From Kangiella shandongensis (GTDB lineage Bacteria > Pseudomonadota > Gammaproteobacteria > Enterobacterales > Kangiellaceae): DNA of 64,000 nucleotides. Made by a program: the position numbers and the translations under genes. The notes under the pieces were generated by a model. That model did no database searches. It was not told the origin of the DNA and saw nothing but the letters and a program-made list of their open reading frames with translations. Below, piece by piece: positions 1 through 64,000 of the stretch; the first letter of the stretch is position 1; each line of letters opens with the position of its first letter. The stretch covers positions 62,001 to 126,000 of the forward strand of contig NZ_JACNML010000006.1 in the NCBI RefSeq assembly GCF_020005365.1, written 5' to 3'.

Positions 1-190
1 CTAGTTCAGAATGACACAAGCTAATATTTTGCCTTAGAGTTAGAACAAGCTCCGAAAGGCATAAACGTAAGAAGCTAGATTTTTGTTCTAGAGCAAGGCA
101 TTTGATTTTGAGAGTGAGGGAATATATATCTAACTACATAACCGAGCCCTTAAATTCAAATAACACAGCTCTAGGACAAAGAGATGCTTC
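1..190. other. Non-coding window edge downstream of lipA
   Basis: This AT-rich stretch lies downstream of the lipA stop codon. I see no convincing ORF, tRNA or GC-rich hairpin with a T-tract in it. A short weak inverted repeat (CTAGA/TCTAG) is the only structure noticed. What lies further left cannot be seen. Confidence 0.5.
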
Positions 191-1189
191 TTAGCTGACC
201 TTTTCTCCCGCCGCCTGTTGGTCTGCATGATACGACGACCGCACCATCGGTCCGCTCGCCACATTGGTAAATCCTAAATCCTCAGCAATCTTACCTAACT
301 CATCAAACTCTTTTGGTGGCATAAAGCGCATCACCGGATGGTGGTACTTACTCGGCTGCAGATACTGACCTAGCGTTAACATATCTACGCCGTGTGCACG
401 CAAATCTTTCAGCACTTCAATAATCTCTTCATTGGTCTCACCTAGACCAACCATCAAACCTGACTTCGTTGGGATCCCTGGGTAGCGTTCTTTAAACTGT
501 TTCAGCAAATCTAAAGACCATTGATAGTCGGCACCGGGACGCGCCTGCTTATACAAGCGTGGTACCGTTTCCAAGTTATGATTGAAAACGTCAGGCAAAC
601 CAGCTTCCATTTTATCCAGCGCCACTTCCATGCGACCACGAAAGTCGGGAACTAACACCTCAACCTTTAAGCCAGGATTTTGCTCTTTAGCGACGCGAAC
701 ACATTCGGTAATATGCTCTGAACCACCATCACGCAGATCATCACGATCCACAGACGTAATCACCACATAATTGAGTTTCATCGACTTAACCGAATCCGCC
801 AGATGCTGCGGCTCTTCCGGATCCAGCGGTAATGGACGACCATGCGCCACATCGCAGAAGGGGCAACGTCGAGTACAGATGTCACCCATGATCATAAAGG
901 TTGCCGTACCGTGACCAAAACATTCAGGCAGGTTGGGACAGGAAGCTTCTTCACATACCGTGTGCAGCTTCTTATCACGCAACATATCTTTAATCTTGGT
1001 AATTTGATTGCCATTCGGTAGACGCACGCGGATCCAGTCCGGTTTACGCGGCATTTCTTCTGTCGGCATGATTTTCACTGGGATACGCGCCATCTTTTCT
1101 TCGGCACGCATCTTGTGTCCAGGAATGACTTTACCCGTAACTTTCTTCTTACGAGGAGATGTCTGGGCAACAGACTCTGGTTTTGACAT
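191..1189 (-). CDS. lipA: Lipoyl synthase LipA
   Basis: Radical SAM enzyme that inserts two sulfur atoms into octanoyl groups on the lipoyl domains of 2-oxoacid dehydrogenases and GcvH, in the cytoplasm. The 332-aa product has the auxiliary-cluster cysteines C79, C84 and C90 ([13 protein letters not shown]), the radical-SAM CxxxCxxC at C105, C109 and C112 (CTRRCPFC), and the C-terminal RSSY motif whose serine ligates the auxiliary cluster in the family. Length is normal; the first 50 residues are a basic, Lys/Arg-rich extension typical of proteobacterial LipA. It is the last gene of the dacA-dat-ybeD-lipB-lipA run, 24 bases after lipB, so octanoyl transfer and sulfur insertion are probably co-transcribed. 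Confidence 0.98.
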
Positions 1190-1213
1190 AAAAAGTACTC
1201 AAACCTAACCCGA

Positions 1214-1867
1214 TTACTCAGGCAGGCCCTTCATTTCAAGACGGCTAGTATAACCTAATTTGCTGCATAATTGATCCACTAAGTCTGGCTTTACACGCTC
1301 CAGCGTCTCAGGACCACCACGCTCGGCGATGTGGGTCATCGCCATACCTTGATAGCCGCAAGGATTAATCCGTGCAAACGGCTCAAGGTCCATATTAACA
1401 TTCAAGGCCAAGCCATGAAATGACTTGCCCTTGCGAATTCTCAGGCCTAACGAGCAGATTTTAGCCTCATCGGTGTAGACGCCCGGTGCATCCGAGCGTG
1501 GATAGGCCTCAATACCGTACATTGCCAGAGTATCCACAATCGCGTTTTCAATCGCTGAGACCAGATCTCGTGGGCCCATACTTTTTCGGCGCAAATCGAC
1601 CATAAAGTAGGCCACTTGCTGTCCGGGACCATGATAGGTCACCTGCCCCCCGCGATCGACCTGTACTACAGGAATATCGCCAGGGAATAATAAATGCTCA
1701 GGCTTACCGGCCTGCCCCTGGGTAAACACAGGAGCATGCTCAACCAGCCAAATCTCATCGGTCGTTTCGGCATCACGTTCATCAGTAAAACGCTGCATCC
1801 TCTTCCACACCGGGACATAGGTTTCATGCCCCAGCTCACGGATAATTACCGTATTGTCGTTACTCAT
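1214..1867 (-). CDS. lipB: Octanoyltransferase LipB
   Basis: Transfers octanoate from acyl carrier protein to the lipoyl domains of target enzymes, the step before LipA. The 217-aa product shows the family motif [12 protein letters not shown] (residues 72-83), the catalytic lysine K136 in AKICSLG and the catalytic cysteine C170 in INPCG. The ATG start gives [13 protein letters not shown], the usual short LipB N terminus, with a purine-rich AAGAAG upstream. It lies between ybeD and lipA with short gaps on both sides, consistent with one transcript. Confidence 0.97.
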
Positions 1868-1880
1868 TGTCGCTTCTTAG

Positions 1881-2147
1881 TTACAAGGTCATTTTTACGC
1901 CTTCGACGGTATAAACCTCTTTATACATGGCATCCACCTGCTGACGGCTTTCCACAGTCACCATAAAGGATAAAGAGACATAATTACCATCACGGCTCAA
2001 CTTAGTGGTAGGCGAGTAATCACTAGGCACATGACGATTCACAATTTCGGCCACTTCCATATCAACGCCCTCACGATGGACGGCCATGACCTTAAAGCAA
2101 ATTTCACATGGAAATTCCCATACTTTATCACGATCATAATGTGTCAT
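1881..2147 (-). CDS. ybeD: YbeD/DUF493 family protein
   Basis: Small 88-aa cytoplasmic protein of the YbeD (DUF493) family, an ACT-like fold of unclear function found next to lipB in many gammaproteobacteria. The start WEFPCEICFKVM and the C-terminal segment around LSFMVTVESRQQVD match the family pattern as I know it. Its ATG overlaps the dat stop codon by four bases (ATGA), so translation is probably coupled to dat. A role in lipoate metabolism is suggested only by neighbourhood. Confidence 0.93.
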   Translation of the reverse strand: MTHYDRDKVWEFPCEICFKVMAVHREGVDMEVAEIVNRHVPSDYSPTTKLSRDGNYVSLSFMVTVESRQQVDAMYKEVYTVEGVKMTL

Positions 2148-3031
2148 AACTGTGCCTCACCACTAATTTCTCCCAGGTATAAACGCTCTTTTAATACCTG
2201 ATAATATTCATACATTCGGCGCCAGACAGGGCCTGGTTCACCGTTACCAATTGTAACATCATTTACTCGGACGACTGGGCGGATTTCTTTGGTTGAACTG
2301 GTCAGCCAAACCTCGTCCGCTAATAACAACTCATGTTCCGGTATCGGTCGTTCCTCGTAAGGTATGCCGTGCTGCTGCGCCAGGCTTAGAATAAACTCAC
2401 GCGTTACACCAGCTAACAGATGCTCACTTAAAGGCGGCGTAATGATAACACCATCGCGTACAATAAACAGGTTACTCGATGTTGCTTCACTCGCCTCACC
2501 GTTACGCACTAATATGGTGTCATCCGCCCCAGATTCAAGCGCCTGCTGTCTTAACATACAGTTGGCCAGCAAGGTGATGGCTTTAATATCGCAGCGCTGC
2601 CACCGAATATCCTCCGCCGTAATCACCGAAAAATCTTTAATATCAGTAGCTTGCCAAGACTTCTGCACCGGAGGTAGCGGTGACATCATGGCAAAGATGG
2701 TCGGTTCGCTAAGTTCTGGGAAGTCATGATGGCGCTCGACGTAGGCACCACGAGTCACTTGCAGGTAAACCGAGGCATTCTCATAATGATTGTGTTCAAT
2801 CAGAGTATTGCACAGGTTAAGCCAGTCTTCGTCTGACTGCGGCAGAGACATGTATATAGCAGCCAGACTTTTACGTAAGCGGTTGATATGGCTGGATAAC
2901 CTGAAGGGATTTCCAGCATACACCGGAATCACTTCATAAACCCCGTCACCAAACAAAAAGCCCCGGTCCAAGACCGGGACTTTTGCCTGTTCAAGCTCTA
3001 TATAATGACCATTAAGGTATGCAATAGACAT
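2144..3031 (-). CDS. dat: D-amino acid aminotransferase (class IV)
   Basis: PLP-dependent fold-type IV aminotransferase, 295 aa. The PLP lysine is K150 in RCDIKAITLLANC, and the start MSIAYLNGHYIELEQAKVPVLDRGF is class IV-like. An R-x-H pair (R100, H102 in YVERHHDFP) matches the carboxylate trap of D-amino acid aminotransferases and argues against a branched-chain aminotransferase. Such enzymes interconvert D-alanine and D-glutamate with 2-oxoacids. Placement right after the carboxypeptidase gene dacA, which releases D-Ala from peptidoglycan, fits recycling or synthesis of cell-wall D-amino acids, but that link is inference. An aminodeoxychorismate lyase is less likely. Confidence 0.88.
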   Translation of the reverse strand: MSIAYLNGHYIELEQAKVPVLDRGFLFGDGVYEVIPVYAGNPFRLSSHINRLRKSLAAIYMSLPQSDEDWLNLCNTLIEHNHYENASVYLQVTRGAYVERHHDFPELSEPTIFAMMSPLPPVQKSWQATDIKDFSVITAEDIRWQRCDIKAITLLANCMLRQQALESGADDTILVRNGEASEATSSNLFIVRDGVIITPPLSEHLLAGVTREFILSLAQQHGIPYEERPIPEHELLLADEVWLTSSTKEIRPVVRVNDVTIGNGEPGPVWRRMYEYYQVLKERLYLGEISGEAQL

Positions 3032-3099
3032 AGGCTCATTATACTAAAACGTTATACAACATAACATTTTTATCCGACGGTACGGACTCGACCAAATAC

Positions 3100-4266
3100 T
3101 TAGTCTTCAAACCACAACGCCATTGAGTCCCACATGCGGCCAAAAAAGCCCGCCTCTGCAACATTATCCAGGGCCACCATGGGTAGTCGCTTCACCACTT
3201 TGTCACCCATATTAAAATGTACCTCACCGACGACCTGGCCTTTTTTGATCGGTGCGATCAGCTTACCGTTCATGGTGTAATTGGCTTTTAACTGATCTTT
3301 TTCGCTCTTCAAGACCGTCAGCACCGCATCCTGAGCCAGGCCAACGCCGACCTGCTCTTCCTCACCTTTCCACACCTCCGCCTGCTTCAAGGCTTTTCCT
3401 GCGGCAAAGGCTTTGATATTGGTGTAGAAACGGAAGCCGAAGTTGAGCAGTTTACGGCTTTCACTGGCGCGAGCATTCATACTCTCGGTTCCCATAACCA
3501 CCGAAATTAAACGCATGTTTTTCTTCTCGGCAGAAGAAACCAGGCAATAACCGGCGGCTTCAGTATGGCCGGTTTTAATACCGTCGACGCCCAACGTGGT
3601 ATCACCTAATAACTCGTTTCGATTTTTCTGTGTAATGCCGCTGTAGGTAAACTCGCGCTCCGAGTACATGGAGTAATCTTCAGGGAAATCAGAAATCAAG
3701 GCACGGGCGAGTTTGGCTAAATCCTGCGCGGTGGTCATGTGCTGTTCATGCGGCAAGCCTGTGCTGTTCATGAAGTGAGTATCATTCATCCCCAGACGCT
3801 TGGCATACTGGTTCATCAAATCGGCAAATGCCTCTTCACTACCAGCAATATGCTCGGCCATGGCAATACTGGCATCATTACCCGACTGAATCACAATTCC
3901 CCGGTGCAGATCTTCAACCGAAACGTACTTGTTAACCTCAACGAACATCAAGGAGCTGCCTTTCAGTTTTGGATTCTGCGCCCAGGCGTTCTCACTGATC
4001 AGGACCTTATCTTCATTACTGATATTACCTTTATGTAATTGATCAGCAATGATGTAACTGGTCATCATTTTGGTCAAACTGGCCGGGGGCAACCTTTCAC
4101 TGGAGTTTTCCTCCATCAAAATCTGCCCCGTTTCATAATCCATCAACAGCCACGAGCTGGCTCCTACATTAGGCTTGCCTGGTTGAATCGCCTGCACGGC
4201 GCCGGAAACCGTCCACAATGCGATACCAATAAGAACTACAACAACTGAAAAAATACGTTTCATCAT
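3100..4266 (-). CDS. dacA: D-alanyl-D-alanine carboxypeptidase (PBP5/6 type)
   Basis: Low-molecular-mass penicillin-binding protein that trims the terminal D-Ala of peptidoglycan pentapeptides in the periplasm. The 388-aa product has an N-terminal signal peptide (about residues 1-26), the SxxK nucleophile S63-K66 (SLTK), SGN at 128-130 and KTG at 231-233. A PBP5 C-terminal beta domain follows, and the end FFGRMWDSMALWFED looks like the amphipathic helix that anchors PBP5 to the membrane. Two consecutive ATG codons (4266 and 4263) are possible starts. The gene sits between rlpA and dat in the usual dac-lip order. Confidence 0.97.
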   Translation of the reverse strand: MMKRIFSVVVVLIGIALWTVSGAVQAIQPGKPNVGASSWLLMDYETGQILMEENSSERLPPASLTKMMTSYIIADQLHKGNISNEDKVLISENAWAQNPKLKGSSLMFVEVNKYVSVEDLHRGIVIQSGNDASIAMAEHIAGSEEAFADLMNQYAKRLGMNDTHFMNSTGLPHEQHMTTAQDLAKLARALISDFPEDYSMYSEREFTYSGITQKNRNELLGDTTLGVDGIKTGHTEAAGYCLVSSAEKKNMRLISVVMGTESMNARASESRKLLNFGFRFYTNIKAFAAGKALKQAEVWKGEEEQVGVGLAQDAVLTVLKSEKDQLKANYTMNGKLIAPIKKGQVVGEVHFNMGDKVVKRLPMVALDNVAEAGFFGRMWDSMALWFED

Positions 4267-4299
4267 GATTTCAACACTATCTACTTAAACTGGAAAAAA

Positions 4300-5184
4300 T
4301 TAATCGGTTACTACACGTGGCGAACCAAAGCTATACTGCTTAAGCTGCGACAGAATGGCCTCCGCAGCCCGCGCACTTTTCAGCGGTCCGATACGAACTC
4401 GCTGCAACCTTTGACCGTTGACATTCACTGGCGTTAGTGTAATCGGTTGGCGAAAATGCTCTCGTAATCTCGAGGCCAGGGTATCGGCACGCATTTCGTC
4501 AGAAAAAGCACCAACCTGAACATACAGCTTGGCATTATCGTGCTGCCTATCCATTGGCGGAATTTCTAATTCCCCCGTTGAGCTGGGTACTTTTCTCGAT
4601 CCCCCCGGTGATGCAAGAACCCTGACTTCCACCCGAGCCGTGCCGTGATTGTCATAGCCCAGTTTTTTCGCTGCCGCATAGGACAGATCGATTAAGCGGT
4701 TTTTAACAAAAGGACCACGGTCATTGATTTTCACCACCACCGATTTGCCGTTATCTACATTCGTCACCCGCGCATAGCTGGGCAAAGGCAGAGTTTTATG
4801 GGCTGCGGTGAACTGATACATATCATACACTTCACCTGAGGATGTACGGCGGCCATGGAACTTCTGTCCATACCAACTGGCGGTTCCTACTTCACTGTAG
4901 TTATTGCCCGAGGCTAGAACATGATAAACCACGCCGTCGACTTCATAGTAAGGCGGATTACCAAATGGACTTTTTTCTTCCACCCTTGGTGTCGGCTCGG
5001 AAATAGGCCCGTCCTCAAAGGAACTGGCGCTGCCGTCAGGCGCATAATCTGGAATCTTACGATCGGCCGCACTGCCGTATGCCGGAGCATCGTCGTCGCT
5101 GCGCTGCCCTGTGGTCGTACAGGCGCTCAATACGCCCAGAACGGCGAGTGCGCTAACCCATTGAATCGTTTGTTTTATTTGCAT
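4300..5184 (-). CDS. rlpA: RlpA family septal lytic transglycosylase lipoprotein
   Basis: Outer-membrane lipoprotein with a double-psi beta-barrel and a SPOR domain; RlpA homologues cleave glycan strands lacking stem peptides at the division site. I chose the ATG at 5184, giving a clean lipoprotein signal with lipobox LSAC (Cys22). An upstream in-frame TTG at 5199 would add five residues. The barrel domain spans about residues 99-190 with the conserved ASWYG, HKTLPLPSYARVTN and INDRGPF motifs, and SPOR spans about 217-292. A Pro/Asp/Ser-rich linker separates the signal from the barrel. It lies between mltB and dacA, forming a peptidoglycan remodelling run. Confidence 0.95.
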   Translation of the reverse strand: MQIKQTIQWVSALAVLGVLSACTTTGQRSDDDAPAYGSAADRKIPDYAPDGSASSFEDGPISEPTPRVEEKSPFGNPPYYEVDGVVYHVLASGNNYSEVGTASWYGQKFHGRRTSSGEVYDMYQFTAAHKTLPLPSYARVTNVDNGKSVVVKINDRGPFVKNRLIDLSYAAAKKLGYDNHGTARVEVRVLASPGGSRKVPSSTGELEIPPMDRQHDNAKLYVQVGAFSDEMRADTLASRLREHFRQPITLTPVNVNGQRLQRVRIGPLKSARAAEAILSQLKQYSFGSPRVVTD

Positions 5185-5203
5185 CTTGCTATATCTCAAT
5201 TAA

Positions 5204-6223
5204 TTAAGACTTACCTTTAGCCACAGCCGGTTGCTTAGCCAGTTTCTTTTGTTGCTGAACATCATACTCAGCTTTAATTTCCTGACTCAGCTGATACACC
5301 GCCATGGCGTACAAGGGACTGCGGTTATAGCGCGTAATGACATAAAAGTTATGAAAACCTAACCAGTAATCATAACGATTTTTTTGCTTGTAATGGTAAA
5401 TACCCGCGATATCGCTATCGTTAGCCTGTCCCTGATAGTTCAAGCCCGCTTTTTTCATCTGGCCGATGGTAAATTGTGGCTTTAACTTGTCGTTTTTAAA
5501 CTTTGTTGCGATGACTTTATCCGCATCGACAAATTCTGCCACCGGCTGACCTAAACGCCAGCCATGCACGCTAAAGTAATTTGCCACACTACCAATAGCA
5601 TCGGCCGTATTGCTGAATAAATTGACTTTACCATCATCGTCAAAATCTACCGCATAATGACGGTAAGAGGTTGGAATAAACTGCCCCATTCCCATAGCAC
5701 CAGCGTAAGAGCCTTTTGGTTCGTCCAACTTCCAACCCTGCTCACGGGCCAGCACAAAATACTGCTCTAACTCACCAGCAAAAAAACTGCCGCGCTTGGG
5801 GTAGTGAAAAGCCAAAGTGCTAATCGCATCAATCACCGGGTAGCTCCCTTGTATGCGGCCATACTTAGTTTCAACCCCGATAATCGCCGTGATAATTTCT
5901 GCAGGAACCTGATACTGTTTCTCTGCCCGCTCCAATAAGGCCCTATGTTCGGCGTAAAACTTAACACCTTGTTTAATACGCTCTTGCTGAATAAAAATAG
6001 GACGGTACTGGTACCAGTCTTTACCTTCAGCAGGACGACTGATAGCATCCAGAATACTTTGACGTTTTTCCGCCTTATCCAAAGCCATTTGAATATAGTC
6101 CACGGTAAAACCATGCTTTTGCTGCATATAATTGGCAAAAGCCTTCGGCTCTGTCGGCGCACCACCAGCGCTGGCTGCTAAACAGCTTAAACCCAATAAT
6201 GCTGTTGCTATGATGTTCTTCAC
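5204..6223 (-). CDS. mltB: Lytic murein transglycosylase B
   Basis: Cleaves the MurNAc-GlcNAc bond of peptidoglycan with 1,6-anhydro product formation. I take the GTG at 6223 as start because AGGAG lies six bases upstream; an in-frame TTG 13 codons earlier has no such site. The 339-aa protein has a hydrophobic signal peptide, the catalytic glutamate E118 in VETKYG, and the MltB signatures YAGAMGMGQFIPTSY and DFDDDGKVNLF. The signal segment lacks a good lipobox, so it may be a soluble periplasmic form, like SltB/MltB variants. Its position between rodA and rlpA is common in marine gammaproteobacteria but differs from E. coli. Confidence 0.95.
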   Translation of the reverse strand: MKNIIATALLGLSCLAASAGGAPTEPKAFANYMQQKHGFTVDYIQMALDKAEKRQSILDAISRPAEGKDWYQYRPIFIQQERIKQGVKFYAEHRALLERAEKQYQVPAEIITAIIGVETKYGRIQGSYPVIDAISTLAFHYPKRGSFFAGELEQYFVLAREQGWKLDEPKGSYAGAMGMGQFIPTSYRHYAVDFDDDGKVNLFSNTADAIGSVANYFSVHGWRLGQPVAEFVDADKVIATKFKNDKLKPQFTIGQMKKAGLNYQGQANDSDIAGIYHYKQKNRYDYWLGFHNFYVITRYNRSPLYAMAVYQLSQEIKAEYDVQQQKKLAKQPAVAKGKS

Positions 6224-6266
6224 TTTCTTCTCCTGGGATAATTTACTATTATCTATCAACAAGACG

Positions 6267-7391
6267 TTAAGTTGAGTGTAGTCTTCGATGCGTTTGTATC
6301 GACATCAAAATCCCGAAACTGGCCATCAAGGTTACAATAGAAGTACCGCCATAACTAATCAACGGTAATGGTAACCCGACCACGGGTAACAAACCACTGA
6401 CCATTCCAATATTTACAAACAAATAAACAAAAAAGGTCGACGTCAAAGCCGCCCCAAGCAAACGGCTGAACGTATCCTGGCCTTGCAGGCTGATATAGAG
6501 CCCACGCCAGATCACAAACAAATACAGAGCCAGTAAGGCAACGATACCGATCAGTCCAAATTCTTCACCCAGCACCGCAAATATAAAGTCCGTGTGTCGC
6601 TCTGGCAAAAACTCCAGTTGCGACTGAGTACCGTTAAGCCATCCTTTGCCATAAATCCCACCCGAACCGATAGCAATCTGGGACTGAATAATATGATAGC
6701 CCGAGCCCAGCGGATCACTCTCAGGATTCAAAAAGGTCAAGACCCGTCCTTTTTGATAATCATGCATCACGAAATACCACATGATCGGCGCCATAATCAC
6801 GCCAACCAGCGCCGCTCCTAGCATATAACGCCAACGAATCCCGGCAAAGAAAATCACAAAGATTCCCGACGCAGCAATCAGTAACGAAGTTCCGAGATCC
6901 GGCTGCAAAATAATCAGTGACGTGGGTACGAGCACCAGCACTAAACTGATCAGTAAATGCTTAAAGCTCGGCGGCAGGGCTTTATCGGCAAAATAAGAAG
7001 CGACCATGATGGGTACGGCTAGCTTCATTATTTCTGAAGGCTGGAAACGAATACCGATATTAATCCAGCGCTGTGCACCTTTACTCGACTCGCCAAAAAA
7101 CAGTACCGCGAGCAAAAAGGCGATACCAACCACGAAAAAGAGCGGTGCCCACTCCTTTAGCGTCCGCGGCGCCACCTGCGCCAGCAGGAACATCACCAGC
7201 AAGCCTGCACCAAAACGTATGACCTGCTTTTCGACCAGGAACAGGCTTTCACCGCCAGCACTATAAACCACCACCAAACTGAATGCCATCAAAGCCAATA
7301 AGCCTAGCAGCAAAGGCACATCAATATGTAACCGCCATAGTAAACTACTACGCGCTTTATGCGTATTGGCGGTACTAGTTCGCAGCGCCAT
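6267..7391 (-). CDS. rodA: Rod-shape SEDS glycosyltransferase RodA
   Basis: Integral membrane SEDS protein that polymerises lipid II into glycan strands for cell elongation together with PBP2. The 374-aa product has about ten predicted helices, family motifs such as FQPSEIMKLAVP, LQPDLGTSLL and the C-terminal LPLPLISYGGTS. Its start overlaps the 3' end of mrdA by 17 bases, so the polymerase and its cognate transpeptidase are translationally linked, as expected for the elongasome core pair. Confidence 0.97.
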   Translation of the reverse strand: MALRTSTANTHKARSSLLWRLHIDVPLLLGLLALMAFSLVVVYSAGGESLFLVEKQVIRFGAGLLVMFLLAQVAPRTLKEWAPLFFVVGIAFLLAVLFFGESSKGAQRWINIGIRFQPSEIMKLAVPIMVASYFADKALPPSFKHLLISLVLVLVPTSLIILQPDLGTSLLIAASGIFVIFFAGIRWRYMLGAALVGVIMAPIMWYFVMHDYQKGRVLTFLNPESDPLGSGYHIIQSQIAIGSGGIYGKGWLNGTQSQLEFLPERHTDFIFAVLGEEFGLIGIVALLALYLFVIWRGLYISLQGQDTFSRLLGAALTSTFFVYLFVNIGMVSGLLPVVGLPLPLISYGGTSIVTLMASFGILMSIQTHRRLHST

Positions 7392-9324
7392 CGGCGGACT
7401 CCTCGTCTTCAGTATCGGACGTCTGATTGATCTTTAATTCCTGCAACAAATAAAAATCCATAATCTCACGGGCTAAAGGTGCGGCATTGGAGCCACCGCC
7501 ACCGGCATTCTCCATCATCACAGCCACCGCTACCTTTGGCTGTTCGAAAGGAGCGTAACCGATAAATAAGGCATTATCATGGAATTTTTCTGCAATTTTG
7601 CTGGCATCGTAACTTTCGTCTTGCGCGATACTCTTCACCTGTGCCGTACCAGTTTTACCCGCGACCGTATATTCCGCATCGGCAAATGCGCTTCGCGCCG
7701 TACCTCGCGGCGGCTCTGTCACTTTCCGCATACTGTTTTTGACCAGATCCAGCCAACTACCGTCACTGGTATCAATCTGGTGATAGGCCATCACCGGAGT
7801 ATTGGCTTCATAACGATTCGCCTGTGCAAATTCTTTGACCAGCTGTAGGTTGTAGCGAATGCCGTCGTTGGCCAGAACCGCGGTGGCATTAGCCAGCTGC
7901 AGAGGCGTGACAGTCCAGAAGCCCTGACCAATTCCGATATTGACGGTGTCGCCATTGTACCAGGGCTCTTTGCGCATGCTTTTTTTCCAGTCACGCGACG
8001 GCATGATACCCACTTTTTCCTCAACGATATCGATCCCGGTCTTCTGGCCAAAACCAAACTGGGTCATCCCTTCATAAATCTGATTTATCCCGAGACGCAC
8101 CGATAAGTCGTAAAAGAAGGTATCACAAGATTCGATGATAGCCTGTGTCACATCTACCGTGGCGCCATGTCCCCAGGGTCGCCAGTCACGATAACGATGA
8201 TTATTATTGGGTAACGAGAACCAGCCAGGATCACGAATACGGGTACTCGGCGTAATAACGCCTTCCTTTAAGCCTAAAAATGCCAGATGCGGCTTAATGG
8301 TCGAAGCCGGCGGGTAGGTGCCCTGTACAGCGCGGTTGTATAATGGCCGCTCCGGTGTCAGCAGTTTCTTATAATCTTTACTCGAAATCCCGCCGGTAAA
8401 CATATTGGGATCATAAGCGGGCTGGCTGACCATAGCTAACACGCCACCGGTCGATGGCTCCACAGCAACCACTGCACCTCGCACATCCTTATCCTGCATC
8501 AATTGAGTAATCTTCTGTTGCAGCGACAAGTTCAAGTATAAATGCAGGTCCTGCCCTGTTTCTGGCTCAAGCCGCTCTAAAACACGAACCACACGGCCAC
8601 GGGCATCGGTTTCCACTTTTTCGCTGCCCACTTCACCGTGCAGCTTATTTTCGTAATAACGTTCAAGACCCAGCTTGCCCATTTTACTGGTCGCCGCATA
8701 ACGCTGGCGGGTGGTTCCAACCTCACGGTTGTTCTCGACGTCCCATTCATCCATACGGATAAGGTCTTCCTCGGTGATCGCGCCCATTCTGCCAAGCACG
8801 TGCACCAGAGTGGAACCATAAGGATAATAACGTTCCAGACGCGCTTCGACGCTAACCCCCGTGAAGAAATGCTGATTGGCCGAAAATATAGCCACTTCCT
8901 GCTCGGTCAGGTTGGTTTTAATGGCGTAAGAGTTAAACTTGGGACGGAATTTGACTTGCTCTAAGAACGCCTCGATCTGCTCATCTGAAATGTCGAACAT
9001 CTCTTTCAAGCGCTTAACCGTATCGCCCATATCATCAACCTGCTCCGGCACCACCTCCAGAGCAAAAATGGAACGATTCTGCGCCAACAACTTACCAGAT
9101 TGGTCATAAATAAGACCACGTACCGGCGCTATCGGCCTAACCTGAATACGGTTGTTTTCAGACTGCGTTTGATACTTTTGATGATCCAGAACTTGCAATT
9201 TTATTTCTCGAGCCAATAGAAAACCCATCAAGCCGACCACAATGATCAAGGCTATGACACAGCGCATGTAGAAGATGGAGGTTTCGCGCCCCACATCCTT
9301 TATCGCTTCACGCTTTCGTAACAT
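7375..9324 (-). CDS. mrdA: Penicillin-binding protein 2 (elongasome transpeptidase)
   Basis: Class B PBP that crosslinks peptidoglycan during lateral growth. The 649-aa protein has one N-terminal membrane anchor (about residues 20-38), a pedestal/dimerisation region, and a transpeptidase domain with S341-TIK344, S399-C-D and K557-TG. The acidic tail (DTEDEESADGAAN) overlaps the start of rodA. It follows rlmH in the order rsfS-rlmH-mrdA-rodA that is conserved across gammaproteobacteria. Confidence 0.97.
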   Translation of the reverse strand: MLRKREAIKDVGRETSIFYMRCVIALIIVVGLMGFLLAREIKLQVLDHQKYQTQSENNRIQVRPIAPVRGLIYDQSGKLLAQNRSIFALEVVPEQVDDMGDTVKRLKEMFDISDEQIEAFLEQVKFRPKFNSYAIKTNLTEQEVAIFSANQHFFTGVSVEARLERYYPYGSTLVHVLGRMGAITEEDLIRMDEWDVENNREVGTTRQRYAATSKMGKLGLERYYENKLHGEVGSEKVETDARGRVVRVLERLEPETGQDLHLYLNLSLQQKITQLMQDKDVRGAVVAVEPSTGGVLAMVSQPAYDPNMFTGGISSKDYKKLLTPERPLYNRAVQGTYPPASTIKPHLAFLGLKEGVITPSTRIRDPGWFSLPNNNHRYRDWRPWGHGATVDVTQAIIESCDTFFYDLSVRLGINQIYEGMTQFGFGQKTGIDIVEEKVGIMPSRDWKKSMRKEPWYNGDTVNIGIGQGFWTVTPLQLANATAVLANDGIRYNLQLVKEFAQANRYEANTPVMAYHQIDTSDGSWLDLVKNSMRKVTEPPRGTARSAFADAEYTVAGKTGTAQVKSIAQDESYDASKIAEKFHDNALFIGYAPFEQPKVAVAVMMENAGGGGSNAAPLAREIMDFYLLQELKINQTSDTEDEESADGAAN

Positions 9325-9378
9325 ACTTAATGACTCGACCTGTACTAAGGTTCTTATTTACACTCCAATCGACCATTA

Positions 9379-9849
9379 TCATTCTCGGTGATACGGATGG
9401 TTCACCGTGACTGACCAGGCGCGATACAACGACTCTGCAATTAACACGCGAACCAAGGGGTGCGGAAACGTTAAACTGGATAGAGAGATTTTCTGGTTTG
9501 CCCGCTGCAAACAAGCTGGTGCTACCCCTTCCGGGCCACCTACCAAAAATACAACACTGGGATGGTGCAGTTGCCAATGCTCTATCTGTGCAGCCAGCTG
9601 TGGTGTCGACAGTTGTTTGCCCTTAACATCTAAAGCAATGACCCAGTCACCACTCGAAATATGCGACAACATGGCCTCACCTTCTTTATCCGTCAGACGA
9701 GCTATGTCCGCATTCTTGCCTCGTTTGACCGCAGGAACTTCGACGAGTTCCAACGGAAAATCCCGGGGAAAACGCCGAGCATATTCTTTATAGCCCTGCT
9801 CAACCCAGCTTGGCATTTTTTGACCGACCGTGATTAAGCGCAACTGCAT
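9379..9849 (-). CDS. rlmH: 23S rRNA (pseudouridine1915-N3)-methyltransferase RlmH
   Basis: SPOUT-class methyltransferase that methylates pseudouridine 1915 of 23S rRNA in assembled ribosomes. The 156-aa length is standard. The SAM-binding knot is visible as FLVGGPEG (residues 101-108) followed by [13 protein letters not shown] and the C-terminal NHPYHRE, which is diagnostic of the family. It lies between the small gene at 9917-10132 and mrdA. Confidence 0.97.
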
Positions 9850-9916
9850 TTAGTAGATACCAACAATCATTAACAACAAAAATACTATTCGATAATAAAG
9901 AAAAACTGGCAGTGTC

Positions 9917-10132
9917 TTACAACGATTCTACCAGTCCTTTGACTTTTACGGCCTTTTCAAAGTGATCTAACTGATGCTCTTGAATCCACCAGGTAGCTGC
10001 CTCCATCAGTAATTCGGGATCGTCATTCTTGTTGGCAAAGAATGCATAAAATGACAGTCCAACATTTCCGCCTTTACTGAGGATTTTCTGTTCACAAACA
10101 GCAATGATTTTTTGTTTTAAACTCTCTCGCAT
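9917..10132 (-). CDS. Conserved small protein, unknown function (DUF6500-like)
   Basis: A 71-aa soluble, predicted mostly helical protein with a Lys/Glu-rich start and the segment GLSFYAFFANKNDDPELLMEAATWW. It resembles a family of about 70-residue marine gammaproteobacterial proteins that I recall as DUF6500; the match is from memory only. The gene is on the same strand as, and tightly placed between, rsfS and rlmH, with a possible AAGGA upstream at longer than usual spacing, so it is likely translated within this operon. No catalytic or metal motif is apparent. Location between two ribosome-related genes hints at translation, without proof. Confidence 0.7.
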   Translation of the reverse strand: MRESLKQKIIAVCEQKILSKGGNVGLSFYAFFANKNDDPELLMEAATWWIQEHQLDHFEKAVKVKGLVESL

Positions 10133-10187
10133 CAGTGTTTAGATTCCTTAAGGCCAGAACTGTTAGCGACCCGATCAGAGCCGGGGG

Positions 10188-10532
10188 CTAGTTAGAGCGC
10201 GCTTCTTTCCAGTTTGGATCCCACAATTTCTCAAGCTGATAAAAATCACGTGTTTGCGCCAGCATAATGTGCACCACCACATCACCTAGATCAACCAGCA
10301 CCCATTCAGCAACATCATCACCTTCAACCCCAAACGGTTGAACGCCCTGATCCTTCATTTCGCTGATGAGATTATGCGCTACGGATTTGACATGACGGTT
10401 TGAGGTACCGCTGGCAACAATCATATAGTCTGTAACAGTGCTTAAATCTTTAACGTCTAATACACTGATTTCTTTAGCTTTTAAGTCTTCCAGTTGCTCT
10501 ACAACAATATTCTTAACTTGCTCAACTTGCAT
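10188..10532 (-). CDS. rsfS: Ribosome silencing factor RsfS
   Basis: Binds L14 of the 50S subunit and blocks subunit joining during nutrient limitation. The 114-aa product has the family signatures DYMIVASGTSNRHVKSVAHN, GDDVAEWVLVDLGDVVVHIM and RDFYQLEKLWD. It directly follows nadD (nine bases), matching the widespread nadD-rsfS pairing. Confidence 0.97.
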   Translation of the reverse strand: MQVEQVKNIVVEQLEDLKAKEISVLDVKDLSTVTDYMIVASGTSNRHVKSVAHNLISEMKDQGVQPFGVEGDDVAEWVLVDLGDVVVHIMLAQTRDFYQLEKLWDPNWKEARSN

Positions 10533-10540
10533 TGATTACC

Positions 10541-11200
10541 TTAACTCTTAGGGTTTAAGCCATAAAGGCCATGCTGATACATGTAGTCCAGTATACCATC
10601 TGGCAATAGAAATCGGGGTGAAAAGCCTTGATTTATTTGCTCTCGAATGTAACTGGAGGAGATGTCCAGTTGCGGCATCTGGCAAAAGCCTATCTTGCCA
10701 TGGCTATAACTCGGCAGCTCAGACAAATCATCCAGCGCATACTGATGATAAAAGTCGGCGACAGTGCCGGTAGTTGGTAGCTCACTACTCGGACGCCCCA
10801 CCACTAATATATTGGTTAACTTAATAAGCTTCTGCCATTCATACCACTGATCAAGTTTGGCAAAAGCATCGGTCCCCATCAGAAAAACGACACAATCGTC
10901 AGCCACTTCTTGACGAATTTCTCGCAATGTCACCACACTGTAACTCGGCTCCTGACGCTCCAGCTCTCGCGCATCCACGCCCAATTGCGGATATTGCGCC
11001 AGCACTAACTGCAACATTTCAATGCGCTGCTGCGGCGTCGCCCCGGGTTCGGGACGGTGCGGCGGATAAGCTGCCGGCATGAGCGAAACATTAGCATGCG
11101 GGAAGCGGTTGAGCATCTCCTGGGTCATACGCAGGTGACCAAAGTGAACCGGATCGAAAGTACCGCCCAGAATAATATGCATGGTCTTATCGTGCGGCAT
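10541..11200 (-). CDS. nadD: Nicotinate-nucleotide adenylyltransferase NadD
   Basis: Converts nicotinate mononucleotide plus ATP to nicotinate adenine dinucleotide in NAD synthesis. The 219-aa protein has the nucleotidyltransferase motif GGTFDPVHFGHLR near the start and ISSSYIR near the C terminus. The ATG at 11200 is two bases from the holA stop, implying coupling; an internal ATG six codons later (MHIILGG) is a possible alternative start. Confidence 0.96.
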   Translation of the reverse strand: MPHDKTMHIILGGTFDPVHFGHLRMTQEMLNRFPHANVSLMPAAYPPHRPEPGATPQQRIEMLQLVLAQYPQLGVDARELERQEPSYSVVTLREIRQEVADDCVVFLMGTDAFAKLDQWYEWQKLIKLTNILVVGRPSSELPTTGTVADFYHQYALDDLSELPSYSHGKIGFCQMPQLDISSSYIREQINQGFSPRFLLPDGILDYMYQHGLYGLNPKS

Positions 11201-11202
11201 GA

Positions 11203-12291
11203 TTACGACATCCCAAAGGCTTTTTTAAGGTCGCTCAAACCTTCTTTCGCGGCCTTAGTCGGCTCGGTATTTTGAGGAGAAGATGGTTCCCGTGCCCGGA
11301 AGGGGTTCACTCCGGCAATAAGACAAACCACATGTGCCATTTCCTGCCACACATCAATATCGGCCTGCCCTTTAATCCCTTTATCGATCATGGTCAATCG
11401 TTGGATCATGGCATACCACTTTTTAACGCTGCCCTTACTTAGCGCCACTTGCAGTACTTTTTGCTTTTTCGGCCACACGCGGTTCGCTTTGAAGATGTCA
11501 GGAATAGGCGTTCCCGCCGCGACTTCAGTAGACCATTGCGCCAAGTTCTGACATTCACGCAATAACTGATTAACCACAGGCAGCGGGTAAGTCCCTTCAG
11601 CCTGAATACTGCTTAGCATCCGCAGGGCGCGCTCGGCCTGCCCCGATAGACAGGCATCGGCCAATTCAAACATTGAGTAGCGAGCGCTTTCACCCACATA
11701 GTCACGAATGTTATCACCGGTAATCACCTGATCCTTAGCCAGTAGAGACAACATCTGTAGATCCTGATGCGCTGCTAACAGGTTACCTTCACAACGCTCA
11801 ATTAGGACTTCGAGCGCATCTTTATCCAGCTGTATCCCAAGACCCGTCGCTCTTTGCCGCAACCAGCCTCCGAGGCGCTCGGCCGGGATTGGCCACACCT
11901 CGACCACAATACCTGCCTGCTCTAACGTCTTAAACCAGGAGGTTCGCTTTTCGTTAGACAGTTTTGGTGCCGTTATGAGTAAGACATCGCTCGGCTGGCT
12001 GCTTAAGAAACTTTGGATCGCCTCGCCCTGAGCTTTTTTAATTGACTTATCAAAGCGCCACTCAAGCAAACGGCTTTCCGCAAATAAAGACATAGTTCCC
12101 GCCTGATCCAACAGTGGGTTACTCGCATTCGAGTCTTCGATGAGCTGTCGTTCAAGAATACCCTGCGCTTTACAGTGTGCTCGAATTTGATCGGCCGCTT
12201 CCATTTTCTGCCAAGGTTCATCGCCGGCCACCAGATACACTGGGTAGTGCTGGTTCAGTGCTTGCTGTAATTTCTCTGGATAAACCTTCAC
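11203..12291 (-). CDS. holA: DNA polymerase III delta subunit HolA
   Basis: Clamp-loader subunit that opens the beta sliding clamp. The 362-aa product begins with the family pattern VYLVAGDEPWQKMEAADQIR, contains ALEVLIERCEGNLLAAHQDLQML and the C-terminal clamp-loader fold. The start codon is GTG, followed by AAGGTTTATCC. The C-terminal tail (SSPQNTEPTKAAKEGLSD) is a low-complexity extension. It sits between lptE and nadD as in E. coli. Confidence 0.95.
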   Translation of the reverse strand: MKVYPEKLQQALNQHYPVYLVAGDEPWQKMEAADQIRAHCKAQGILERQLIEDSNASNPLLDQAGTMSLFAESRLLEWRFDKSIKKAQGEAIQSFLSSQPSDVLLITAPKLSNEKRTSWFKTLEQAGIVVEVWPIPAERLGGWLRQRATGLGIQLDKDALEVLIERCEGNLLAAHQDLQMLSLLAKDQVITGDNIRDYVGESARYSMFELADACLSGQAERALRMLSSIQAEGTYPLPVVNQLLRECQNLAQWSTEVAAGTPIPDIFKANRVWPKKQKVLQVALSKGSVKKWYAMIQRLTMIDKGIKGQADIDVWQEMAHVVCLIAGVNPFRAREPSSPQNTEPTKAAKEGLSDLKKAFGMS

Positions 12292-12312
12292 GGGATTTTT
12301 CGTTTCCTGCCG

Positions 12313-12825
12313 TTACGGATTTGCTTTCAAATGGTGTGTTGTCGCCATTTGAAGGAGTAGACGACTAATGACATCCTGATGCATGTCGGCGATCAAACGC
12401 TGCTGCTCATTTTCCTGACCAGATTCCAGGGTTCGCTGGTAGGCAAACTCGCGGCGACTGTTTAACGTCTGTGTCTGCGGCTCACCTTCGGTCACCATCG
12501 CCGGTGTCAGCAACTGATATTGCAGCGTGAAGATCAATTCCAGCTCACTGGCGCGACCAAAGCTGTCCCGGGCAACCGTACGTTTCTCAGTATTGTAGCC
12601 GACAATAGCGAGCTGCATTTGTGAGTCTTCTGCCGCCTTAACCAAGTTCGCTCCCTGATACGCAAGGCGCTGTTTCAGGGTACGCTCAAACTCGGCATCC
12701 GGAGTCTGACTGATAAGCCAGACTCTGGCATCATCCAGCTCAGTGCCCGCGCCACGCAAATGAAAGCCGCAAGCGGTCACAAGACCGCTGAAAGCCAGCA
12801 ATATAGTAATTAGACGTGTCTTCAT
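12313..12825 (-). CDS. lptE: LPS-assembly lipoprotein LptE
   Basis: Outer-membrane lipoprotein that plugs the LptD barrel and helps insert lipopolysaccharide. The 170-aa product has a lipoprotein signal with lipobox VTAC and the immediately following GFHLRGAG motif typical of LptE/RlpB. Sequence is otherwise weakly conserved, as usual for the family; the leuS-lptE-holA order supports the call. Confidence 0.93.
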   Translation of the reverse strand: MKTRLITILLAFSGLVTACGFHLRGAGTELDDARVWLISQTPDAEFERTLKQRLAYQGANLVKAAEDSQMQLAIVGYNTEKRTVARDSFGRASELELIFTLQYQLLTPAMVTEGEPQTQTLNSRREFAYQRTLESGQENEQQRLIADMHQDVISRLLLQMATTHHLKANP

Positions 12826-12850
12826 TAAGATCCTAGTGTATTAACGTCGC

Positions 12851-15469
12851 TTAATTTGCAACGATATTAACCAGTTTACCCGGAACAACGATCACTTTGC
12901 GCACCGTGTTGCCATCAATAAACTTCTTCACATTATCATCAGCCAAAGCCTGTGCTTCAACCGCTTCTTTCGAGGCGCTGGCAGGCACGGTAATTTTTGC
13001 ACGAACCTTACCATTGACCTGAACCACGATCAGCTTCTCATCCTGTACCATGGCGTCTTTATCAGCAACCGGCCAGGTAGCGTCCACGACATCCGTACGC
13101 TCTGTATCGTTAGCCAGCTCACCCAACACAGTCCATAGCTCTGAGCAGATATGCGGCACGATCGGCGCTAGCAGTAAGACTGCAACTTCTAATGCTTCAT
13201 GCAGAACCGCCCGGTCCTGCTCGGACATTTCTTCTGCTTTCGCCGCATGGTTTATCAACTCCATCACCGCTGCGATAGCCGTATTGAAAGTATAACGGCG
13301 TGCGTAATCATCGGTAACTTTAGCAATCGTTTCATGTGTTTTGCGACGCAATGCTTTCTGATCCGCGTTCAAATTACTGCGATCTAACGCCACAACCGCA
13401 CCTTTTTGCTGGTGTGACTGCACCATTTTCCACAGGCGACGTAGGAAACGTAGCGAACCGTCCACAGCAGAATCCTGCCACTCCAAAGCCTGATCCGGTG
13501 GCGAGGCGAACATGGTATACAAGCGCATGGTATCAGCACCGTATTGCTCCACCATCGACTGTGGGTCAATACCATTATTTTTCGACTTGGACATTTTCGT
13601 CATGCCGGCATGAGTCACCTGATTGCCGTCTTTATCAACGGCTTTGACGATATGACCTTTATCATCACGTTCCTGCACTTCGACTTCGAGTGGCGAAACC
13701 CAGTGACGCGCACCTTTCTCATCGGTGTAATAAAACGCATCCGCCAAAACCATGCCTTGGCAGAGTAGCTTTTTCGCTGGCTCGTCAGAATTGACCAGAC
13801 CGATATCGCGCAGCAACTTGTGGAAGAAGCGGAAATACATCAGGTGCATGGTGGCGTGCTCGATGCCGCCGATATACTGATCCACCGGTAGCCAGTAATT
13901 GGCCTGCTCAGGGTTCAGCATTCCGTCTTCATAATCTGGACTGGTGTAACGCGCGTAGTACCAACTCGACTCCATAAAGGTATCGAAGGTATCGGTTTCA
14001 CGGATGCCTTCAACGCCATCGACCACGGCTTTCTTCCACTTGTCATCGGTATTCAACGGGCTGGTCACGCCGTCCATCACCACATCTTCCGGCAAGCGTA
14101 CTGGCAACTGATCTTCAGGAGCTGGTACTACCGAGCCATCCGGCATATTGATCATCGGGATCGGCGCGCCCCAGTAACGCTGACGGGAAACGCCCCAGTC
14201 ACGCAAACGATAATTAACGGTTTTTTCGCCCTTGCCCAAAGACTCTAATTTCTCAGCAATAGCATTAAATGCCTTATCAAAAGATAAGCCATCAAACTCA
14301 TCGGAATTAAACAAAGTACCTTTTTCAACATAGGCCGCTTCGCTGATATCCAGCTCAGAGCCGTCGGCTGGCTGAATCACCGGAGCTTTATCAATGCCGT
14401 ACTTAGTAGCAAATTCCCAGTCACGTTGATCGTGCGCCGGTACCGCCATCACCGCACCGGTGCCGTAATCCATCAAGACAAAGTTAGCGACCCAGATCGG
14501 TACATCTTTACCCGTTAATGGATGCTTGGCGTACAGGCCTGTTGCCATGCCTTTCTTTTCCATGGTTGCCATTTCGGCTTCTGACATTTTGCTGTTTTTG
14601 CATTCATCCACAAACTCAGCAAGCTCAGGGTTGTTTTTAGACGCCATCGCAGCAACCGGGTGACCTGCGGCAACCGCCAGATAGGTGACGCCATACAGCG
14701 TGTCCGGGCGTGTGGTGTAGACACGAAGGTTATCGCTGTGATCATTCTCATCGCCAAAACCAAACTCAACTTCCACCCCTTCCGAGCGACCGATCCAATT
14801 GCGCTGCATGGTCTTGACCATATCCGGCCAACCTTCCAGCTTGTCCAGATCTGCCAGCAATTCATCGGCGTATTCCGTGATTTTAATAAACCACTGTGGA
14901 ATTTCCTTCTGCTCCACCGGCGTGTCACAGCGCCAGCAGGCTCCTTCCACTACCTGCTCATTAGCCAATACCGTCTGATCATTCGGGCACCAGTTAACCG
15001 AGGATGTCTTCTTATAGACCAGACCCTTTTCATACAACTTAGTGAAGAACCACTGTTCCCAACGATAGTACTCAGGCTGACAAGTCGCTAACTCACGATC
15101 CCAGTCATAGGCAAAGCCCAGCATTTTCAGCTGGCCTTTCATGTATTCGATATTTTCGTAGGTCCAGGGTGCGGGCGACGCCTTATTTTTCACCGCCGCA
15201 TTCTCCGCCGGTAATCCGAACGCATCCCAACCGATCGGCTGCAACACATTTTTGCCCTGCATCCGCTGGAAACGCGCGATCACATCGCCAATCGTATAGT
15301 TTCGCACATGACCCATGTGTAGACGGCCACTTGGATAGGGAAACATGCTCAGACAGTAATACTTCTCTTTCGAAGCGTCTTCGACTGCTTTAAAGGTTTT
15401 ATTCTTTTGCCACTTCTCTTGAATTTTTCCTTCAATTTCAGAAGGTTGGTAGTGCTCAGTTAGTTGCAT
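12851..15469 (-). CDS. leuS: Leucyl-tRNA synthetase
   Basis: Class I aminoacyl-tRNA synthetase charging tRNA-Leu. I use the ATG at 15469 (MQLTEHYQP); a TTG two codons upstream is a weaker alternative. The 872-aa protein carries HMGH at residues 51-54, the CP1 editing domain with the threonine-rich TTRPDTLYG and [11 protein letters not shown] motifs, KMSKS at 625-629, and the C-terminal domain ending in [12 protein letters not shown] and [15 protein letters not shown]. It begins the leuS-lptE-holA-nadD run. Confidence 0.98.
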
Positions 15470-15647
15470 TGTCAAAAAATTCTTTAATTATGGAATCGGA
15501 TTAGGAGGAATCAGGCGCAAAGCCCCACAAAGCCTCAACTAGAAACCGTTAATGTTACCTGAGAGGGGGGATAGCAACAAGCTTTCAGCTCTATTAAAGG
15601 CAAAAGTACTAGAGGCAAAATACTGGGAGTTCGCTTTAAAATTTGAC

Positions 15648-16112
15648 CTACCAGGACTTCTGTTCACTTTTTTCTGGGATATCAATACTTGAAACCCGAT
15701 ATTGACCATCCTCCAGCGGCTGAATATCCAGCATCTTTCCCGCAGGCAGGTCATCTTCGTTAAAGTCCAACTTCTCGGATAGCTGCTTATCTAACTCACT
15801 GACAAGCTTTTGATGACCTGATTTGGCTATTGCGTTTCCAATACCAAAACAGGCCACTCCCAAAGTTGCTATTGGGCCAGGATATGCTTGCAGGAATTGC
15901 GTGAAAGTCATTCCTGCGACAGGATCATAATAAACAGTTTCTGGCCCGGAGATCATAAAATATCCACCGACCAAGCCAATAATAATCCCGATAACAATGA
16001 ATAGAATAGAGATATTGTTACGACTACCACTCGGCTCGGGTAATTCAAGATATAGGTCTACGGGTAAATCATCTGGACTATATTTTGTCTGTTGGAAGTT
16101 GTTATTTTCCAT
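15648..16112 (-). CDS. Two-helix membrane protein, paralogue C of a tandem trio
   Basis: A 154-aa protein I do not recognise. It has a short acidic N-terminal segment with LPVD at 16-19, two predicted membrane helices (about 35-56 and 78-96), and a cytoplasmic tail with DKQLS (108-112), GKMLDI (125-130) and a final RVSSIDIP strand-like segment. Residues YPGPIA (77-82) at the start of helix 2 are shared with the next gene upstream. A GCAGG lies about ten bases before the ATG. It is the last of three related genes on this strand and is followed by leuS. Function unknown; a membrane-anchored sensor or scaffold is only a guess. Confidence 0.8.
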   Translation of the reverse strand: MENNNFQQTKYSPDDLPVDLYLELPEPSGSRNNISILFIVIGIIIGLVGGYFMISGPETVYYDPVAGMTFTQFLQAYPGPIATLGVACFGIGNAIAKSGHQKLVSELDKQLSEKLDFNEDDLPAGKMLDIQPLEDGQYRVSSIDIPEKSEQKSW

Positions 16113-16150
16113 GTATTCTACCTGCTATTAAAATCTAATACTCAGCTTCG

Positions 16151-16187
16151 TAGGTTGGTGTTGAGGTTCATTCGTCACCCCAACCTA
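16151..16187. repeat. Intergenic inverted repeat between paralogues B and C
   Basis: Perfect 8-bp arms TAGGTTGG and CCAACCTA flank a 21-base loop. There is no T-tract on either side, so it is not a standard intrinsic terminator. It could be an mRNA stability or processing hairpin between the two genes. Confidence 0.4.
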
Positions 16188-16231
16188 TCTCAACTTAACT
16201 ACTTTAAAGGTTTTATTCTGATGACACTTCC

Positions 16232-16714
16232 CTATTTTTTAACAACAGGTCCCGAGTCCTGCTCGACTTCTTTCGGCTGAGCGACCTCCTGTGACATTTC
16301 CTCTGGCGCATCCACAAGCTCCAAGCGGAATCTCCCAGAATCAAGCGGTGCAATATTTAATAACTTCCCCTCAGGCAGCTCGTCTTCAGAAAAGCTCATC
16401 TGGTCACTGAGCTGCTTATCAATTTTTTGAAGGTGTTTCTGATCCATCTGATTACGTATGGCATTACTGATAGCTACCAGGATAAAGCCCATAGAAGCAA
16501 TTGGTCCCGGATATGCTTTAAAGAAAAATTCAATATCGGGTAAACTGTAACTGACTCGTTCAGGCCCCCAGATAATAAAATAGCCGCCAACCAGAATTAA
16601 GCCGATACCAATAAAACTGAGTAACAAAAAAATGCTGGTACCCAAACCACCTGACTCGGCTACATCTAACTCAATGTCGACGGGTAAATCTTCTAAAGAA
16701 TGTTTTTTCATCAT
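16232..16714 (-). CDS. Two-helix membrane protein, paralogue B of a tandem trio
   Basis: A 160-aa unrecognised membrane protein clearly related to the following gene: LPVD near the N terminus, helix 1 at about 26-49, YPGPIA (68-73) leading into helix 2, then DKQLS (99-103) and GKLLNI (116-121). It has an extra acidic, Gln/Glu/Pro-rich tail. AAGGAG stands three bases before the first ATG and six before the second, so the ATG at 16711 (MKKHSLEDLP) may be the real start. The shared motifs suggest duplication followed by divergence. No enzyme motif is visible. Confidence 0.8.
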   Translation of the reverse strand: MMKKHSLEDLPVDIELDVAESGGLGTSIFLLLSFIGIGLILVGGYFIIWGPERVSYSLPDIEFFFKAYPGPIASMGFILVAISNAIRNQMDQKHLQKIDKQLSDQMSFSEDELPEGKLLNIAPLDSGRFRLELVDAPEEMSQEVAQPKEVEQDSGPVVKK

Positions 16715-16739
16715 ATGCTCCTTGTTATCTTTAAACTTT

Positions 16740-17150
16740 CTATTGGTTCTGAAAGCTCACTCGATAACGCTGTTCTCCAATGCCAATAAGCCTGATCTTC
16801 CGACCATCACTTAATTCGTTATTCTCTATTCCAAGCAATTCATTAACACGCCTTATCGCTTCCTGATCTTTTTTGTGACTACTTAACACAAAAATAAATG
16901 CACCCAGGATCGTTATTGGGCCGGTCAACATCAAAACGTAGCGAGGGTTAGCGACGAGGAAATCCATCATGTTATAACTTCTCAACATAACCGCCCCTCC
17001 CGCAAACATTTGATACAAAGCCCATAAAGAACCAACTAGACCGATGCAACAAACGATGATGCCCAGCACTTGCACAACTTTGCTTTTCGGCGGTAAGTCT
17101 TGAAAACTAATATCGAAAGGAATGTCTTTAACACTATAATTATTGTCCAT
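16740..17150 (-). CDS. Two-helix membrane protein, paralogue A of a tandem trio
   Basis: A 136-aa protein with the same layout as the two genes after it (short N terminus with IPFD, two helices at about 26-49 and 71-90, then a soluble tail ending RYRVSFQNQ), but more diverged: the YPGPIA motif is reduced to GPITILG and the tail reads ELSDGRKIRLI. AGGA lies six bases before the ATG. It is the first of the trio, about 270 bases downstream of lnt, and may start its own transcript. Function unknown. Confidence 0.77.
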   Translation of the reverse strand: MDNNYSVKDIPFDISFQDLPPKSKVVQVLGIIVCCIGLVGSLWALYQMFAGGAVMLRSYNMMDFLVANPRYVLMLTGPITILGAFIFVLSSHKKDQEAIRRVNELLGIENNELSDGRKIRLIGIGEQRYRVSFQNQ

Positions 17151-17296
17151 AATATGTCCTTATGCTTACTTTTACGTCATCCGTTGGGGTCAATATTCGC
17201 GACTCCTGCAATACCTCAGCACTGCCTAAACAGGGTGGGTATAACTCAAATCGCTGGCCGGCATTCTATCAGGCATAGACAACATTTCAAACACCT

Positions 17297-17320
17297 CTTA
17301 TATTTATCTAAAAATATAAG
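17297..17320. repeat. AT-rich inverted repeat upstream of the membrane trio
   Basis: Perfect 9-bp arms CTTATATTT and AAATATAAG with a 6-base centre lie in the gap between lnt and the first paralogue. It may be an operator or a weak hairpin. Nothing else is obvious in the 17151-17419 gap apart from an imperfect stem overlapping the lnt stop codon. Confidence 0.35.
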
Positions 17321-17419
17321 AATGAGCTTCTTAGCCACAGAGTGTTGAGACCCAGTCTCCTGCTCTTAGAGCATATAGGACAGGTTAGCTATGCGTACCC
17401 ATCGAAAATAAGCACTATG

Positions 17420-18949
17420 CTACTTTCGAGGTTTCTTAAGCACAAAGGCCGACACTAACAAACTCGCTGCCAGCACCAGCAACCCCCAATAGCCATATTT
17501 TAGAAACCAGGTCGGTTTATTATCCAGAATAAAGGCACCAGCCAGAACGTCACGTTCGAAGCGAGGAACTTGATCCAGCACGCGACCTTGCGAATCAATC
17601 ACGGCGGTTAAGCCGTTGTTGGTACCACGAATGACGGGCAAACCGGTTTCGATGGCACGCATCTGAGCTATCTGAAAATGTTGCAGCGGCCCCCAGCTAT
17701 CGCCAAACCAGGTGTCATTACTGATGGTTAAAATGGCGGTGAATTGATCTTGTGACTTTTGGCCGAGACTTTGAATTAAACCAGAGAAAGCTATTTCATA
17801 ACAAATAGCCGGTACCAGAGCTGCTTTTTCCGTGCGTAATGGCTCCTGCTCCGGACTACCTGGCGTGAAGCTGGACATCGGCAGATCAAAAAAGTCGATG
17901 GCACCGCGGAGCAGTTCGGTAAACGGAATATACTCGCCGAACGGTACCAGCTGCTGTTTATGGTAGGCCTGATTCTGCTCGCCGAGGAGACGTATACCGG
18001 AATAATAAATCGATTTATTATCTGGCTCATACATGGGAATACCGGTAATAAACTGGCTGTCGCTGTTCAGAGCCTTCTGCTCGATCTGGTACATCAAACC
18101 TTGTACCCGGTTTTCAAAAGATGGAATTCCACCCTCCGGCCACACCACGAGGTCAGCTCCCCAGTAAGGCTCGGTCTGTTCAAACAGATCGTTCATGATC
18201 GAATTAAAATACTCTGGGTTCCACTTAATATGTTGATCCACGTTCGGCTGAATCAAGGCCAGAGTTAACGTCTGCTCTTTCTCAGGCTCCTTTGAAAATA
18301 GATACAGGGTCGAAGCAAAAGGAATCGCTAACACCATCAAGATTGGCAAAATAAAGCGGCGTTGCTGCGCATAACCTTTGCTCGCAACCACCTCTGATAA
18401 AAAACAGCTCAGCACGACCACAAATAAGGTCACGCCATGCACTCCCAGAAACGAGGCGAGTCCTTGCATCAATGCTTCGGTCTGACTGTAACCCGCATAT
18501 AACCACGGAAAACTGACAAAGCCTGAGCCTCGGGCAATATCGAGACCGACCCACAGTAGACTGAACATAATGATACGTGAGATTAGTGAGTACTGACTGA
18601 AGAATTTCTGCATGGCCCAGCCGAGCAAAGCAAAGAACAAGGCGAGAATGGCAGCGAATAAAATCGTCAGGATAACAGCCAATGGCGGCGAAGCATTTCC
18701 GAAAGTATTAATCGAGACATAAACCCACGAAACGCCTGCACAAAAAAGCCCAAAACCATAGCCCCAGCCGAGCCGAAAAGCTTTCTTCGGGGATTTATCG
18801 GTAATTAACCACCAAAAGGTTGCGATGGATAACAGCGCTAATGGCCACCATTTCAATGGGGCGAAGGCCAGGGGATAAATGGCACCAGCTATTAAGGCAA
18901 CAAAAAATGCCAGCCAGCCTGTCGGACTGGCAAATTTATCTGTCATCAT
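17420..18949 (-). CDS. lnt: Apolipoprotein N-acyltransferase
   Basis: Inner-membrane enzyme adding the third acyl chain to lipoproteins before Lol export. The 509-aa protein has an N-terminal block of about six helices and a periplasmic nitrilase-like domain with the catalytic triad E272 (WPEGGIP), K331 (HKQQLVPFGEY) and C383 (AICYEIAF), plus a final helix. Two adjacent ATG codons follow GAGAG, and the second (18946) is better spaced. It ends the miaB-phoH-ybeY-corC-lnt series, though a terminator-like hairpin precedes it. Confidence 0.97.
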   Translation of the reverse strand: MMTDKFASPTGWLAFFVALIAGAIYPLAFAPLKWWPLALLSIATFWWLITDKSPKKAFRLGWGYGFGLFCAGVSWVYVSINTFGNASPPLAVILTILFAAILALFFALLGWAMQKFFSQYSLISRIIMFSLLWVGLDIARGSGFVSFPWLYAGYSQTEALMQGLASFLGVHGVTLFVVVLSCFLSEVVASKGYAQQRRFILPILMVLAIPFASTLYLFSKEPEKEQTLTLALIQPNVDQHIKWNPEYFNSIMNDLFEQTEPYWGADLVVWPEGGIPSFENRVQGLMYQIEQKALNSDSQFITGIPMYEPDNKSIYYSGIRLLGEQNQAYHKQQLVPFGEYIPFTELLRGAIDFFDLPMSSFTPGSPEQEPLRTEKAALVPAICYEIAFSGLIQSLGQKSQDQFTAILTISNDTWFGDSWGPLQHFQIAQMRAIETGLPVIRGTNNGLTAVIDSQGRVLDQVPRFERDVLAGAFILDNKPTWFLKYGYWGLLVLAASLLVSAFVLKKPRK

Positions 18950-19047
18950 TGACTCTCTATCGTATTATTATCAGTTAATCGGTTTCGTTTTCTTAGTTTC
19001 TAGAAGAAAGTTTACTTGATTAGCCCAGTAGACACCTTCCAAGAGAG

Positions 19048-19070
19048 AAGCCTGTTTTCCTAAACAGGCC
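19048..19070 (-). terminator. Hairpin terminator downstream of corC
   Basis: Perfect 8-bp stem GCCTGTTT/AAACAGGC with a 4-base loop just after the corC stop codon. On the minus strand it is followed by a pyrimidine run TTCTCTCTT, not a pure T-tract, so termination may be partial before lnt. Confidence 0.55.
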
Positions 19071-19074
19071 AATA

Positions 19075-19926
19075 TTAAACAGACTCTTCACTCACCAAAG
19101 GCTTGACCCGCAGCAAATGAACACGACGTTGATCGGCATTAAGCACGGTAAATTTGAAATCACCCATGGTAATGGCTTCATCCCGTGCTGGCATATGCCC
19201 GAACTTGTTAACTAACAAGCCGCCGATAGTGTCGAATTCTTGATCCGAAAAGTCTGAACCTAAGCGTTCATTAAAGTCTTCGATATCGGTTTGCGCTTTA
19301 ATGATGTACTCACCATTTGAATGCAGTTTGATATTACTTTCTTCTTCGTCGATATCAAACTCATCTTCAATATCTCCAACAATCTGCTCCAATACGTCTT
19401 CGATGGTAACTAAGCCGGAAACACAGCCATACTCATCAACAACAATTGCCATATGATTACGCTTGGAACGAAATTCTGTTAACAAAATATCCAGGCGTTT
19501 ACTTTCAGGAATGATATAAGCCGGACGCAAAACGTCCTTGATGTCGAAGTTGTCTTTTCCCTCATCATCAAAGGCATAACTCAGCAGCTCTTTGGCCAGC
19601 ATAATGCCTTCAATATCATCACGGTTTTCACCCACCACAGGATAGCGCGAGTGTCGTGTTTCGCTGACTATCGGTAAGATTTCCTGCAGCGATGCATCTT
19701 CATGGATCACGTTCATTTGCGACCGAGGGATCATAATGTCGCGTACCTGCATTTCAGCAACCTGCAACACCCCTTCCATCATCGCCAGGGAGTCAGTTTT
19801 TATCAGTTTATCGTCTTTGGCTACCCGCAGCACGTCGACCAGTTGCTGGCGATCTTGGGGTTCGGTGTGGAATATATCGAAAATTCGTTGAAAAAAGCTC
19901 CTCGACGGAGGTTTGTCATCGCTCAT
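19075..19926 (-). CDS. corC: CorC/HlyC family CBS-domain protein
   Basis: Cytoplasmic 283-aa protein without the membrane DUF21 domain: a CBS pair at about residues 65-190 (VRDIMIPRSQM, SRYPVVGEN, MAIVVDEYGCVSGLVTIEDVLE) and a C-terminal CorC_HlyC domain (EFDTIGGLLVNKFGHMP). In E. coli the homologue YbeX is linked to Mg/Co efflux and to ribosome metabolism. It follows ybeY and phoH as in E. coli, which favours the ribosome-linked role in this operon. Confidence 0.95.
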   Translation of the reverse strand: MSDDKPPSRSFFQRIFDIFHTEPQDRQQLVDVLRVAKDDKLIKTDSLAMMEGVLQVAEMQVRDIMIPRSQMNVIHEDASLQEILPIVSETRHSRYPVVGENRDDIEGIMLAKELLSYAFDDEGKDNFDIKDVLRPAYIIPESKRLDILLTEFRSKRNHMAIVVDEYGCVSGLVTIEDVLEQIVGDIEDEFDIDEEESNIKLHSNGEYIIKAQTDIEDFNERLGSDFSDQEFDTIGGLLVNKFGHMPARDEAITMGDFKFTVLNADQRRVHLLRVKPLVSEESV

Positions 19927-19994
19927 TGCGCTTTATCTTGTCCTCTAATTACCTGAAAATTCATTGAAAACCAATAGGATACTAATGATGATGG

Positions 19995-20480
19995 TTAGTC
20001 TTCAATGTGATATGGATCATCAATACCCAGCTGAGCCAAAATCGCGACTTCTATCGCTTCCATGACTTCAGCTTCATCGTCATTTATATGATCGTAGCCT
20101 AACAAATGCAAGCACCCGTGAATGGTCATGTGTGCCCAATGGTCAAATAGCGCTTTTTCTTGTTGCTCGGCTTCTGCCGCAACCACCTCGGCACAAATAG
20201 CCAAGTCGCCCAAAATCCGCTCTTCAGGCATTAGTTCCTGAGGCAACCCCTGCGGCAATTCAAACGGAAAAGACAATACATTGGTTGGTCTGTCTTTGCC
20301 ACGATATTGATGGTTCAACGACTGGCTTTCATCAGCGGATATGATGCGCACGGTAACGGCCGTGATCTGCTCTTCATTCAAATGCTGTAACGCAGTGTTC
20401 AACCAGGTTGTGAATTGAGCTTCGCTCGGTAACTCGGTGGCCTCACAGGCAACTTGTAATTCAAGATCTAATTCGCTCAT
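19995..20480 (-). CDS. ybeY: Endoribonuclease/rRNA maturation factor YbeY
   Basis: Zinc metalloprotein needed for 16S rRNA 3'-end maturation and 70S quality control. I place the start at the ATG four bases after the phoH stop (MSELDLELQV); a longer frame running into phoH is a shadow. The 161-aa product has the zinc motif HGCLHLLGYDH with H121, H125 and H131, and the conserved RGKDRPTNVLSFPFE. Tight spacing implies coupling to phoH. Confidence 0.96.
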   Translation of the reverse strand: MSELDLELQVACEATELPSEAQFTTWLNTALQHLNEEQITAVTVRIISADESQSLNHQYRGKDRPTNVLSFPFELPQGLPQELMPEERILGDLAICAEVVAAEAEQQEKALFDHWAHMTIHGCLHLLGYDHINDDEAEVMEAIEVAILAQLGIDDPYHIED

Positions 20481-20484
20481 CAAT

Positions 20485-21504
20485 TTACAGCTTCTTAGCG
20501 GCGTCATTGGCGGTATCAGCTGAGCGCTTGGCTTCTGCCGAATCTGCTTCTTCGTACGCCTGCACAATTCGCTGCACCACCGGGTGACGCACCACGTCTT
20601 TTGACTGGAAGAAGGTGAAGCTGATGCCGTCGACATGCTTTAACACATCGATCACATGGCGTAACCCCGACTTTTGTCCACGCGGTAAATCCACCTGCGT
20701 GATATCACCCGTGACGACCGCTTTCGAACTGAAGCCAATACGCGTCAGGAACATTTTCATCTGCTCAATCGTGGTGTTCTGGCTTTCGTCCAGAATAATA
20801 AAGGCATCATTCAAAGTACGACCACGCATATAGGCTAATGGAGCCACTTCGATGACATTACGCTCCATCAGTTTAGCCACTTTCTCAAAGCCAAACATTT
20901 CATACAGGGCGTCATACAGAGGACGTAAATAAGGATCCACTTTCTGCGCCAGATCGCCCGGTAAAAAACCTAAACGTTCACCAGCTTCCACCGCAGGGCG
21001 GGTTAACAAGATACGACGCACCTGCTGTTTTTCCCAGGCATCGACCGCGCTAGCAACGGCAAGATAGGTTTTACCCGTGCCCGCAGGTCCGATCCCAAAG
21101 CTAATGTCGTGGTGAATGATATTCTGCAAATACTGTTTTTGATTTGGACTACGCGGTTTAATTAAGCCACGCTTGGTCACCAATTTAACATCATCATCGA
21201 CGTGACCTTTAGGCTGAGCGTTTTCCAGCTCGGTCGAAATTTCCTGGATAGCCAGATGAACATCGGCGCTATCCAATAATTTTTTCTTGACGGTGTCGGC
21301 GTATAACTTCTCCACCACCTGACGAGCTGCCGCTGTATTAACGCCATCACCAATCAGACTGACCGAGTTACCGCGCACATTGACCTCAACACCCAGTCGA
21401 CGTTCTATATGCTTTAGATGCTCATCCAAATAGCCGCATAAAGCTGATAACCGATCATTATCAGCCGGCAGCAAATCAAAAGTTTCGTTTGCTAGTTGTG
21501 ACAA
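20485..21504 (-). CDS. phoH: PhoH-like ATPase (YbeZ)
   Basis: Cytoplasmic P-loop ATPase of the PhoH family, a partner of YbeY in rRNA metabolism. The 339-aa protein has an N-terminal KH-like region, Walker A GPAGTGKT (139-146), Walker B IILDESQNT, and the conserved FLTRIGFSSKAVVTGD motif. The tail is Ala/Lys/Asp-rich. It follows miaB closely. Confidence 0.96.
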   Translation of the reverse strand: MSQLANETFDLLPADNDRLSALCGYLDEHLKHIERRLGVEVNVRGNSVSLIGDGVNTAAARQVVEKLYADTVKKKLLDSADVHLAIQEISTELENAQPKGHVDDDVKLVTKRGLIKPRSPNQKQYLQNIIHHDISFGIGPAGTGKTYLAVASAVDAWEKQQVRRILLTRPAVEAGERLGFLPGDLAQKVDPYLRPLYDALYEMFGFEKVAKLMERNVIEVAPLAYMRGRTLNDAFIILDESQNTTIEQMKMFLTRIGFSSKAVVTGDITQVDLPRGQKSGLRHVIDVLKHVDGISFTFFQSKDVVRHPVVQRIVQAYEEADSAEAKRSADTANDAAKKL

Positions 21505-21535
21505 AAAATATCCTTTGCAATGATGTTAACGGCGC

Positions 21536-22885
21536 TTAGTGAACCAGACCATCCGGCTCAAACTCACCGCGTAATGAATTAGGGAATGCCTCAGTAATAG
21601 TGACTTCCGCAAACTGACCAATCAAGCTGTGGGGACCTACAAAGTTCACGATGCGATTATTTTCAGTACGACCGCGTAGCTCCATTGGATCTTTCTTAGA
21701 AGGGCCTTCGACCAGAATCTTCTCTTTATTACCAACCATATTACGGCTGATAGAAAAGGCTTGCTGGTTAATACGTTGCTGTAAAATCGACAGGCGCTGT
21801 TTCTTCACTTCCATCGGTGTGTCATCCACGATGTCCGACGCTGGTGTACCTGGGCGTGCACTATAGATAAAGCTGAATGAGTGATCGTATCCAATCTCAC
21901 CGATTAACTTCATGGTATCTTCAAAATCCGCTTCACTTTCACCCGGGAAGCCAATGATAAAGTCCGAAGACATCGACATATTCGGGCGAATTTTACGCAA
22001 GCGACGAATTTTTGACTTATACTCAAGCGCCGTGTGACCACGTTTCATCATGGCGAGTACGCGATCGGAGCCGCTCTGTACCGGTAAGTGTAAATGACTC
22101 ACCAACTCCGGCACTTCAGCGTAAACTTCAATTAAACGATCAGAGAATTCAACCGGGTGCGATGTGGTGAAACGAATACGATCGATACCGTCAATCGCTG
22201 CCACATAGGTAATCAGCTCAGCTAAATCTGCGGTGTGACCCTCGTGCGTTGGACCTCGATAAGCATTCACATTCTGACCCAGCAGGTTAATTTCACGCAC
22301 GCCCTGCTCAGCCAGTTGCGCACACTCGGCTAACACATCGTCAAACGGACGACTGACTTCTTCGCCGCGGGTGTAAGGCACAACACAGAACGAACAATAT
22401 TTCGAGCAACCTTCCATAATGGAGACAAATGCTGTCGGGCCCTCGGCGCGCGGTTCAGGTAAACGGTCAAACTTCTCAATTTCAGGGAAGGTAATATCAA
22501 CCACGGCTTTCTTTTTACCGTCCTTTGCACTCGCTTCTTTGATCATTTCAGGTAAACGGTGCAAGGTTTGTGGTCCGAAAATCACATCAACGTAAGGCGC
22601 GCGTTGGCGAATCGCATCACCTTCCTGCGAAGCCACACAGCCACCCACACCAATGATCAAATCAGGGTTATTTTTTTTCAGGTTTTTCCATTGCCCTAGT
22701 TGAGAAAACACTTTCTCCTGAGCTTTTTCACGGATCGAGCAAGTGTTCAGCAAGACCACATCCGCTTCTTCTGCCGACGACGCTGCTTCTAAACCGTGAG
22801 TTTTATTCAGTAGATCCGACATACGCGACGAATCATACTCGTTCATCTGGCAGCCCCAGGTTTTGATAAATAGTTTCTTGCTCAT
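21536..22885 (-). CDS. miaB: tRNA-2-methylthio-N6-dimethylallyladenosine synthase MiaB
   Basis: Radical SAM methylthiotransferase that modifies i6A37 of tRNAs reading UNN codons. The start at 22885 ([15 protein letters not shown]) has AAGG just upstream; an in-frame TTG ten codons earlier is unlikely. The 449-aa product has C12, C49 and C83 for the auxiliary cluster, C160, C164 and C167 (CSKYCSFC) for the radical SAM cluster, and a C-terminal TRAM domain. It is the first gene of its operon. Confidence 0.97.
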
Positions 22886-22955
22886 GTGACCTTGCTTGCT
22901 CCTGACGCTTAGCAATTTCGCTAAATTTAGCCGATTTGTTTAAAAAAGGGCGCGA

Positions 22956-22964
22956 ATTATACCA
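22956..22964 (-). promoter_or_regulatory. Extended -10 promoter for the miaB operon
   Basis: On the minus strand TGGTATAAT fits an extended -10 element exactly. The -35 region is weak. Predicted transcription start is about 65 bases before the miaB ATG. Confidence 0.55.
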
Positions 22965-23144
22965 TCAGCAGCCCTTCCTAAGCCAGTATTGATTGGCTAT
23001 TTTTTAAGCAAGACCATGTTACCACAAGTCCCGTGTTCATTAGGTTTCACCTTAAAAAAATCTTGTCATATTCACTTTTTCTTCAGAAGAATTTGTTACA
23101 CTCAATACCATTCAGTGAAATTTACTCAACAGATGGAGTATCCA

Positions 23145-23732
23145 ATGTTAACTAAAGTCTTAATCGGTTCGCTGCTAAGCTTGGCTGGCCTCAACGCACA
23201 CGCCGGCTGGACAGTGGATCCGCAGCAGTCGGAAATTAACTTTATTAGCGTTAAAAACGATGCTGTAGGCGAAACTCACCATTTTAAAACCTTTAGTGGC
23301 GACTTAACTGACGCTGGTAAGTTAAGTATTACGATTGATTTAAATAGCGTTGATACGGGTATTGAAATTCGTGATCAGCGCCTTAAGGAATATTTGTTCG
23401 ATACAGAGCAGTTTCCGGCGGCGACTTTAAACGCTGAGATTGAACCAGCCTTTATCGGCAGCCTGGAAGGGACCAACCCGGTCAAATACCCGCTACAGGC
23501 GACACTCAGTATCGCTGGCAACTCTGTACTATTAAATACTGAAGTGACTGTCCAACCCATCAGCACGCAAACATTACGAGTCACTAACAGTAAACCTATC
23601 TTACTTTCCGCTAAGGCACTTGGTGTCGTCGAGGGCGTTAATAAGTTACGCGAAATTGCCGGATTAAAGAGTATTGATTATGTGGTCCCTGTAACCTTTG
23701 ATATCTCTTTACAACAAGAGAAAAGTGAATAA
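23145..23732 (+). CDS. YceI family periplasmic protein
   Basis: A 195-aa exported lipocalin-like YceI protein. GGAG six bases before the ATG at 23145 sets the start; frames extending further upstream are not supported. A signal peptide (cleavage after LNAHA) precedes GWTVDPQQSEINFISVK, and the mature part shows the family motifs HHFKTFSGDL, DSVDTGIEIRDQRL-type (here SVDTGIEIRDQRLKEYLFD) and the C-terminal VPVTFDISLQ. YceI proteins bind isoprenoid-like amphiphiles such as polyprenyl chains; the physiological ligand here is unknown. The gene is monocistronic, divergent from miaB and followed by a strong terminator. Confidence 0.93.
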   Translation: MLTKVLIGSLLSLAGLNAHAGWTVDPQQSEINFISVKNDAVGETHHFKTFSGDLTDAGKLSITIDLNSVDTGIEIRDQRLKEYLFDTEQFPAATLNAEIEPAFIGSLEGTNPVKYPLQATLSIAGNSVLLNTEVTVQPISTQTLRVTNSKPILLSAKALGVVEGVNKLREIAGLKSIDYVVPVTFDISLQQEKSE

Positions 23733-23758
23733 GACCAAATAGTTAGTCCAATTATCCT

Positions 23759-23785
23759 GGCGGCTTTTTTAGCCGCCATTTTTTT
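23759..23785 (+). terminator. Intrinsic terminator after the YceI gene
   Basis: Stem GGCGGCT/AGCCGCC with a TTTTT loop, followed by ATTTTTTT, 26 bases after the stop codon. This is a textbook rho-independent terminator. Confidence 0.92.
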
Positions 23786-23904
23786 GCCCGATTCAATAAA
23801 GTTTCTATCATTTTGTTCCCAGATTAACTCCACAAAGATGCGGTTTAATAACACCATCGAGCAACGAGATAGCTCAAACCAAAAACGAGTTTAAGGAGAA
23901 CACC

Positions 23905-24405
23905 ATGACTATTGTAAGCCTACTAAAGAAACTATCGGTAACAGCATTAACTATTACAGCCATCACTATGACCACTGCCAGCTATGCCGATCAACCAACG
24001 GAGCCACTGGAAAACGTTAAGCTGTTTGGTGTGGTAAACACCATCGACGAATCTCGTCAGGTACGACACTTGCAGCCTAGCTCAAGCAGCATTAAACAAG
24101 AGCATAAAGATGGGTTAACCATTCTGACCCTGTCACAAACTTTTAAGAATAACAGCGAGGCTCCACTGGAAGGCTACTATCACTTGCCTCTACCAAATCC
24201 AGGCGCCTTGCTTAACTACGAGGTCACGTCTGATCAAGCTGTTGTCGAGCTGGATGACCCACAGCAGCTAAGCTTAAAACAAGGTGAAAGCATTACCTAT
24301 CAAGTTCGCTACGAGTTGAATTCTCAGTTACTGGTTGGCTTTCATCAAACCAGCGAGCTGGATTTAGAGCAACAGTTGAATCAAAACAGCATTGCACAAA
24401 ACTGA
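23905..24405 (+). CDS. Exported stand-alone VIT-like domain protein
   Basis: A 166-aa protein with an excellent ribosome site (AAGGAG) and a signal peptide ending near ASYA (about residue 28). The mature part contains TLSQTFKNNSEAPLEGYYHL followed by PLPNPGALLNYEV, which resembles the core of VIT domains (a Phe-x-Asn turn, then Leu-Glu-x-Tyr and Pro-Leu-Pro). VIT domains normally precede a von Willebrand A domain in exported or sortase-linked proteins; here nothing follows except a Gln-rich tail before the stop. No frameshifted VWA remnant is apparent downstream. Both ends are bounded by terminators, so it is a single-gene unit. Function unknown. Confidence 0.72.
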   Translation: MTIVSLLKKLSVTALTITAITMTTASYADQPTEPLENVKLFGVVNTIDESRQVRHLQPSSSSIKQEHKDGLTILTLSQTFKNNSEAPLEGYYHLPLPNPGALLNYEVTSDQAVVELDDPQQLSLKQGESITYQVRYELNSQLLVGFHQTSELDLEQQLNQNSIAQN

Positions 24406-24528
24406 TTTCGTTCCCCCAGCATAGGACAAATGGACACGGACGTTACCCCAGAACATTGTTATCCCCAAATGCAGTTAGTTACTGCCAATAAAATAACAAT
24501 AAGAGACTCTCCTCCACACTGACATTAT

Positions 24529-24550
24529 GGGCGCTTAGCGCCCTTTTTTT
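24529..24550 (+). terminator. Intrinsic terminator after the VIT-like gene
   Basis: Perfect stem GGGCGC/GCGCCC with TTA loop and seven T residues, about 120 bases after the stop codon. No ORF lies between. Confidence 0.9.
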
Positions 24551-24723
24551 ATTTAAAGCTCAAAACAACCTTTCATATCTGCATCTTACGCAAAGTCAGT
24601 TTTGACCAATGTGGGCAGCGGCTCACACTGCATTAATCACTTCTATCACAAAGCTACAGAACGCTACAAAGTAACACCGCCTAATAATTGAACAAGGGGT
24701 AAGGCACTGTTAGCGTACCTAGC

Positions 24724-24757
24724 GTGTTTAGGAAATATTTCCGTTAAAACTAAACAC
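24724..24757 (+). repeat. Upstream stem-loop in the metalloprotease leader
   Basis: Perfect 8-bp arms GTGTTTAG and CTAAACAC enclose an 18-base AT-rich loop, immediately before the terminator-like hairpin. The 8-mer TACCTAGC occurs just before this stem (24716) and again inside the next one (24771). Confidence 0.5.
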
Positions 24758-24760
24758 TTT

Positions 24761-27054
<2,294 letters not shown>

Positions 27055-27079
27055 ACGGGTTTGGCTTCCACAGCCATTT

Positions 27080-27103
27080 GCGCACAAGGATGTGTGCTTT
27101 TTT
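27080..27103 (+). terminator. Intrinsic terminator after the M4 protease gene
   Basis: Stem GCGCACA/TGTGTGC (one G-U pair) with AGGA loop and six T residues. It lies between two convergent genes and ends just before the stop of the minus-strand gene. Confidence 0.8.
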
Positions 27104-27105
27104 AA

Positions 27106-27606
27106 CTACTTGCTGGCTTTTTTATACAAACCATTAAAAATAGTTTTCCAGGTCTTACCTTCATCCGTAGACACCTGCCATACCTGACGCACATTATCTG
27201 CAACGGGTGTCCAGGTAATTTTATTGAGTACAACACCATTACGACCTTGAGTTACCCCTTGCAATACCATCGCATCTTTCACTAAACCGCCATCCAATTG
27301 CAGTAAACTTCCACGGTTATCGACCCAGGTCTGATGCCACTGCTGACTGCTGTTATCGTAGATATTAAAGCTATGCCCGACACTACCACTAACACCGCGC
27401 CAGCTTTCTTTTAAACTACAATCATTGAGAATTTTCTCGATCGTATTCTCCCCAACCTTCTTACCTTTAGGATTAAACACCTCCCACTCGCCAACCCAGA
27501 AGTCGAACTGATGATATTCATCATCAGAACATGGCTGTTGTTTCTTCTCAGCTCCACTGGCTATAAAGCCAGTTACTAATAATAAAGTTAGTATCAGGTA
27601 TTTCAT
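27106..27606 (-). CDS. Exported DUF1579-like protein
   Basis: A 166-aa protein with an N-terminal signal peptide (about residues 1-19) and the motif HQFDFWVGEWEVFNPKGK, typical of a family of small secreted proteins with a lipocalin-like or DUF1579-like beta fold that usually begin with FDFWIGEW. The rest is predicted all-beta and Trp-rich. No catalytic motif is visible. It is convergent with the M4 protease gene and has no operon partner. Function unknown; the family assignment is from memory. Confidence 0.72.
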   Translation of the reverse strand: MKYLILTLLLVTGFIASGAEKKQQPCSDDEYHQFDFWVGEWEVFNPKGKKVGENTIEKILNDCSLKESWRGVSGSVGHSFNIYDNSSQQWHQTWVDNRGSLLQLDGGLVKDAMVLQGVTQGRNGVVLNKITWTPVADNVRQVWQVSTDEGKTWKTIFNGLYKKASK

Positions 27607-27686
27607 AAATGCTCCGTCTTATTCAGTTACCGCACACTATTTTATATGTTCATTTTCTTTGTTCTTCAAGCATTCCCTACGGTCAC

Positions 27687-28047
27687 TTATCCAAAGAAAA
27701 GGAACCAAAAGAAACGACACTCCGGTCACCTGGTCTTCGACTCCCTTGCGTTTCTCGTGATAATTGGCAAACTTTAAGGGAGAGTAACAAGTGCAAACCT
27801 TTAGCACCCTGGATCCCGTTATATTTAGCTGAGTACACTTAAAGTCATAGCAATTCAAATCGTGGATGATTTGAATAGTTAAATTCAGCACATGGAGGTG
27901 CTGTATTTAACGGTGCGTATAGTGACTTAAAGTTTGCGAAGGCAGCCATTCCTTGAATGGCCTAAATATAGGGGTGGACTTCTTTTTGGTTACTTTTCCT
28001 TGTCCACACAAGAAAGAGTAACTCGCTGAGTAGCGAAACATACTCTT
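27687..28047. repeat. Candidate dispersed repeat element with inverted ends and nested hairpins
   Basis: This part of a 570-bp gene-free gap contains an A/G-rich segment (27692-27715) whose imperfect inverted copy is at 27977-28002, an 11-bp inverted pair (CAAACTTTAAG / CTTAAAGTTTG near 27768 and 27926), and four compact hairpins (27853-27876, 27879-27910, 27945-27961, 28014-28047). Short ORFs on both strands look spurious. The layout suggests a degenerate repeat or MITE-like element, or a structured RNA. I cannot test copy number from one window. The flanks 27607-27686 and 28048-28131 hold nothing I recognise. Confidence 0.5.
27879..27910. repeat. Strong hairpin inside the repeat-like element
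   Basis: Arms TTAAATTCAGCAC and GTGCTGTATTTAA pair with a single mismatch around a 6-base loop. A second perfect 9-bp hairpin (ATTCAAATC/GATTTGAAT) sits directly to its left at 27853-27876. Neither has a T-tract. Confidence 0.6.
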
Positions 28048-28131
28048 AATAGTAAATTTTTATCCACAAAGTTAGACCAGATTGACCATAAATTGATATT
28101 TGGTGTATAGGAAACTCAAAAAGGTAATAAT

Positions 28132-28159
28132 AAAAAAGGGAGCCGAAGCTCCCTTTTTT
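28132..28159 (-). terminator. Intrinsic terminator after pnp
   Basis: Stem GGGAGC/GCTCCC with a 4-base loop flanked by A6 and T6 tracts, so it can act in both directions. It lies 20 bases after the pnp stop and ends the rimP-pnp operon. Confidence 0.92.
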
Positions 28160-28178
28160 ATATGTAACGAGTAAATAA

Positions 28179-30299
28179 TTACTCTTGACCAGCCGGCGCT
28201 TCTTCCTGCGCAGGCGGATCAATTAAAGCTTTCATACTTAAACGAATTCGACCTTGGCGATCAACTTCCAGTACTTTAACTTTAACAATGTCACCTTCTT
28301 TCAGGTAGTCCGTTACTTTGTTCACACGCTCATGAGCGATTTGTGAAATATGTACCAGACCATCACGTCCAGGAGTCAACTCAACGAAAGCACCGAAGTC
28401 TGCGATACGAACAACCTTACCGTCAAACTCCATGCCCGCTGTAATTTCCATTGTCATCATTTCGATACGGCGAACGGCTTCTGCAGCACCTTCCGAATCG
28501 CTTGATGCAACTTTAACTGTACCATCGTCTTCGATTTCAATTGTAGCACCTGTTTCTTCTGTTAGGGCGCGGATAGTAGAACCACCCTTACCGATAACTT
28601 CTGAAATTTTGTCTACTGGAATCTTAATCGCTGTAATACGCGGAGCGTGCTCAGAAATATCATCACGAGGCTTGTCGATTGCTTCGTTCATGACGCTCAA
28701 GATATGTAAACGACCACCTTTTGCCTGGTGTAATGCCTTTTCCATGATTTCTTGAGTGATACCATCGATTTTGATATCCATCTGAAGAGCTGTGATACCG
28801 TCAGAAGTACCCGCAACTTTAAAGTCCATATCACCAAGGTGATCTTCATCACCCAGGATGTCAGATAGAACCACAAAGTTTTCGTCTTCTTTAACTAAGC
28901 CCATGGCGATACCAGCAACAGGAGCTTTCATCGGTACACCCGCATCCATTAATGCCAGTGAAGTACCACAAACAGAAGCCATTGAGCTTGAGCCGTTTGA
29001 TTCAGTGATTTCCGAAACGACACGTAGCGTATAAGGGAAGTCAGCCATGCTTGGAACCATCGCAGCAACACCACGCTTGGCCAAACGACCGTGACCAATC
29101 TCACGACGCTTCGGTGAGCCCATGAAGCCAGTTTCACCTACACAGTATGGAGGGAAGTTGTAGTGCATCATGAAGTGGTCTTTGCCTTCGCCCATAATGC
29201 TGTCTTTAATCTGTGCGTCACGCTCAGTACCTAAAGTCGCCACGACTAAAGCCTGAGTTTCACCACGAGTAAAGATTGCAGAACCGTGCGTGCGAGATAA
29301 TACTCCAGTACGGATATCCAATGCACGAACCATATCTGGTTCACGGCCATCGATACGTGGCTGGCCTGAAACGATGCGAGTACGTACCACTTCTTTTTCG
29401 ATGTCGTGGAAGATTTCTTTCACTTCATCCGCAGAAGGTTGACCTTCTTCTTCGCCCGCTAAAGCTTCTACTGCTTCTGCAGATAGCTCGCTAATTTTGT
29501 CATAACGATCAGCCTTATCGGCAATTTGATACGCTTCAACGATAGCGCCATGCATTTTCTCTTTAACAGCAGTGTACAGAGCCGTGTTCTTCTCTGGTGC
29601 TGTCCAATCCCAAGCAGGCTTACCTGCTTCAGCTTGTAATTCTTTAATTGCCTGGATAGCAACTTGTAATTCTTGATGGCCATACATGACCGCACCAAGC
29701 ATTACGTTTTCTGGTAATTCGTCAGCTTCTGACTCAACCATCAATACCGCTTTATCCGTACCCGCAACCATCAAGTCTAGCTTTGAGTTAGCCATGTCAG
29801 TTGTTGAAGGGTTTAACGCATATTCACCATCGATATAACCCACGCGCGCTGCACCAATTGGGCCAGCAAATGGGATACCAGAAATAGCTAGTGCTGCTGA
29901 TGCACCAATCATTGATGGTACTGCAGGATCAACTTCTGGGTTAATTGAAACGATAGTGATCACGACCTGAACTTCGTTCAAAAACCCTTCTGGGAATAAT
30001 GGACGCAATGGACGGTCAATTAAACGCGCGGTTAGCGTTTCTTCGTCTGAAGGTCGACCTTCACGCTTCAAGAAACCGCCAGGGATTTTACCCGCAGCAT
30101 ATGTTTTTTCTTGATAGTTAACTGTCAGCGGGAAAAAGCCTTGACCTTCTTTTGCTTCTTTTTTACCAACAACGGATACAAACGCTGTAGTTCCTTCAAC
30201 ATCAACAATTACTGCTCCTGATGCTTGACGAGCTACACGTCCTGTTTCGATAGTGACTTCACGGCCACCGTATTGAAATGATTTTTTTGTATAATCCAC
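28179..30299 (-). CDS. pnp: Polynucleotide phosphorylase
   Basis: 3'-5' phosphorolytic exoribonuclease and degradosome component. The 706-aa protein has two RNase PH domains with a helical linker, a KH domain (about 555-610, [20 protein letters not shown]) and an S1 domain (about 620-690, [27 protein letters not shown]). The start codon is GTG with AGGA seven bases upstream. It follows rpsO as in E. coli, with a terminator-like hairpin between them. Confidence 0.98.
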
Positions 30300-30352
30300 A
30301 ATATTTTCCTGTTTTAGTTACTACACTTCCAGAACCTACTTCGTCTGAAAGC

Positions 30353-30373
30353 AAAAAGGGGCCTGACGGCCCC
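30353..30373 (-). terminator. Terminator-like hairpin between rpsO and pnp
   Basis: Stem GGGGCC/GGCCCC, loop of four, then five T residues on the minus strand, 10 bases after the rpsO stop. The E. coli rpsO-pnp junction also has a leaky terminator, so partial read-through into pnp is likely. Confidence 0.85.
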
Positions 30374-30383
30374 TTAATTCTGA

Positions 30384-30653
30384 CTAGCGACGTAGACCCA
30401 GTTTCTTAATTAAGTCTGAGTAACGTGCTTGATCTTTACGCTTTAAGTAGTCCAACAATTTACGACGCTGGCTTACCATGCGTAGCAAACCACGACGAGA
30501 GTGGTGGTCATGCTTATGAGCCTTGAAATGATCTTGCAAGTGGTTGATTTGCGCTGATAGTAACGCTACTTGCACTTCCGGAGAACCCGTGTCGCCTTCA
30601 ACGCGAGCGTGTTCTTTTACAATTTCTGCTTTCTGTTCTGCACTTAGTGACAT
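30384..30653 (-). CDS. rpsO: 30S ribosomal protein S15
   Basis: Primary 16S rRNA-binding protein of the small-subunit platform. The start is the ATG of [12 protein letters not shown], giving the standard 89 aa; a longer frame upstream is not credible. Conserved motifs: [36 protein letters not shown] and the C-terminal [12 protein letters not shown] (listed here in part). Confidence 0.98.
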
Positions 30654-30741
30654 ATTTCTTTGTCTCCAATTTCGGGCACAAGACCCAAGTTTTATGTACA
30701 AGCCAGCCAATCACTAATTCAGCCGACTCAATGAATGCGCG

Positions 30742-30771
30742 ATTGTACCTTAATTTCGGGGCTTTCAGCAA
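30742..30771 (-). promoter_or_regulatory. Candidate sigma70 promoter for rpsO-pnp
   Basis: On the minus strand TTGCTG and TACAAT are separated by 18 bases, about 90 bases before the rpsO start. It would allow rpsO and pnp expression independent of the upstream operon. Confidence 0.5.
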
Positions 30772-30838
30772 GAAAAACCCATCTCCGCGCATAGATTCTA
30801 CCTTAAAAAGAAAAGTAGCCGGGGTTTCGGGGTATTTT

Positions 30839-31390
30839 CTACTGATTCGCCACGCTACGCAACGATAGTTCGGGATATTGGCGGCGACAGTTCTGCAAAA
30901 ATTGTATAAAACAGGACTCTGTTTCAGACAACTTTTCGCGTAATCTGTGACCACCATCAAATACATGTAGATCGGCTTTTGCCGTCTGGGCAAAACGGAT
31001 AACGTTATCCACCGGAACAATATCATCACGCCAGCCGTGAACAACAGTTACCGGACAGTTCAGCTTCTCTAACTCTGCTTCTGCATAACCATCCATATAG
31101 ACCGCAGGAGATATCAAAAATATCCCCATGGGATCATTGCTCAACCCCGCTACCGCAGAAACATACCCACCCATGCTTGTCCCTACCAAAATGTAAGGTC
31201 GTGACAGGTTCATTAAATAATTGTTAAGCTTCGTGACCCGCTCATTGGTCGGTAATCGACGGTAGTCCAGAGACTCGACGTCGAAACCTTTCTCTTCGCA
31301 AATTTTTGACAAGGCTTGAATCCTGTTGCCCTTTGGGCCAGATACTTTACCGTGAGAAAATATAACTAATGGCTTTACCACTGGGTTCAT
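30839..31390 (-). CDS. Small alpha/beta hydrolase
   Basis: A 183-aa cytoplasmic alpha/beta hydrolase. The nucleophile elbow is GTSMGG with S72, the acid is in GWRDDIVP (D122 or D123) and the histidine is H148 in DGGHRL. It is about the size of YqiA/YcfP-type esterases and lacks a lid domain. Substrate unknown. It is inserted between truB and rpsO, a junction that is direct in E. coli, 10 bases after truB, so it is probably co-transcribed with the translation-factor operon. Confidence 0.88.
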   Translation of the reverse strand: MNPVVKPLVIFSHGKVSGPKGNRIQALSKICEEKGFDVESLDYRRLPTNERVTKLNNYLMNLSRPYILVGTSMGGYVSAVAGLSNDPMGIFLISPAVYMDGYAEAELEKLNCPVTVVHGWRDDIVPVDNVIRFAQTAKADLHVFDGGHRLREKLSETESCFIQFLQNCRRQYPELSLRSVANQ

Positions 31391-31400
31391 AGCATCCTTC

Positions 31401-32315
31401 TTAATCCTGCTTTATTAAACGACGAGGGGCAACCTTGCCATCGTCATCAAGACAACCAATTCCCAAAAAGCCCTGTGGACTTTTCAGAATAAACTCTTCG
31501 CTTTCTGGAGCACCGCTTATTTGAACAGACTGCCCCAGGCAAATGTAATACGCCTGATCATCATCCAGCTCGAGCGAAGGGATATGTTGCAGTGCTTCTT
31601 CTAACGGTATTAATAGCTCATCCATCGCCCGCTTTTCATCAGCCTGTTTCATCGTTTCCAGCTGCGGCATAGTAACGCAGTCTGACAGCTGTAGATGACT
31701 GACTGCCGTGCGGCACAAGTCTCGAACATGCGCCCCACAACCCAGTTCATCCCCAATATCTTCGACCAAATTTCTGATATAAGTTCCCTTTGAACAATGA
31801 ACATCAAGTTCAAAAGTATCGCCGTCGAAACTTAACAAATTGATGGAGTGAATAGTCACTTCCCGTGCTTCCCTTTCAACTTCGATACCTTCTCGAGCTA
31901 ATTTATATAACGGTACCCCGTCTTTCTTTAAGGCAGAATACATCGATGGTACTTGACTGATAGTACCAATAAATTGCTGCACAACCTTAACCAGTTGCTC
32001 CTCCGTAACATCCACCGGTTTCTCTTCGATTACTTCGCCTTCACGATCTGACGTTGTAGTCTTCTGACCCAACTTGCCTACCACACGATATTTTTTATCC
32101 GCATTCAGCAAAAACTGAGAGAACTTAGTAGCTTCGCCGAAGCAAATGGGTAGTACCCCGGTGGCGATAGGATCCAAAGCTCCGGTATGACCGGCTTTTT
32201 GCGCGAAATAAAGATATTTAACCTGCTGTAGAGCCTTATTCGAGGTCATATCCATCGGTTTATCAAGCAATAAAATACCGGTAATATCACGACCGCGTTT
32301 ACGACGTCTTGCCAT
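31401..32315 (-). CDS. truB: tRNA pseudouridine(55) synthase TruB
   Basis: Converts U55 of the tRNA T-loop to pseudouridine. The 304-aa product has GHTGALDPIATGVLPICFG with catalytic D48, the YRVVGKLGQKTTTSD and GTYIRNLVEDIG motifs, and a C-terminal PUA-like end. It lies downstream of rbfA in the conserved order. Confidence 0.98.
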   Translation of the reverse strand: MARRRKRGRDITGILLLDKPMDMTSNKALQQVKYLYFAQKAGHTGALDPIATGVLPICFGEATKFSQFLLNADKKYRVVGKLGQKTTTSDREGEVIEEKPVDVTEEQLVKVVQQFIGTISQVPSMYSALKKDGVPLYKLAREGIEVEREAREVTIHSINLLSFDGDTFELDVHCSKGTYIRNLVEDIGDELGCGAHVRDLCRTAVSHLQLSDCVTMPQLETMKQADEKRAMDELLIPLEEALQHIPSLELDDDQAYYICLGQSVQISGAPESEEFILKSPQGFLGIGCLDDDGKVAPRRLIKQD

Positions 32316-32343
32316 TAGTTGCTCCAGAATTTAAGAACTGAAC

Positions 32344-32712
32344 TTAGGAGTGTTTTTTCTTATCCGCCGATATGGCGTCTTCGATAAGGCTGGACATACG
32401 TTGCCCTTCCTTAATCGACTTATCATAGAAAAAGCGCAATGTAGGCACACTACGCAAACGCATCTCTTTGGCGAGTTGAGTGCGTAAAAAGCCAGCAGCT
32501 CCCCGCACGACTTCCAACGCTTCATCAATCTCTTCCTGCTCATCTTTGCCGAGAAAAGTCATGAAAACTTTGGCATTTTGCAGATCACTAGAGACCTCGA
32601 CAGCAGAAACGGTCGCTAAACCAAGTCGAGGATCTTTCATTTCACGTTGGAAGACCAGAGCCAGCTCACGCTGGATCTGATCGGCAACTCTACTGGCTCT
32701 TGCTTGGGACAT
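32344..32712 (-). CDS. rbfA: 30S ribosome-binding factor RbfA
   Basis: Late-stage 30S maturation factor with a type II KH fold. The 122-aa protein shows RVADQIQRELALVFQREMKDPRLG at the start and LRSVPTLRFFYDKSIKEGQRM near the end. It lies 27 bases after infB and before truB. Confidence 0.97.
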   Translation of the reverse strand: MSQARASRVADQIQRELALVFQREMKDPRLGLATVSAVEVSSDLQNAKVFMTFLGKDEQEEIDEALEVVRGAAGFLRTQLAKEMRLRSVPTLRFFYDKSIKEGQRMSSLIEDAISADKKKHS

Positions 32713-32739
32713 ATTGTTACTCGATGTTTCTTGATGGAA

Positions 32740-35370
32740 TTACAGTGTACGTTTCACTTCAAAAACTTCGAAAACCTCGATTTGATCACCAGGCTTCACG
32801 TCATTGTAGTTCTTAACACCAATACCACATTCCATATCTTTACGAACTTCATTCACATCGTCTTTATAACGGCGAAGAGATTCTAATTCACCTTCATAAA
32901 TCACCACGTTATCACGAAGAACGCGAATTGGACTGTGACGCCTAACGACGCCTTCAACCACCATACAGCCGGCAATAGCACCCAGTTTTGGCGATTTAAA
33001 GACATCACGCACTTCAGCCAAACCAATAATTTCTTGACGCGATTCTGGCGACAGCATACCGCTAAGAGCAGCTTTCACATCTTCAATCGCTTCATAAATC
33101 ACGCTGTAGTAACGGATTTCTACCGCTTCTTTTTCAGCAACTTTACGCGCCGTGCCGTCTGCACGAACGTTAAAACCAATAATCACAGCACTCGACGCAG
33201 CAGCTAACGAAACGTCAGTTTCTTTAATGCCGCCGACACCGCTGGAAATCACTTTAACTTCAACTTCATCAGTCGCCAAATCCGTTAATGATTTACTCAG
33301 GGCTTCAACCGAACCTTGAACGTCAGCTTTAATAATCACGTTCAACTGTTTGGTTCCTTCATCGCTGCCCATGTTAGCGAACATATTCTCTAACTTGGCT
33401 TTTTGCTGACGCGCCTGGAACTCTTCTCGCTGTTTGGTTTCGCGACGATCGGCAATATCACGAGCAGTACGCTCATCAGCGACAACCGCAGCTTCATCAC
33501 CGGCCACAGGGACACCTGACAGACCTAGTACCTCAACTGGAATAGAAGGGCCAGCTGACTCAATGTTCTGTCCATTTTCATCCAATAGGGCTCGAACACG
33601 ACCATAGTGAGTCCCTGCTAACAGGATATCCCCTTTATGCAACTGCCCTTTTTGAACCAGAATGGAAGCAACCGCACCGCGACCTTTATCCAGACGTGCT
33701 TCAATCACGAAGCCTTTCGCAGCACCTTCATCAACAGCTGTTAGTTCCAATAACTCTGACTGCAATAGGATTGACTCTAATAAATTATCAACACCTTCAC
33801 CCGACTTCGCGGAAACGTTCACAAACTGCACGTCACCACCCCAGTCTTCCGGGATAACGTCATGCTGTGATAACTCATTTTTCACACGATCGGCATCGGC
33901 TTCAGGTTTATCAATTTTGTTGACTGCTACAATCATCGGAACACCAGCAGCTTTCGCGTGCTGAACCGCTTCGATTGTTTGTGGCATAACACCATCGTCG
34001 GCAGCCACAATTAAAATTACGATATCGGTCACTTCGGCACCACGAGCACGCATCGAGGTAAACGCTGCGTGGCCTGGCGTATCCAGGAATGTCACCATGC
34101 CGCGTTCAGTTTCAACATGATAAGCACCGATATGCTGAGTAATACCACCGGCTTCGCCCGTCGCTACGTGAGACGCACGGATGTAGTCCAATAGCGATGT
34201 TTTACCATGGTCAACGTGGCCCATAATGGTCACCACAGGAGCACGCGGTTTACCGTCACCTTCATCCGTCATTGCTTCTGATAGCGCAGCTTCTTCCATC
34301 GCGTTTTCGTTAACCAACACTGGATTATGGCCCATCTCTTCAACGATCAAACTGGCTGTTTCCTGATCAATTGACTGATTAACGGTTGCCATAACACCAA
34401 CTTTCATCATAGCCTTCATTAACTCTGGCGCTTTCACAGCCATTGCTTTTGCCAATTCCCCAACGGTAATCGCTTCAGGGATTTGAACATCATGAATAAT
34501 GGTGTCTGTTGGCTTCTTAAAGCCATGTTTCTTCATATTATCGGGTGCCTGATACACTTTCTTTTTGGATGCACCGCCGCGCTTATTCTTTTCTTCAAAA
34601 GCTTTTGCGACCAAATCTGCATCACTGGTTTTCTTTTTGCCTTTTTTCTTCTTACGTCTCTTATTCGGGCCTGATTTCTCTTCAAAGTCACGCAAAGACA
34701 TTGGTTTCGCAGGTTTGTTCGGATCCGCTTTTACCACTTTCTCTTCTGGTTCCTGCTTTTCCTCTAACTGCTTTTCAATCTTTTGCTTAACTTTTTCAAC
34801 AGACTTTTTCGGTTTCTTCGCCTGCCCTTTATCTTGCTTGGCGGTTTTCCCAGTCTCTTCCGCTTTGCGCTTGGCTTCCTCTTCCGCCTTACGCTTAGCC
34901 TCGGCTTCTGCCTCCGCTTTGCGCTTAGCTTCCTCTTCCGCCTTACGCTTGGCCTCGGCTTCTGCTTCCGCTTTGCGTTTCGCTTCTTCTTCCGCCTTAC
35001 GTCTGGCTTCCTCTTCTGCCTGACGAGCCGCTTCTTCTTCCGCAGCAAGCTTTTCGACTTCTTCACTAGAACGCTTAACGTAAGTACGCTTCTTTTTTAC
35101 CGCAACTTGTACAGACTTTTTCTTACCTTCCGAACTCGTTACGCTTAATGTGCTTTTCTTAGTGCGGCTCAAAGTAATCTTCTTTGGGCCAGTAGCCTCA
35201 TCGCCACCATGAGACTTTTGCAAATAAGCGAGCAACGACTTCTTCTGTTCTTCCGAAATCGTTTCATCGGCACTTTTTATTTTTGAGCCAGCCGCCTCTA
35301 ACTGCTCCAGCAGTTTGTCAACTGGAGTATTTAAGGTTTCGGCAAATTGTTTTACTGTAGTTTCTGACAT
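32740..35370 (-). CDS. infB: Translation initiation factor IF-2
   Basis: GTPase that places fMet-tRNA on the 30S subunit. The 876-aa product has an N-terminal IF2_N domain, a long charged Lys/Glu/Ala-rich linker with an 18-residue repeat (see the repeat entry), a second IF2_N-like segment, the G domain (GHVDHGKT at 384-391, [12 protein letters not shown]) and C-terminal domains II-IV. GGGAG five bases before the ATG supports the start. Internal alternative starts, used in E. coli to make shorter isoforms, were not assessed. Confidence 0.98.
34850..35030 (-). repeat. Tandem 54-bp repeat coding for the IF-2 linker
   Basis: About 2.8 copies of an 18-residue unit ([18 protein letters not shown] and variants) within infB. 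Copies differ mainly at synonymous positions. The coded segment is expected to be a long charged helix. The repeat also creates long open frames on the opposite strand, which I regard as artefacts. Confidence 0.85.
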
Positions 35371-35388
35371 TTAGTCTCCCCGCTTAAG

Positions 35389-36882
35389 TTATTCTTGCTC
35401 CTCGAACCAAGGAGCACGCGCGGTCATAATTAATTGAGCAGCACGCTCATCATCCAGTTCTTCAATATCCACTAAATCATCCACTGACTGTTCAGCTAAA
35501 TCTTCCATGGTAATAACGCCACGGCTAGCTAGAACGTACGCCAAGTGACGATCCATACCGTCCATGTTAAGCAAATCTTCAGCTGGTTCGTTTTTCTCTA
35601 ACTGTTCTTCACTAGCAATCGCTTTGGTTAGAAGAATGTCTTTCGCGCGGGATTTTAACGCATCGATCAAATCTTCATCAAAACCTTCGATTTCCAGCAT
35701 TTCTGACTGAGGCACATAAGCGACTTCTTCTAACGTAGTGAAGCCTTCCTGTACCAAAATCTGTGCTAAATCGTCATCAACGCCCAAGTCGTCAGTAAAC
35801 AAACTAACAATGGCTTCTGTTTCCGACTGGTTTTTCTGAGCAAACTCTTCCTCAGTCATGACATTCAATTCCCAGCCAGTTAACTCACTGGCCAAGCGAA
35901 TGTTCTGGCCATTACGGCCAATCGCTTGTGCTAATTGTTCTTCATCAACAGCGATATCCATGCTGCGATTATCTTCATCAACAACAATAGACACAACTTC
36001 AGCCGGTGCCATCGCATTAATCACAAACTGCGCAGGATTGTCATCAAACAGCACGATATCAATACGTTCACCGTTTAACTCACCTGTCACCGCCTGTACT
36101 CGAGCACCGCGCATACCAACACAGGCGCCAACCGGGTCAATGCGTTTATCATTGGTCTTAACTGCAACCTTGGCTCGAGAGCCTGGGTCTCGAGCAGCAC
36201 CTTTAATTTCAATAATTTGCTCACCAATTTCAGGAACCTCTATGCGGAATAACTCTTCCAACATTTCGGGACGCGTACGGCTCACAAATAGTTGCGGACC
36301 ACGATTTTCATCCTTAATGGTATACAGTAAACCGCGTACGCGATCACCAGCACGCACCGTTTCTCGCGGCATCATTTCATCACGTTGAATGACTGCTTCT
36401 GCGTTATTACCCAAATCTAAATAGATGTAATCACGGGTGATTTTCTTTACCACGCCCGTAATGAGCTCGCCCACACGATCGCGGAATGCTTCAACTGTCT
36501 TCGCACGCTCGGCTTCACGGACCTTCTGTACAATGACCTGCTTAGCAGTTTGAGCTGCGATACGACCGAATTCAATCGACTCGATCTGCTCTTCAACATG
36601 AGCGCCAAGCTCAATATCTGGGCTCTCAACCTGGGCTGCAGATAACGTTGTTTCCGTTAAAGGATCTTCAACTGCATCATCTTCGACCACAGTCCAACGA
36701 CGGAATGTATCGTATTCACCAGTTTCACGATCGATGTCAACACGCACATCAATATCCACACCGTGCTTTTTCTTAGTAGCTGTAGCTAGCGCAGCTTCTA
36801 AAGCACCGAAAATCACCTCTGGCTTGACGTCCTTTTCATTGGAGACGGCCTCAACCACTAACAAAATTTCTTTACTGCTCAT
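35389..36882 (-). CDS. nusA: Transcription termination/antitermination protein NusA
   Basis: RNA polymerase-associated elongation factor. The 497-aa protein has the N-terminal RNAP-binding domain, S1 (about 135-200), two KH domains ([18 protein letters not shown] and [20 protein letters not shown]), and two C-terminal acidic repeats ([22 protein letters not shown] and [22 protein letters not shown]) as in enterobacterial NusA. It sits between rimP and infB. Confidence 0.98.
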
Positions 36883-36937
36883 ACGTGTTAACCTTCAATA
36901 AAACTCGCGATTATCTTTAACTTTAATCCTTTCGAGA

Positions 36938-37390
36938 TTAATACTTTGCGATCAACTGGGCTTTCTCAACCTGCTGGACGTTAATATCGTGTGATTCACC
37001 GTCCACCACCAAACTGATAATGCCATTATCTACTTGTTTAATAGTACCTTTAAACTTACGGCGGCCATTGATTGGCACCGATAGACGCAATTCAGCATCT
37101 TCACCCACATACTGAGCAAACTGCTGCTCCGTAAATAAAGGTCTATCCATCCCAGGCGATGAGATTTCTAAGTTGTAGTAGCCGTTAATAGGATCTTCTA
37201 CATCCAACACACCACTCACCTGGTGACTTACTTCCGCGCAGTCGTCCACAGAGATGCCATTCTCATGCTCAATAAAAACCCGCAAAATTGAATGTTTGCC
37301 TTGTGACAAATATTCCAGACCCCAGAACTCAAAGCCAGCGGCTTCAACGGCTGGGCGAATTATCTGCTCAAGTTGTGACTGTTTACTCAT
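36938..37390 (-). CDS. rimP: Ribosome maturation factor RimP
   Basis: 30S assembly factor. The 150-aa product has GFEFWGLEYLSQGKHSILRVF near the start, the VLDVEDPINGYYNLEISSPG motif and a C-terminal SH3-like domain. AGAGAG precedes the ATG. It is the first protein gene of the operon; hairpins between it and the initiator tRNA gene suggest attenuation. Confidence 0.97.
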   Translation of the reverse strand: MSKQSQLEQIIRPAVEAAGFEFWGLEYLSQGKHSILRVFIEHENGISVDDCAEVSHQVSGVLDVEDPINGYYNLEISSPGMDRPLFTEQQFAQYVGEDAELRLSVPINGRRKFKGTIKQVDNGIISLVVDGESHDINVQQVEKAQLIAKY

Positions 37391-37440
37391 TGCGCTCTCT
37401 AAATACTCTCTTTATTCGACAAAACATAAATGCCAAATAC

Positions 37441-37462
37441 AAAAAAAGGCCCTTATGGCCCC
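37441..37462 (-). promoter_or_regulatory. Terminator-like hairpin in the rimP leader
   Basis: On the minus strand a GGCC/GGCC stem extended by two G-U pairs is followed by seven T residues, about 50 bases before the rimP start. A second hairpin TTGAGC/GCTCAA lies just upstream (37477-37493). Position ahead of the first gene suggests a premature-termination element like the rimP leader described in enterobacteria, but sequence homology was not tested. Confidence 0.55.
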
Positions 37463-37594
37463 ATCATTTATTAAACTGTTGAGCATAAAGCTCAATCTAT
37501 CTATATGACGGGCTAAAGGATACTAGCGATAAAGCCTGTTATCCACTTTACCCAGACCGGCTTGTCGTTTAAAACGAGCAAACCTACAAACAAC

Positions 37595-37617
37595 AAAGCC
37601 CCTATAGAAGGGGCTTT
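37595..37617 (-). terminator. Hairpin between the initiator tRNA and rimP
   Basis: Perfect 8-bp stem AAAGCCCC/GGGGCTTT with a 7-base loop. On the minus strand it is followed by a T/G run (TTTGTTGTTTG), on the plus strand by TTATTATTAT, so it could end transcripts in either direction. Confidence 0.7.
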
Positions 37618-37636
37618 ATTATTATATTCATAATAT

Positions 37637-37670
37637 AAAATCAGTCAATTTTTACACCAATGACTGACTT
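37637..37670 (-). terminator. First hairpin after the initiator tRNA
   Basis: Perfect 7-bp arms TCAGTCA/TGACTGA with a 13-base loop, followed on the minus strand by TTTT. It starts 10 bases after the tRNA 3' end and is the likely primary terminator or processing hairpin of the tRNA transcript. Confidence 0.65.
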
Positions 37671-37679
37671 TTTAGAATT

Positions 37680-37756
<77 letters not shown>

Positions 37757-37765
37757 TCCATATTT

Positions 37766-37795
37766 ACTTATTAGACTCTGGTATACCTAATAAGT
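37766..37795 (-). repeat. Leader hairpin just 5' of the initiator tRNA
   Basis: Perfect 9-bp arms ACTTATTAG/CTAATAAGT around a 12-base loop end ten bases before the mature tRNA 5' end. It is probably part of the precursor removed by RNase P. Confidence 0.6.
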
Positions 37796-37858
37796 TTGAC
37801 TCTAAAAGCCATGTCTCCGTAGGAAGTTTTAGCTTGTCCCTACATCAACGTGAGACGC

Positions 37859-37886
37859 ATTATACTCACTTAGAACGCTTTGACAA
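37859..37886 (-). promoter_or_regulatory. Strong sigma70 promoter for the initiator tRNA operon
   Basis: On the minus strand TTGTCA and a perfect TATAAT are separated by 16 bases. The predicted start site is about 95 bases before the tRNA, leaving a leader that contains the 9-bp hairpin. Confidence 0.8.
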
Positions 37887-37930
37887 GGGGTATTTTGAAG
37901 ATTCTGTTAAGTTTCTTTATAACGCTATCA

Positions 37931-37959
37931 AACCCTGATTTCAGCTTATCAAATCAGGG
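37931..37959 (-). terminator. Terminator after the DUF2939-like gene
   Basis: Perfect 9-bp stem CCCTGATTT/AAATCAGGG with a 9-base loop, 13 bases after the stop codon, followed on the minus strand by TTTGAT. The T-tract is short. Confidence 0.65.
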
Positions 37960-37971
37960 CTAGAAACCTGA

Positions 37972-39951
37972 CTAACAATCGCTACTTTCTTTACACTTTT
38001 CGTCCAATAGCTCCGGCACTTCCTGTTCTATCTCAAAGGTAACTTTATCCCATTCTGAGACCGTATCGACCTCTATATAAGCCAAGTCGCCCCAAAAAAC
38101 ATACTCCTCACTATCCCAGTTATGTGGCAATGCGTTTGATACTTCAGCTAGACGCATCCCTTCTTTATTGTAGCCTCTAAGTCGAAGCCACTCTTTTTTT
38201 AATTTTTTATTATGAGATAAGGCGCTGGGGAACCAGATAACCCCAGGAACAGCTTCACCACTATGATACCTTCGCGTCTCAATAGTCACCGGGTAGTCAA
38301 TAACAATCCTGCCCTTAAACATATCGATATCCAAAGGTAGTTTCTGTTCTCTATCTTTGGTGTCAGCATAAAAGTTGAAACCCTTCCGATGGCGGTGAGG
38401 AGTAAATCTAACACTATCTACAGGCACCCCCGACTTCAGAGCCTTCAACTCGATTTCATCATAGCTTGCATAACGGCTATTAGCTATCTCCTCAGCCTTC
38501 AGCTTTAAAGCAGGGTAATTAAATTGTCGCTCATCACTTTTCCGGTAAGCTGAAATTTCTACCAGCTCCTTAAATTCACCCTCTTCAAAATCTCTAAACG
38601 CCGGCTCGTTAAAGCTATTATCAAAGTAACGATCAACATCGACTTTCCCTAAAAGTTCTATGGATTCTGCTTTCGGTTCTAAATTAGCATGAACCGTCTC
38701 CGTAAACTGCTCATACTTAGTAGGGAAAAGTAAAACGATAGACTCAGCTTTTCCATAAAAAACAGCATCCTTTTTACCATTAACTTGTTGCTGCCCTTTC
38801 ATACTCATTCCACCTTTGCTATCCACTTCAAGCCTTTTACCTTCATCGTCAAAAGCCATAATAATGGCTTCATACTGATGGTACTTTGTCGGGTAAGAGT
38901 AATCTATTTTTATCCTTTGCTTGGAAACCTGAGTTACGGTAAAGCTAACCTGGTCATCCGTTTGGCTCTCACCATCTTCTGACAGCTCAAACTCAAACCG
39001 TTTCCAACCAGCTGGGTAACTAAAAGTGACATTCCCCTGAACCAGTGCCAGCTGGTCTTCCTTCACACCAGTTTTGATGTAAGCTTCACTCTGCCAACCA
39101 CCAAACCTAAGTCCTTGAAACTCTTCGGACTGTTCCTTTAAGTTTTTTTCTTCCTTGTCCGTCAGCTCTGACTTTAATAAATCTTTGCCATCACTCCCAA
39201 TAACTTTATTCCAGTCTACCTTGTATCCAACGTTAAAGGGCAGCTGCTCAAAGTCATTTTGTATAACTAACCGCTCATTAAATATGGCATAAACGAAAAA
39301 GTGTTTCTTTAAATAATTTTTTAAAAATGTTTTGTCATTTGCCTGCTCGAACGAAATTTTCGTTTGGTGGTACTTTGCTTTACCATATTTATCAGAATCC
39401 TCAACTTCCTTAATGGAACCATCGGATTGGTAAATCTTGGTCGTGGTTTCTGACTTCTTTGCTGACCGCTGCTCTTCATCAGCCTTAAGCGCCACCGTCT
39501 TTAAAATCCAGTTTCCACTCTGTCTTTCAAAGTTAAAATCGACTTCTTTGGTCACCACTCTAAAGCGATTAAAGCCGGTAAAGTAAGCCCACTGCCAGGT
39601 ATCTTCTTCAATTGCTTTAGCTTTTTGTTGGATCTGTTTGATTGACTTTCCTTTGAGCAGCGCCTGCAAACCTTCTGGACTTAACGCCATCTCAGAAATC
39701 ATCTTTGTCATCGGTTCCAAAAATGCCATGGCCATGCCTGCCATCGGATCCTTCTTCACTTGTTCCTGCATAGCGGCTTTAAGGCTAGTTGCAATACTTT
39801 GTTTTAATGCCTCTTCATCGACTAACTGCAGTAATTCATCAGCAGTCTCAGCATTCGCCACTTTTTCTTTAAACGCACCGGCCAAATAGTACGGATAAAC
39901 AATAACACCAAAAATAATTAATAAAAGAATCCCTATGATGATTTTTTTCAT
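37972..39951 (-). CDS. Large membrane-anchored protein with N-terminal DUF2939-like domain
   Basis: A 659-aa protein with one N-terminal membrane helix (about 4-22), then YPYYLAGAFKEKVANAETADEL and VDEEALKQSIATSL, which resemble DUF2939 proteins; these are usually under 200 aa. The remaining 500 residues are charged, Lys/Glu-rich, predicted beta-rich, with no motif I know. Cys653 and Cys659 in the tail (KCKESSDC) are the only striking cysteines. Most of it should be periplasmic. The gene follows nuoN by 48 bases on the same strand and ends at a terminator, so it may be read from the nuo operon. Base composition looks more AT-rich than its neighbours, which could mean later acquisition. Confidence 0.72.
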   Translation of the reverse strand: MKKIIIGILLLIIFGVIVYPYYLAGAFKEKVANAETADELLQLVDEEALKQSIATSLKAAMQEQVKKDPMAGMAMAFLEPMTKMISEMALSPEGLQALLKGKSIKQIQQKAKAIEEDTWQWAYFTGFNRFRVVTKEVDFNFERQSGNWILKTVALKADEEQRSAKKSETTTKIYQSDGSIKEVEDSDKYGKAKYHQTKISFEQANDKTFLKNYLKKHFFVYAIFNERLVIQNDFEQLPFNVGYKVDWNKVIGSDGKDLLKSELTDKEEKNLKEQSEEFQGLRFGGWQSEAYIKTGVKEDQLALVQGNVTFSYPAGWKRFEFELSEDGESQTDDQVSFTVTQVSKQRIKIDYSYPTKYHQYEAIIMAFDDEGKRLEVDSKGGMSMKGQQQVNGKKDAVFYGKAESIVLLFPTKYEQFTETVHANLEPKAESIELLGKVDVDRYFDNSFNEPAFRDFEEGEFKELVEISAYRKSDERQFNYPALKLKAEEIANSRYASYDEIELKALKSGVPVDSVRFTPHRHRKGFNFYADTKDREQKLPLDIDMFKGRIVIDYPVTIETRRYHSGEAVPGVIWFPSALSHNKKLKKEWLRLRGYNKEGMRLAEVSNALPHNWDSEEYVFWGDLAYIEVDTVSEWDKVTFEIEQEVPELLDEKCKESSDC

Positions 39952-39999
39952 CCTTCACCTCTCTACTTATATTTTCTTAATATTAGAATGATTATATTG

Positions 40000-41427
40000 T
40001 TATAAATACTCAAATGCCTGCCGGCATAATTCGAGCAACTTACTTGGAAATACCCCTAGTGCAACCACGCTAAGGCTGGTCAGTCCCAGCCCCAGACGCA
40101 GGCCTCGAGCAGCAATGATCTTTTGCTCTGTCTCGGGTTCGTCAAAGAAAATCACTTTGACCACCTTCAGGTAATACACCAGTCCGATAATCGACATCAC
40201 AGCACCCAGCACGGCCAACCAGATAAAGCCTGCATTCAATACCGCCAGGAAGACTTCCAGCTTGGCCCAAAAACCAACGAATGGCGGTAGACCAGCCATG
40301 GACAGGAAGAGGAAGCTGATCAAGAGACCGCCCCATGGGTTCTTCCGCCCCAAGCCTTTCAGCTGATCGATATCTTTAACGTCTTCAGAACCCTGTCCCA
40401 AATAAATCAAGCAACCAAAGCCGCCAAGCGACATGATGGCATAAATCAAAATATAAAAGAAAGAAGCGCTAAAACCAGCGGCTGTACCGCTGATAATTCC
40501 CAGCAGGAAGTAGCCGATATGGGCAATCGCCGAATAAGCCAATAAGCGTTTAATATTGCTTTGTGCTAACGCAACGATGTTTCCGAGTAGCATGGATAAG
40601 CTGGCGAGAATGATCAAGAGCCCCTGCCAGTCCACTGCAATACCGATAAAACCGTAACCAAAAATTCGGATGGCCAGACCAAATGCAGCAACTTTAGGTG
40701 CTGAAGATAAGAAGGCGGTGGTCGAGGTCGGTGCGCCATCATACACATCAGGCACCCACATCTGGAACGGCACGGCGCCAAACTTAAAGGCAATGGCGAC
40801 AACAATAAACACCAGACCGAACCGTAACGTTAAGCTGGCATCATTCTGAGCAAGGTACGCGGCAATATCGGTCAGGTGAATTTGCTGAGTCACACCATAA
40901 ATCAAGGACATGCCATAGAGCAGGAAACCACTCGCTATCGCCCCCATCACAAAGTATTTCACCGCGGCTTCGGCGGCCTGATACGAGTGACGTTGCATTG
41001 CGACTAAGGCATATAACGATAGCGACAACAGCTCCAAGCCAAGATATAAGGTCAACATGCTGCCACCGCTGGCCAATACCATCATGCCGAGCACGGCAAA
41101 TAAGTGCAGCAGGTAATATTCGCCTCTTAAAATACGCCGCGGCAAAATATAAGGACGTGCGAATAATAACGCTAACATCGCCAAAACGATAACGCTAATT
41201 TTGATGATCCCTGCCATCGGATCCAGCACATAGTGCCGTCCATACAAGTGGTACTGTAACTGTGGGAACTGCACCACACAGATAATGGCAGTCGTTAATA
41301 GCGCCAACTGTGTTAAGCGATAGGTTAAATTGCGATCCAGGTCTTTAGAGAAGACATCAATCAACAGGATCACGCAGCCAGCAGTCAGCAAGAACATTTC
41401 AGGAAGTAAGTGCATCAAATTATACAT
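40000..41427 (-). CDS. nuoN: NADH-quinone oxidoreductase subunit N
   Basis: Antiporter-like membrane subunit of respiratory complex I, proton-pumping. 475 aa, about 14 helices, with the conserved lysine region FKFGAVPFQMWVPDVYDGAPT and LAYSAIAHIGYFLLG. Last structural gene of the nuo operon, three bases after nuoM. Confidence 0.97.
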   Translation of the reverse strand: MYNLMHLLPEMFLLTAGCVILLIDVFSKDLDRNLTYRLTQLALLTTAIICVVQFPQLQYHLYGRHYVLDPMAGIIKISVIVLAMLALLFARPYILPRRILRGEYYLLHLFAVLGMMVLASGGSMLTLYLGLELLSLSLYALVAMQRHSYQAAEAAVKYFVMGAIASGFLLYGMSLIYGVTQQIHLTDIAAYLAQNDASLTLRFGLVFIVVAIAFKFGAVPFQMWVPDVYDGAPTSTTAFLSSAPKVAAFGLAIRIFGYGFIGIAVDWQGLLIILASLSMLLGNIVALAQSNIKRLLAYSAIAHIGYFLLGIISGTAAGFSASFFYILIYAIMSLGGFGCLIYLGQGSEDVKDIDQLKGLGRKNPWGGLLISFLFLSMAGLPPFVGFWAKLEVFLAVLNAGFIWLAVLGAVMSIIGLVYYLKVVKVIFFDEPETEQKIIAARGLRLGLGLTSLSVVALGVFPSKLLELCRQAFEYL

Positions 41428-41430
41428 TGC

Positions 41431-42945
41431 CTAGCCTCCTCCCAACTTACTGTTTCCAGCAAAATCCAGTAACTGCTCAATACTCGGCTGCATCACACTG
41501 ATTAACAGCTGCGGATAGACGCCAAGCGTTACAATAAAAATGGCTAATACAATCAAAATGGTCTTCTCACGACCATTAACATCATCAAGCCGTGCAATAT
41601 TCTCATTCGCCGGTTTACCAAAAATAACGCGTTTATAGAACCAAAGGCTGTAGGCCGCACCCAGGACGAGGGTCAAAGCAGCAAACAGGGCAATCCGCCA
41701 GTCCGCCTGAAACGAAGAAATGATGACAAAAAATTCACCTACGAAACCTGACGTTCCCGGTAGTCCTGCGTTGGCTAAAATGAATAACATTAACAGGGTG
41801 GCAAAGACAGGCATACTGTTTACCACGCCACCAAAGTCGCTAATTTGCCTGGTGTGCAAACGGTCATACAAGACCCCAATACAGAAGAACAGTGCACCGG
41901 AAATCAGGCCGTGAGAAATCATCTGTACCATGGCACCCTGCATTGCCATGGACTGAGCATCGGGATTGAGCAACTGCAAAACGATAAAACTACCTAAAGT
42001 CACGAAACCCATATGCGCGATGGAGGAGTAGGCGATCAGTTTTTTCATGTCTTTTTGCGCCAGCGCCACAAAACCAATATACACGATGGCGATCAGAGAC
42101 AGGATGATCAGGATATCGGCGAACGATGCAGCCGCATCAGGTGTAATCGGTAAACTGAACCGAAGGAAGCCATAACCGCCCATTTTCAACATAATCGCAG
42201 CCAGAATCACCGAACCACCGGTTGGCGCTTCGACATGGGCATCCGGTAACCAGGTATGTACTGGTACCATCGGAATTTTCACTGCGAAAGCGATCAGGAA
42301 AGCCCAGAAAATCCAGCTCTGTTCTGTAGCCGATAAAGGCATTTGTCGCATCGCATCAATGGCAAAACTGCCCGCATCTCGCCCCATATAAATCAGGGCC
42401 ACTAACATAAAGATCGAACCAAAAAAGGTATAAAGAAAAAACTTCAGTGTGGCATAAATTCGATTCGGACCGCCCCAGATCCCGATCATGAGAAACATCG
42501 GGATCAACATCGCTTCCCAGAAGACATAAAACAGAATGCTATCCTGTGCTAGAAAGACACCATTCATCGCACCAGTCAGTAACAATACAGCTGCCACAAA
42601 TTGCGTTTGTCGAAAACGAATGGATGTGGTCGCCCCAAACAGCACCAGTAGGTTAATCAGTGACGTCAGCATCACCAACGGCAAGGAAATGCCATCGGCT
42701 CCCAACTTATACTCGATATTCAAGGAAGGGATCCATCTGGCCTGCTCACTAAACTGAAATGCAGCAGTGGTGCGATCAAACTCAACAAACAGCCAAACGC
42801 ACAACACCAGTACTATCAGTGAAATCAGCAGCGCAAATCGTTGACTCCAGGCCAACATCTTGTCGCCGGGGCCAAGCAACACCAGCACCCCGCTGAGAAG
42901 CGGTAGCCAAATGAGTAAACTTAAAACCGGTAACTGCTCTAACAT
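41431..42945 (-). CDS. nuoM: NADH-quinone oxidoreductase subunit M
   Basis: Antiporter-like membrane subunit of complex I. 504 aa with family motifs FYVFWEAMLIPMFLMIGIWGG, KIPMVPVHTWLPDAHVEAPT and LIAYSSIAHMGFVTLG. The glutamate in the first motif and the lysines in the others are the residues known to matter in proton transfer. Confidence 0.97.
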   Translation of the reverse strand: MLEQLPVLSLLIWLPLLSGVLVLLGPGDKMLAWSQRFALLISLIVLVLCVWLFVEFDRTTAAFQFSEQARWIPSLNIEYKLGADGISLPLVMLTSLINLLVLFGATTSIRFRQTQFVAAVLLLTGAMNGVFLAQDSILFYVFWEAMLIPMFLMIGIWGGPNRIYATLKFFLYTFFGSIFMLVALIYMGRDAGSFAIDAMRQMPLSATEQSWIFWAFLIAFAVKIPMVPVHTWLPDAHVEAPTGGSVILAAIMLKMGGYGFLRFSLPITPDAAASFADILIILSLIAIVYIGFVALAQKDMKKLIAYSSIAHMGFVTLGSFIVLQLLNPDAQSMAMQGAMVQMISHGLISGALFFCIGVLYDRLHTRQISDFGGVVNSMPVFATLLMLFILANAGLPGTSGFVGEFFVIISSFQADWRIALFAALTLVLGAAYSLWFYKRVIFGKPANENIARLDDVNGREKTILIVLAIFIVTLGVYPQLLISVMQPSIEQLLDFAGNSKLGGG

Positions 42946-42974
42946 AAATTTTTATTATCCATGTCTATCCCCTC

Positions 42975-44993
42975 TTACCCTCTAAATATTAACCAGGCCA
43001 AGAAGGCAACCAAACCCACCAGCATAAACAACGCATAGTGGAACAGGTAGCCTGTTTGTAACTTACGAACTTTCAATGCAATATGTTTTAGCGTTTGTGC
43101 ACTGCCATCGATGATTCCTTCATCGATCACCGCTTTATCGCCATAGCGCCAAAGAACCTGACCTAGCCAATGACCACCACGAGCAAACACTTTCTGGTTT
43201 AACTCATCAAAGAAATACTTATGCTCCAACAATCGCTTTACCGGCTTAAGGAAAATGGCCCACATGGTAATAAAGCGTGGCGCCCAACCGTAAACGATGA
43301 TGGCAATGGTAATACCGGTTAGTAACATGATAAAGACCGGGTTCATCATGCCATGCAGAGCAAAATTGATAGCGCTGTCATAATGCTGTTCAACAACTGC
43401 CAGCACATTATGTTGCTCCAGCACACGAATCGAGTCATCAAAGAAAGTCGTAAACAGCAGTGGTTTAGTAAAAATAAAACCAGCGACCAGAGACGGCACC
43501 GCCAACGCTATTAAAGGCCAGGAGATCACTTTAGGTGACTCCTGTAACTCTTCGTACAGCTGCGGTTCTACGTTGGTTTTGCCGTGGAACACAACCAGAA
43601 GTAGCCTTACGCTGTAAACGGCGGTGACAAGTACTCCCGTTAATACCGCAAAATAAGCAAAACTGCTAAAACCTCCCTGAGCGCTACTGACCGCAGAGAT
43701 GATCGTATCTTTTGAGTAAAAGCCTGAGAAGAAAGGTGTCCCGATAAGCGCTAAAGTACCAATAAGCGTACACCAGTAAGTTATCGGCAACTTCTTATAA
43801 AGCCCACCCATTTTTCGGATGTCCTGCTCATGGTGCAGCGCCACGATAACCGAGCCCGCGCCCAAAAAGAGTAAGGCTTTGAAAAAGGCATGCGTAAATA
43901 AATGAAATATAGCCGCCGAATAAGCTGACACGCCTAAAGCGACGACCATGTAACCCAGCTGTGACAGGGTCGAATAGGCAATAATGCGTTTAATGTCATT
44001 TTGCACAATCGCTACCAGTCCCATAAACAAGGCCGTTATGGCACCAATCACCGTGATCATCGCTAAGGCCGTTTCGGAAAACTCAAACAAAGGCGACATC
44101 CGCGCCACCATAAAGACACCGGCAGTAACCATGGTAGCAGCATGGATCAAAGCGGAAATCGGCGTTGGACCTTCCATCGAATCTGGTAGCCACACATGCA
44201 GTGGGACCTGGGCTGACTTACCCATAGCACCGATAAAGAGGCAGATACAGATAAAGCTCATCGCAGACCATTCCAGCCCCCCCCAAACAGCAAACGTCTG
44301 ATCCAGCCCGACCAGCGCCAGCGCATTGGTGGGTTGCTGATCGCCTAAAGAAACCAGCTCTTCGGCCAGTCCCATGGTTTTAAAAACCGGTGCATAGTCC
44401 AAAGTACCAAATAACAGGAAAATGCCGCCTATTCCCAGTATGAAACCAAAATCACCGACACGATTAACCAAAAAGGCTTTCATGTTGGCGAAAATGGCCG
44501 TTTCTTTCTGGTACCAGAAACCGATCAATAAGTAAGACATGACACCGACAGCTTCCCAGCCAAAGAACAGCTGTAAAAAGTTATTCGACATGACCAGCAT
44601 CAGCATCGAAAAGGTAAATAAGGAGATATAACTGAAGAATCGTTGATAACCGTCATCATCGTGCATATAACCGATCGAGTAAATATGCACCATCAGGCTG
44701 ATGAAAGTCACCACCAACATCATGATTGCGGTCAGGCTATCTAACAGAAAGCCAATTTGAATCGTGAGTCCACCAAAGCTGGCCCACTCATATACAGTGA
44801 CATCCACGGCTGTAGCATCACCCCATAAAAAACTGAAGAACCAGTTCACCGCAATAACAAAAGAAATAAAAACACCGGCGATAGTTATTCGGTGGGTCAG
44901 TACCTTGCCCAGTTTTTTACCCAACAAACCAGCAACAATCGCCCCCACCAAAGGCGCCAGTACAGCGAGTAATAACTGAGCTTGAATCGTCAT
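42975..44993 (-). CDS. nuoL: NADH-quinone oxidoreductase subunit L
   Basis: Largest antiporter-like subunit of complex I, with a C-terminal lateral helix along the membrane arm. 672 aa with GWEAVGVMSYLLIGFWY, KSAQVPLHVWLPDSMEGPTP and IAYSTLSQLGYMVVALG. Its ATG overlaps the nuoK stop by one base (TGATG), indicating coupled translation. Confidence 0.97.
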   Translation of the reverse strand: MTIQAQLLLAVLAPLVGAIVAGLLGKKLGKVLTHRITIAGVFISFVIAVNWFFSFLWGDATAVDVTVYEWASFGGLTIQIGFLLDSLTAIMMLVVTFISLMVHIYSIGYMHDDDGYQRFFSYISLFTFSMLMLVMSNNFLQLFFGWEAVGVMSYLLIGFWYQKETAIFANMKAFLVNRVGDFGFILGIGGIFLLFGTLDYAPVFKTMGLAEELVSLGDQQPTNALALVGLDQTFAVWGGLEWSAMSFICICLFIGAMGKSAQVPLHVWLPDSMEGPTPISALIHAATMVTAGVFMVARMSPLFEFSETALAMITVIGAITALFMGLVAIVQNDIKRIIAYSTLSQLGYMVVALGVSAYSAAIFHLFTHAFFKALLFLGAGSVIVALHHEQDIRKMGGLYKKLPITYWCTLIGTLALIGTPFFSGFYSKDTIISAVSSAQGGFSSFAYFAVLTGVLVTAVYSVRLLLVVFHGKTNVEPQLYEELQESPKVISWPLIALAVPSLVAGFIFTKPLLFTTFFDDSIRVLEQHNVLAVVEQHYDSAINFALHGMMNPVFIMLLTGITIAIIVYGWAPRFITMWAIFLKPVKRLLEHKYFFDELNQKVFARGGHWLGQVLWRYGDKAVIDEGIIDGSAQTLKHIALKVRKLQTGYLFHYALFMLVGLVAFLAWLIFRG

Positions 44994-45295
44994 CAGCCTT
45001 TTAACTCCTTCAGTTCGTCGACGTCAATTTTCTTATTGGTGCGGAACAACACTACCAGAATCGCCAATCCAATAGCGGCTTCGGCAGCGGCAACCGTTAA
45101 AATAAAGAAGACAAAAATTTGTCCCACCTCGTCATTCAGGTAACGTGAAAAAGCAATAAAATTAGTGTTCACGGCAAGTAACATCAGCTCAATACACATC
45201 AGTAACGTGATCACATTTTTGCGATTGATGATGATTCCAACAACACTGATCGAGAACAGCAAAGCACTGACGATCAGATAGTGTGTTAAGCTCAT
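44993..45295 (-). CDS. nuoK: NADH-quinone oxidoreductase subunit K
   Basis: Small 100-aa membrane subunit of complex I, with three helices and the two buried glutamates expected in the second and third helix ([26 protein letters not shown]). The start overlaps the nuoJ stop by four bases (ATGA). Confidence 0.97.
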
Positions 45296-45957
45296 GAACC
45301 GCCCCCTTTTTTGCGTCGTATTCTTTTCTTCTTCTCGGTTTTCTCCTGACCGTCCTGCCTTGGCCCTGATTCCATGCTGACAACACGCAACCGCTCTTCT
45401 TTACTCGCCTGATGTTGCATCGGAACGCTTTGGCCACGACGGTCTCGTCGTCCACGGAACGTTAAACTGATGGCAGCGACAATTGCCACCAGCAAAATGA
45501 CGCCAGCCACTTCAAAAGCAAAAAAGTAATCGGTATATAGCAACCGGCCCAGCTCGGTCACGTTACTGTAATCAGCGCCGTGCTTTGCCGGCTCAGGCAT
45601 CTGCTCCACGCCAAACACTTCACTGCGAATAACCCAGTAGATACCGCCAAACAAGGCTAGCGCAGTAATAATGCCGAGTGGCAAATATTTGGTATAACCA
45701 GCTTTGAGGCTGGCATAATCTACATCCAGCATCATCACCACGAACAAAAACAAAACCATGACCGCACCGACATAAACCAGAACCAGAGTTACCGCGAGAA
45801 ACTCGGCTTCTAGCAGCATCCATAAGACCGCAGCAGAGAAGAACGTCAGCACCAGACACAGCACGGCCTGCACCGCGTTACGCATTGTGATAACACCGAT
45901 AGCACCAACAAGAGTTAACGTTGCAAATAAATAAAATACGACGGATTCAACGGTCAT
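45292..45957 (-). CDS. nuoJ: NADH-quinone oxidoreductase subunit J with basic C-terminal tail
   Basis: Membrane subunit of complex I with five helices within residues 1-166 and the conserved [18 protein letters not shown]. At 221 aa it is longer than usual: residues 168-221 form a charged, hydrophilic tail ending in [14 protein letters not shown]. The tail follows the last helix and should lie on the cytoplasmic side by the positive-inside rule. It has no known domain. Downstream nuoK overlaps the stop codon, so the length is not a sequencing run-on. Confidence 0.94.
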
Positions 45958-45981
45958 TCGCCATCCTTCTCAGTGCTGTTC

Positions 45982-46473
45982 TTATCGATATTTTGCATCT
46001 TGCCTTCTATCCTCAGCGATCTGCTCTTCGTATTTATCACCAATCGCCAATAGTTGTGCTTTAGTTAAAATATGATCGCCCCGCTTTTCAAAGTGATAAT
46101 CCATCACACGAGTTTCGACAATCGAATCCACCGGGCACGACTCTTCACAAAAGCCACAGTAGATACACTTGAACATATCAATTTCATAGCGCGTAGTACG
46201 TCGCGTTCCATCACTCTGTCTTGGGCCAGCATCTATCGTGATTGCTGCCGCAGGACAAACCGCTTCACACAGTTTGCAGCCGATACAACGCTCTTCGCCA
46301 TTAGGGTAACGTCGTAAAGCATGCAGTCCACGAAAGCGAGGAGACTGTGGCGTTTGTTCCTCTGGAAACTGGATGGTGACTTTTCGGCGCCACAAATGCT
46401 TACCGGTGATGCGCAACCCGGTTAACAGATCGCGCAAGGTGAAGCTTTTAAAGAAGTGTTTTAACTTACTCAT
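45982..46473 (-). CDS. nuoI: NADH-quinone oxidoreductase subunit I
   Basis: Carries iron-sulfur clusters N6a and N6b: [12 protein letters not shown] and [12 protein letters not shown]. The start is the ATG overlapping the nuoH stop (ATGA), giving [11 protein letters not shown] and 163 aa; an upstream in-frame extension into nuoH is rejected. Confidence 0.97.
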
Positions 46474-47510
46474 AACACACCTCTTCCGGTAAACCAGGGA
46501 CCGACACCGGCTTTGATCATAAAGGTTAATATCATTAACCAAACCACCGTTACGGGAATAAACACCTTCCAGCCTAAGCGCATAATTTGATCATAACGGT
46601 AGCGCGGGAAAGTTGCTCTTAGCCATATCATAAGGAATAAAAAGAATCCGGCTTTTAGAAGCAGCCAGGCGATACCGGGAATCCAGCCCGTTACTTCTTC
46701 AACAAATGGAATTCCCTGAAAGGGATTTAACCAGCCTCCGAAGAAAAATAAGGTGGTTAACACCGAGATTAAAATCATATTGGCATATTCAGCCAGGAAA
46801 AATAGCGCGAAGGAAATTCCAGCATATTCAACGTGGAATCCGGCCACAATTTCCGATTCGCCCTCCGGCAGATCAAATGGCGCACGATTGGTTTCAGCCA
46901 CACCGGAAACCCAGTAAATAACCAAAAGAGGCAATAGCGGGATCCAGAACCAATGCAACAAACCACCGTCCTGAGCCTTGACGATTTCACCAAGGTTCAT
47001 ACTGCCCGATGCCATCAACACACCAACCAGTGCAAAGCCCATGGCGATTTCATAGGAGATAATTTGTGAGGCAGAGCGTAGCGAGCCTAATAAGGCGTAT
47101 TTCGAGTTCGATGCCCAGCCCGCAATGATCACACCATAGACAGCAATCGAAGTCATGGCCAAGATATAAAGTAAACCAACATCGCTGTTAGCCAGTGCTA
47201 ATTCGACGTCAAAGGGGATTACCGCCCAGGCAGCAAAAGACGGCGCGATAAACAATATCGGAGCCAACAGAAACAAAGCCTTGTTAGAACCCGATGGTAC
47301 CACCACCTCTTTCATCAATAATTTGATGACGTCAGCGATCGGTTGCAACCAGCCTTTGGGCCCGACGCGGTTTGGTCCCAGACGCATCTGCATGTAACCG
47401 ATAATCTTACGCTCGGCATAAGTAGTGTAAGCCACAGCAAGGATCAGAGGCAGCAGGATCAGACCAATTTTGGCGCCGATAACGAAGAAGTCGATGATCA
47501 TATCCAGCAT
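46470..47510 (-). CDS. nuoH: NADH-quinone oxidoreductase subunit H
   Basis: Membrane subunit forming most of the quinone-binding chamber with NuoB and NuoD. 346 aa, eight or so helices, with [38 protein letters not shown] and the C-terminal [13 protein letters not shown]. Its ATG overlaps the nuoG stop by one base. Confidence 0.97.
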
Positions 47511-49747
47511 CAGACTCCTCCAACAATATTATGGAATGGGCTTAAACGTGGACGCTTCAGAATTTCACGGCCCTGGGCCAAAGCCGTTTGCTGCAGTGAT
47601 GGTGCTCGACGCAGCCAACCATCAATCTGATACATATTGACTGGACGAGGAGCGAAACCATCGCGTGGTAGAGTCTCCGGGCATTGCCATTTCGGCTTAA
47701 TACGATCGCCAACAGCGCTTAGACGACCTTTGACTTCCTTGCGCACATCTTCTGCCGAGACATAGTCGAAATTTTTTAAATTAAGTAAATTGCCGAGCAC
47801 GCGCAACACTTTCCAGGCCGGCTTGGCCTCGCCCGGCGCACTGACCACAGCAGCAAAATCTTGCCACAACCCATTGACGTTTACGTAGGACCCGGACGTT
47901 TCGAGAAAACTAGCCACTGGCAATACGATATCGGCATACTCAAAGGCCTCATCGTCCGCATGACAGGTCAGTGCCACCACAAAATCGGCCTGCGCTAAAC
48001 TTCGGCGAGCCTCTTCGGCAATGACGCTTTCTTTACCTGGTTCAGTTTTAAGCAGCACATAAGATTTCTTGTTCTGCTCAAACAAATCTTTAATGTGTTG
48101 TCCATTCTGCTCAACGTCAGCCCCCGCAGGACCACGGTGCGGTATAGCTCCCGCCAGATAGGCGCCGACACTATTGCCGCCGTGAGGGAAAAAGCCATAA
48201 CTCGAGCCAGACAGATTGGCGATTGCTTTTGCCAGCAAACGAATATGACCGGCGTAACTGAACTCCAGGGCGCTGGCACCAAGGATAATGCTGGCCTTAT
48301 CCGCTTGCAGCAGCATACCTGCGACTTCACGATGCTCCTCCTGCACATTAATTGGAGCAATTAAGGTTTCCAACCCCTCCAGATCCATAGCGTCAGCCCA
48401 ATGTTCTTTGTCACTAGCCGCTTGATTCTCATAAAGATATTTTGCTATCGCAGCTAACTGCACCAGCCAGGTTTCAGCATCGGTAATAATTTCATGCTTA
48501 ACATCGAAATTGTGATAAACCGGATACAGACCAATTGATGCAATATCACCATAACGCGTCGCTTTACGCACTCGCAGCGATGCCAATGGTTGCTCCTTGC
48601 GTAAGTTAGCACCAATTAATAGACAAGCATCCAGGTTTTCTAAGTCTGACAGCTCGACTCCTAACTCGGGATGCAGTGGTTCAAACTTTTGCCATGCGAA
48701 ATCAGTCACCCGTAAACGGTGATCAATATTGTTGGAGCCCAAGCCGCGCATCACTTTCTGTAGCAAGTACATCTCTTCCGTGGTCGAGCTTGGGTGCGCA
48801 ATGGCAGCGACCTGATCGGCACCATCGGTTTGCGATATCATGTTGAGTTTACTGGCAGTACGCTCCAATGCTGTCTCCCAGTCGACCTCTTTCCAGTCAG
48901 CACCGTTTTGCCGCATCATCGGCTTTAACAGGCGTTCACTTTTATCCAGCGCCTGATGGGAATACCGATCACGATCGGCCAACCAGACTTCGTTAACGGC
49001 TTCATTATCCTTTGGTACTACGCGAATAACCCGGTTACGTAATGTATGTACGTGCAAATTAGCACCTATACAATCGTGGGGTGAGACAGAATCACGCTGT
49101 GTCATTTCCCAGGAACGCGCCTGATAACGAGAAGGCTTATCGGTTAAGGCCCCGACCGGACATAAATCAATGATATTTCCCGAAACCTCAGAGTCGACCG
49201 ACTGCTCGATGAAAGTGCTGATCTCCATATGCTCACCCCGACCGACCGCTCCCAGCTCACGAATGCCAGCAACTTCACGACCAAAACGAACGCAGCGGGT
49301 GCAATGAATACAGCGCGTCATTTCGGTTTCAATCAAAGGCCCTAAATCTTCATCGACGACTGCCCTTTTTTTCTCGCTAAAACGCGATACATCATTTCCA
49401 TACTCTAACGCCACATCCTGCAGCTCACACTCCCCACCCTGATCACAGATAGGGCAGTCGAGCGGGTGGTTAATCAGTAGAAACTCCATGACCGACTTTT
49501 GCGACTCTTGTGCGAAGTCGGACTGAGTTTTCACCACCATGCCATCGGAAATTGGGGTCGCACAGGCCGGTAGAGGTTTCTTAACGCCATCCACTTCGAC
49601 CAGACACATGCGGCAATTGGCAGCGATCGATAGTTTTTTGTGGTAACAAAAACGAGGGATGGTGATGCCGTTGGCATCGGCCACCTCAATAATCATAGCG
49701 CCTTGTTCGGCTTCTATTTTTTTACCATCAATTTCTATTGAAACCAT
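47510..49747 (-). CDS. nuoG: NADH-quinone oxidoreductase subunit G
   Basis: Large peripheral iron-sulfur subunit, 745 aa. N-terminal 2Fe-2S domain ([19 protein letters not shown]), His-coordinated and Cys-only 4Fe-4S motifs ([32 protein letters not shown]), then a molybdopterin oxidoreductase-like domain without cofactor. The N7 cluster cysteines of E. coli NuoG were not evident on inspection. It is shorter than E. coli NuoG. Confidence 0.96.
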
Positions 49748-49780
49748 GGAAACTCGCTAACCTCGTTCTCGTCTAAATCG

Positions 49781-51058
49781 TTAACTCGCTTTACGCGGTT
49801 GCTCTTGAGCCTGTTTAATTTTCGCCACAAACTCGTCTTTAAAATGTTTGATAAAACTCTGTACCGGCATCGCCGCAGCATCTCCCAGAGCACAGATAGT
49901 GCGGCCCATAATATTGCCTGCGATTTCATCCAGCTTATCCAGGTCTTCAAGCTGGCCTTCGCCGCGAGAAATACGCATGATCATACGCGACATCCAGCCA
50001 GTACCTTCACGACACGGCGTACATTGCCCACAGGACTCTTCATAATAGAAGTGCGCGATGCGACCTAACACTTCCACCATGTCAGTATCTTCATCCATGA
50101 TAATGACAGCACCCGAGCCAAGCATGGAACCAGCTTTACCCAAGGCGTCATAATCCATGGTGAGATCCATCATCACATCTGCTGGTAGCACTGGCGCGCT
50201 GGAGCCTCCGGGAATGACCGCTTTCAGCTTTTTACCGTCTTTCATACCGCCAGCCATTTCCAGTAAGTCTTTAAATGGCGTGCCTAGCCCAATTTCATAG
50301 TTACCCGGTTTATTGACATGCCCTGAGACTGAGAAAATTTTCGTACCACCATTGTTTTCCTTTCCTAAGTCTAAAAACCACTGCCCACCTTTTTCCAGAA
50401 TAAGCGGTACCGAAGCATAGCTCTCCGTGTTATTAACGTTGGTTGGGCGACCGAATAAGCCGTAGTTCGCCGGAAATGGAGGCTTAAAGCGAGGCTGGCC
50501 TTTTTTACCTTCAAGCGACTCAAGGAGCGCCGTTTCTTCACCGCAAATATAAGCACCGGCGCCAATGTGACTGTGTAAATCAAAGTCGACGCCTGACTGC
50601 AAAATATCTTTACCCAGTAATCCGGCTTCATAGGCTTCCTGTAGTGCCTGTTCGAAGCGCTCAATCGGCTCATAAAACTCGCCACGCATGTAGTTATAAC
50701 CGACCGTCGCGCCCATGACGTAACCGCCAATGGCCATGCCTTCAATCAGCTGGTGTGGGTTGTAGCGTAAGATATCGCGATCTTTAAAGGTCCCAGGTTC
50801 ACCTTCATCAGAATTGCACACAACGTACTTTTGCCCCGGGTCATGCTTAGGCATAAAGCTCCACTTAAGCCCGGTTGGGAAACCCGCCCCACCGCGACCA
50901 CGCAGAGCCGATAATTTCAGTTGCTCAATAATGTCGTCCGGCGGCGTTTTTTCGGCCAGGATTTTGCGCCACATGGCATAACCACCGGCAGACTCATAGG
51001 CCTGTAGTGTCCAAGGCTTGTCTAGCTCTAACGTTCTAAAACAAACTTCATTCGCCAT
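49781..51058 (-). CDS. nuoF: NADH-quinone oxidoreductase subunit F
   Basis: NADH- and FMN-binding subunit, entry point for electrons. 425 aa with the Gly-rich [14 protein letters not shown], the [15 protein letters not shown] stretch, [19 protein letters not shown] and the N3 cluster motif [10 protein letters not shown]. It lies between nuoE and nuoG. Confidence 0.98.
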
Positions 51059-51074
51059 GATTTCGCCTACACCA

Positions 51075-51578
51075 TCATTTCAATTCGTGGATCAGATGTG
51101 CCACCTTATCCACCGTTAAATTTTCGTGATATTGCTTGTCCACTTCCAGCATCGGTGCGCCTCCACAGGCGGCCATACACTCCACTTCCTTCAACGTAAA
51201 TTTACCGTCAGAAGTGGTTTCACCGGGAGCAATACCGAGCTCATCCTGAAACCATTGTTTTATATCTCCACTGCCCGCCAGCATACAGGAGACATTGGTA
51301 CATAAAGAAATAACATACTTGCCTGCCTCTTTTAAACGGAACATGGAATAAAAGCTAGCCACTTCATAGGCTGCAATTTTCGGGCAGGACAGATAATCGG
51401 CGACAGCATCCATCGACTCCTGCGTGAGATAACCGAGCTCTTCCTGCACGATGGTCATAATCGGAATAATCGCCGCTCGTTTACGCTCCTCTGGGTACTT
51501 TTTTACCCAGACAGCGGCCTGCTCCAAACCTTTGCTAGAGAGCAGCTTTTCTAATGTTTTTGGTGCCGTTTCAGTCAT
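51075..51578 (-). CDS. nuoE: NADH-quinone oxidoreductase subunit E
   Basis: Thioredoxin-like 2Fe-2S subunit (cluster N1a), 167 aa. Cluster cysteines are in [14 protein letters not shown] and [13 protein letters not shown]. It pairs with NuoF in the NADH dehydrogenase module and is adjacent to nuoF. Confidence 0.97.
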
Positions 51579-51593
51579 ATGCTCAATTACCCG

Positions 51594-52847
51594 CTAACGG
51601 TCAATTTCACCGAAGACAATATCTTGCGTGCCAATCACTGCGACTACATCCGCCAGCATGTGCCCTTTCACCATTTCATTCATGGCCGATAAGTGAGCGA
51701 AACCCGCCGCTCGAATTTTGACCCGATAGGGTTTATTCGCACCATCGGATACCAGATAAATACCAAACTCGCCTTTGGGATGCTCTACCGCGGCATAAGC
51801 TTCGCCTTCCGGCACACAATACCCTTCCGTAAACAGTTTAAAGTGGTGAATTAACGCTTCCATATCGTGTTTCATGGTTTCACGATCCGGCGGCGTCACC
51901 TTGTAATTATCCAACATAACCGGGCCTGAATTTTTGCGTAACCACTCGATACATTGACGTACAATCTTGTTCGACTGGCGCATCTCTTCAACGCGAACTA
52001 AATACCGATCGTAACAGTCGCCTGTTTTGCCCAGCGGAATATCGAAGTCGAGTTCGTCATACACCTCGTAAGGCTGCTTTTTACGCAGATCCCAGGCCAC
52101 ACCAGAACCGCGTAGCATCGGCCCGGAAAAACCTAGCTGCAAGGCTCGCTCGGCCTGTACGATGCCAACGCCAACAGTGCGCTGTTTCCAGATACGGTTC
52201 TCGGTTAACAGGCTTTCATAGTCTTCGATGCATTGCGGGAAGTACTCAGTAAAGTCCCACAAATAATCCAGCAGAGAACCCTGACGATTGGCGTTAAGTT
52301 CCTCGGCTTTTTTCTTGTCAGTAAAAGGCGATTCCTTGTACTGCGGCATAGTTTCCGGCAGATCGCGGTAGACACCACCCGGGCGGAAATAGGTCGCATG
52401 CATGCGCGCACCACTGACTGCTTCATAGGCGTCCATCAGTGCCTCGCGCTCACGAAACGTATAGAGGAAGACGGTCATGGCACCGATATCCAGGCCATGG
52501 GCGCCTAACCACATCAGGTGATTTAAAATTCGGGTGATTTCGGCAAACATCACTCGGATGTATTGCGCACGCTTTGGCGGCGTAATCCCCATCAGCTTTT
52601 CGATCGCCATGACGTAAGCATGCTCGTTAGACATCATGGACACATAGTCCAGACGATCCATATAGCCAATGCTTTGATTAAACGGCTTGCTTTCCGCCAG
52701 CTTCTCCGTTGCGCGGTGCAGTAAGCCCACATGCGGATCGGCTCTGACCACCGTTTCACCGTCCATTTCCAGAATTAGCCGCAACACACCGTGTGCTGCC
52801 GGATGCTGAGGCCCAAAATTTACCGTGTAATTACGAATCTCAGCCAT
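51594..52847 (-). CDS. nuoD: NADH-quinone oxidoreductase subunit D
   Basis: 49-kDa-type subunit forming the quinone site. I start at the ATG at 52847 ([20 protein letters not shown]), which has GGGAGG five bases upstream and overlaps the nuoC end; the longer in-frame start is unlikely. 417 aa. It is a separate gene from nuoC, unlike the nuoCD fusion of E. coli. Confidence 0.97.
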
Positions 52848-53532
52848 CTTTGCCTCCCGGTTCTGGAGCAGCGACATAAATGGTTTCATCTTTATGCTTA
52901 CGAATCACCCGTGGCACCAAGACTCTCGGTTCGATGGAAACTGGCTCATAGACGCATCGGTTTTGTTTGGCATCAAAACGCAGCTCAACATTACCAATCA
53001 GTGGGAAATCTTTACGGAAAGGGTGACCGACAAAGCCATAATCGGTCATGATACGGCGCAAATCAGGGTGTCCGGTAAACAAGATACCAAACAAGTCGAA
53101 TGCTTCACGTTCATACCAGTTAGCGCTGGCCCAGATGCCAATAACCGAAGGAATGGTTGGTCGATTTTCTTTAACAAAGCATTTCACCCGTAACCGACGG
53201 TTATGAGCAATGGACAGTAAATGATAAACCACCGCAAAACGCTCCCGCTGCCAAGCCTGTTTCACCGCCTGCGACTCTTCACGACCTCGCCCAAAGCCAA
53301 CGCTCGTTGCTTCAGTGGTTGCCCACTCATCCTGCCCATAAGTAAGGTAATCCACCACAGTTAAATCTATCAACTGCTCAAAAGCCAAATCATCGTGGTC
53401 GCGCAGCTGCTTCATCACGTCGAGCAGATCGTCTTTGCTAACTTCGATCATGACTTCCCCGAAACCCTCTTCACAAGCAACGAGAGCGTCTTCAAAGATT
53501 TCACCTAGTTGCTTCATCAGAGCTTCAGGCAC
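52840..53532 (-). CDS. nuoC: NADH-quinone oxidoreductase subunit C
   Basis: 30-kDa-type peripheral subunit, 230 aa, with the motif [22 protein letters not shown] and the C-terminal [10 protein letters not shown]. The start codon is GTG with GAGG six bases upstream, overlapping the nuoB end by eight bases. Extra basic, Glu-rich tail beyond the core domain. Confidence 0.96.
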
Positions 53533-54058
53533 TCGTCACCTCGCTGCTCTTTTCATTGTTTTTATGTTGTCGTCTGGAGTCGCGCGCAATGACGGTTTGG
53601 CGTTTAATTTTGTTTTGTAGCTGGATGATACCGTACAGTAATGCCTCGGCCGTTGGCGGGCAACCGGGAACGTAAATATCGACGGGGATAATTCTATCGC
53701 AACCACGAACGACCGAATAGGAATAATGATAATAGCCGCCGCCATTGGCGCAGGAGCCCATTGAAATAACCCATTTGGGATCCGGCATCTGATCGTAAAC
53801 CCGGCGTAGGGCTGGTGCCATTTTATTGGTCAAAGTGCCTGCCACAATCATGACATCGGATTGCCGTGGGCTCGGACGAAAAATCACACCGAAGCGATCC
53901 ATATCGTAGCGCGCGGCACCGGCATGCATCATCTCAATAGCACAACAGGCTAAGCCAAAGGTGACCGGCCACATGGAGCCCGTGCGTGCCCAGTCCAGCA
54001 GATCCTGAACACTGGTCGTGACAAATCCATCGCTATTGAGTTTTTCCTCTAGTCCCAT
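53525..54058 (-). CDS. nuoB: NADH-quinone oxidoreductase subunit B
   Basis: Holds the terminal cluster N2 next to the quinone. 177 aa with tandem cysteines in [22 protein letters not shown] and [15 protein letters not shown]. Follows nuoA by six bases. Confidence 0.98.
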
Positions 54059-54064
54059 ACCATC

Positions 54065-54421
54065 TTACTCCCACTCTAATGCGCCTTTTTTCCATTCATA
54101 AGCAAAGCCGACTAATAATAGTAATAAAAATACACTCATAGAGAGCAAGCCGAACCAGCCTATGTCATCAAGCACCACGGCCCAAGGAAATAGAAAGGCG
54201 ATTTCGAGATCGAAAATAATAAAGAGGATTGCTACTAAATAGAACCGCACATCAAACTTCATTCTGGAATCTTCAAAGGCGTCAAAACCGCACTCAAAGG
54301 GCTTATTTTTGGCCTCACTCGGCTTGGTTGGGCCAGCGAAGTAACCAACCAATAACAAGCCAGCTCCAAATAGTAAGCCTATTAGGATGAAGACTAGAAT
54401 AGGTGCATATTGTTCTATCAT
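54065..54421 (-). CDS. nuoA: NADH-quinone oxidoreductase subunit A
   Basis: Small three-helix membrane subunit of complex I, 118 aa, with [25 protein letters not shown] and [13 protein letters not shown]. First gene of the nuo operon. No strong Shine-Dalgarno is visible before the ATG. The promoter should lie in the gap towards the HD-GYP gene, but I could not assign it. Confidence 0.97.
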
Positions 54422-54623
54422 AGGTTCAAATATGTTGCCTTAATTTGTTATATATCAATAAGATTTAGGCACTCACAGCGAATACCTTACCAGCAGTTTT
54501 TCACTTTGGCTAGTGATGTTTACGCTACCAATTTCTCGCTTCATAACATTTAATCCTCCGTAGCCTCGTTATGGTGGCTCATACTTATTAGATCCGCTTT
54601 AAGTCCTTATTGTTCATAGATTC

Positions 54624-54651
54624 TTGCAAAATATCCAAAAAGGATTAATAT
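54624..54651 (+). promoter_or_regulatory. Candidate sigma70 promoter of the first HD-GYP gene
   Basis: TTGCAA and TAATAT separated by 16 bases, 26 bases before the start codon. The second HD-GYP gene has the same -35 hexamer and spacing, and both contain AAGGATTA between or at the -10, which supports a real, duplicated promoter. The rest of the nuoA-facing gap shows no further clear motif. Confidence 0.6.
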
Positions 54652-54676
54652 GAATAATAAGAAATGAGGAGAATGG

Positions 54677-55987
54677 ATGGTGTTTGACTCATTATTAAGC
54701 CTGATTGGCAGATCTTCCAAGAAAGAAGTCGTGAAGACGACTTCACCATCCACTGTGGCCCGTCATAAAGTCGAAAAGAAAAAAATCCCCGTATCCAAGC
54801 TTGCCAAGGGCATGACTGTTGTCGAGCTTGATCGGCCTTGGACCGAAGTTCCTGTCATGTTTCAGGAAATAACCATATCAACCGGTAAAGAAATCCAGTT
54901 ACTGCAGCAGTACTGCCAGCACGTATATATCGATCACCACTCTTATACCAACATTTACACCAAGCAGTTTCTCAATCGGCAGCAAAAAGCGGACTACGCG
55001 CAGCACAAGGTAAATCCAGAAGAGGCCAGTCAAAAGCTTCAGGAAGAACTGCCAAGAGCACGAAAAACCTTTGAGCGCTCTCAGGAGCATATCAACAAGC
55101 TACTGGAAGATGTTCTGCGCGACAGCAAAATTGATATCGAAGGGTCAAAACAGCTGGTCGCCAGCTGCGTTGATAGTATCTTAAACAACGAAACTGCTTT
55201 ATTCTGGTTGTCCAAGATTAAACACCGTGACAAGTACACTGCCGAGCATAGCGTTCGCGTGGCAATTCTGGCCATCGCGTTTGGCAAATACCTGCAGCTT
55301 CCCCGTTACGAATTAGAGCAGCTCGGATTGTGTGGCATGCTGCACGACGTTGGCAAGATGAAAGTTCCTCAGCATATTCTTAATAAGTCCGGCCCGCTCT
55401 CCAAGGATGAATTCAAACTGGTTAAAGAACATGCCATGTTAGGTTATGTCTATCTGCATGAGCATGGCGGTATTAGCGAGCAAATCTGCAGTACCGCCTA
55501 CAATCATCATGAACAGATGAATTCCAAAGGCTATCCGCGCCAAATCAGTACGGAGAAGCTTTCCAAGTATGATCGAATCATTGCGATCCTGGACAGTTAC
55601 GATGCCATGATCAGCGACCGCTGTTACCGCAATGCCATACCTCCATCCAAGGCCATCTCCGAGCTATACAAAGGTCAGGGCTCACAATACGATGAAGAGT
55701 TAATCCACGAGTTTATTCAAATGGTCGGTATATACCCTATTGGCAGCTTGGTCGAACTGAATAATGGGCAGGTTGGGATCGTATTATCTGCCAATCCGGA
55801 CAATAAACTGTCACCCGTTGTCGAACTGATTACCAACAAATACCGCAAACCCATTAAGCCTATTGCTATTAATTTAGCCAAAGGCCCTAAAGATGCACAG
55901 GGCAACCCATTGAAAGTTAAACAGACCCTTGCCGATAACCAGGTAAACTTTGATTTAGAACACCTTGTGCGCAGCGTTGCGGCCTAA
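54677..55987 (+). CDS. HD-GYP domain phosphodiesterase, copy 1
   Basis: A 436-aa cytoplasmic protein with an N-terminal DUF3391-like domain (about 30-155, beginning VSKLAKGMTVVELDRPW) and an HD-GYP domain (about 160-370) that in the family hydrolyses cyclic di-GMP. Metal ligands visible: H191, H223-D224 (HDVGK), H277-H278-E279, and DSYDAMISDRCYR. The GYP motif reads HHEQMNSKGYP, with N and S at the usual D and G positions, so activity could be altered. AGGAG precedes the ATG. The next gene is a close paralogue. Direction is opposite to nuo. Confidence 0.92.
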   Translation: MVFDSLLSLIGRSSKKEVVKTTSPSTVARHKVEKKKIPVSKLAKGMTVVELDRPWTEVPVMFQEITISTGKEIQLLQQYCQHVYIDHHSYTNIYTKQFLNRQQKADYAQHKVNPEEASQKLQEELPRARKTFERSQEHINKLLEDVLRDSKIDIEGSKQLVASCVDSILNNETALFWLSKIKHRDKYTAEHSVRVAILAIAFGKYLQLPRYELEQLGLCGMLHDVGKMKVPQHILNKSGPLSKDEFKLVKEHAMLGYVYLHEHGGISEQICSTAYNHHEQMNSKGYPRQISTEKLSKYDRIIAILDSYDAMISDRCYRNAIPPSKAISELYKGQGSQYDEELIHEFIQMVGIYPIGSLVELNNGQVGIVLSANPDNKLSPVVELITNKYRKPIKPIAINLAKGPKDAQGNPLKVKQTLADNQVNFDLEHLVRSVAA

Positions 55988-56303
55988 TCTAACCACAACC
56001 GATCCATTTGTATTTAGTAAAGCTTCTGTCTGGAGTAAATTTATTACTCATTATTCACCAGCACAATACCTTGAAACAATTCCTGTAGTCATTTTTATGT
56101 ACTACAGAGAAGTTAACCATGGATAACCCTATTGTCTCTGGCAGCCAATACACTCTATCAACTTAATTTTGACACTATGTATGCGTTTAAAGGTTTTACA
56201 GTATTCAGCTTCCCCTAAGCGTTATTACCGTTCACCCATAATATGTTTATTGCAAAAAATAAGGATTAGTCTAAGATAATTAATGGAGGGTCAAATAGGG
56301 ATC
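55988..56303. other. Gap between the two HD-GYP genes
   Basis: No ORF or RNA gene is seen. It contains one perfect inverted repeat CTGTAGT/ACTACAG (56083-56107, 11-base loop, no T-tract) and, near its right end, the promoter of the second gene. I see no terminator for the first gene. Confidence 0.6.
56250..56277 (+). promoter_or_regulatory. Candidate sigma70 promoter of the second HD-GYP gene
   Basis: TTGCAA and TAAGAT separated by 16 bases. The predicted transcription start is near 56284, which would place the first in-frame ATG (56283) at or before the transcript start and supports the later ATG at 56304. Confidence 0.55.
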
Positions 56304-57617
56304 ATGTTTGCTTCTTTATTCCAATTTCTAGGTCTAACATCAAAACCAAAGACAGTACAAACTGTCTCACAAAAAGCTATGACCTCCCATAAAATTGAGA
56401 AGAAAAAAATCCCTGTATCAAAACTATGCAAAGGCATGACGGTCGTAGAGCTCGATCGGCCCTGGACAGATCTCCCCGTGATATTCCAAGAAATCACCAT
56501 TAAGACTGACAAAGAAGTGAAAATGTTACGGAAATACTGTCAGCATGTGTATATCGATCACCATTCCTATATAACAATATACGCCCAACAGCTTCTTGAT
56601 AAAAAACGCAAACCCATATACATAAAACCGGACCTAACACCTAAGCAAACCAGTGCCAGCTTACGAGAAGAGTTGCCTCGCGCTAAAAATGTATTTGATA
56701 AATCCCATAAACATATCAATGACCTTATGCGTGCAGTACAGCGCGATAGTAAAATTGATATCGAAAGTTCCAAGCAACTCGTTTCTAGCTGCGTTGATAG
56801 CATTCTTAGTGACGAAACAGCTATGTTCTGGTTATCCAAAATTAAAAATAAAGATGAATACACTTCTGAACATTGTCTTCGTGTCGGTATATTGTCTATC
56901 GCTTTTGGTAAATATCTACAACTACCAAGGAAAGAGCTAGAGTTACTGGGATTGTGCGGGATATTACACGATGTCGGCAAAATGAAAGTGCCTCAACATA
57001 TTCTCAATAAGGAAGGCTCGTTGACTCAAGCCGAATATCAGATCGTGAAAGAGCATACGGTTATTGGTTATGTATTCTTACGTAACCATGGTGGTATTGA
57101 TGAACAGGTCTGCACCGCTGCTTATAATCATCATGAAAGAATGAATGGTCTAGGATATCCTCGCAAAGTTAGTCCTGAACTACTTTCAGACTTTGATCGT
57201 ATTATAGCCATTGTCGACAGCTATGATGCCATGATCAGTGATCGCTGTTATCGCAAAGGCATTCCGCCATCACGTGCCTTATCTAGACTCTACAAAGTCC
57301 AAGGTAGCCTCTACGACTCATACCTGATCAAACAGTTTATTCAGATGGTAGGCGTGTACCCAGTTGGCAGCTTGGTTGAACTCAGTAATGGTCAAGTAGG
57401 TATCGTTTTATCCGTTAATGAAAATAGTAAACTTGAGCCAGTTATTGAGCTTGTAACCGATACCAACAAAAAGCGAATAAAGCCTATAGCGATTGACTTA
57501 ACCAAGCACCCACACGATGAGCAAGGCAAGCCTTTGCGCATCTCTAAAACACTGGCTGACAGTGAAGTCTATTTTGATCTTGAATCCTTTATTCATGGCA
57601 TCAAGGACGGGATATAA
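56304..57617 (+). CDS. HD-GYP domain phosphodiesterase, copy 2
   Basis: Paralogue of the preceding gene with the same architecture: DUF3391-like N domain and HD-GYP domain with H190, H222-D223 (HDVGK), H276-H277-E278 and HHERMNGLGYP. I prefer the ATG at 56304 (437 aa, MFASLFQFLGL) because it aligns with copy 1 and follows GGAGGG downstream of the predicted promoter; an ATG seven codons earlier is possible. The GYP motif is closer to consensus than in copy 1. Likely a c-di-GMP phosphodiesterase affecting motility or biofilm, by family knowledge. Confidence 0.92.
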   Translation: MFASLFQFLGLTSKPKTVQTVSQKAMTSHKIEKKKIPVSKLCKGMTVVELDRPWTDLPVIFQEITIKTDKEVKMLRKYCQHVYIDHHSYITIYAQQLLDKKRKPIYIKPDLTPKQTSASLREELPRAKNVFDKSHKHINDLMRAVQRDSKIDIESSKQLVSSCVDSILSDETAMFWLSKIKNKDEYTSEHCLRVGILSIAFGKYLQLPRKELELLGLCGILHDVGKMKVPQHILNKEGSLTQAEYQIVKEHTVIGYVFLRNHGGIDEQVCTAAYNHHERMNGLGYPRKVSPELLSDFDRIIAIVDSYDAMISDRCYRKGIPPSRALSRLYKVQGSLYDSYLIKQFIQMVGVYPVGSLVELSNGQVGIVLSVNENSKLEPVIELVTDTNKKRIKPIAIDLTKHPHDEQGKPLRISKTLADSEVYFDLESFIHGIKDGI

Positions 57618-57690
57618 CCTGGAGCCTGTTATTTGTAATTTATGACCATTTGGCCTACAGTGAACTATCTACAGCCATAAACATTATCCG

Positions 57691-58707
57691 ATGTCACTAT
57701 ACTCTGTGCAAAACATTTCTTATCCTGCTCCTCGATGGTGCCGTAACACTCACGTTCAATCACTTTTAGCCACTGTTAAGCTGCGCCGTAATAGCGTTAA
57801 ACGACGAGCTCAGCAGCTGATTCAGCACAGTGAAGAAAAGATTATTGAGTGTGACGATGGAGTAAAACTCCAAAGCTTTGTTGCGTTAAACCATTACCAA
57901 GTAAAACCCGATAACAATGCACCGCTTGCCATCCTCATTCATGGCTGGGAAGGAAGTCACCAGTCTTTGTACTTACTATCATCAGCTCAGACGCTTTATC
58001 AACAAGGCTTTACGGTAGTACGACTTAACCTTCGTGATCATGGCAACAGTCATCATCTTAATCCTGAACTCTTCCATTCTAACCGCCTTGATGAAGTAGT
58101 GGAGGCCGTCAAAACGCTACAGCAACAACACCAGCCAGAGAAGCTGTTACTGTGTGGTTTTTCACTTGGTGGAAACTTTGCACTGCGTGTAGCCAACCGT
58201 GCACAAGAAGCAGGGATTAATCTCACCAAAACCATTGCTATCTGCCCAGCACTTGATCCGGCCGATATTTTAATCAAGCTGGAGACCAGCTTCCCACTTT
58301 ACATGAAATACTTCATGTATAAGTGGAAACGCTCCATCCGCAAAAAGCAGGAGCTTTTTCCAGACATATACGATCTGGAAGAGGATCTTCAAACGGATTC
58401 GATGCGTGACTTAACCGAAAAGTTGGTTAAATATTATGGTGAATATCAATCGATCAATGACTATTTCGATGGTTATAATATCTGTGGAGACCGACTACAA
58501 AAGATACAAACGCCAACCACTATTTTAATGAGCAAAGATGATCCCATTATTGACTACCAGGGACTCTATACTCTGCCAGATCATCCGCACATTCATCGCT
58601 ACTTAACCGAACAGGGCGGCCACTGCGGCTATATCAAAAACTACCGACTACAAAGTTGGATGGACGACTTTATTATCGAACAAACTCGACAGTTACTATC
58701 CTCCTGA
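57691..58707 (+). CDS. YheT-like alpha/beta hydrolase
   Basis: A 338-aa hydrolase of the YheT/COG0429 type: N-terminal RWCRNTHVQSLLATVKLRR, oxyanion-region HGWEGSHQSLY, nucleophile S158 in GFSLGG, acid in SKDDPIID (D283/D284) and catalytic H311 in GGHCGY. Members are esterases of poorly known substrate. No clear Shine-Dalgarno precedes the ATG. It follows the HD-GYP gene by 73 bases and could share its transcript. Confidence 0.9.
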   Translation: MSLYSVQNISYPAPRWCRNTHVQSLLATVKLRRNSVKRRAQQLIQHSEEKIIECDDGVKLQSFVALNHYQVKPDNNAPLAILIHGWEGSHQSLYLLSSAQTLYQQGFTVVRLNLRDHGNSHHLNPELFHSNRLDEVVEAVKTLQQQHQPEKLLLCGFSLGGNFALRVANRAQEAGINLTKTIAICPALDPADILIKLETSFPLYMKYFMYKWKRSIRKKQELFPDIYDLEEDLQTDSMRDLTEKLVKYYGEYQSINDYFDGYNICGDRLQKIQTPTTILMSKDDPIIDYQGLYTLPDHPHIHRYLTEQGGHCGYIKNYRLQSWMDDFIIEQTRQLLSS

Positions 58708-58711
58708 GATC

Positions 58712-58740
58712 AAAAAAGCCGCCAATCAGCGGCTTTCTTC
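58712..58740. terminator. Bidirectional terminator between convergent genes
   Basis: Perfect 8-bp stem AAAGCCGC/GCGGCTTT with a 6-base loop, preceded by more A residues and followed by TTTCTTCTT. It serves the hydrolase gene on the plus strand and the secreted-protein gene on the minus strand. Confidence 0.85.
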
Positions 58741-58753
58741 TTCCAAGCGTATT

Positions 58754-59560
58754 TTAATTCAACGCCGATAACTCAATACGTGCTGCAGCGCCGTATAAAT
58801 GGGTAGCGTCACCGTCTACTGTTCCTTTTGGGGCAACCGTAGGCCATAAGCTACGTAAATCCAATAGTAACTTTTTGGTCGTTTCAATATCTGCCGCAGC
58901 CTCAGTTTGCTGCTCATCGCTCAAGCTTTCCAAGCGTTCGATTGCAATCTCGGTAAAACCATAAGCATCCTGATACTCATGCACATTCTTAATCTCACCT
59001 GCTTTAACGCCAATAGCATACTCATCAGCTGCCGTACGGATCATCTGGCTAATGCTAAGCAGCGCTTCTCGTGCTGACTTATCCGCCATCTTTTCACTGG
59101 CTGTAATCGCTTCCAGTAGCGTTGCGTAGGCTGTTTCGACTGCTTCATCGCCTTTCTCATTATTTACCGCATCAGCCAGTTGGCTCAATTCTTCGGCAAA
59201 ACCACCAACACCGCGAGCTTTGAACACTGGTCCTAATCCGGCATACAGTTCATCTTCAGGATGCTTCATATGCGTCTTTGCCATCGCCAGATGACCTTCA
59301 CGATATAATTTAATGCCAACCCACAAATGGCCACGGATTAAGCCCAGGCGAGCAAGGTATGCCGCATTATCGGTACGTAAGTCAGCCTTAACGCTACCTT
59401 CGCCCTCACCTTCGCCGCCTTCACCTTCTCCCATAGCCGAAAAACTCACTGCAGTCGTTGTTACTGGCGTTACCGTCAGGTTATCACTAGCCTGAGTCGC
59501 AACACTGGTCGCGATTAATGCTGAGCCGACGCCGGCCCATACCTTGCGTTTTTCAAACAT
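58754..59560 (-). CDS. Secreted Gly/Glu-rich protein of unknown function
   Basis: A 268-aa exported protein with signal peptide (about residues 1-24, ATQAS) followed by a Thr/Val stretch and the acidic repeat MGEGEGGEGEGEG (43-55). The rest is predicted all-helical with a conserved-looking His/Lys/Asp/Glu segment (REGHLAMAKTHMKHPEDELYAGL) that could bind metal. I recall similar proteins near iron-related genes in marine gammaproteobacteria but cannot name a family. It is divergent from an Fe(II)-dependent hydroxylase gene, and a Fur-box-like site lies between them. A periplasmic role under iron limitation is inferred. Confidence 0.75.
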   Translation of the reverse strand: MFEKRKVWAGVGSALIATSVATQASDNLTVTPVTTTAVSFSAMGEGEGGEGEGEGSVKADLRTDNAAYLARLGLIRGHLWVGIKLYREGHLAMAKTHMKHPEDELYAGLGPVFKARGVGGFAEELSQLADAVNNEKGDEAVETAYATLLEAITASEKMADKSAREALLSISQMIRTAADEYAIGVKAGEIKNVHEYQDAYGFTEIAIERLESLSDEQQTEAAADIETTKKLLLDLRSLWPTVAPKGTVDGDATHLYGAAARIELSALN

Positions 59561-59607
59561 TGAATTACCTTACTTTCAGAAAGTTGATATACTGGCTATG
59601 ATTCCAT

Positions 59608-59630
59608 AAATGCGAATAATTCTCAATATT
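59608..59630. promoter_or_regulatory. Fur-box-like operator between divergent genes
   Basis: TGCGAATAATTCTCA is a 7-1-7 palindrome with a single mismatch to TGAGAAT-n-ATTCTCA, and sits in an AT-rich context like known Fur sites. It lies 48 bases before the secreted-protein start on one side and 27 bases before the hydroxylase start on the other. An upstream TTGATA (59584) with ATAAAT 16 bases later could be a promoter overlapped by the site. Confidence 0.65.
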
Positions 59631-59656
59631 AAATTGACCAAGGTTTGCTTTTATCC

Positions 59657-60313
59657 ATGATATTACATTTAGAAAACGCCATTGATTCAGGTACCCTCGG
59701 CGCGCTGATCGAAGCCATTCAAAATGAAGATTTCACCGACGGCGTCGAAACCGCAGGAAGAGCAGCTCAAGCCGTAAAGCTGAACCGCCAATTGCGGCTC
59801 CAAGGTGGTCAGCCCACCGCACTGAGGTTGCTTCTTGAGCATCTGCAACAGAATCCCCTGCTTAATAGTGCCGCTTTGCCCAAAACATTTACCAATGTCA
59901 TGGTCAATCAATACCAGACCGGTATGGAGTATGGTTTACACATGGACGATGCCCTGATGGGACACGCCCGCACCGATATTTCTTTTACCTTGGGGCTGAC
60001 CGATGTTGAGCAATTTGAAGGCGGCGAACTGGTTCTTGAAGATACTACCGGTGAGCGTAGCTGGAAGCTGGGGCGTGGCGAGTTGCTACTCTACCCCAGC
60101 CATTACCTGCACCGGGTTAATCCAGTCCGCAACGGTGAACGTCTCGCCATGGTTGGCTGGATCCAAAGCCATATTCGCGACAGTCAGCAACGGGAAATCC
60201 TGTTCGATTTGAAATGTTCCATGTCTGAAGAGTTTGAACAACGTGGTAAAACTGGACAGTACGACAGGCTCAGTAAAAGCTACAATAACTTACTCCGTCG
60301 CTGGGCTGAATGA
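59657..60313 (+). CDS. PKHD-type Fe(II)/2-oxoglutarate hydroxylase (PiuC/YbiX-like)
   Basis: A 218-aa cytoplasmic dioxygenase. Iron ligands H95 and D97 (GLHMDD) and H152 (YLHRVNPV), with R162 (NGERLAMVGW) for 2-oxoglutarate. The core FEGGELVLED and the C-terminal REILFDLKCSMSEEFEQRG match PiuC/YbiX. These are iron-regulated and usually near TonB siderophore receptors; the substrate is unknown. I take the ATG at 59657; a TTG four codons earlier is possible. The ribosome site is weak. The Fur-box-like site upstream fits iron control. Confidence 0.92.
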   Translation: MILHLENAIDSGTLGALIEAIQNEDFTDGVETAGRAAQAVKLNRQLRLQGGQPTALRLLLEHLQQNPLLNSAALPKTFTNVMVNQYQTGMEYGLHMDDALMGHARTDISFTLGLTDVEQFEGGELVLEDTTGERSWKLGRGELLLYPSHYLHRVNPVRNGERLAMVGWIQSHIRDSQQREILFDLKCSMSEEFEQRGKTGQYDRLSKSYNNLLRRWAE

Positions 60314-60460
60314 CTTTTGAGTGATACATCCAAGGGGCAGCCCCGGTTACGCTACCCCGTTGGATAAACCCTCCTATAAATCTAGCACCCATATTCCCCT
60401 TAACATTAGCCGCAACGGTTACCGTGGAGCTAAGCCCGCGCAAAGCAAAACCACAGCCAC
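60314..60460. other. Structured gap after the PKHD hydroxylase gene
   Basis: Two stem-loops are visible. ATCCAAGGGG can pair with CCCCGTTGGAT across a 17-base loop with one bulge (60328-60365), or its GGGG can pair locally with CCCC at 60341-60344. A second hairpin (TTAGC/GCTAA with ACGGT/ACCGT inside) spans 60406-60433. No ORF is supported. Confidence 0.5.
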
Positions 60461-60487
60461 AAAAAAACCGCCCGAAGGCGGTTTTTT
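60461..60487. terminator. Bidirectional terminator at the end of the cox operon
   Basis: Stem CCGCC/GGCGG with CGAA loop, flanked by A7 and T6 tracts, so it can work on both strands. It lies 26 bases after the coxC stop. Confidence 0.9.
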
Positions 60488-60512
60488 ATAGTCAGAGCTC
60501 CCTCTATCCCGA

Positions 60513-61400
60513 TTACAGAATGTAAACAAAGATAAACAGGAATACCCACACCACGTCAACGAAGTGCCAGTACCAGGCACCCGCTTCATAGGCGAAGTGA
60601 TCTTTTGGTGTAAAGTGACCTTTCGCACAACGAAGAGTCATCACGATCAAGAATATCGTACCAACGGTTACGTGTAAGCCGTGGAAACCGGTCAACATAA
60701 AGAAGGTTGAACCATAGATACCACTACCTAATGTTAGTCCCATTTCTTGATAAGCGTGGATATACTCTTCCACCTGTAACATCAAGAAGATAGCACCCAG
60801 TAGCGCCGTGATTGCTGTGAATAGAATCAACGTTTGACGGTTCTTTTCGATCAAAGCATGGTGCGCAATGGTTAAGGTGAAAGACGAGAACAGAAGGATT
60901 GCCGTGTTTATCGCAGGCAAGCCCCATGCACCCATCGCTTCCCACGTTGGATAACCACCGTTCAACTCACCAGGAGTTGTCGTCATTGGCCAGCCCGGGA
61001 TCCAGTCAGGGTACAGGAAGTCATGGGTTGCAGCATTGTTACTACTACCACCTAACCATTCCATAACCAACACACGGACATAGAACAATGCACCGAAGAA
61101 AGCCGCGAAGAACATCACTTCCGACGTAATAAACCAAATCATACCCTGGCGGAATGAGCGGCTCATCTGTGCACTATATAAACCATCACGAGATTCGCGA
61201 ATCGTGCTGGACCACCAGGTTGACAGCATATAAACCAATACGGCAAGGCCGATATAAAGTACCCAAGACAACGAGCCGCCTTGGACCGCATGGCCTGCGC
61301 CGAATGCAGTTAATAACAGACCAATCGAACCGATAAACGGCAGCTTGCTCTGCTCTGGTACATAATACTTTTCGTATTCTGTATTCTGTTGTTCACTCAT
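60513..61400 (-). CDS. coxC: Cytochrome c oxidase subunit III
   Basis: Seven-helix subunit of the aa3-type oxidase, 295 aa, with the conserved WWSSTIRESRDG, FFALFYVRV-like FFGALFYVRV, and the C-terminal GFHGLHVTVGTIFL and YWHFVDVVWVFLFIFVYIL pattern. Last gene of the operon after cox11. Confidence 0.97.
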   Translation of the reverse strand: MSEQQNTEYEKYYVPEQSKLPFIGSIGLLLTAFGAGHAVQGGSLSWVLYIGLAVLVYMLSTWWSSTIRESRDGLYSAQMSRSFRQGMIWFITSEVMFFAAFFGALFYVRVLVMEWLGGSSNNAATHDFLYPDWIPGWPMTTTPGELNGGYPTWEAMGAWGLPAINTAILLFSSFTLTIAHHALIEKNRQTLILFTAITALLGAIFLMLQVEEYIHAYQEMGLTLGSGIYGSTFFMLTGFHGLHVTVGTIFLIVMTLRCAKGHFTPKDHFAYEAGAWYWHFVDVVWVFLFIFVYIL

Positions 61401-61429
61401 ATTTATGTCTCCGTTAAAGACGTCGCCGG

Positions 61430-61987
61430 CTATTGTGCGGCTGCTAATGATTCATCGTCCGGGGTCACGTTGTGCAACGTATAAGCTAACGTGATGGTAT
61501 CGTAGCGCGCCGGTATATCTTTATCGATAAAGAAACGCATTGGCATTTCTTCACTTTCCCCTGCGGCCAGAGTCTGCTGGTTAAAGCAGAAACACTCAGT
61601 TTTATTAAAATACTGAGCGGTCAGGTTAGGCGAAAAACTTGGGATCGCCTGTCCGACCATCTCATCACCCGTACGATTTTTAACTGCAAAAAGCACTTCA
61701 TACTCTTTGCCAGGGTGAACCTTAATTTGCGTCTGCACTGGGCGGAACTCCCAAGGCATATCGGTCTTATTAATCGTCATAAACTGAACAGTAATTTCAC
61801 GGCTCATGTCCGCTTCCTGCTCTTCGTAGACGGCAAGACCATTCGACTTGCCATTAAGGCCAGTTATCTGGCAAAAAACGTCGTACAAAGGAACCATCGC
61901 AAAGCCAAAAGCAATCATGATAACAACCACTACGACTAATTTCTTAGTCATCACTTTGTTATCATTTTGTGTTTGCTCTTGGCTCAT
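61430..61987 (-). CDS. ctaG: Cytochrome c oxidase assembly protein CtaG/Cox11
   Basis: Copper chaperone delivering copper to the CuB site of subunit I. 185 aa with one N-terminal membrane helix (about 16-37), the motif FGFAMVPLYDVFCQITGLNGK, and the copper-binding NKTECFCFNQQ. Located between coxA and coxC as usual. Confidence 0.96.
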   Translation of the reverse strand: MSQEQTQNDNKVMTKKLVVVVVIMIAFGFAMVPLYDVFCQITGLNGKSNGLAVYEEQEADMSREITVQFMTINKTDMPWEFRPVQTQIKVHPGKEYEVLFAVKNRTGDEMVGQAIPSFSPNLTAQYFNKTECFCFNQQTLAAGESEEMPMRFFIDKDIPARYDTITLAYTLHNVTPDDESLAAAQ

Positions 61988-62036
61988 CGCTTTAAACCTC
62001 GGTTACGTCTTTGCAACTTAAGTAGTTAAGTCTCAA

Positions 62037-63596
62037 TTAATCGATCTTTGGTGGCGTATCAAACGTGTGATACGGCGCTGGTGAAGGCATGTGAGTAAAC
62101 TCAAGACCTTCTGCACCTTCCCAAACCTGGTCAGTCGCTTTTTCACCTTTCTTAAGGATACATGCCTTAATCAGGATCCAGGCGAATAGAAGCTGCATCA
62201 AACCAAGGCCAAATGCACCGATACTCGACAACATGTTGAAGTCAGAGTACATGATCGCATAGTCAGGTACACGACGTTGCATACCTGCAAGACCTGAGAA
62301 GTGCATTGGGAAGAACGTCAAGTTAACGAAAATAATCGATAACCAGAAGTGTACTTTCGCCAACTTCTCGTCATACATACGACCTGTCCACTTAGGCAAC
62401 CAGTAGTAAACCGCCGCCATAGTACCGAAGATGGCACCAGGGAATAGTACATAGTGGAAGTGTGCTACAACGAAGTACGTATCGTGATACTGCCAGTCAA
62501 CCGGAGTCATCGCCAACATTACGCCTGAGAAACCACCGATCGTAAATAGAATCACGAATGCCAGAGCATAAAGCATTGGTGTTTCATAAGTGATCGAGCC
62601 TTGCCACATGGTCGCGATCCAGTTAAAGACCTTCACACCGGTTGGCACCGCAATCAACATGGTTGCAATCATGAAGAATAGCTCACCCTGTACCGGCATA
62701 CCCACGGTAAACATGTGGTGCGCCCATACGATGAACGATAGGAAGGCAATCGACGCTGTCGCGTACACCATTGAAGAGTAACCAAACAATTTCTTACGAG
62801 CGAATGTTGGGATAATCGCAGAAGCGATACCAAACGCCGGTAAGATCATGATGTATACTTCTGGGTGACCGAAGAACCAGAACACGTGCTGGAACAATAC
62901 TGGGTCACCACCACCAGCGGCATCGAAGAACGAGGTGCCGAAGTGACGGTCAGTCAACATCATGGTTACCGCACCGGCCAGTACTGGCATAACCATCACA
63001 AGCAAGAATGCAGTAATTAACCAGGTCCAGACGAACAATGGCATTTTCATCAATGTCATACCCGGTGCACGCATGTTGAATACCGTCACGATAACGTTAA
63101 TCGCACCCATGATCGATGAGATACCCATTAAGTGCACACCAAAGATGAAGAAATCCGTCGATGGAGGGCCGTAGGTTGTTGAAAGAGGCGCATAGAATGT
63201 CCAGCCGAAGTTAGGCGCACCACCTTCCATAAATAATGACGATAGCAACAAGCCGAAGGCTGCCGGTAAGATCCAGAAGCTCCAGTTGTTCATACGAGGT
63301 AACGCCATATCAGGCGCACCAATCATCATTGGAATCAACCAGTTAGCCAAACCGACTGTTGCTGGCATCACGGCACCAAATACCATGATTAAACCGTGCA
63401 ATGTTGTCATCTGGTTAAAGAAGTTCGGTTCAACAAATTGCAAGCCTGGTTGGAAAAGCTCGGCACGGATAACCATTGCCATGCCACCACCAATCAAGAA
63501 CATGATGAACGAGAACACCAGGTACATAGTACCGATGTCCTTGTGGTTGGTCGTAAACAACCAGCGAGAAATACCTGTTGGTTTATGGTCAGCCAT
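62037..63596 (-). CDS. coxA: Cytochrome c oxidase subunit I
   Basis: Catalytic subunit of the aa3-type oxidase, with heme a, heme a3 and CuB. 519 aa, 12 helices, with [27 protein letters not shown] (CuB His and Tyr crosslink region), [10 protein letters not shown] and [16 protein letters not shown]. The K- and D-channel residues appear present on inspection. The stop of coxB is two bases upstream. Confidence 0.98.
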
Positions 63597-63598
63597 GA

Positions 63599-64000
63599 TT
63601 ACTCCCCTCCACCATTTTTAATGTCGTGAATTTCTTGAGGCTGAACTTTATCACCCATGTCATTACTCCAGGCGTTACGCTCGTAAGTAATAATGGCCGC
63701 AATTTCAGCTTCAGTTAGCTGGTTACCAAAGGCCTGCATCGCAGTACCTGAGACACCGTTTAGCACAACATCAATGTGTTTTTCGATAGGACCTGTTGTT
63801 ACCGCAGTACCGACTAGCGATGGGAATGGACCATTACCTTCACCGTTAGGCATGTGACATGAAGAACAGTACTTGTTATAAGCCGCTTCACCTTCAGCCA
63901 TTAGCTGGCCCATGGTGCGCTCGTTCAAGTCTGGACCCGCTTCAGCTTCAGCCACTTTTTCCGCATACCAGGCATCGTATTCTGCTTGTGGAAGCACTTT
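63599..64000 (-). CDS. coxB: Cytochrome c oxidase subunit II, C-terminal part with fused cytochrome c domain (partial)
   Basis: Only the C-terminal 133 residues lie in the window; the 5' part is beyond the right edge. The visible part starts with [16 protein letters not shown], the usual end of the CuA domain, and continues with a c-type cytochrome domain (heme motif CSSCH, axial Met probably in [11 protein letters not shown]). This is the subunit II plus cytochrome c fusion seen in many proteobacteria. Order coxB-coxA-cox11-coxC is normal. Confidence 0.94.

Follow-up and report, generated by a model that had tools for sequence, protein, structure and literature searches.

Three consecutive genes between lnt and leuS of Kangiella shandongensis, here designated A, B and C, are paralogues of an orphan, presumably accessory membrane protein which is ordinary in kind, triplicated in this one species at a variable cargo site and represented elsewhere by single-copy relatives. 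The genes are part of a stretch of 64,000 nucleotides that was analysed in full (the window). According to the explanation preferred here, A, B and C would belong to an undescribed inner-membrane family of approximately 150 amino acids with an accessory or protective role and with both termini in the cytoplasm, whose three paralogues are carried as cargo between lnt and leuS. As a whole, this explanation is given a probability of about 0.4. Its statements on anatomy and origin are very probable, its statement on function is tentative and by itself rather unlikely to be right.

All three open reading frames are intact and lie on the minus strand between lnt (17420..18949, minus strand), the conserved upstream border gene, and leuS (12851..15475, minus strand), the conserved downstream border gene. 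A (16740..17150) encodes a two-helix membrane protein of 136 amino acids and is the most diverged copy, B (16232..16714) one of 160 amino acids and C (15648..16112) one of 154 amino acids. These assignments are based on BLASTP and profile searches, complemented by alignment for B and C and by AlphaFold2 models for A and C. A previous description made from the sequence alone (the sequence-only reading), by which three consecutive same-strand genes for proteins of 136 to 160 residues were inserted into a housekeeping gene order, thus proved correct. The coordinates of A and B leave a gap of 25 bp (16715..16739, minus strand), which suggests that the two genes are co-transcribed; B and C are 119 bp apart (16113-16231). 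The top promoter-like match upstream of A (17263..17290, minus strand) reads TTGAAA-16-TAGAAT with a TG ahead of the second hexamer, which is weak evidence, as eight promoter-like sites were found in the region compared to 4.3 expected.

What goes beyond the sequence-only reading is the observation that, throughout the genus, the interval between lnt and leuS holds variable cargo. Eighteen congeneric regions were compared, 17 of which hold both lnt and leuS; in the remaining one the contig ends between the two genes. Measured between the ends of tblastn matches, the gap amounts to 124-4856 bp in the 17 congeners. The leuS-lptE gap, which served as a control, is 26-80 bp long in 13 congeners, compared to 124-3886 bp for lnt-leuS in the same 13; four congeners were dropped from this control since the stretch had no lptE match. 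In the window, the cargo interval (15585..17419, minus strand) resembles none of the 17 congener gaps at the DNA level. One border of the cargo is marked by the leuS-proximal gap end (15475..15584, minus strand; 110 bp), which is 82-89% conserved in six of the 17. Open reading frames of 55 amino acids or more are present in the gaps of 11 congeners and missing in the other six. Described by eye, this cargo comprises lipoprotein-like genes, a large secreted-type protein and a pair of peptidase-like genes accompanied by another gene. It is mostly different from congener to congener, some of it being common to two or more species, and none of it is related to A, B or C in the 17 congeners. Ten of the cargo frames were scanned in Pfam, one of which gave matches. 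The G+C content of the three genes is 0.417 and lower than that of leuS (0.502), of lnt (0.483), of the gene on the far side of lnt (presumably corC; 0.447) and of the window (0.466). Flanking repeats marking an insertion mechanism were not found; the direct repeats detected lie inside the paralogues. These data mark lnt-leuS as a genus-wide parking site for accessory genes. As to the cargo of other species, the gap of two congeners (L034, L036) contains a secreted-type protein of 616-669 amino acids with an HEWMH motif, for whose L034 copy no Pfam match was obtained. In the gap of two congeners (L039, L043), two tandem peptidase-like genes, which we take to be S9-peptidase-like, occur together with a third gene.

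The relationship of the three proteins is supported by pairwise and profile comparisons. B and C are 45% identical over 143 residues (BLASTP E value 3e-41). The similarities of A to C (9e-6) and to B (3e-4) are much weaker, yet significant, as anticipated by the sequence-only reading, which regarded A as more diverged. For the profile comparison, a leave-out profile was used that contained only 13 relatives from outside the window and none of the window copies. Segment-wise shuffles, in which hydrophobic segments are kept separate from the remaining ones, served as controls (for A, 3,000 were made and 2,968 scored). A reached 25.8 bits with this profile compared to 13.4 bits for its best shuffle, B 92.9 compared to 11.3 bits and C 127.0 compared to 27.2 bits. 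The likeness of the three proteins, A included, is well beyond chance. Duplication with divergence, which had been proposed before, is upheld by significant similarity in all three pairs and in the leave-out profile, as well as by the shuffle test for A. In the tree, B and C are grouped (90/84) and A forms a very long branch; A may have derived from the same duplication as B and C. Between B and C, dN is 0.48 and dS 1.73 (dN/dS approximately 0.28), from which it can be inferred that the protein sequence has been conserved under constraint. In both pairs involving A, dS is saturated. Among the relatives, dN/dS is 0.11-0.19.

From the N- to the C-terminus, an alignment of 16 rows revealed a DLPxxI element, helix 1, a short loop, a longer helix 2, the element (D/E)(I/L)PxGxxLSI and a final strand. 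The LPxxI-type and (D/E)(I/L)PxG-type motifs around the two helices occur nearly as written in B and C and are relaxed in A (IPFDI; ELSDGR). The sequence-only reading had already pointed to LPVD or IPFD near the N-terminus, the former being found in B and C and the latter in A, and to YPGPIA and DKQLS, both present in B and C. A tail element G(K/R)-x-(L/I)-x-I, which it ascribed to all three proteins, exists in B (GKLLNI) and C (GKMLDI), but A (GRKIRL) lacks the final isoleucine. The loop carries a motif of approximately GPxxIYYxxxxGMTFxQxLQAYPGPIA, which was found, with variation, in C, in nine relatives and in shortened form in B. It is absent from A and from four relatives of one genus, so that the motif marks a subtype. 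A literature text search for the six-letter loop motif returned no mention.

Hydropathy analysis detected two segments. Within the 25 residues following helix 2, the members of the trio possess four lysine and arginine residues, compared to zero to two in the loop. Due to this excess, a topology with both termini inside is likely. Unlike the trio, two of the relatives (L089, L090) have no lysine or arginine within 25 residues after helix 2. The AlphaFold2 model of A (pLDDT 61.9) contains a strand at residues 12-15, helices at 24-51 and 69-106 and strands at 118-125 and 128-134, that of C (pLDDT 67.8) a strand at 18-21, helices at 29-55 and 78-114 and strands at 126-132 and 137-144. The order strand, helix, helix, strand, strand is the same in both models, which share one three-row alignment and are hence not independent; their confidence is low to middling.

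In agreement with the earlier statement that no family was recognisable, none of the three proteins reached a curated cut-off in Pfam or NCBIfam, and PADLOC gave no match even though E values up to 1 were allowed. In Pfam, the cut-off was not attained by any of the other family members either. Thus, the profile searches in Pfam and NCBIfam did not place A, B and C in unrelated known families. The likeness to DUF6981 (PF22403) is weak and local, covering residues 95-133 of C (E value 0.019); C scored 15.3 bits compared to a cut-off of 26, and only one of 14 family members matched with an E value of 0.1 or better. The best E values were 0.02 in PHROGs and 0.24 in a sequence search of solved structures. 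With the models, which are of modest confidence, Foldseek returned only generic helical hairpins and no match at an E value of 0.001 or better. The best VIA-align Z score of these models was 8.1, again to helical hairpins, a level that is common according to the note of the tool. The trio accordingly adds a definable family with clear motifs, which is nameless in the libraries searched.

The first relative was detected by tblastn of plasmid records in Photobacterium sp. GJ3 (E value 1e-5 with B and 3e-10 with C). Using the profile together with the GJ3 relative, four of 394 genomes of an order sample, the window's own included, matched at an E value of 0.01 or better. With G476 discounted and the window's own genome set aside, the first two relatives of this sample had E values of 1.9e-32 and 2.4e-5. 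Later relatives, none of which was part of the profile, were recovered with E values of 1e-19 to 1e-46. Within the family of Photobacterium, 12 of 329 genomes matched, nine of them strongly (1e-19 or better), and relatives were found in four of 152 and one of 75 genomes of two other families. Outside the trio, 13 intact single copies and one broken copy (L096, split over two frames) were identified, which brings the family to 17 copies, 16 intact and one broken. In a class sample, a 14-row profile matched only the window's own genome (1/369). A convincing copy was not detected in any of the 19 other genomes of the genus, one of which is only 55% complete. Conservation of copy number and order, which the sequence-only reading had suggested to look for in related genomes, was accordingly not found in these congeners. 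Among the relatives found, three copies are confined to the window's species (one of 20 genomes of the genus). The assumption of a lineage-specific family was thus not borne out, since single-copy relatives exist in three other taxonomic families; within the searched genomes, only the triplication is species-specific.

Several further matches were rejected. A match in Parachlamydiales (L007) overlaps, in antisense, a frame of 543 amino acids and was regarded as a chance match. Weak matches inside longer membrane-type frames of congeners and of other genomes (L003-L006, L045-L048, L050, L051, L053, L054) and one with an E value of 8.5e-4 inside a frame of 413 amino acids (L059) look helix-driven and were not counted. 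Neither were three matches in the family of Photobacterium (G955, G700, G724; E values 0.003-0.007), and a Streptomyces match (H4; E value 0.6) was dropped. A tblastn search of phages gave no match, and 120 pattern matches (A1) in viral contigs included no relative.

The uncharacterised GJ3 protein (178 amino acids; pGJ3-1, 1275577-1276110), as well as the relatives from 13 further genomes, have the N-terminal motif, the two helices and the tail motif in common with the trio. Those nine relatives that possess the loop share 27-34% identity with C and 22-29% with B. Unlike the trio, these genes are single copies located away from lnt-leuS; three of them adjoin a VasX_N module and four, belonging to one genus, lack the loop motif. 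The broken relative in L096 (9610-10067) adjoins genes which, as we assume, resemble TerD-type stress genes.

As far as can be judged from the sequences, the family protein is small, located in the inner membrane and probably non-enzymatic; it would expose a conserved loop to the outside, carry a tail domain in the cytoplasm and bind some partner at the membrane. Two membrane helices would be joined by a short periplasmic loop, and the cytoplasmic N-terminal LPxxI strand would pack with the C-terminal hairpin following (D/E)(I/L)PxG. Oligomerisation could be mediated by the long second helix, and the protein is perhaps oligomeric. As a non-enzymatic accessory or protective protein of the membrane, it might use its conserved loop to bind either a partner in the envelope or a membrane-acting toxin arriving from outside, the copies having possibly diverged to meet different partners, A by loss of the loop motif. 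The boldest interpretation compatible with the data, protection from membrane-acting effectors, is an improbable one, because the link is based on a single ancestral site and the genes are not arranged as expected of a cognate immunity gene. Taken over its several forms, an accessory function in some envelope process is about as likely.

In one protective reading, which is unlikely, the trio would be an array of diverged immunity proteins without toxins, each copy being tuned to another membrane-acting T6SS effector (VasX type) of competitors. Tandem membrane proteins that are diverged, species-restricted, of atypical G+C content and located at a cargo site would suit it. In PMC3857813, VasX is described to compromise the inner membrane from the periplasmic side, and TsiV2, its immunity protein in Vibrio cholerae, to be encoded directly downstream of vasX; immunity gene arrays of this species are the subject of PMC5361080. 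The likeness to TsiV2-type proteins lies in a possible protection of the inner membrane and in the VasX_N vicinity of relatives at one ancestral site, and is thus drawn from role and gene position; unlike TsiV2, neither the trio genes nor their relatives are placed directly downstream of vasX. Gene comparison around the 14 outside loci, covering approximately 6-9 kb to a side, showed that in three Photobacterium-type genomes (L055, L089, L090) a tandem set of three membrane paralogues and a protein of 1699-2015 amino acids are encoded convergently to the relative. LysM and VasX_N domains were found in the large protein of L055 and L090, that of L089 was taken as the same by similarity. Between species, the relative (57-75% identity) has diverged to about the same extent as the effector (65-72%), whereas the closest flanking genes are better conserved (80-98%). 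However, some farther flanking genes are equally diverged (56-78%), the flanks point to one common ancestral site, to which insertions were later added on the outer side of the relative in two of the three genomes, and no VasX-type effector was detected within the same distance in the other 11 outside loci or beside the trio. Moreover, the relative does not follow the effector downstream on its strand; it faces the module convergently, with three other candidate immunity genes in between, an arrangement that argues against a protective role. In another genus, the relatives give the impression of ordinary resident genes: in four genomes the family gene is steady, single-copy and at a shared location, unlike a conflict gene, which also counts against protection. 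That the trio represents a new inner-membrane immunity family, expanding as an orphan array at a genus-wide cargo site and recognising membrane-inserting T6SS effectors of competitors by its periplasmic loop, is quite unlikely; if the protective reading were true, sequence libraries would be missing an immunity family. The three tandem paralogues of L055 (8393-11206), and likewise those of L089 and L090, have 267-299 amino acids, are located downstream of the VasX-type protein and are candidate VasX immunity genes; those of L055 matched no Pfam family over the cut-off.

It is also conceivable, though improbable, that the three proteins assemble into one hetero-oligomeric membrane complex, as suggested by the sequence-only reading. 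The same orientation, the short A/B gap and the identical element order predicted for A and C are consistent with this, but the gap between B and C is loose and all 13 intact outside relatives are single-copy, which argues against an obligatory hetero-trimer. Near-neutral cargo, i.e. copies persisting briefly at an insertion-tolerant site without a special role, could account for the six of 17 congener gaps without cargo frames, for the differing content of the others and for the broken relative elsewhere. On the other hand, the intact frames and the dN/dS ratios of B/C and of the relatives indicate constraint, which makes this explanation distinctly improbable. Finally, the family might act together with a DUF898 protein and a membrane peptidase of the M48 type in modulating membrane-protein quality control. 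In two genera (L092, L094), genes for a DUF898 protein and an M48 peptidase indeed precede the relative on its strand, but these are no more than two of the 14 outside loci and represent one shared site, the gaps ahead of the gene are approximately 140 and 180 bp, and the cargo interval of the window contains neither M48 nor DUF898 genes, so that such a partnership is very unlikely. In the remaining nine outside loci, four of which represent one shared site, no partner recurs across sites.

Within the genus, a T6SS was reported for K. profundi, according to PMC6000758. The window's genome possesses T6SS genes and three VasX_N genes. VasX_N content is variable in the genus (nine of 20 genomes), and a tandem membrane array adjoins a VasX_N gene in the window's own genome, both of which would fit the idea of an orphan immunity array; by BLASTP and the family profile, however, the genes beside VasX_N in this genome and in one congener are unrelated to the trio. 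The T6SS cluster in the window's genome (L099 with L098 and L100; G000:C22:268518-276864) contains a VasX_N effector and, following it, five tandem diverged membrane paralogues of 261-457 amino acids, which matched no Pfam family and constitute a candidate immunity array. In one congener (L119; G009:C2, 7422-9784), a VasX_N gene adjoins a comparable array, which is interrupted by a transposase-like pair that we take to be an IS3-type transposase.
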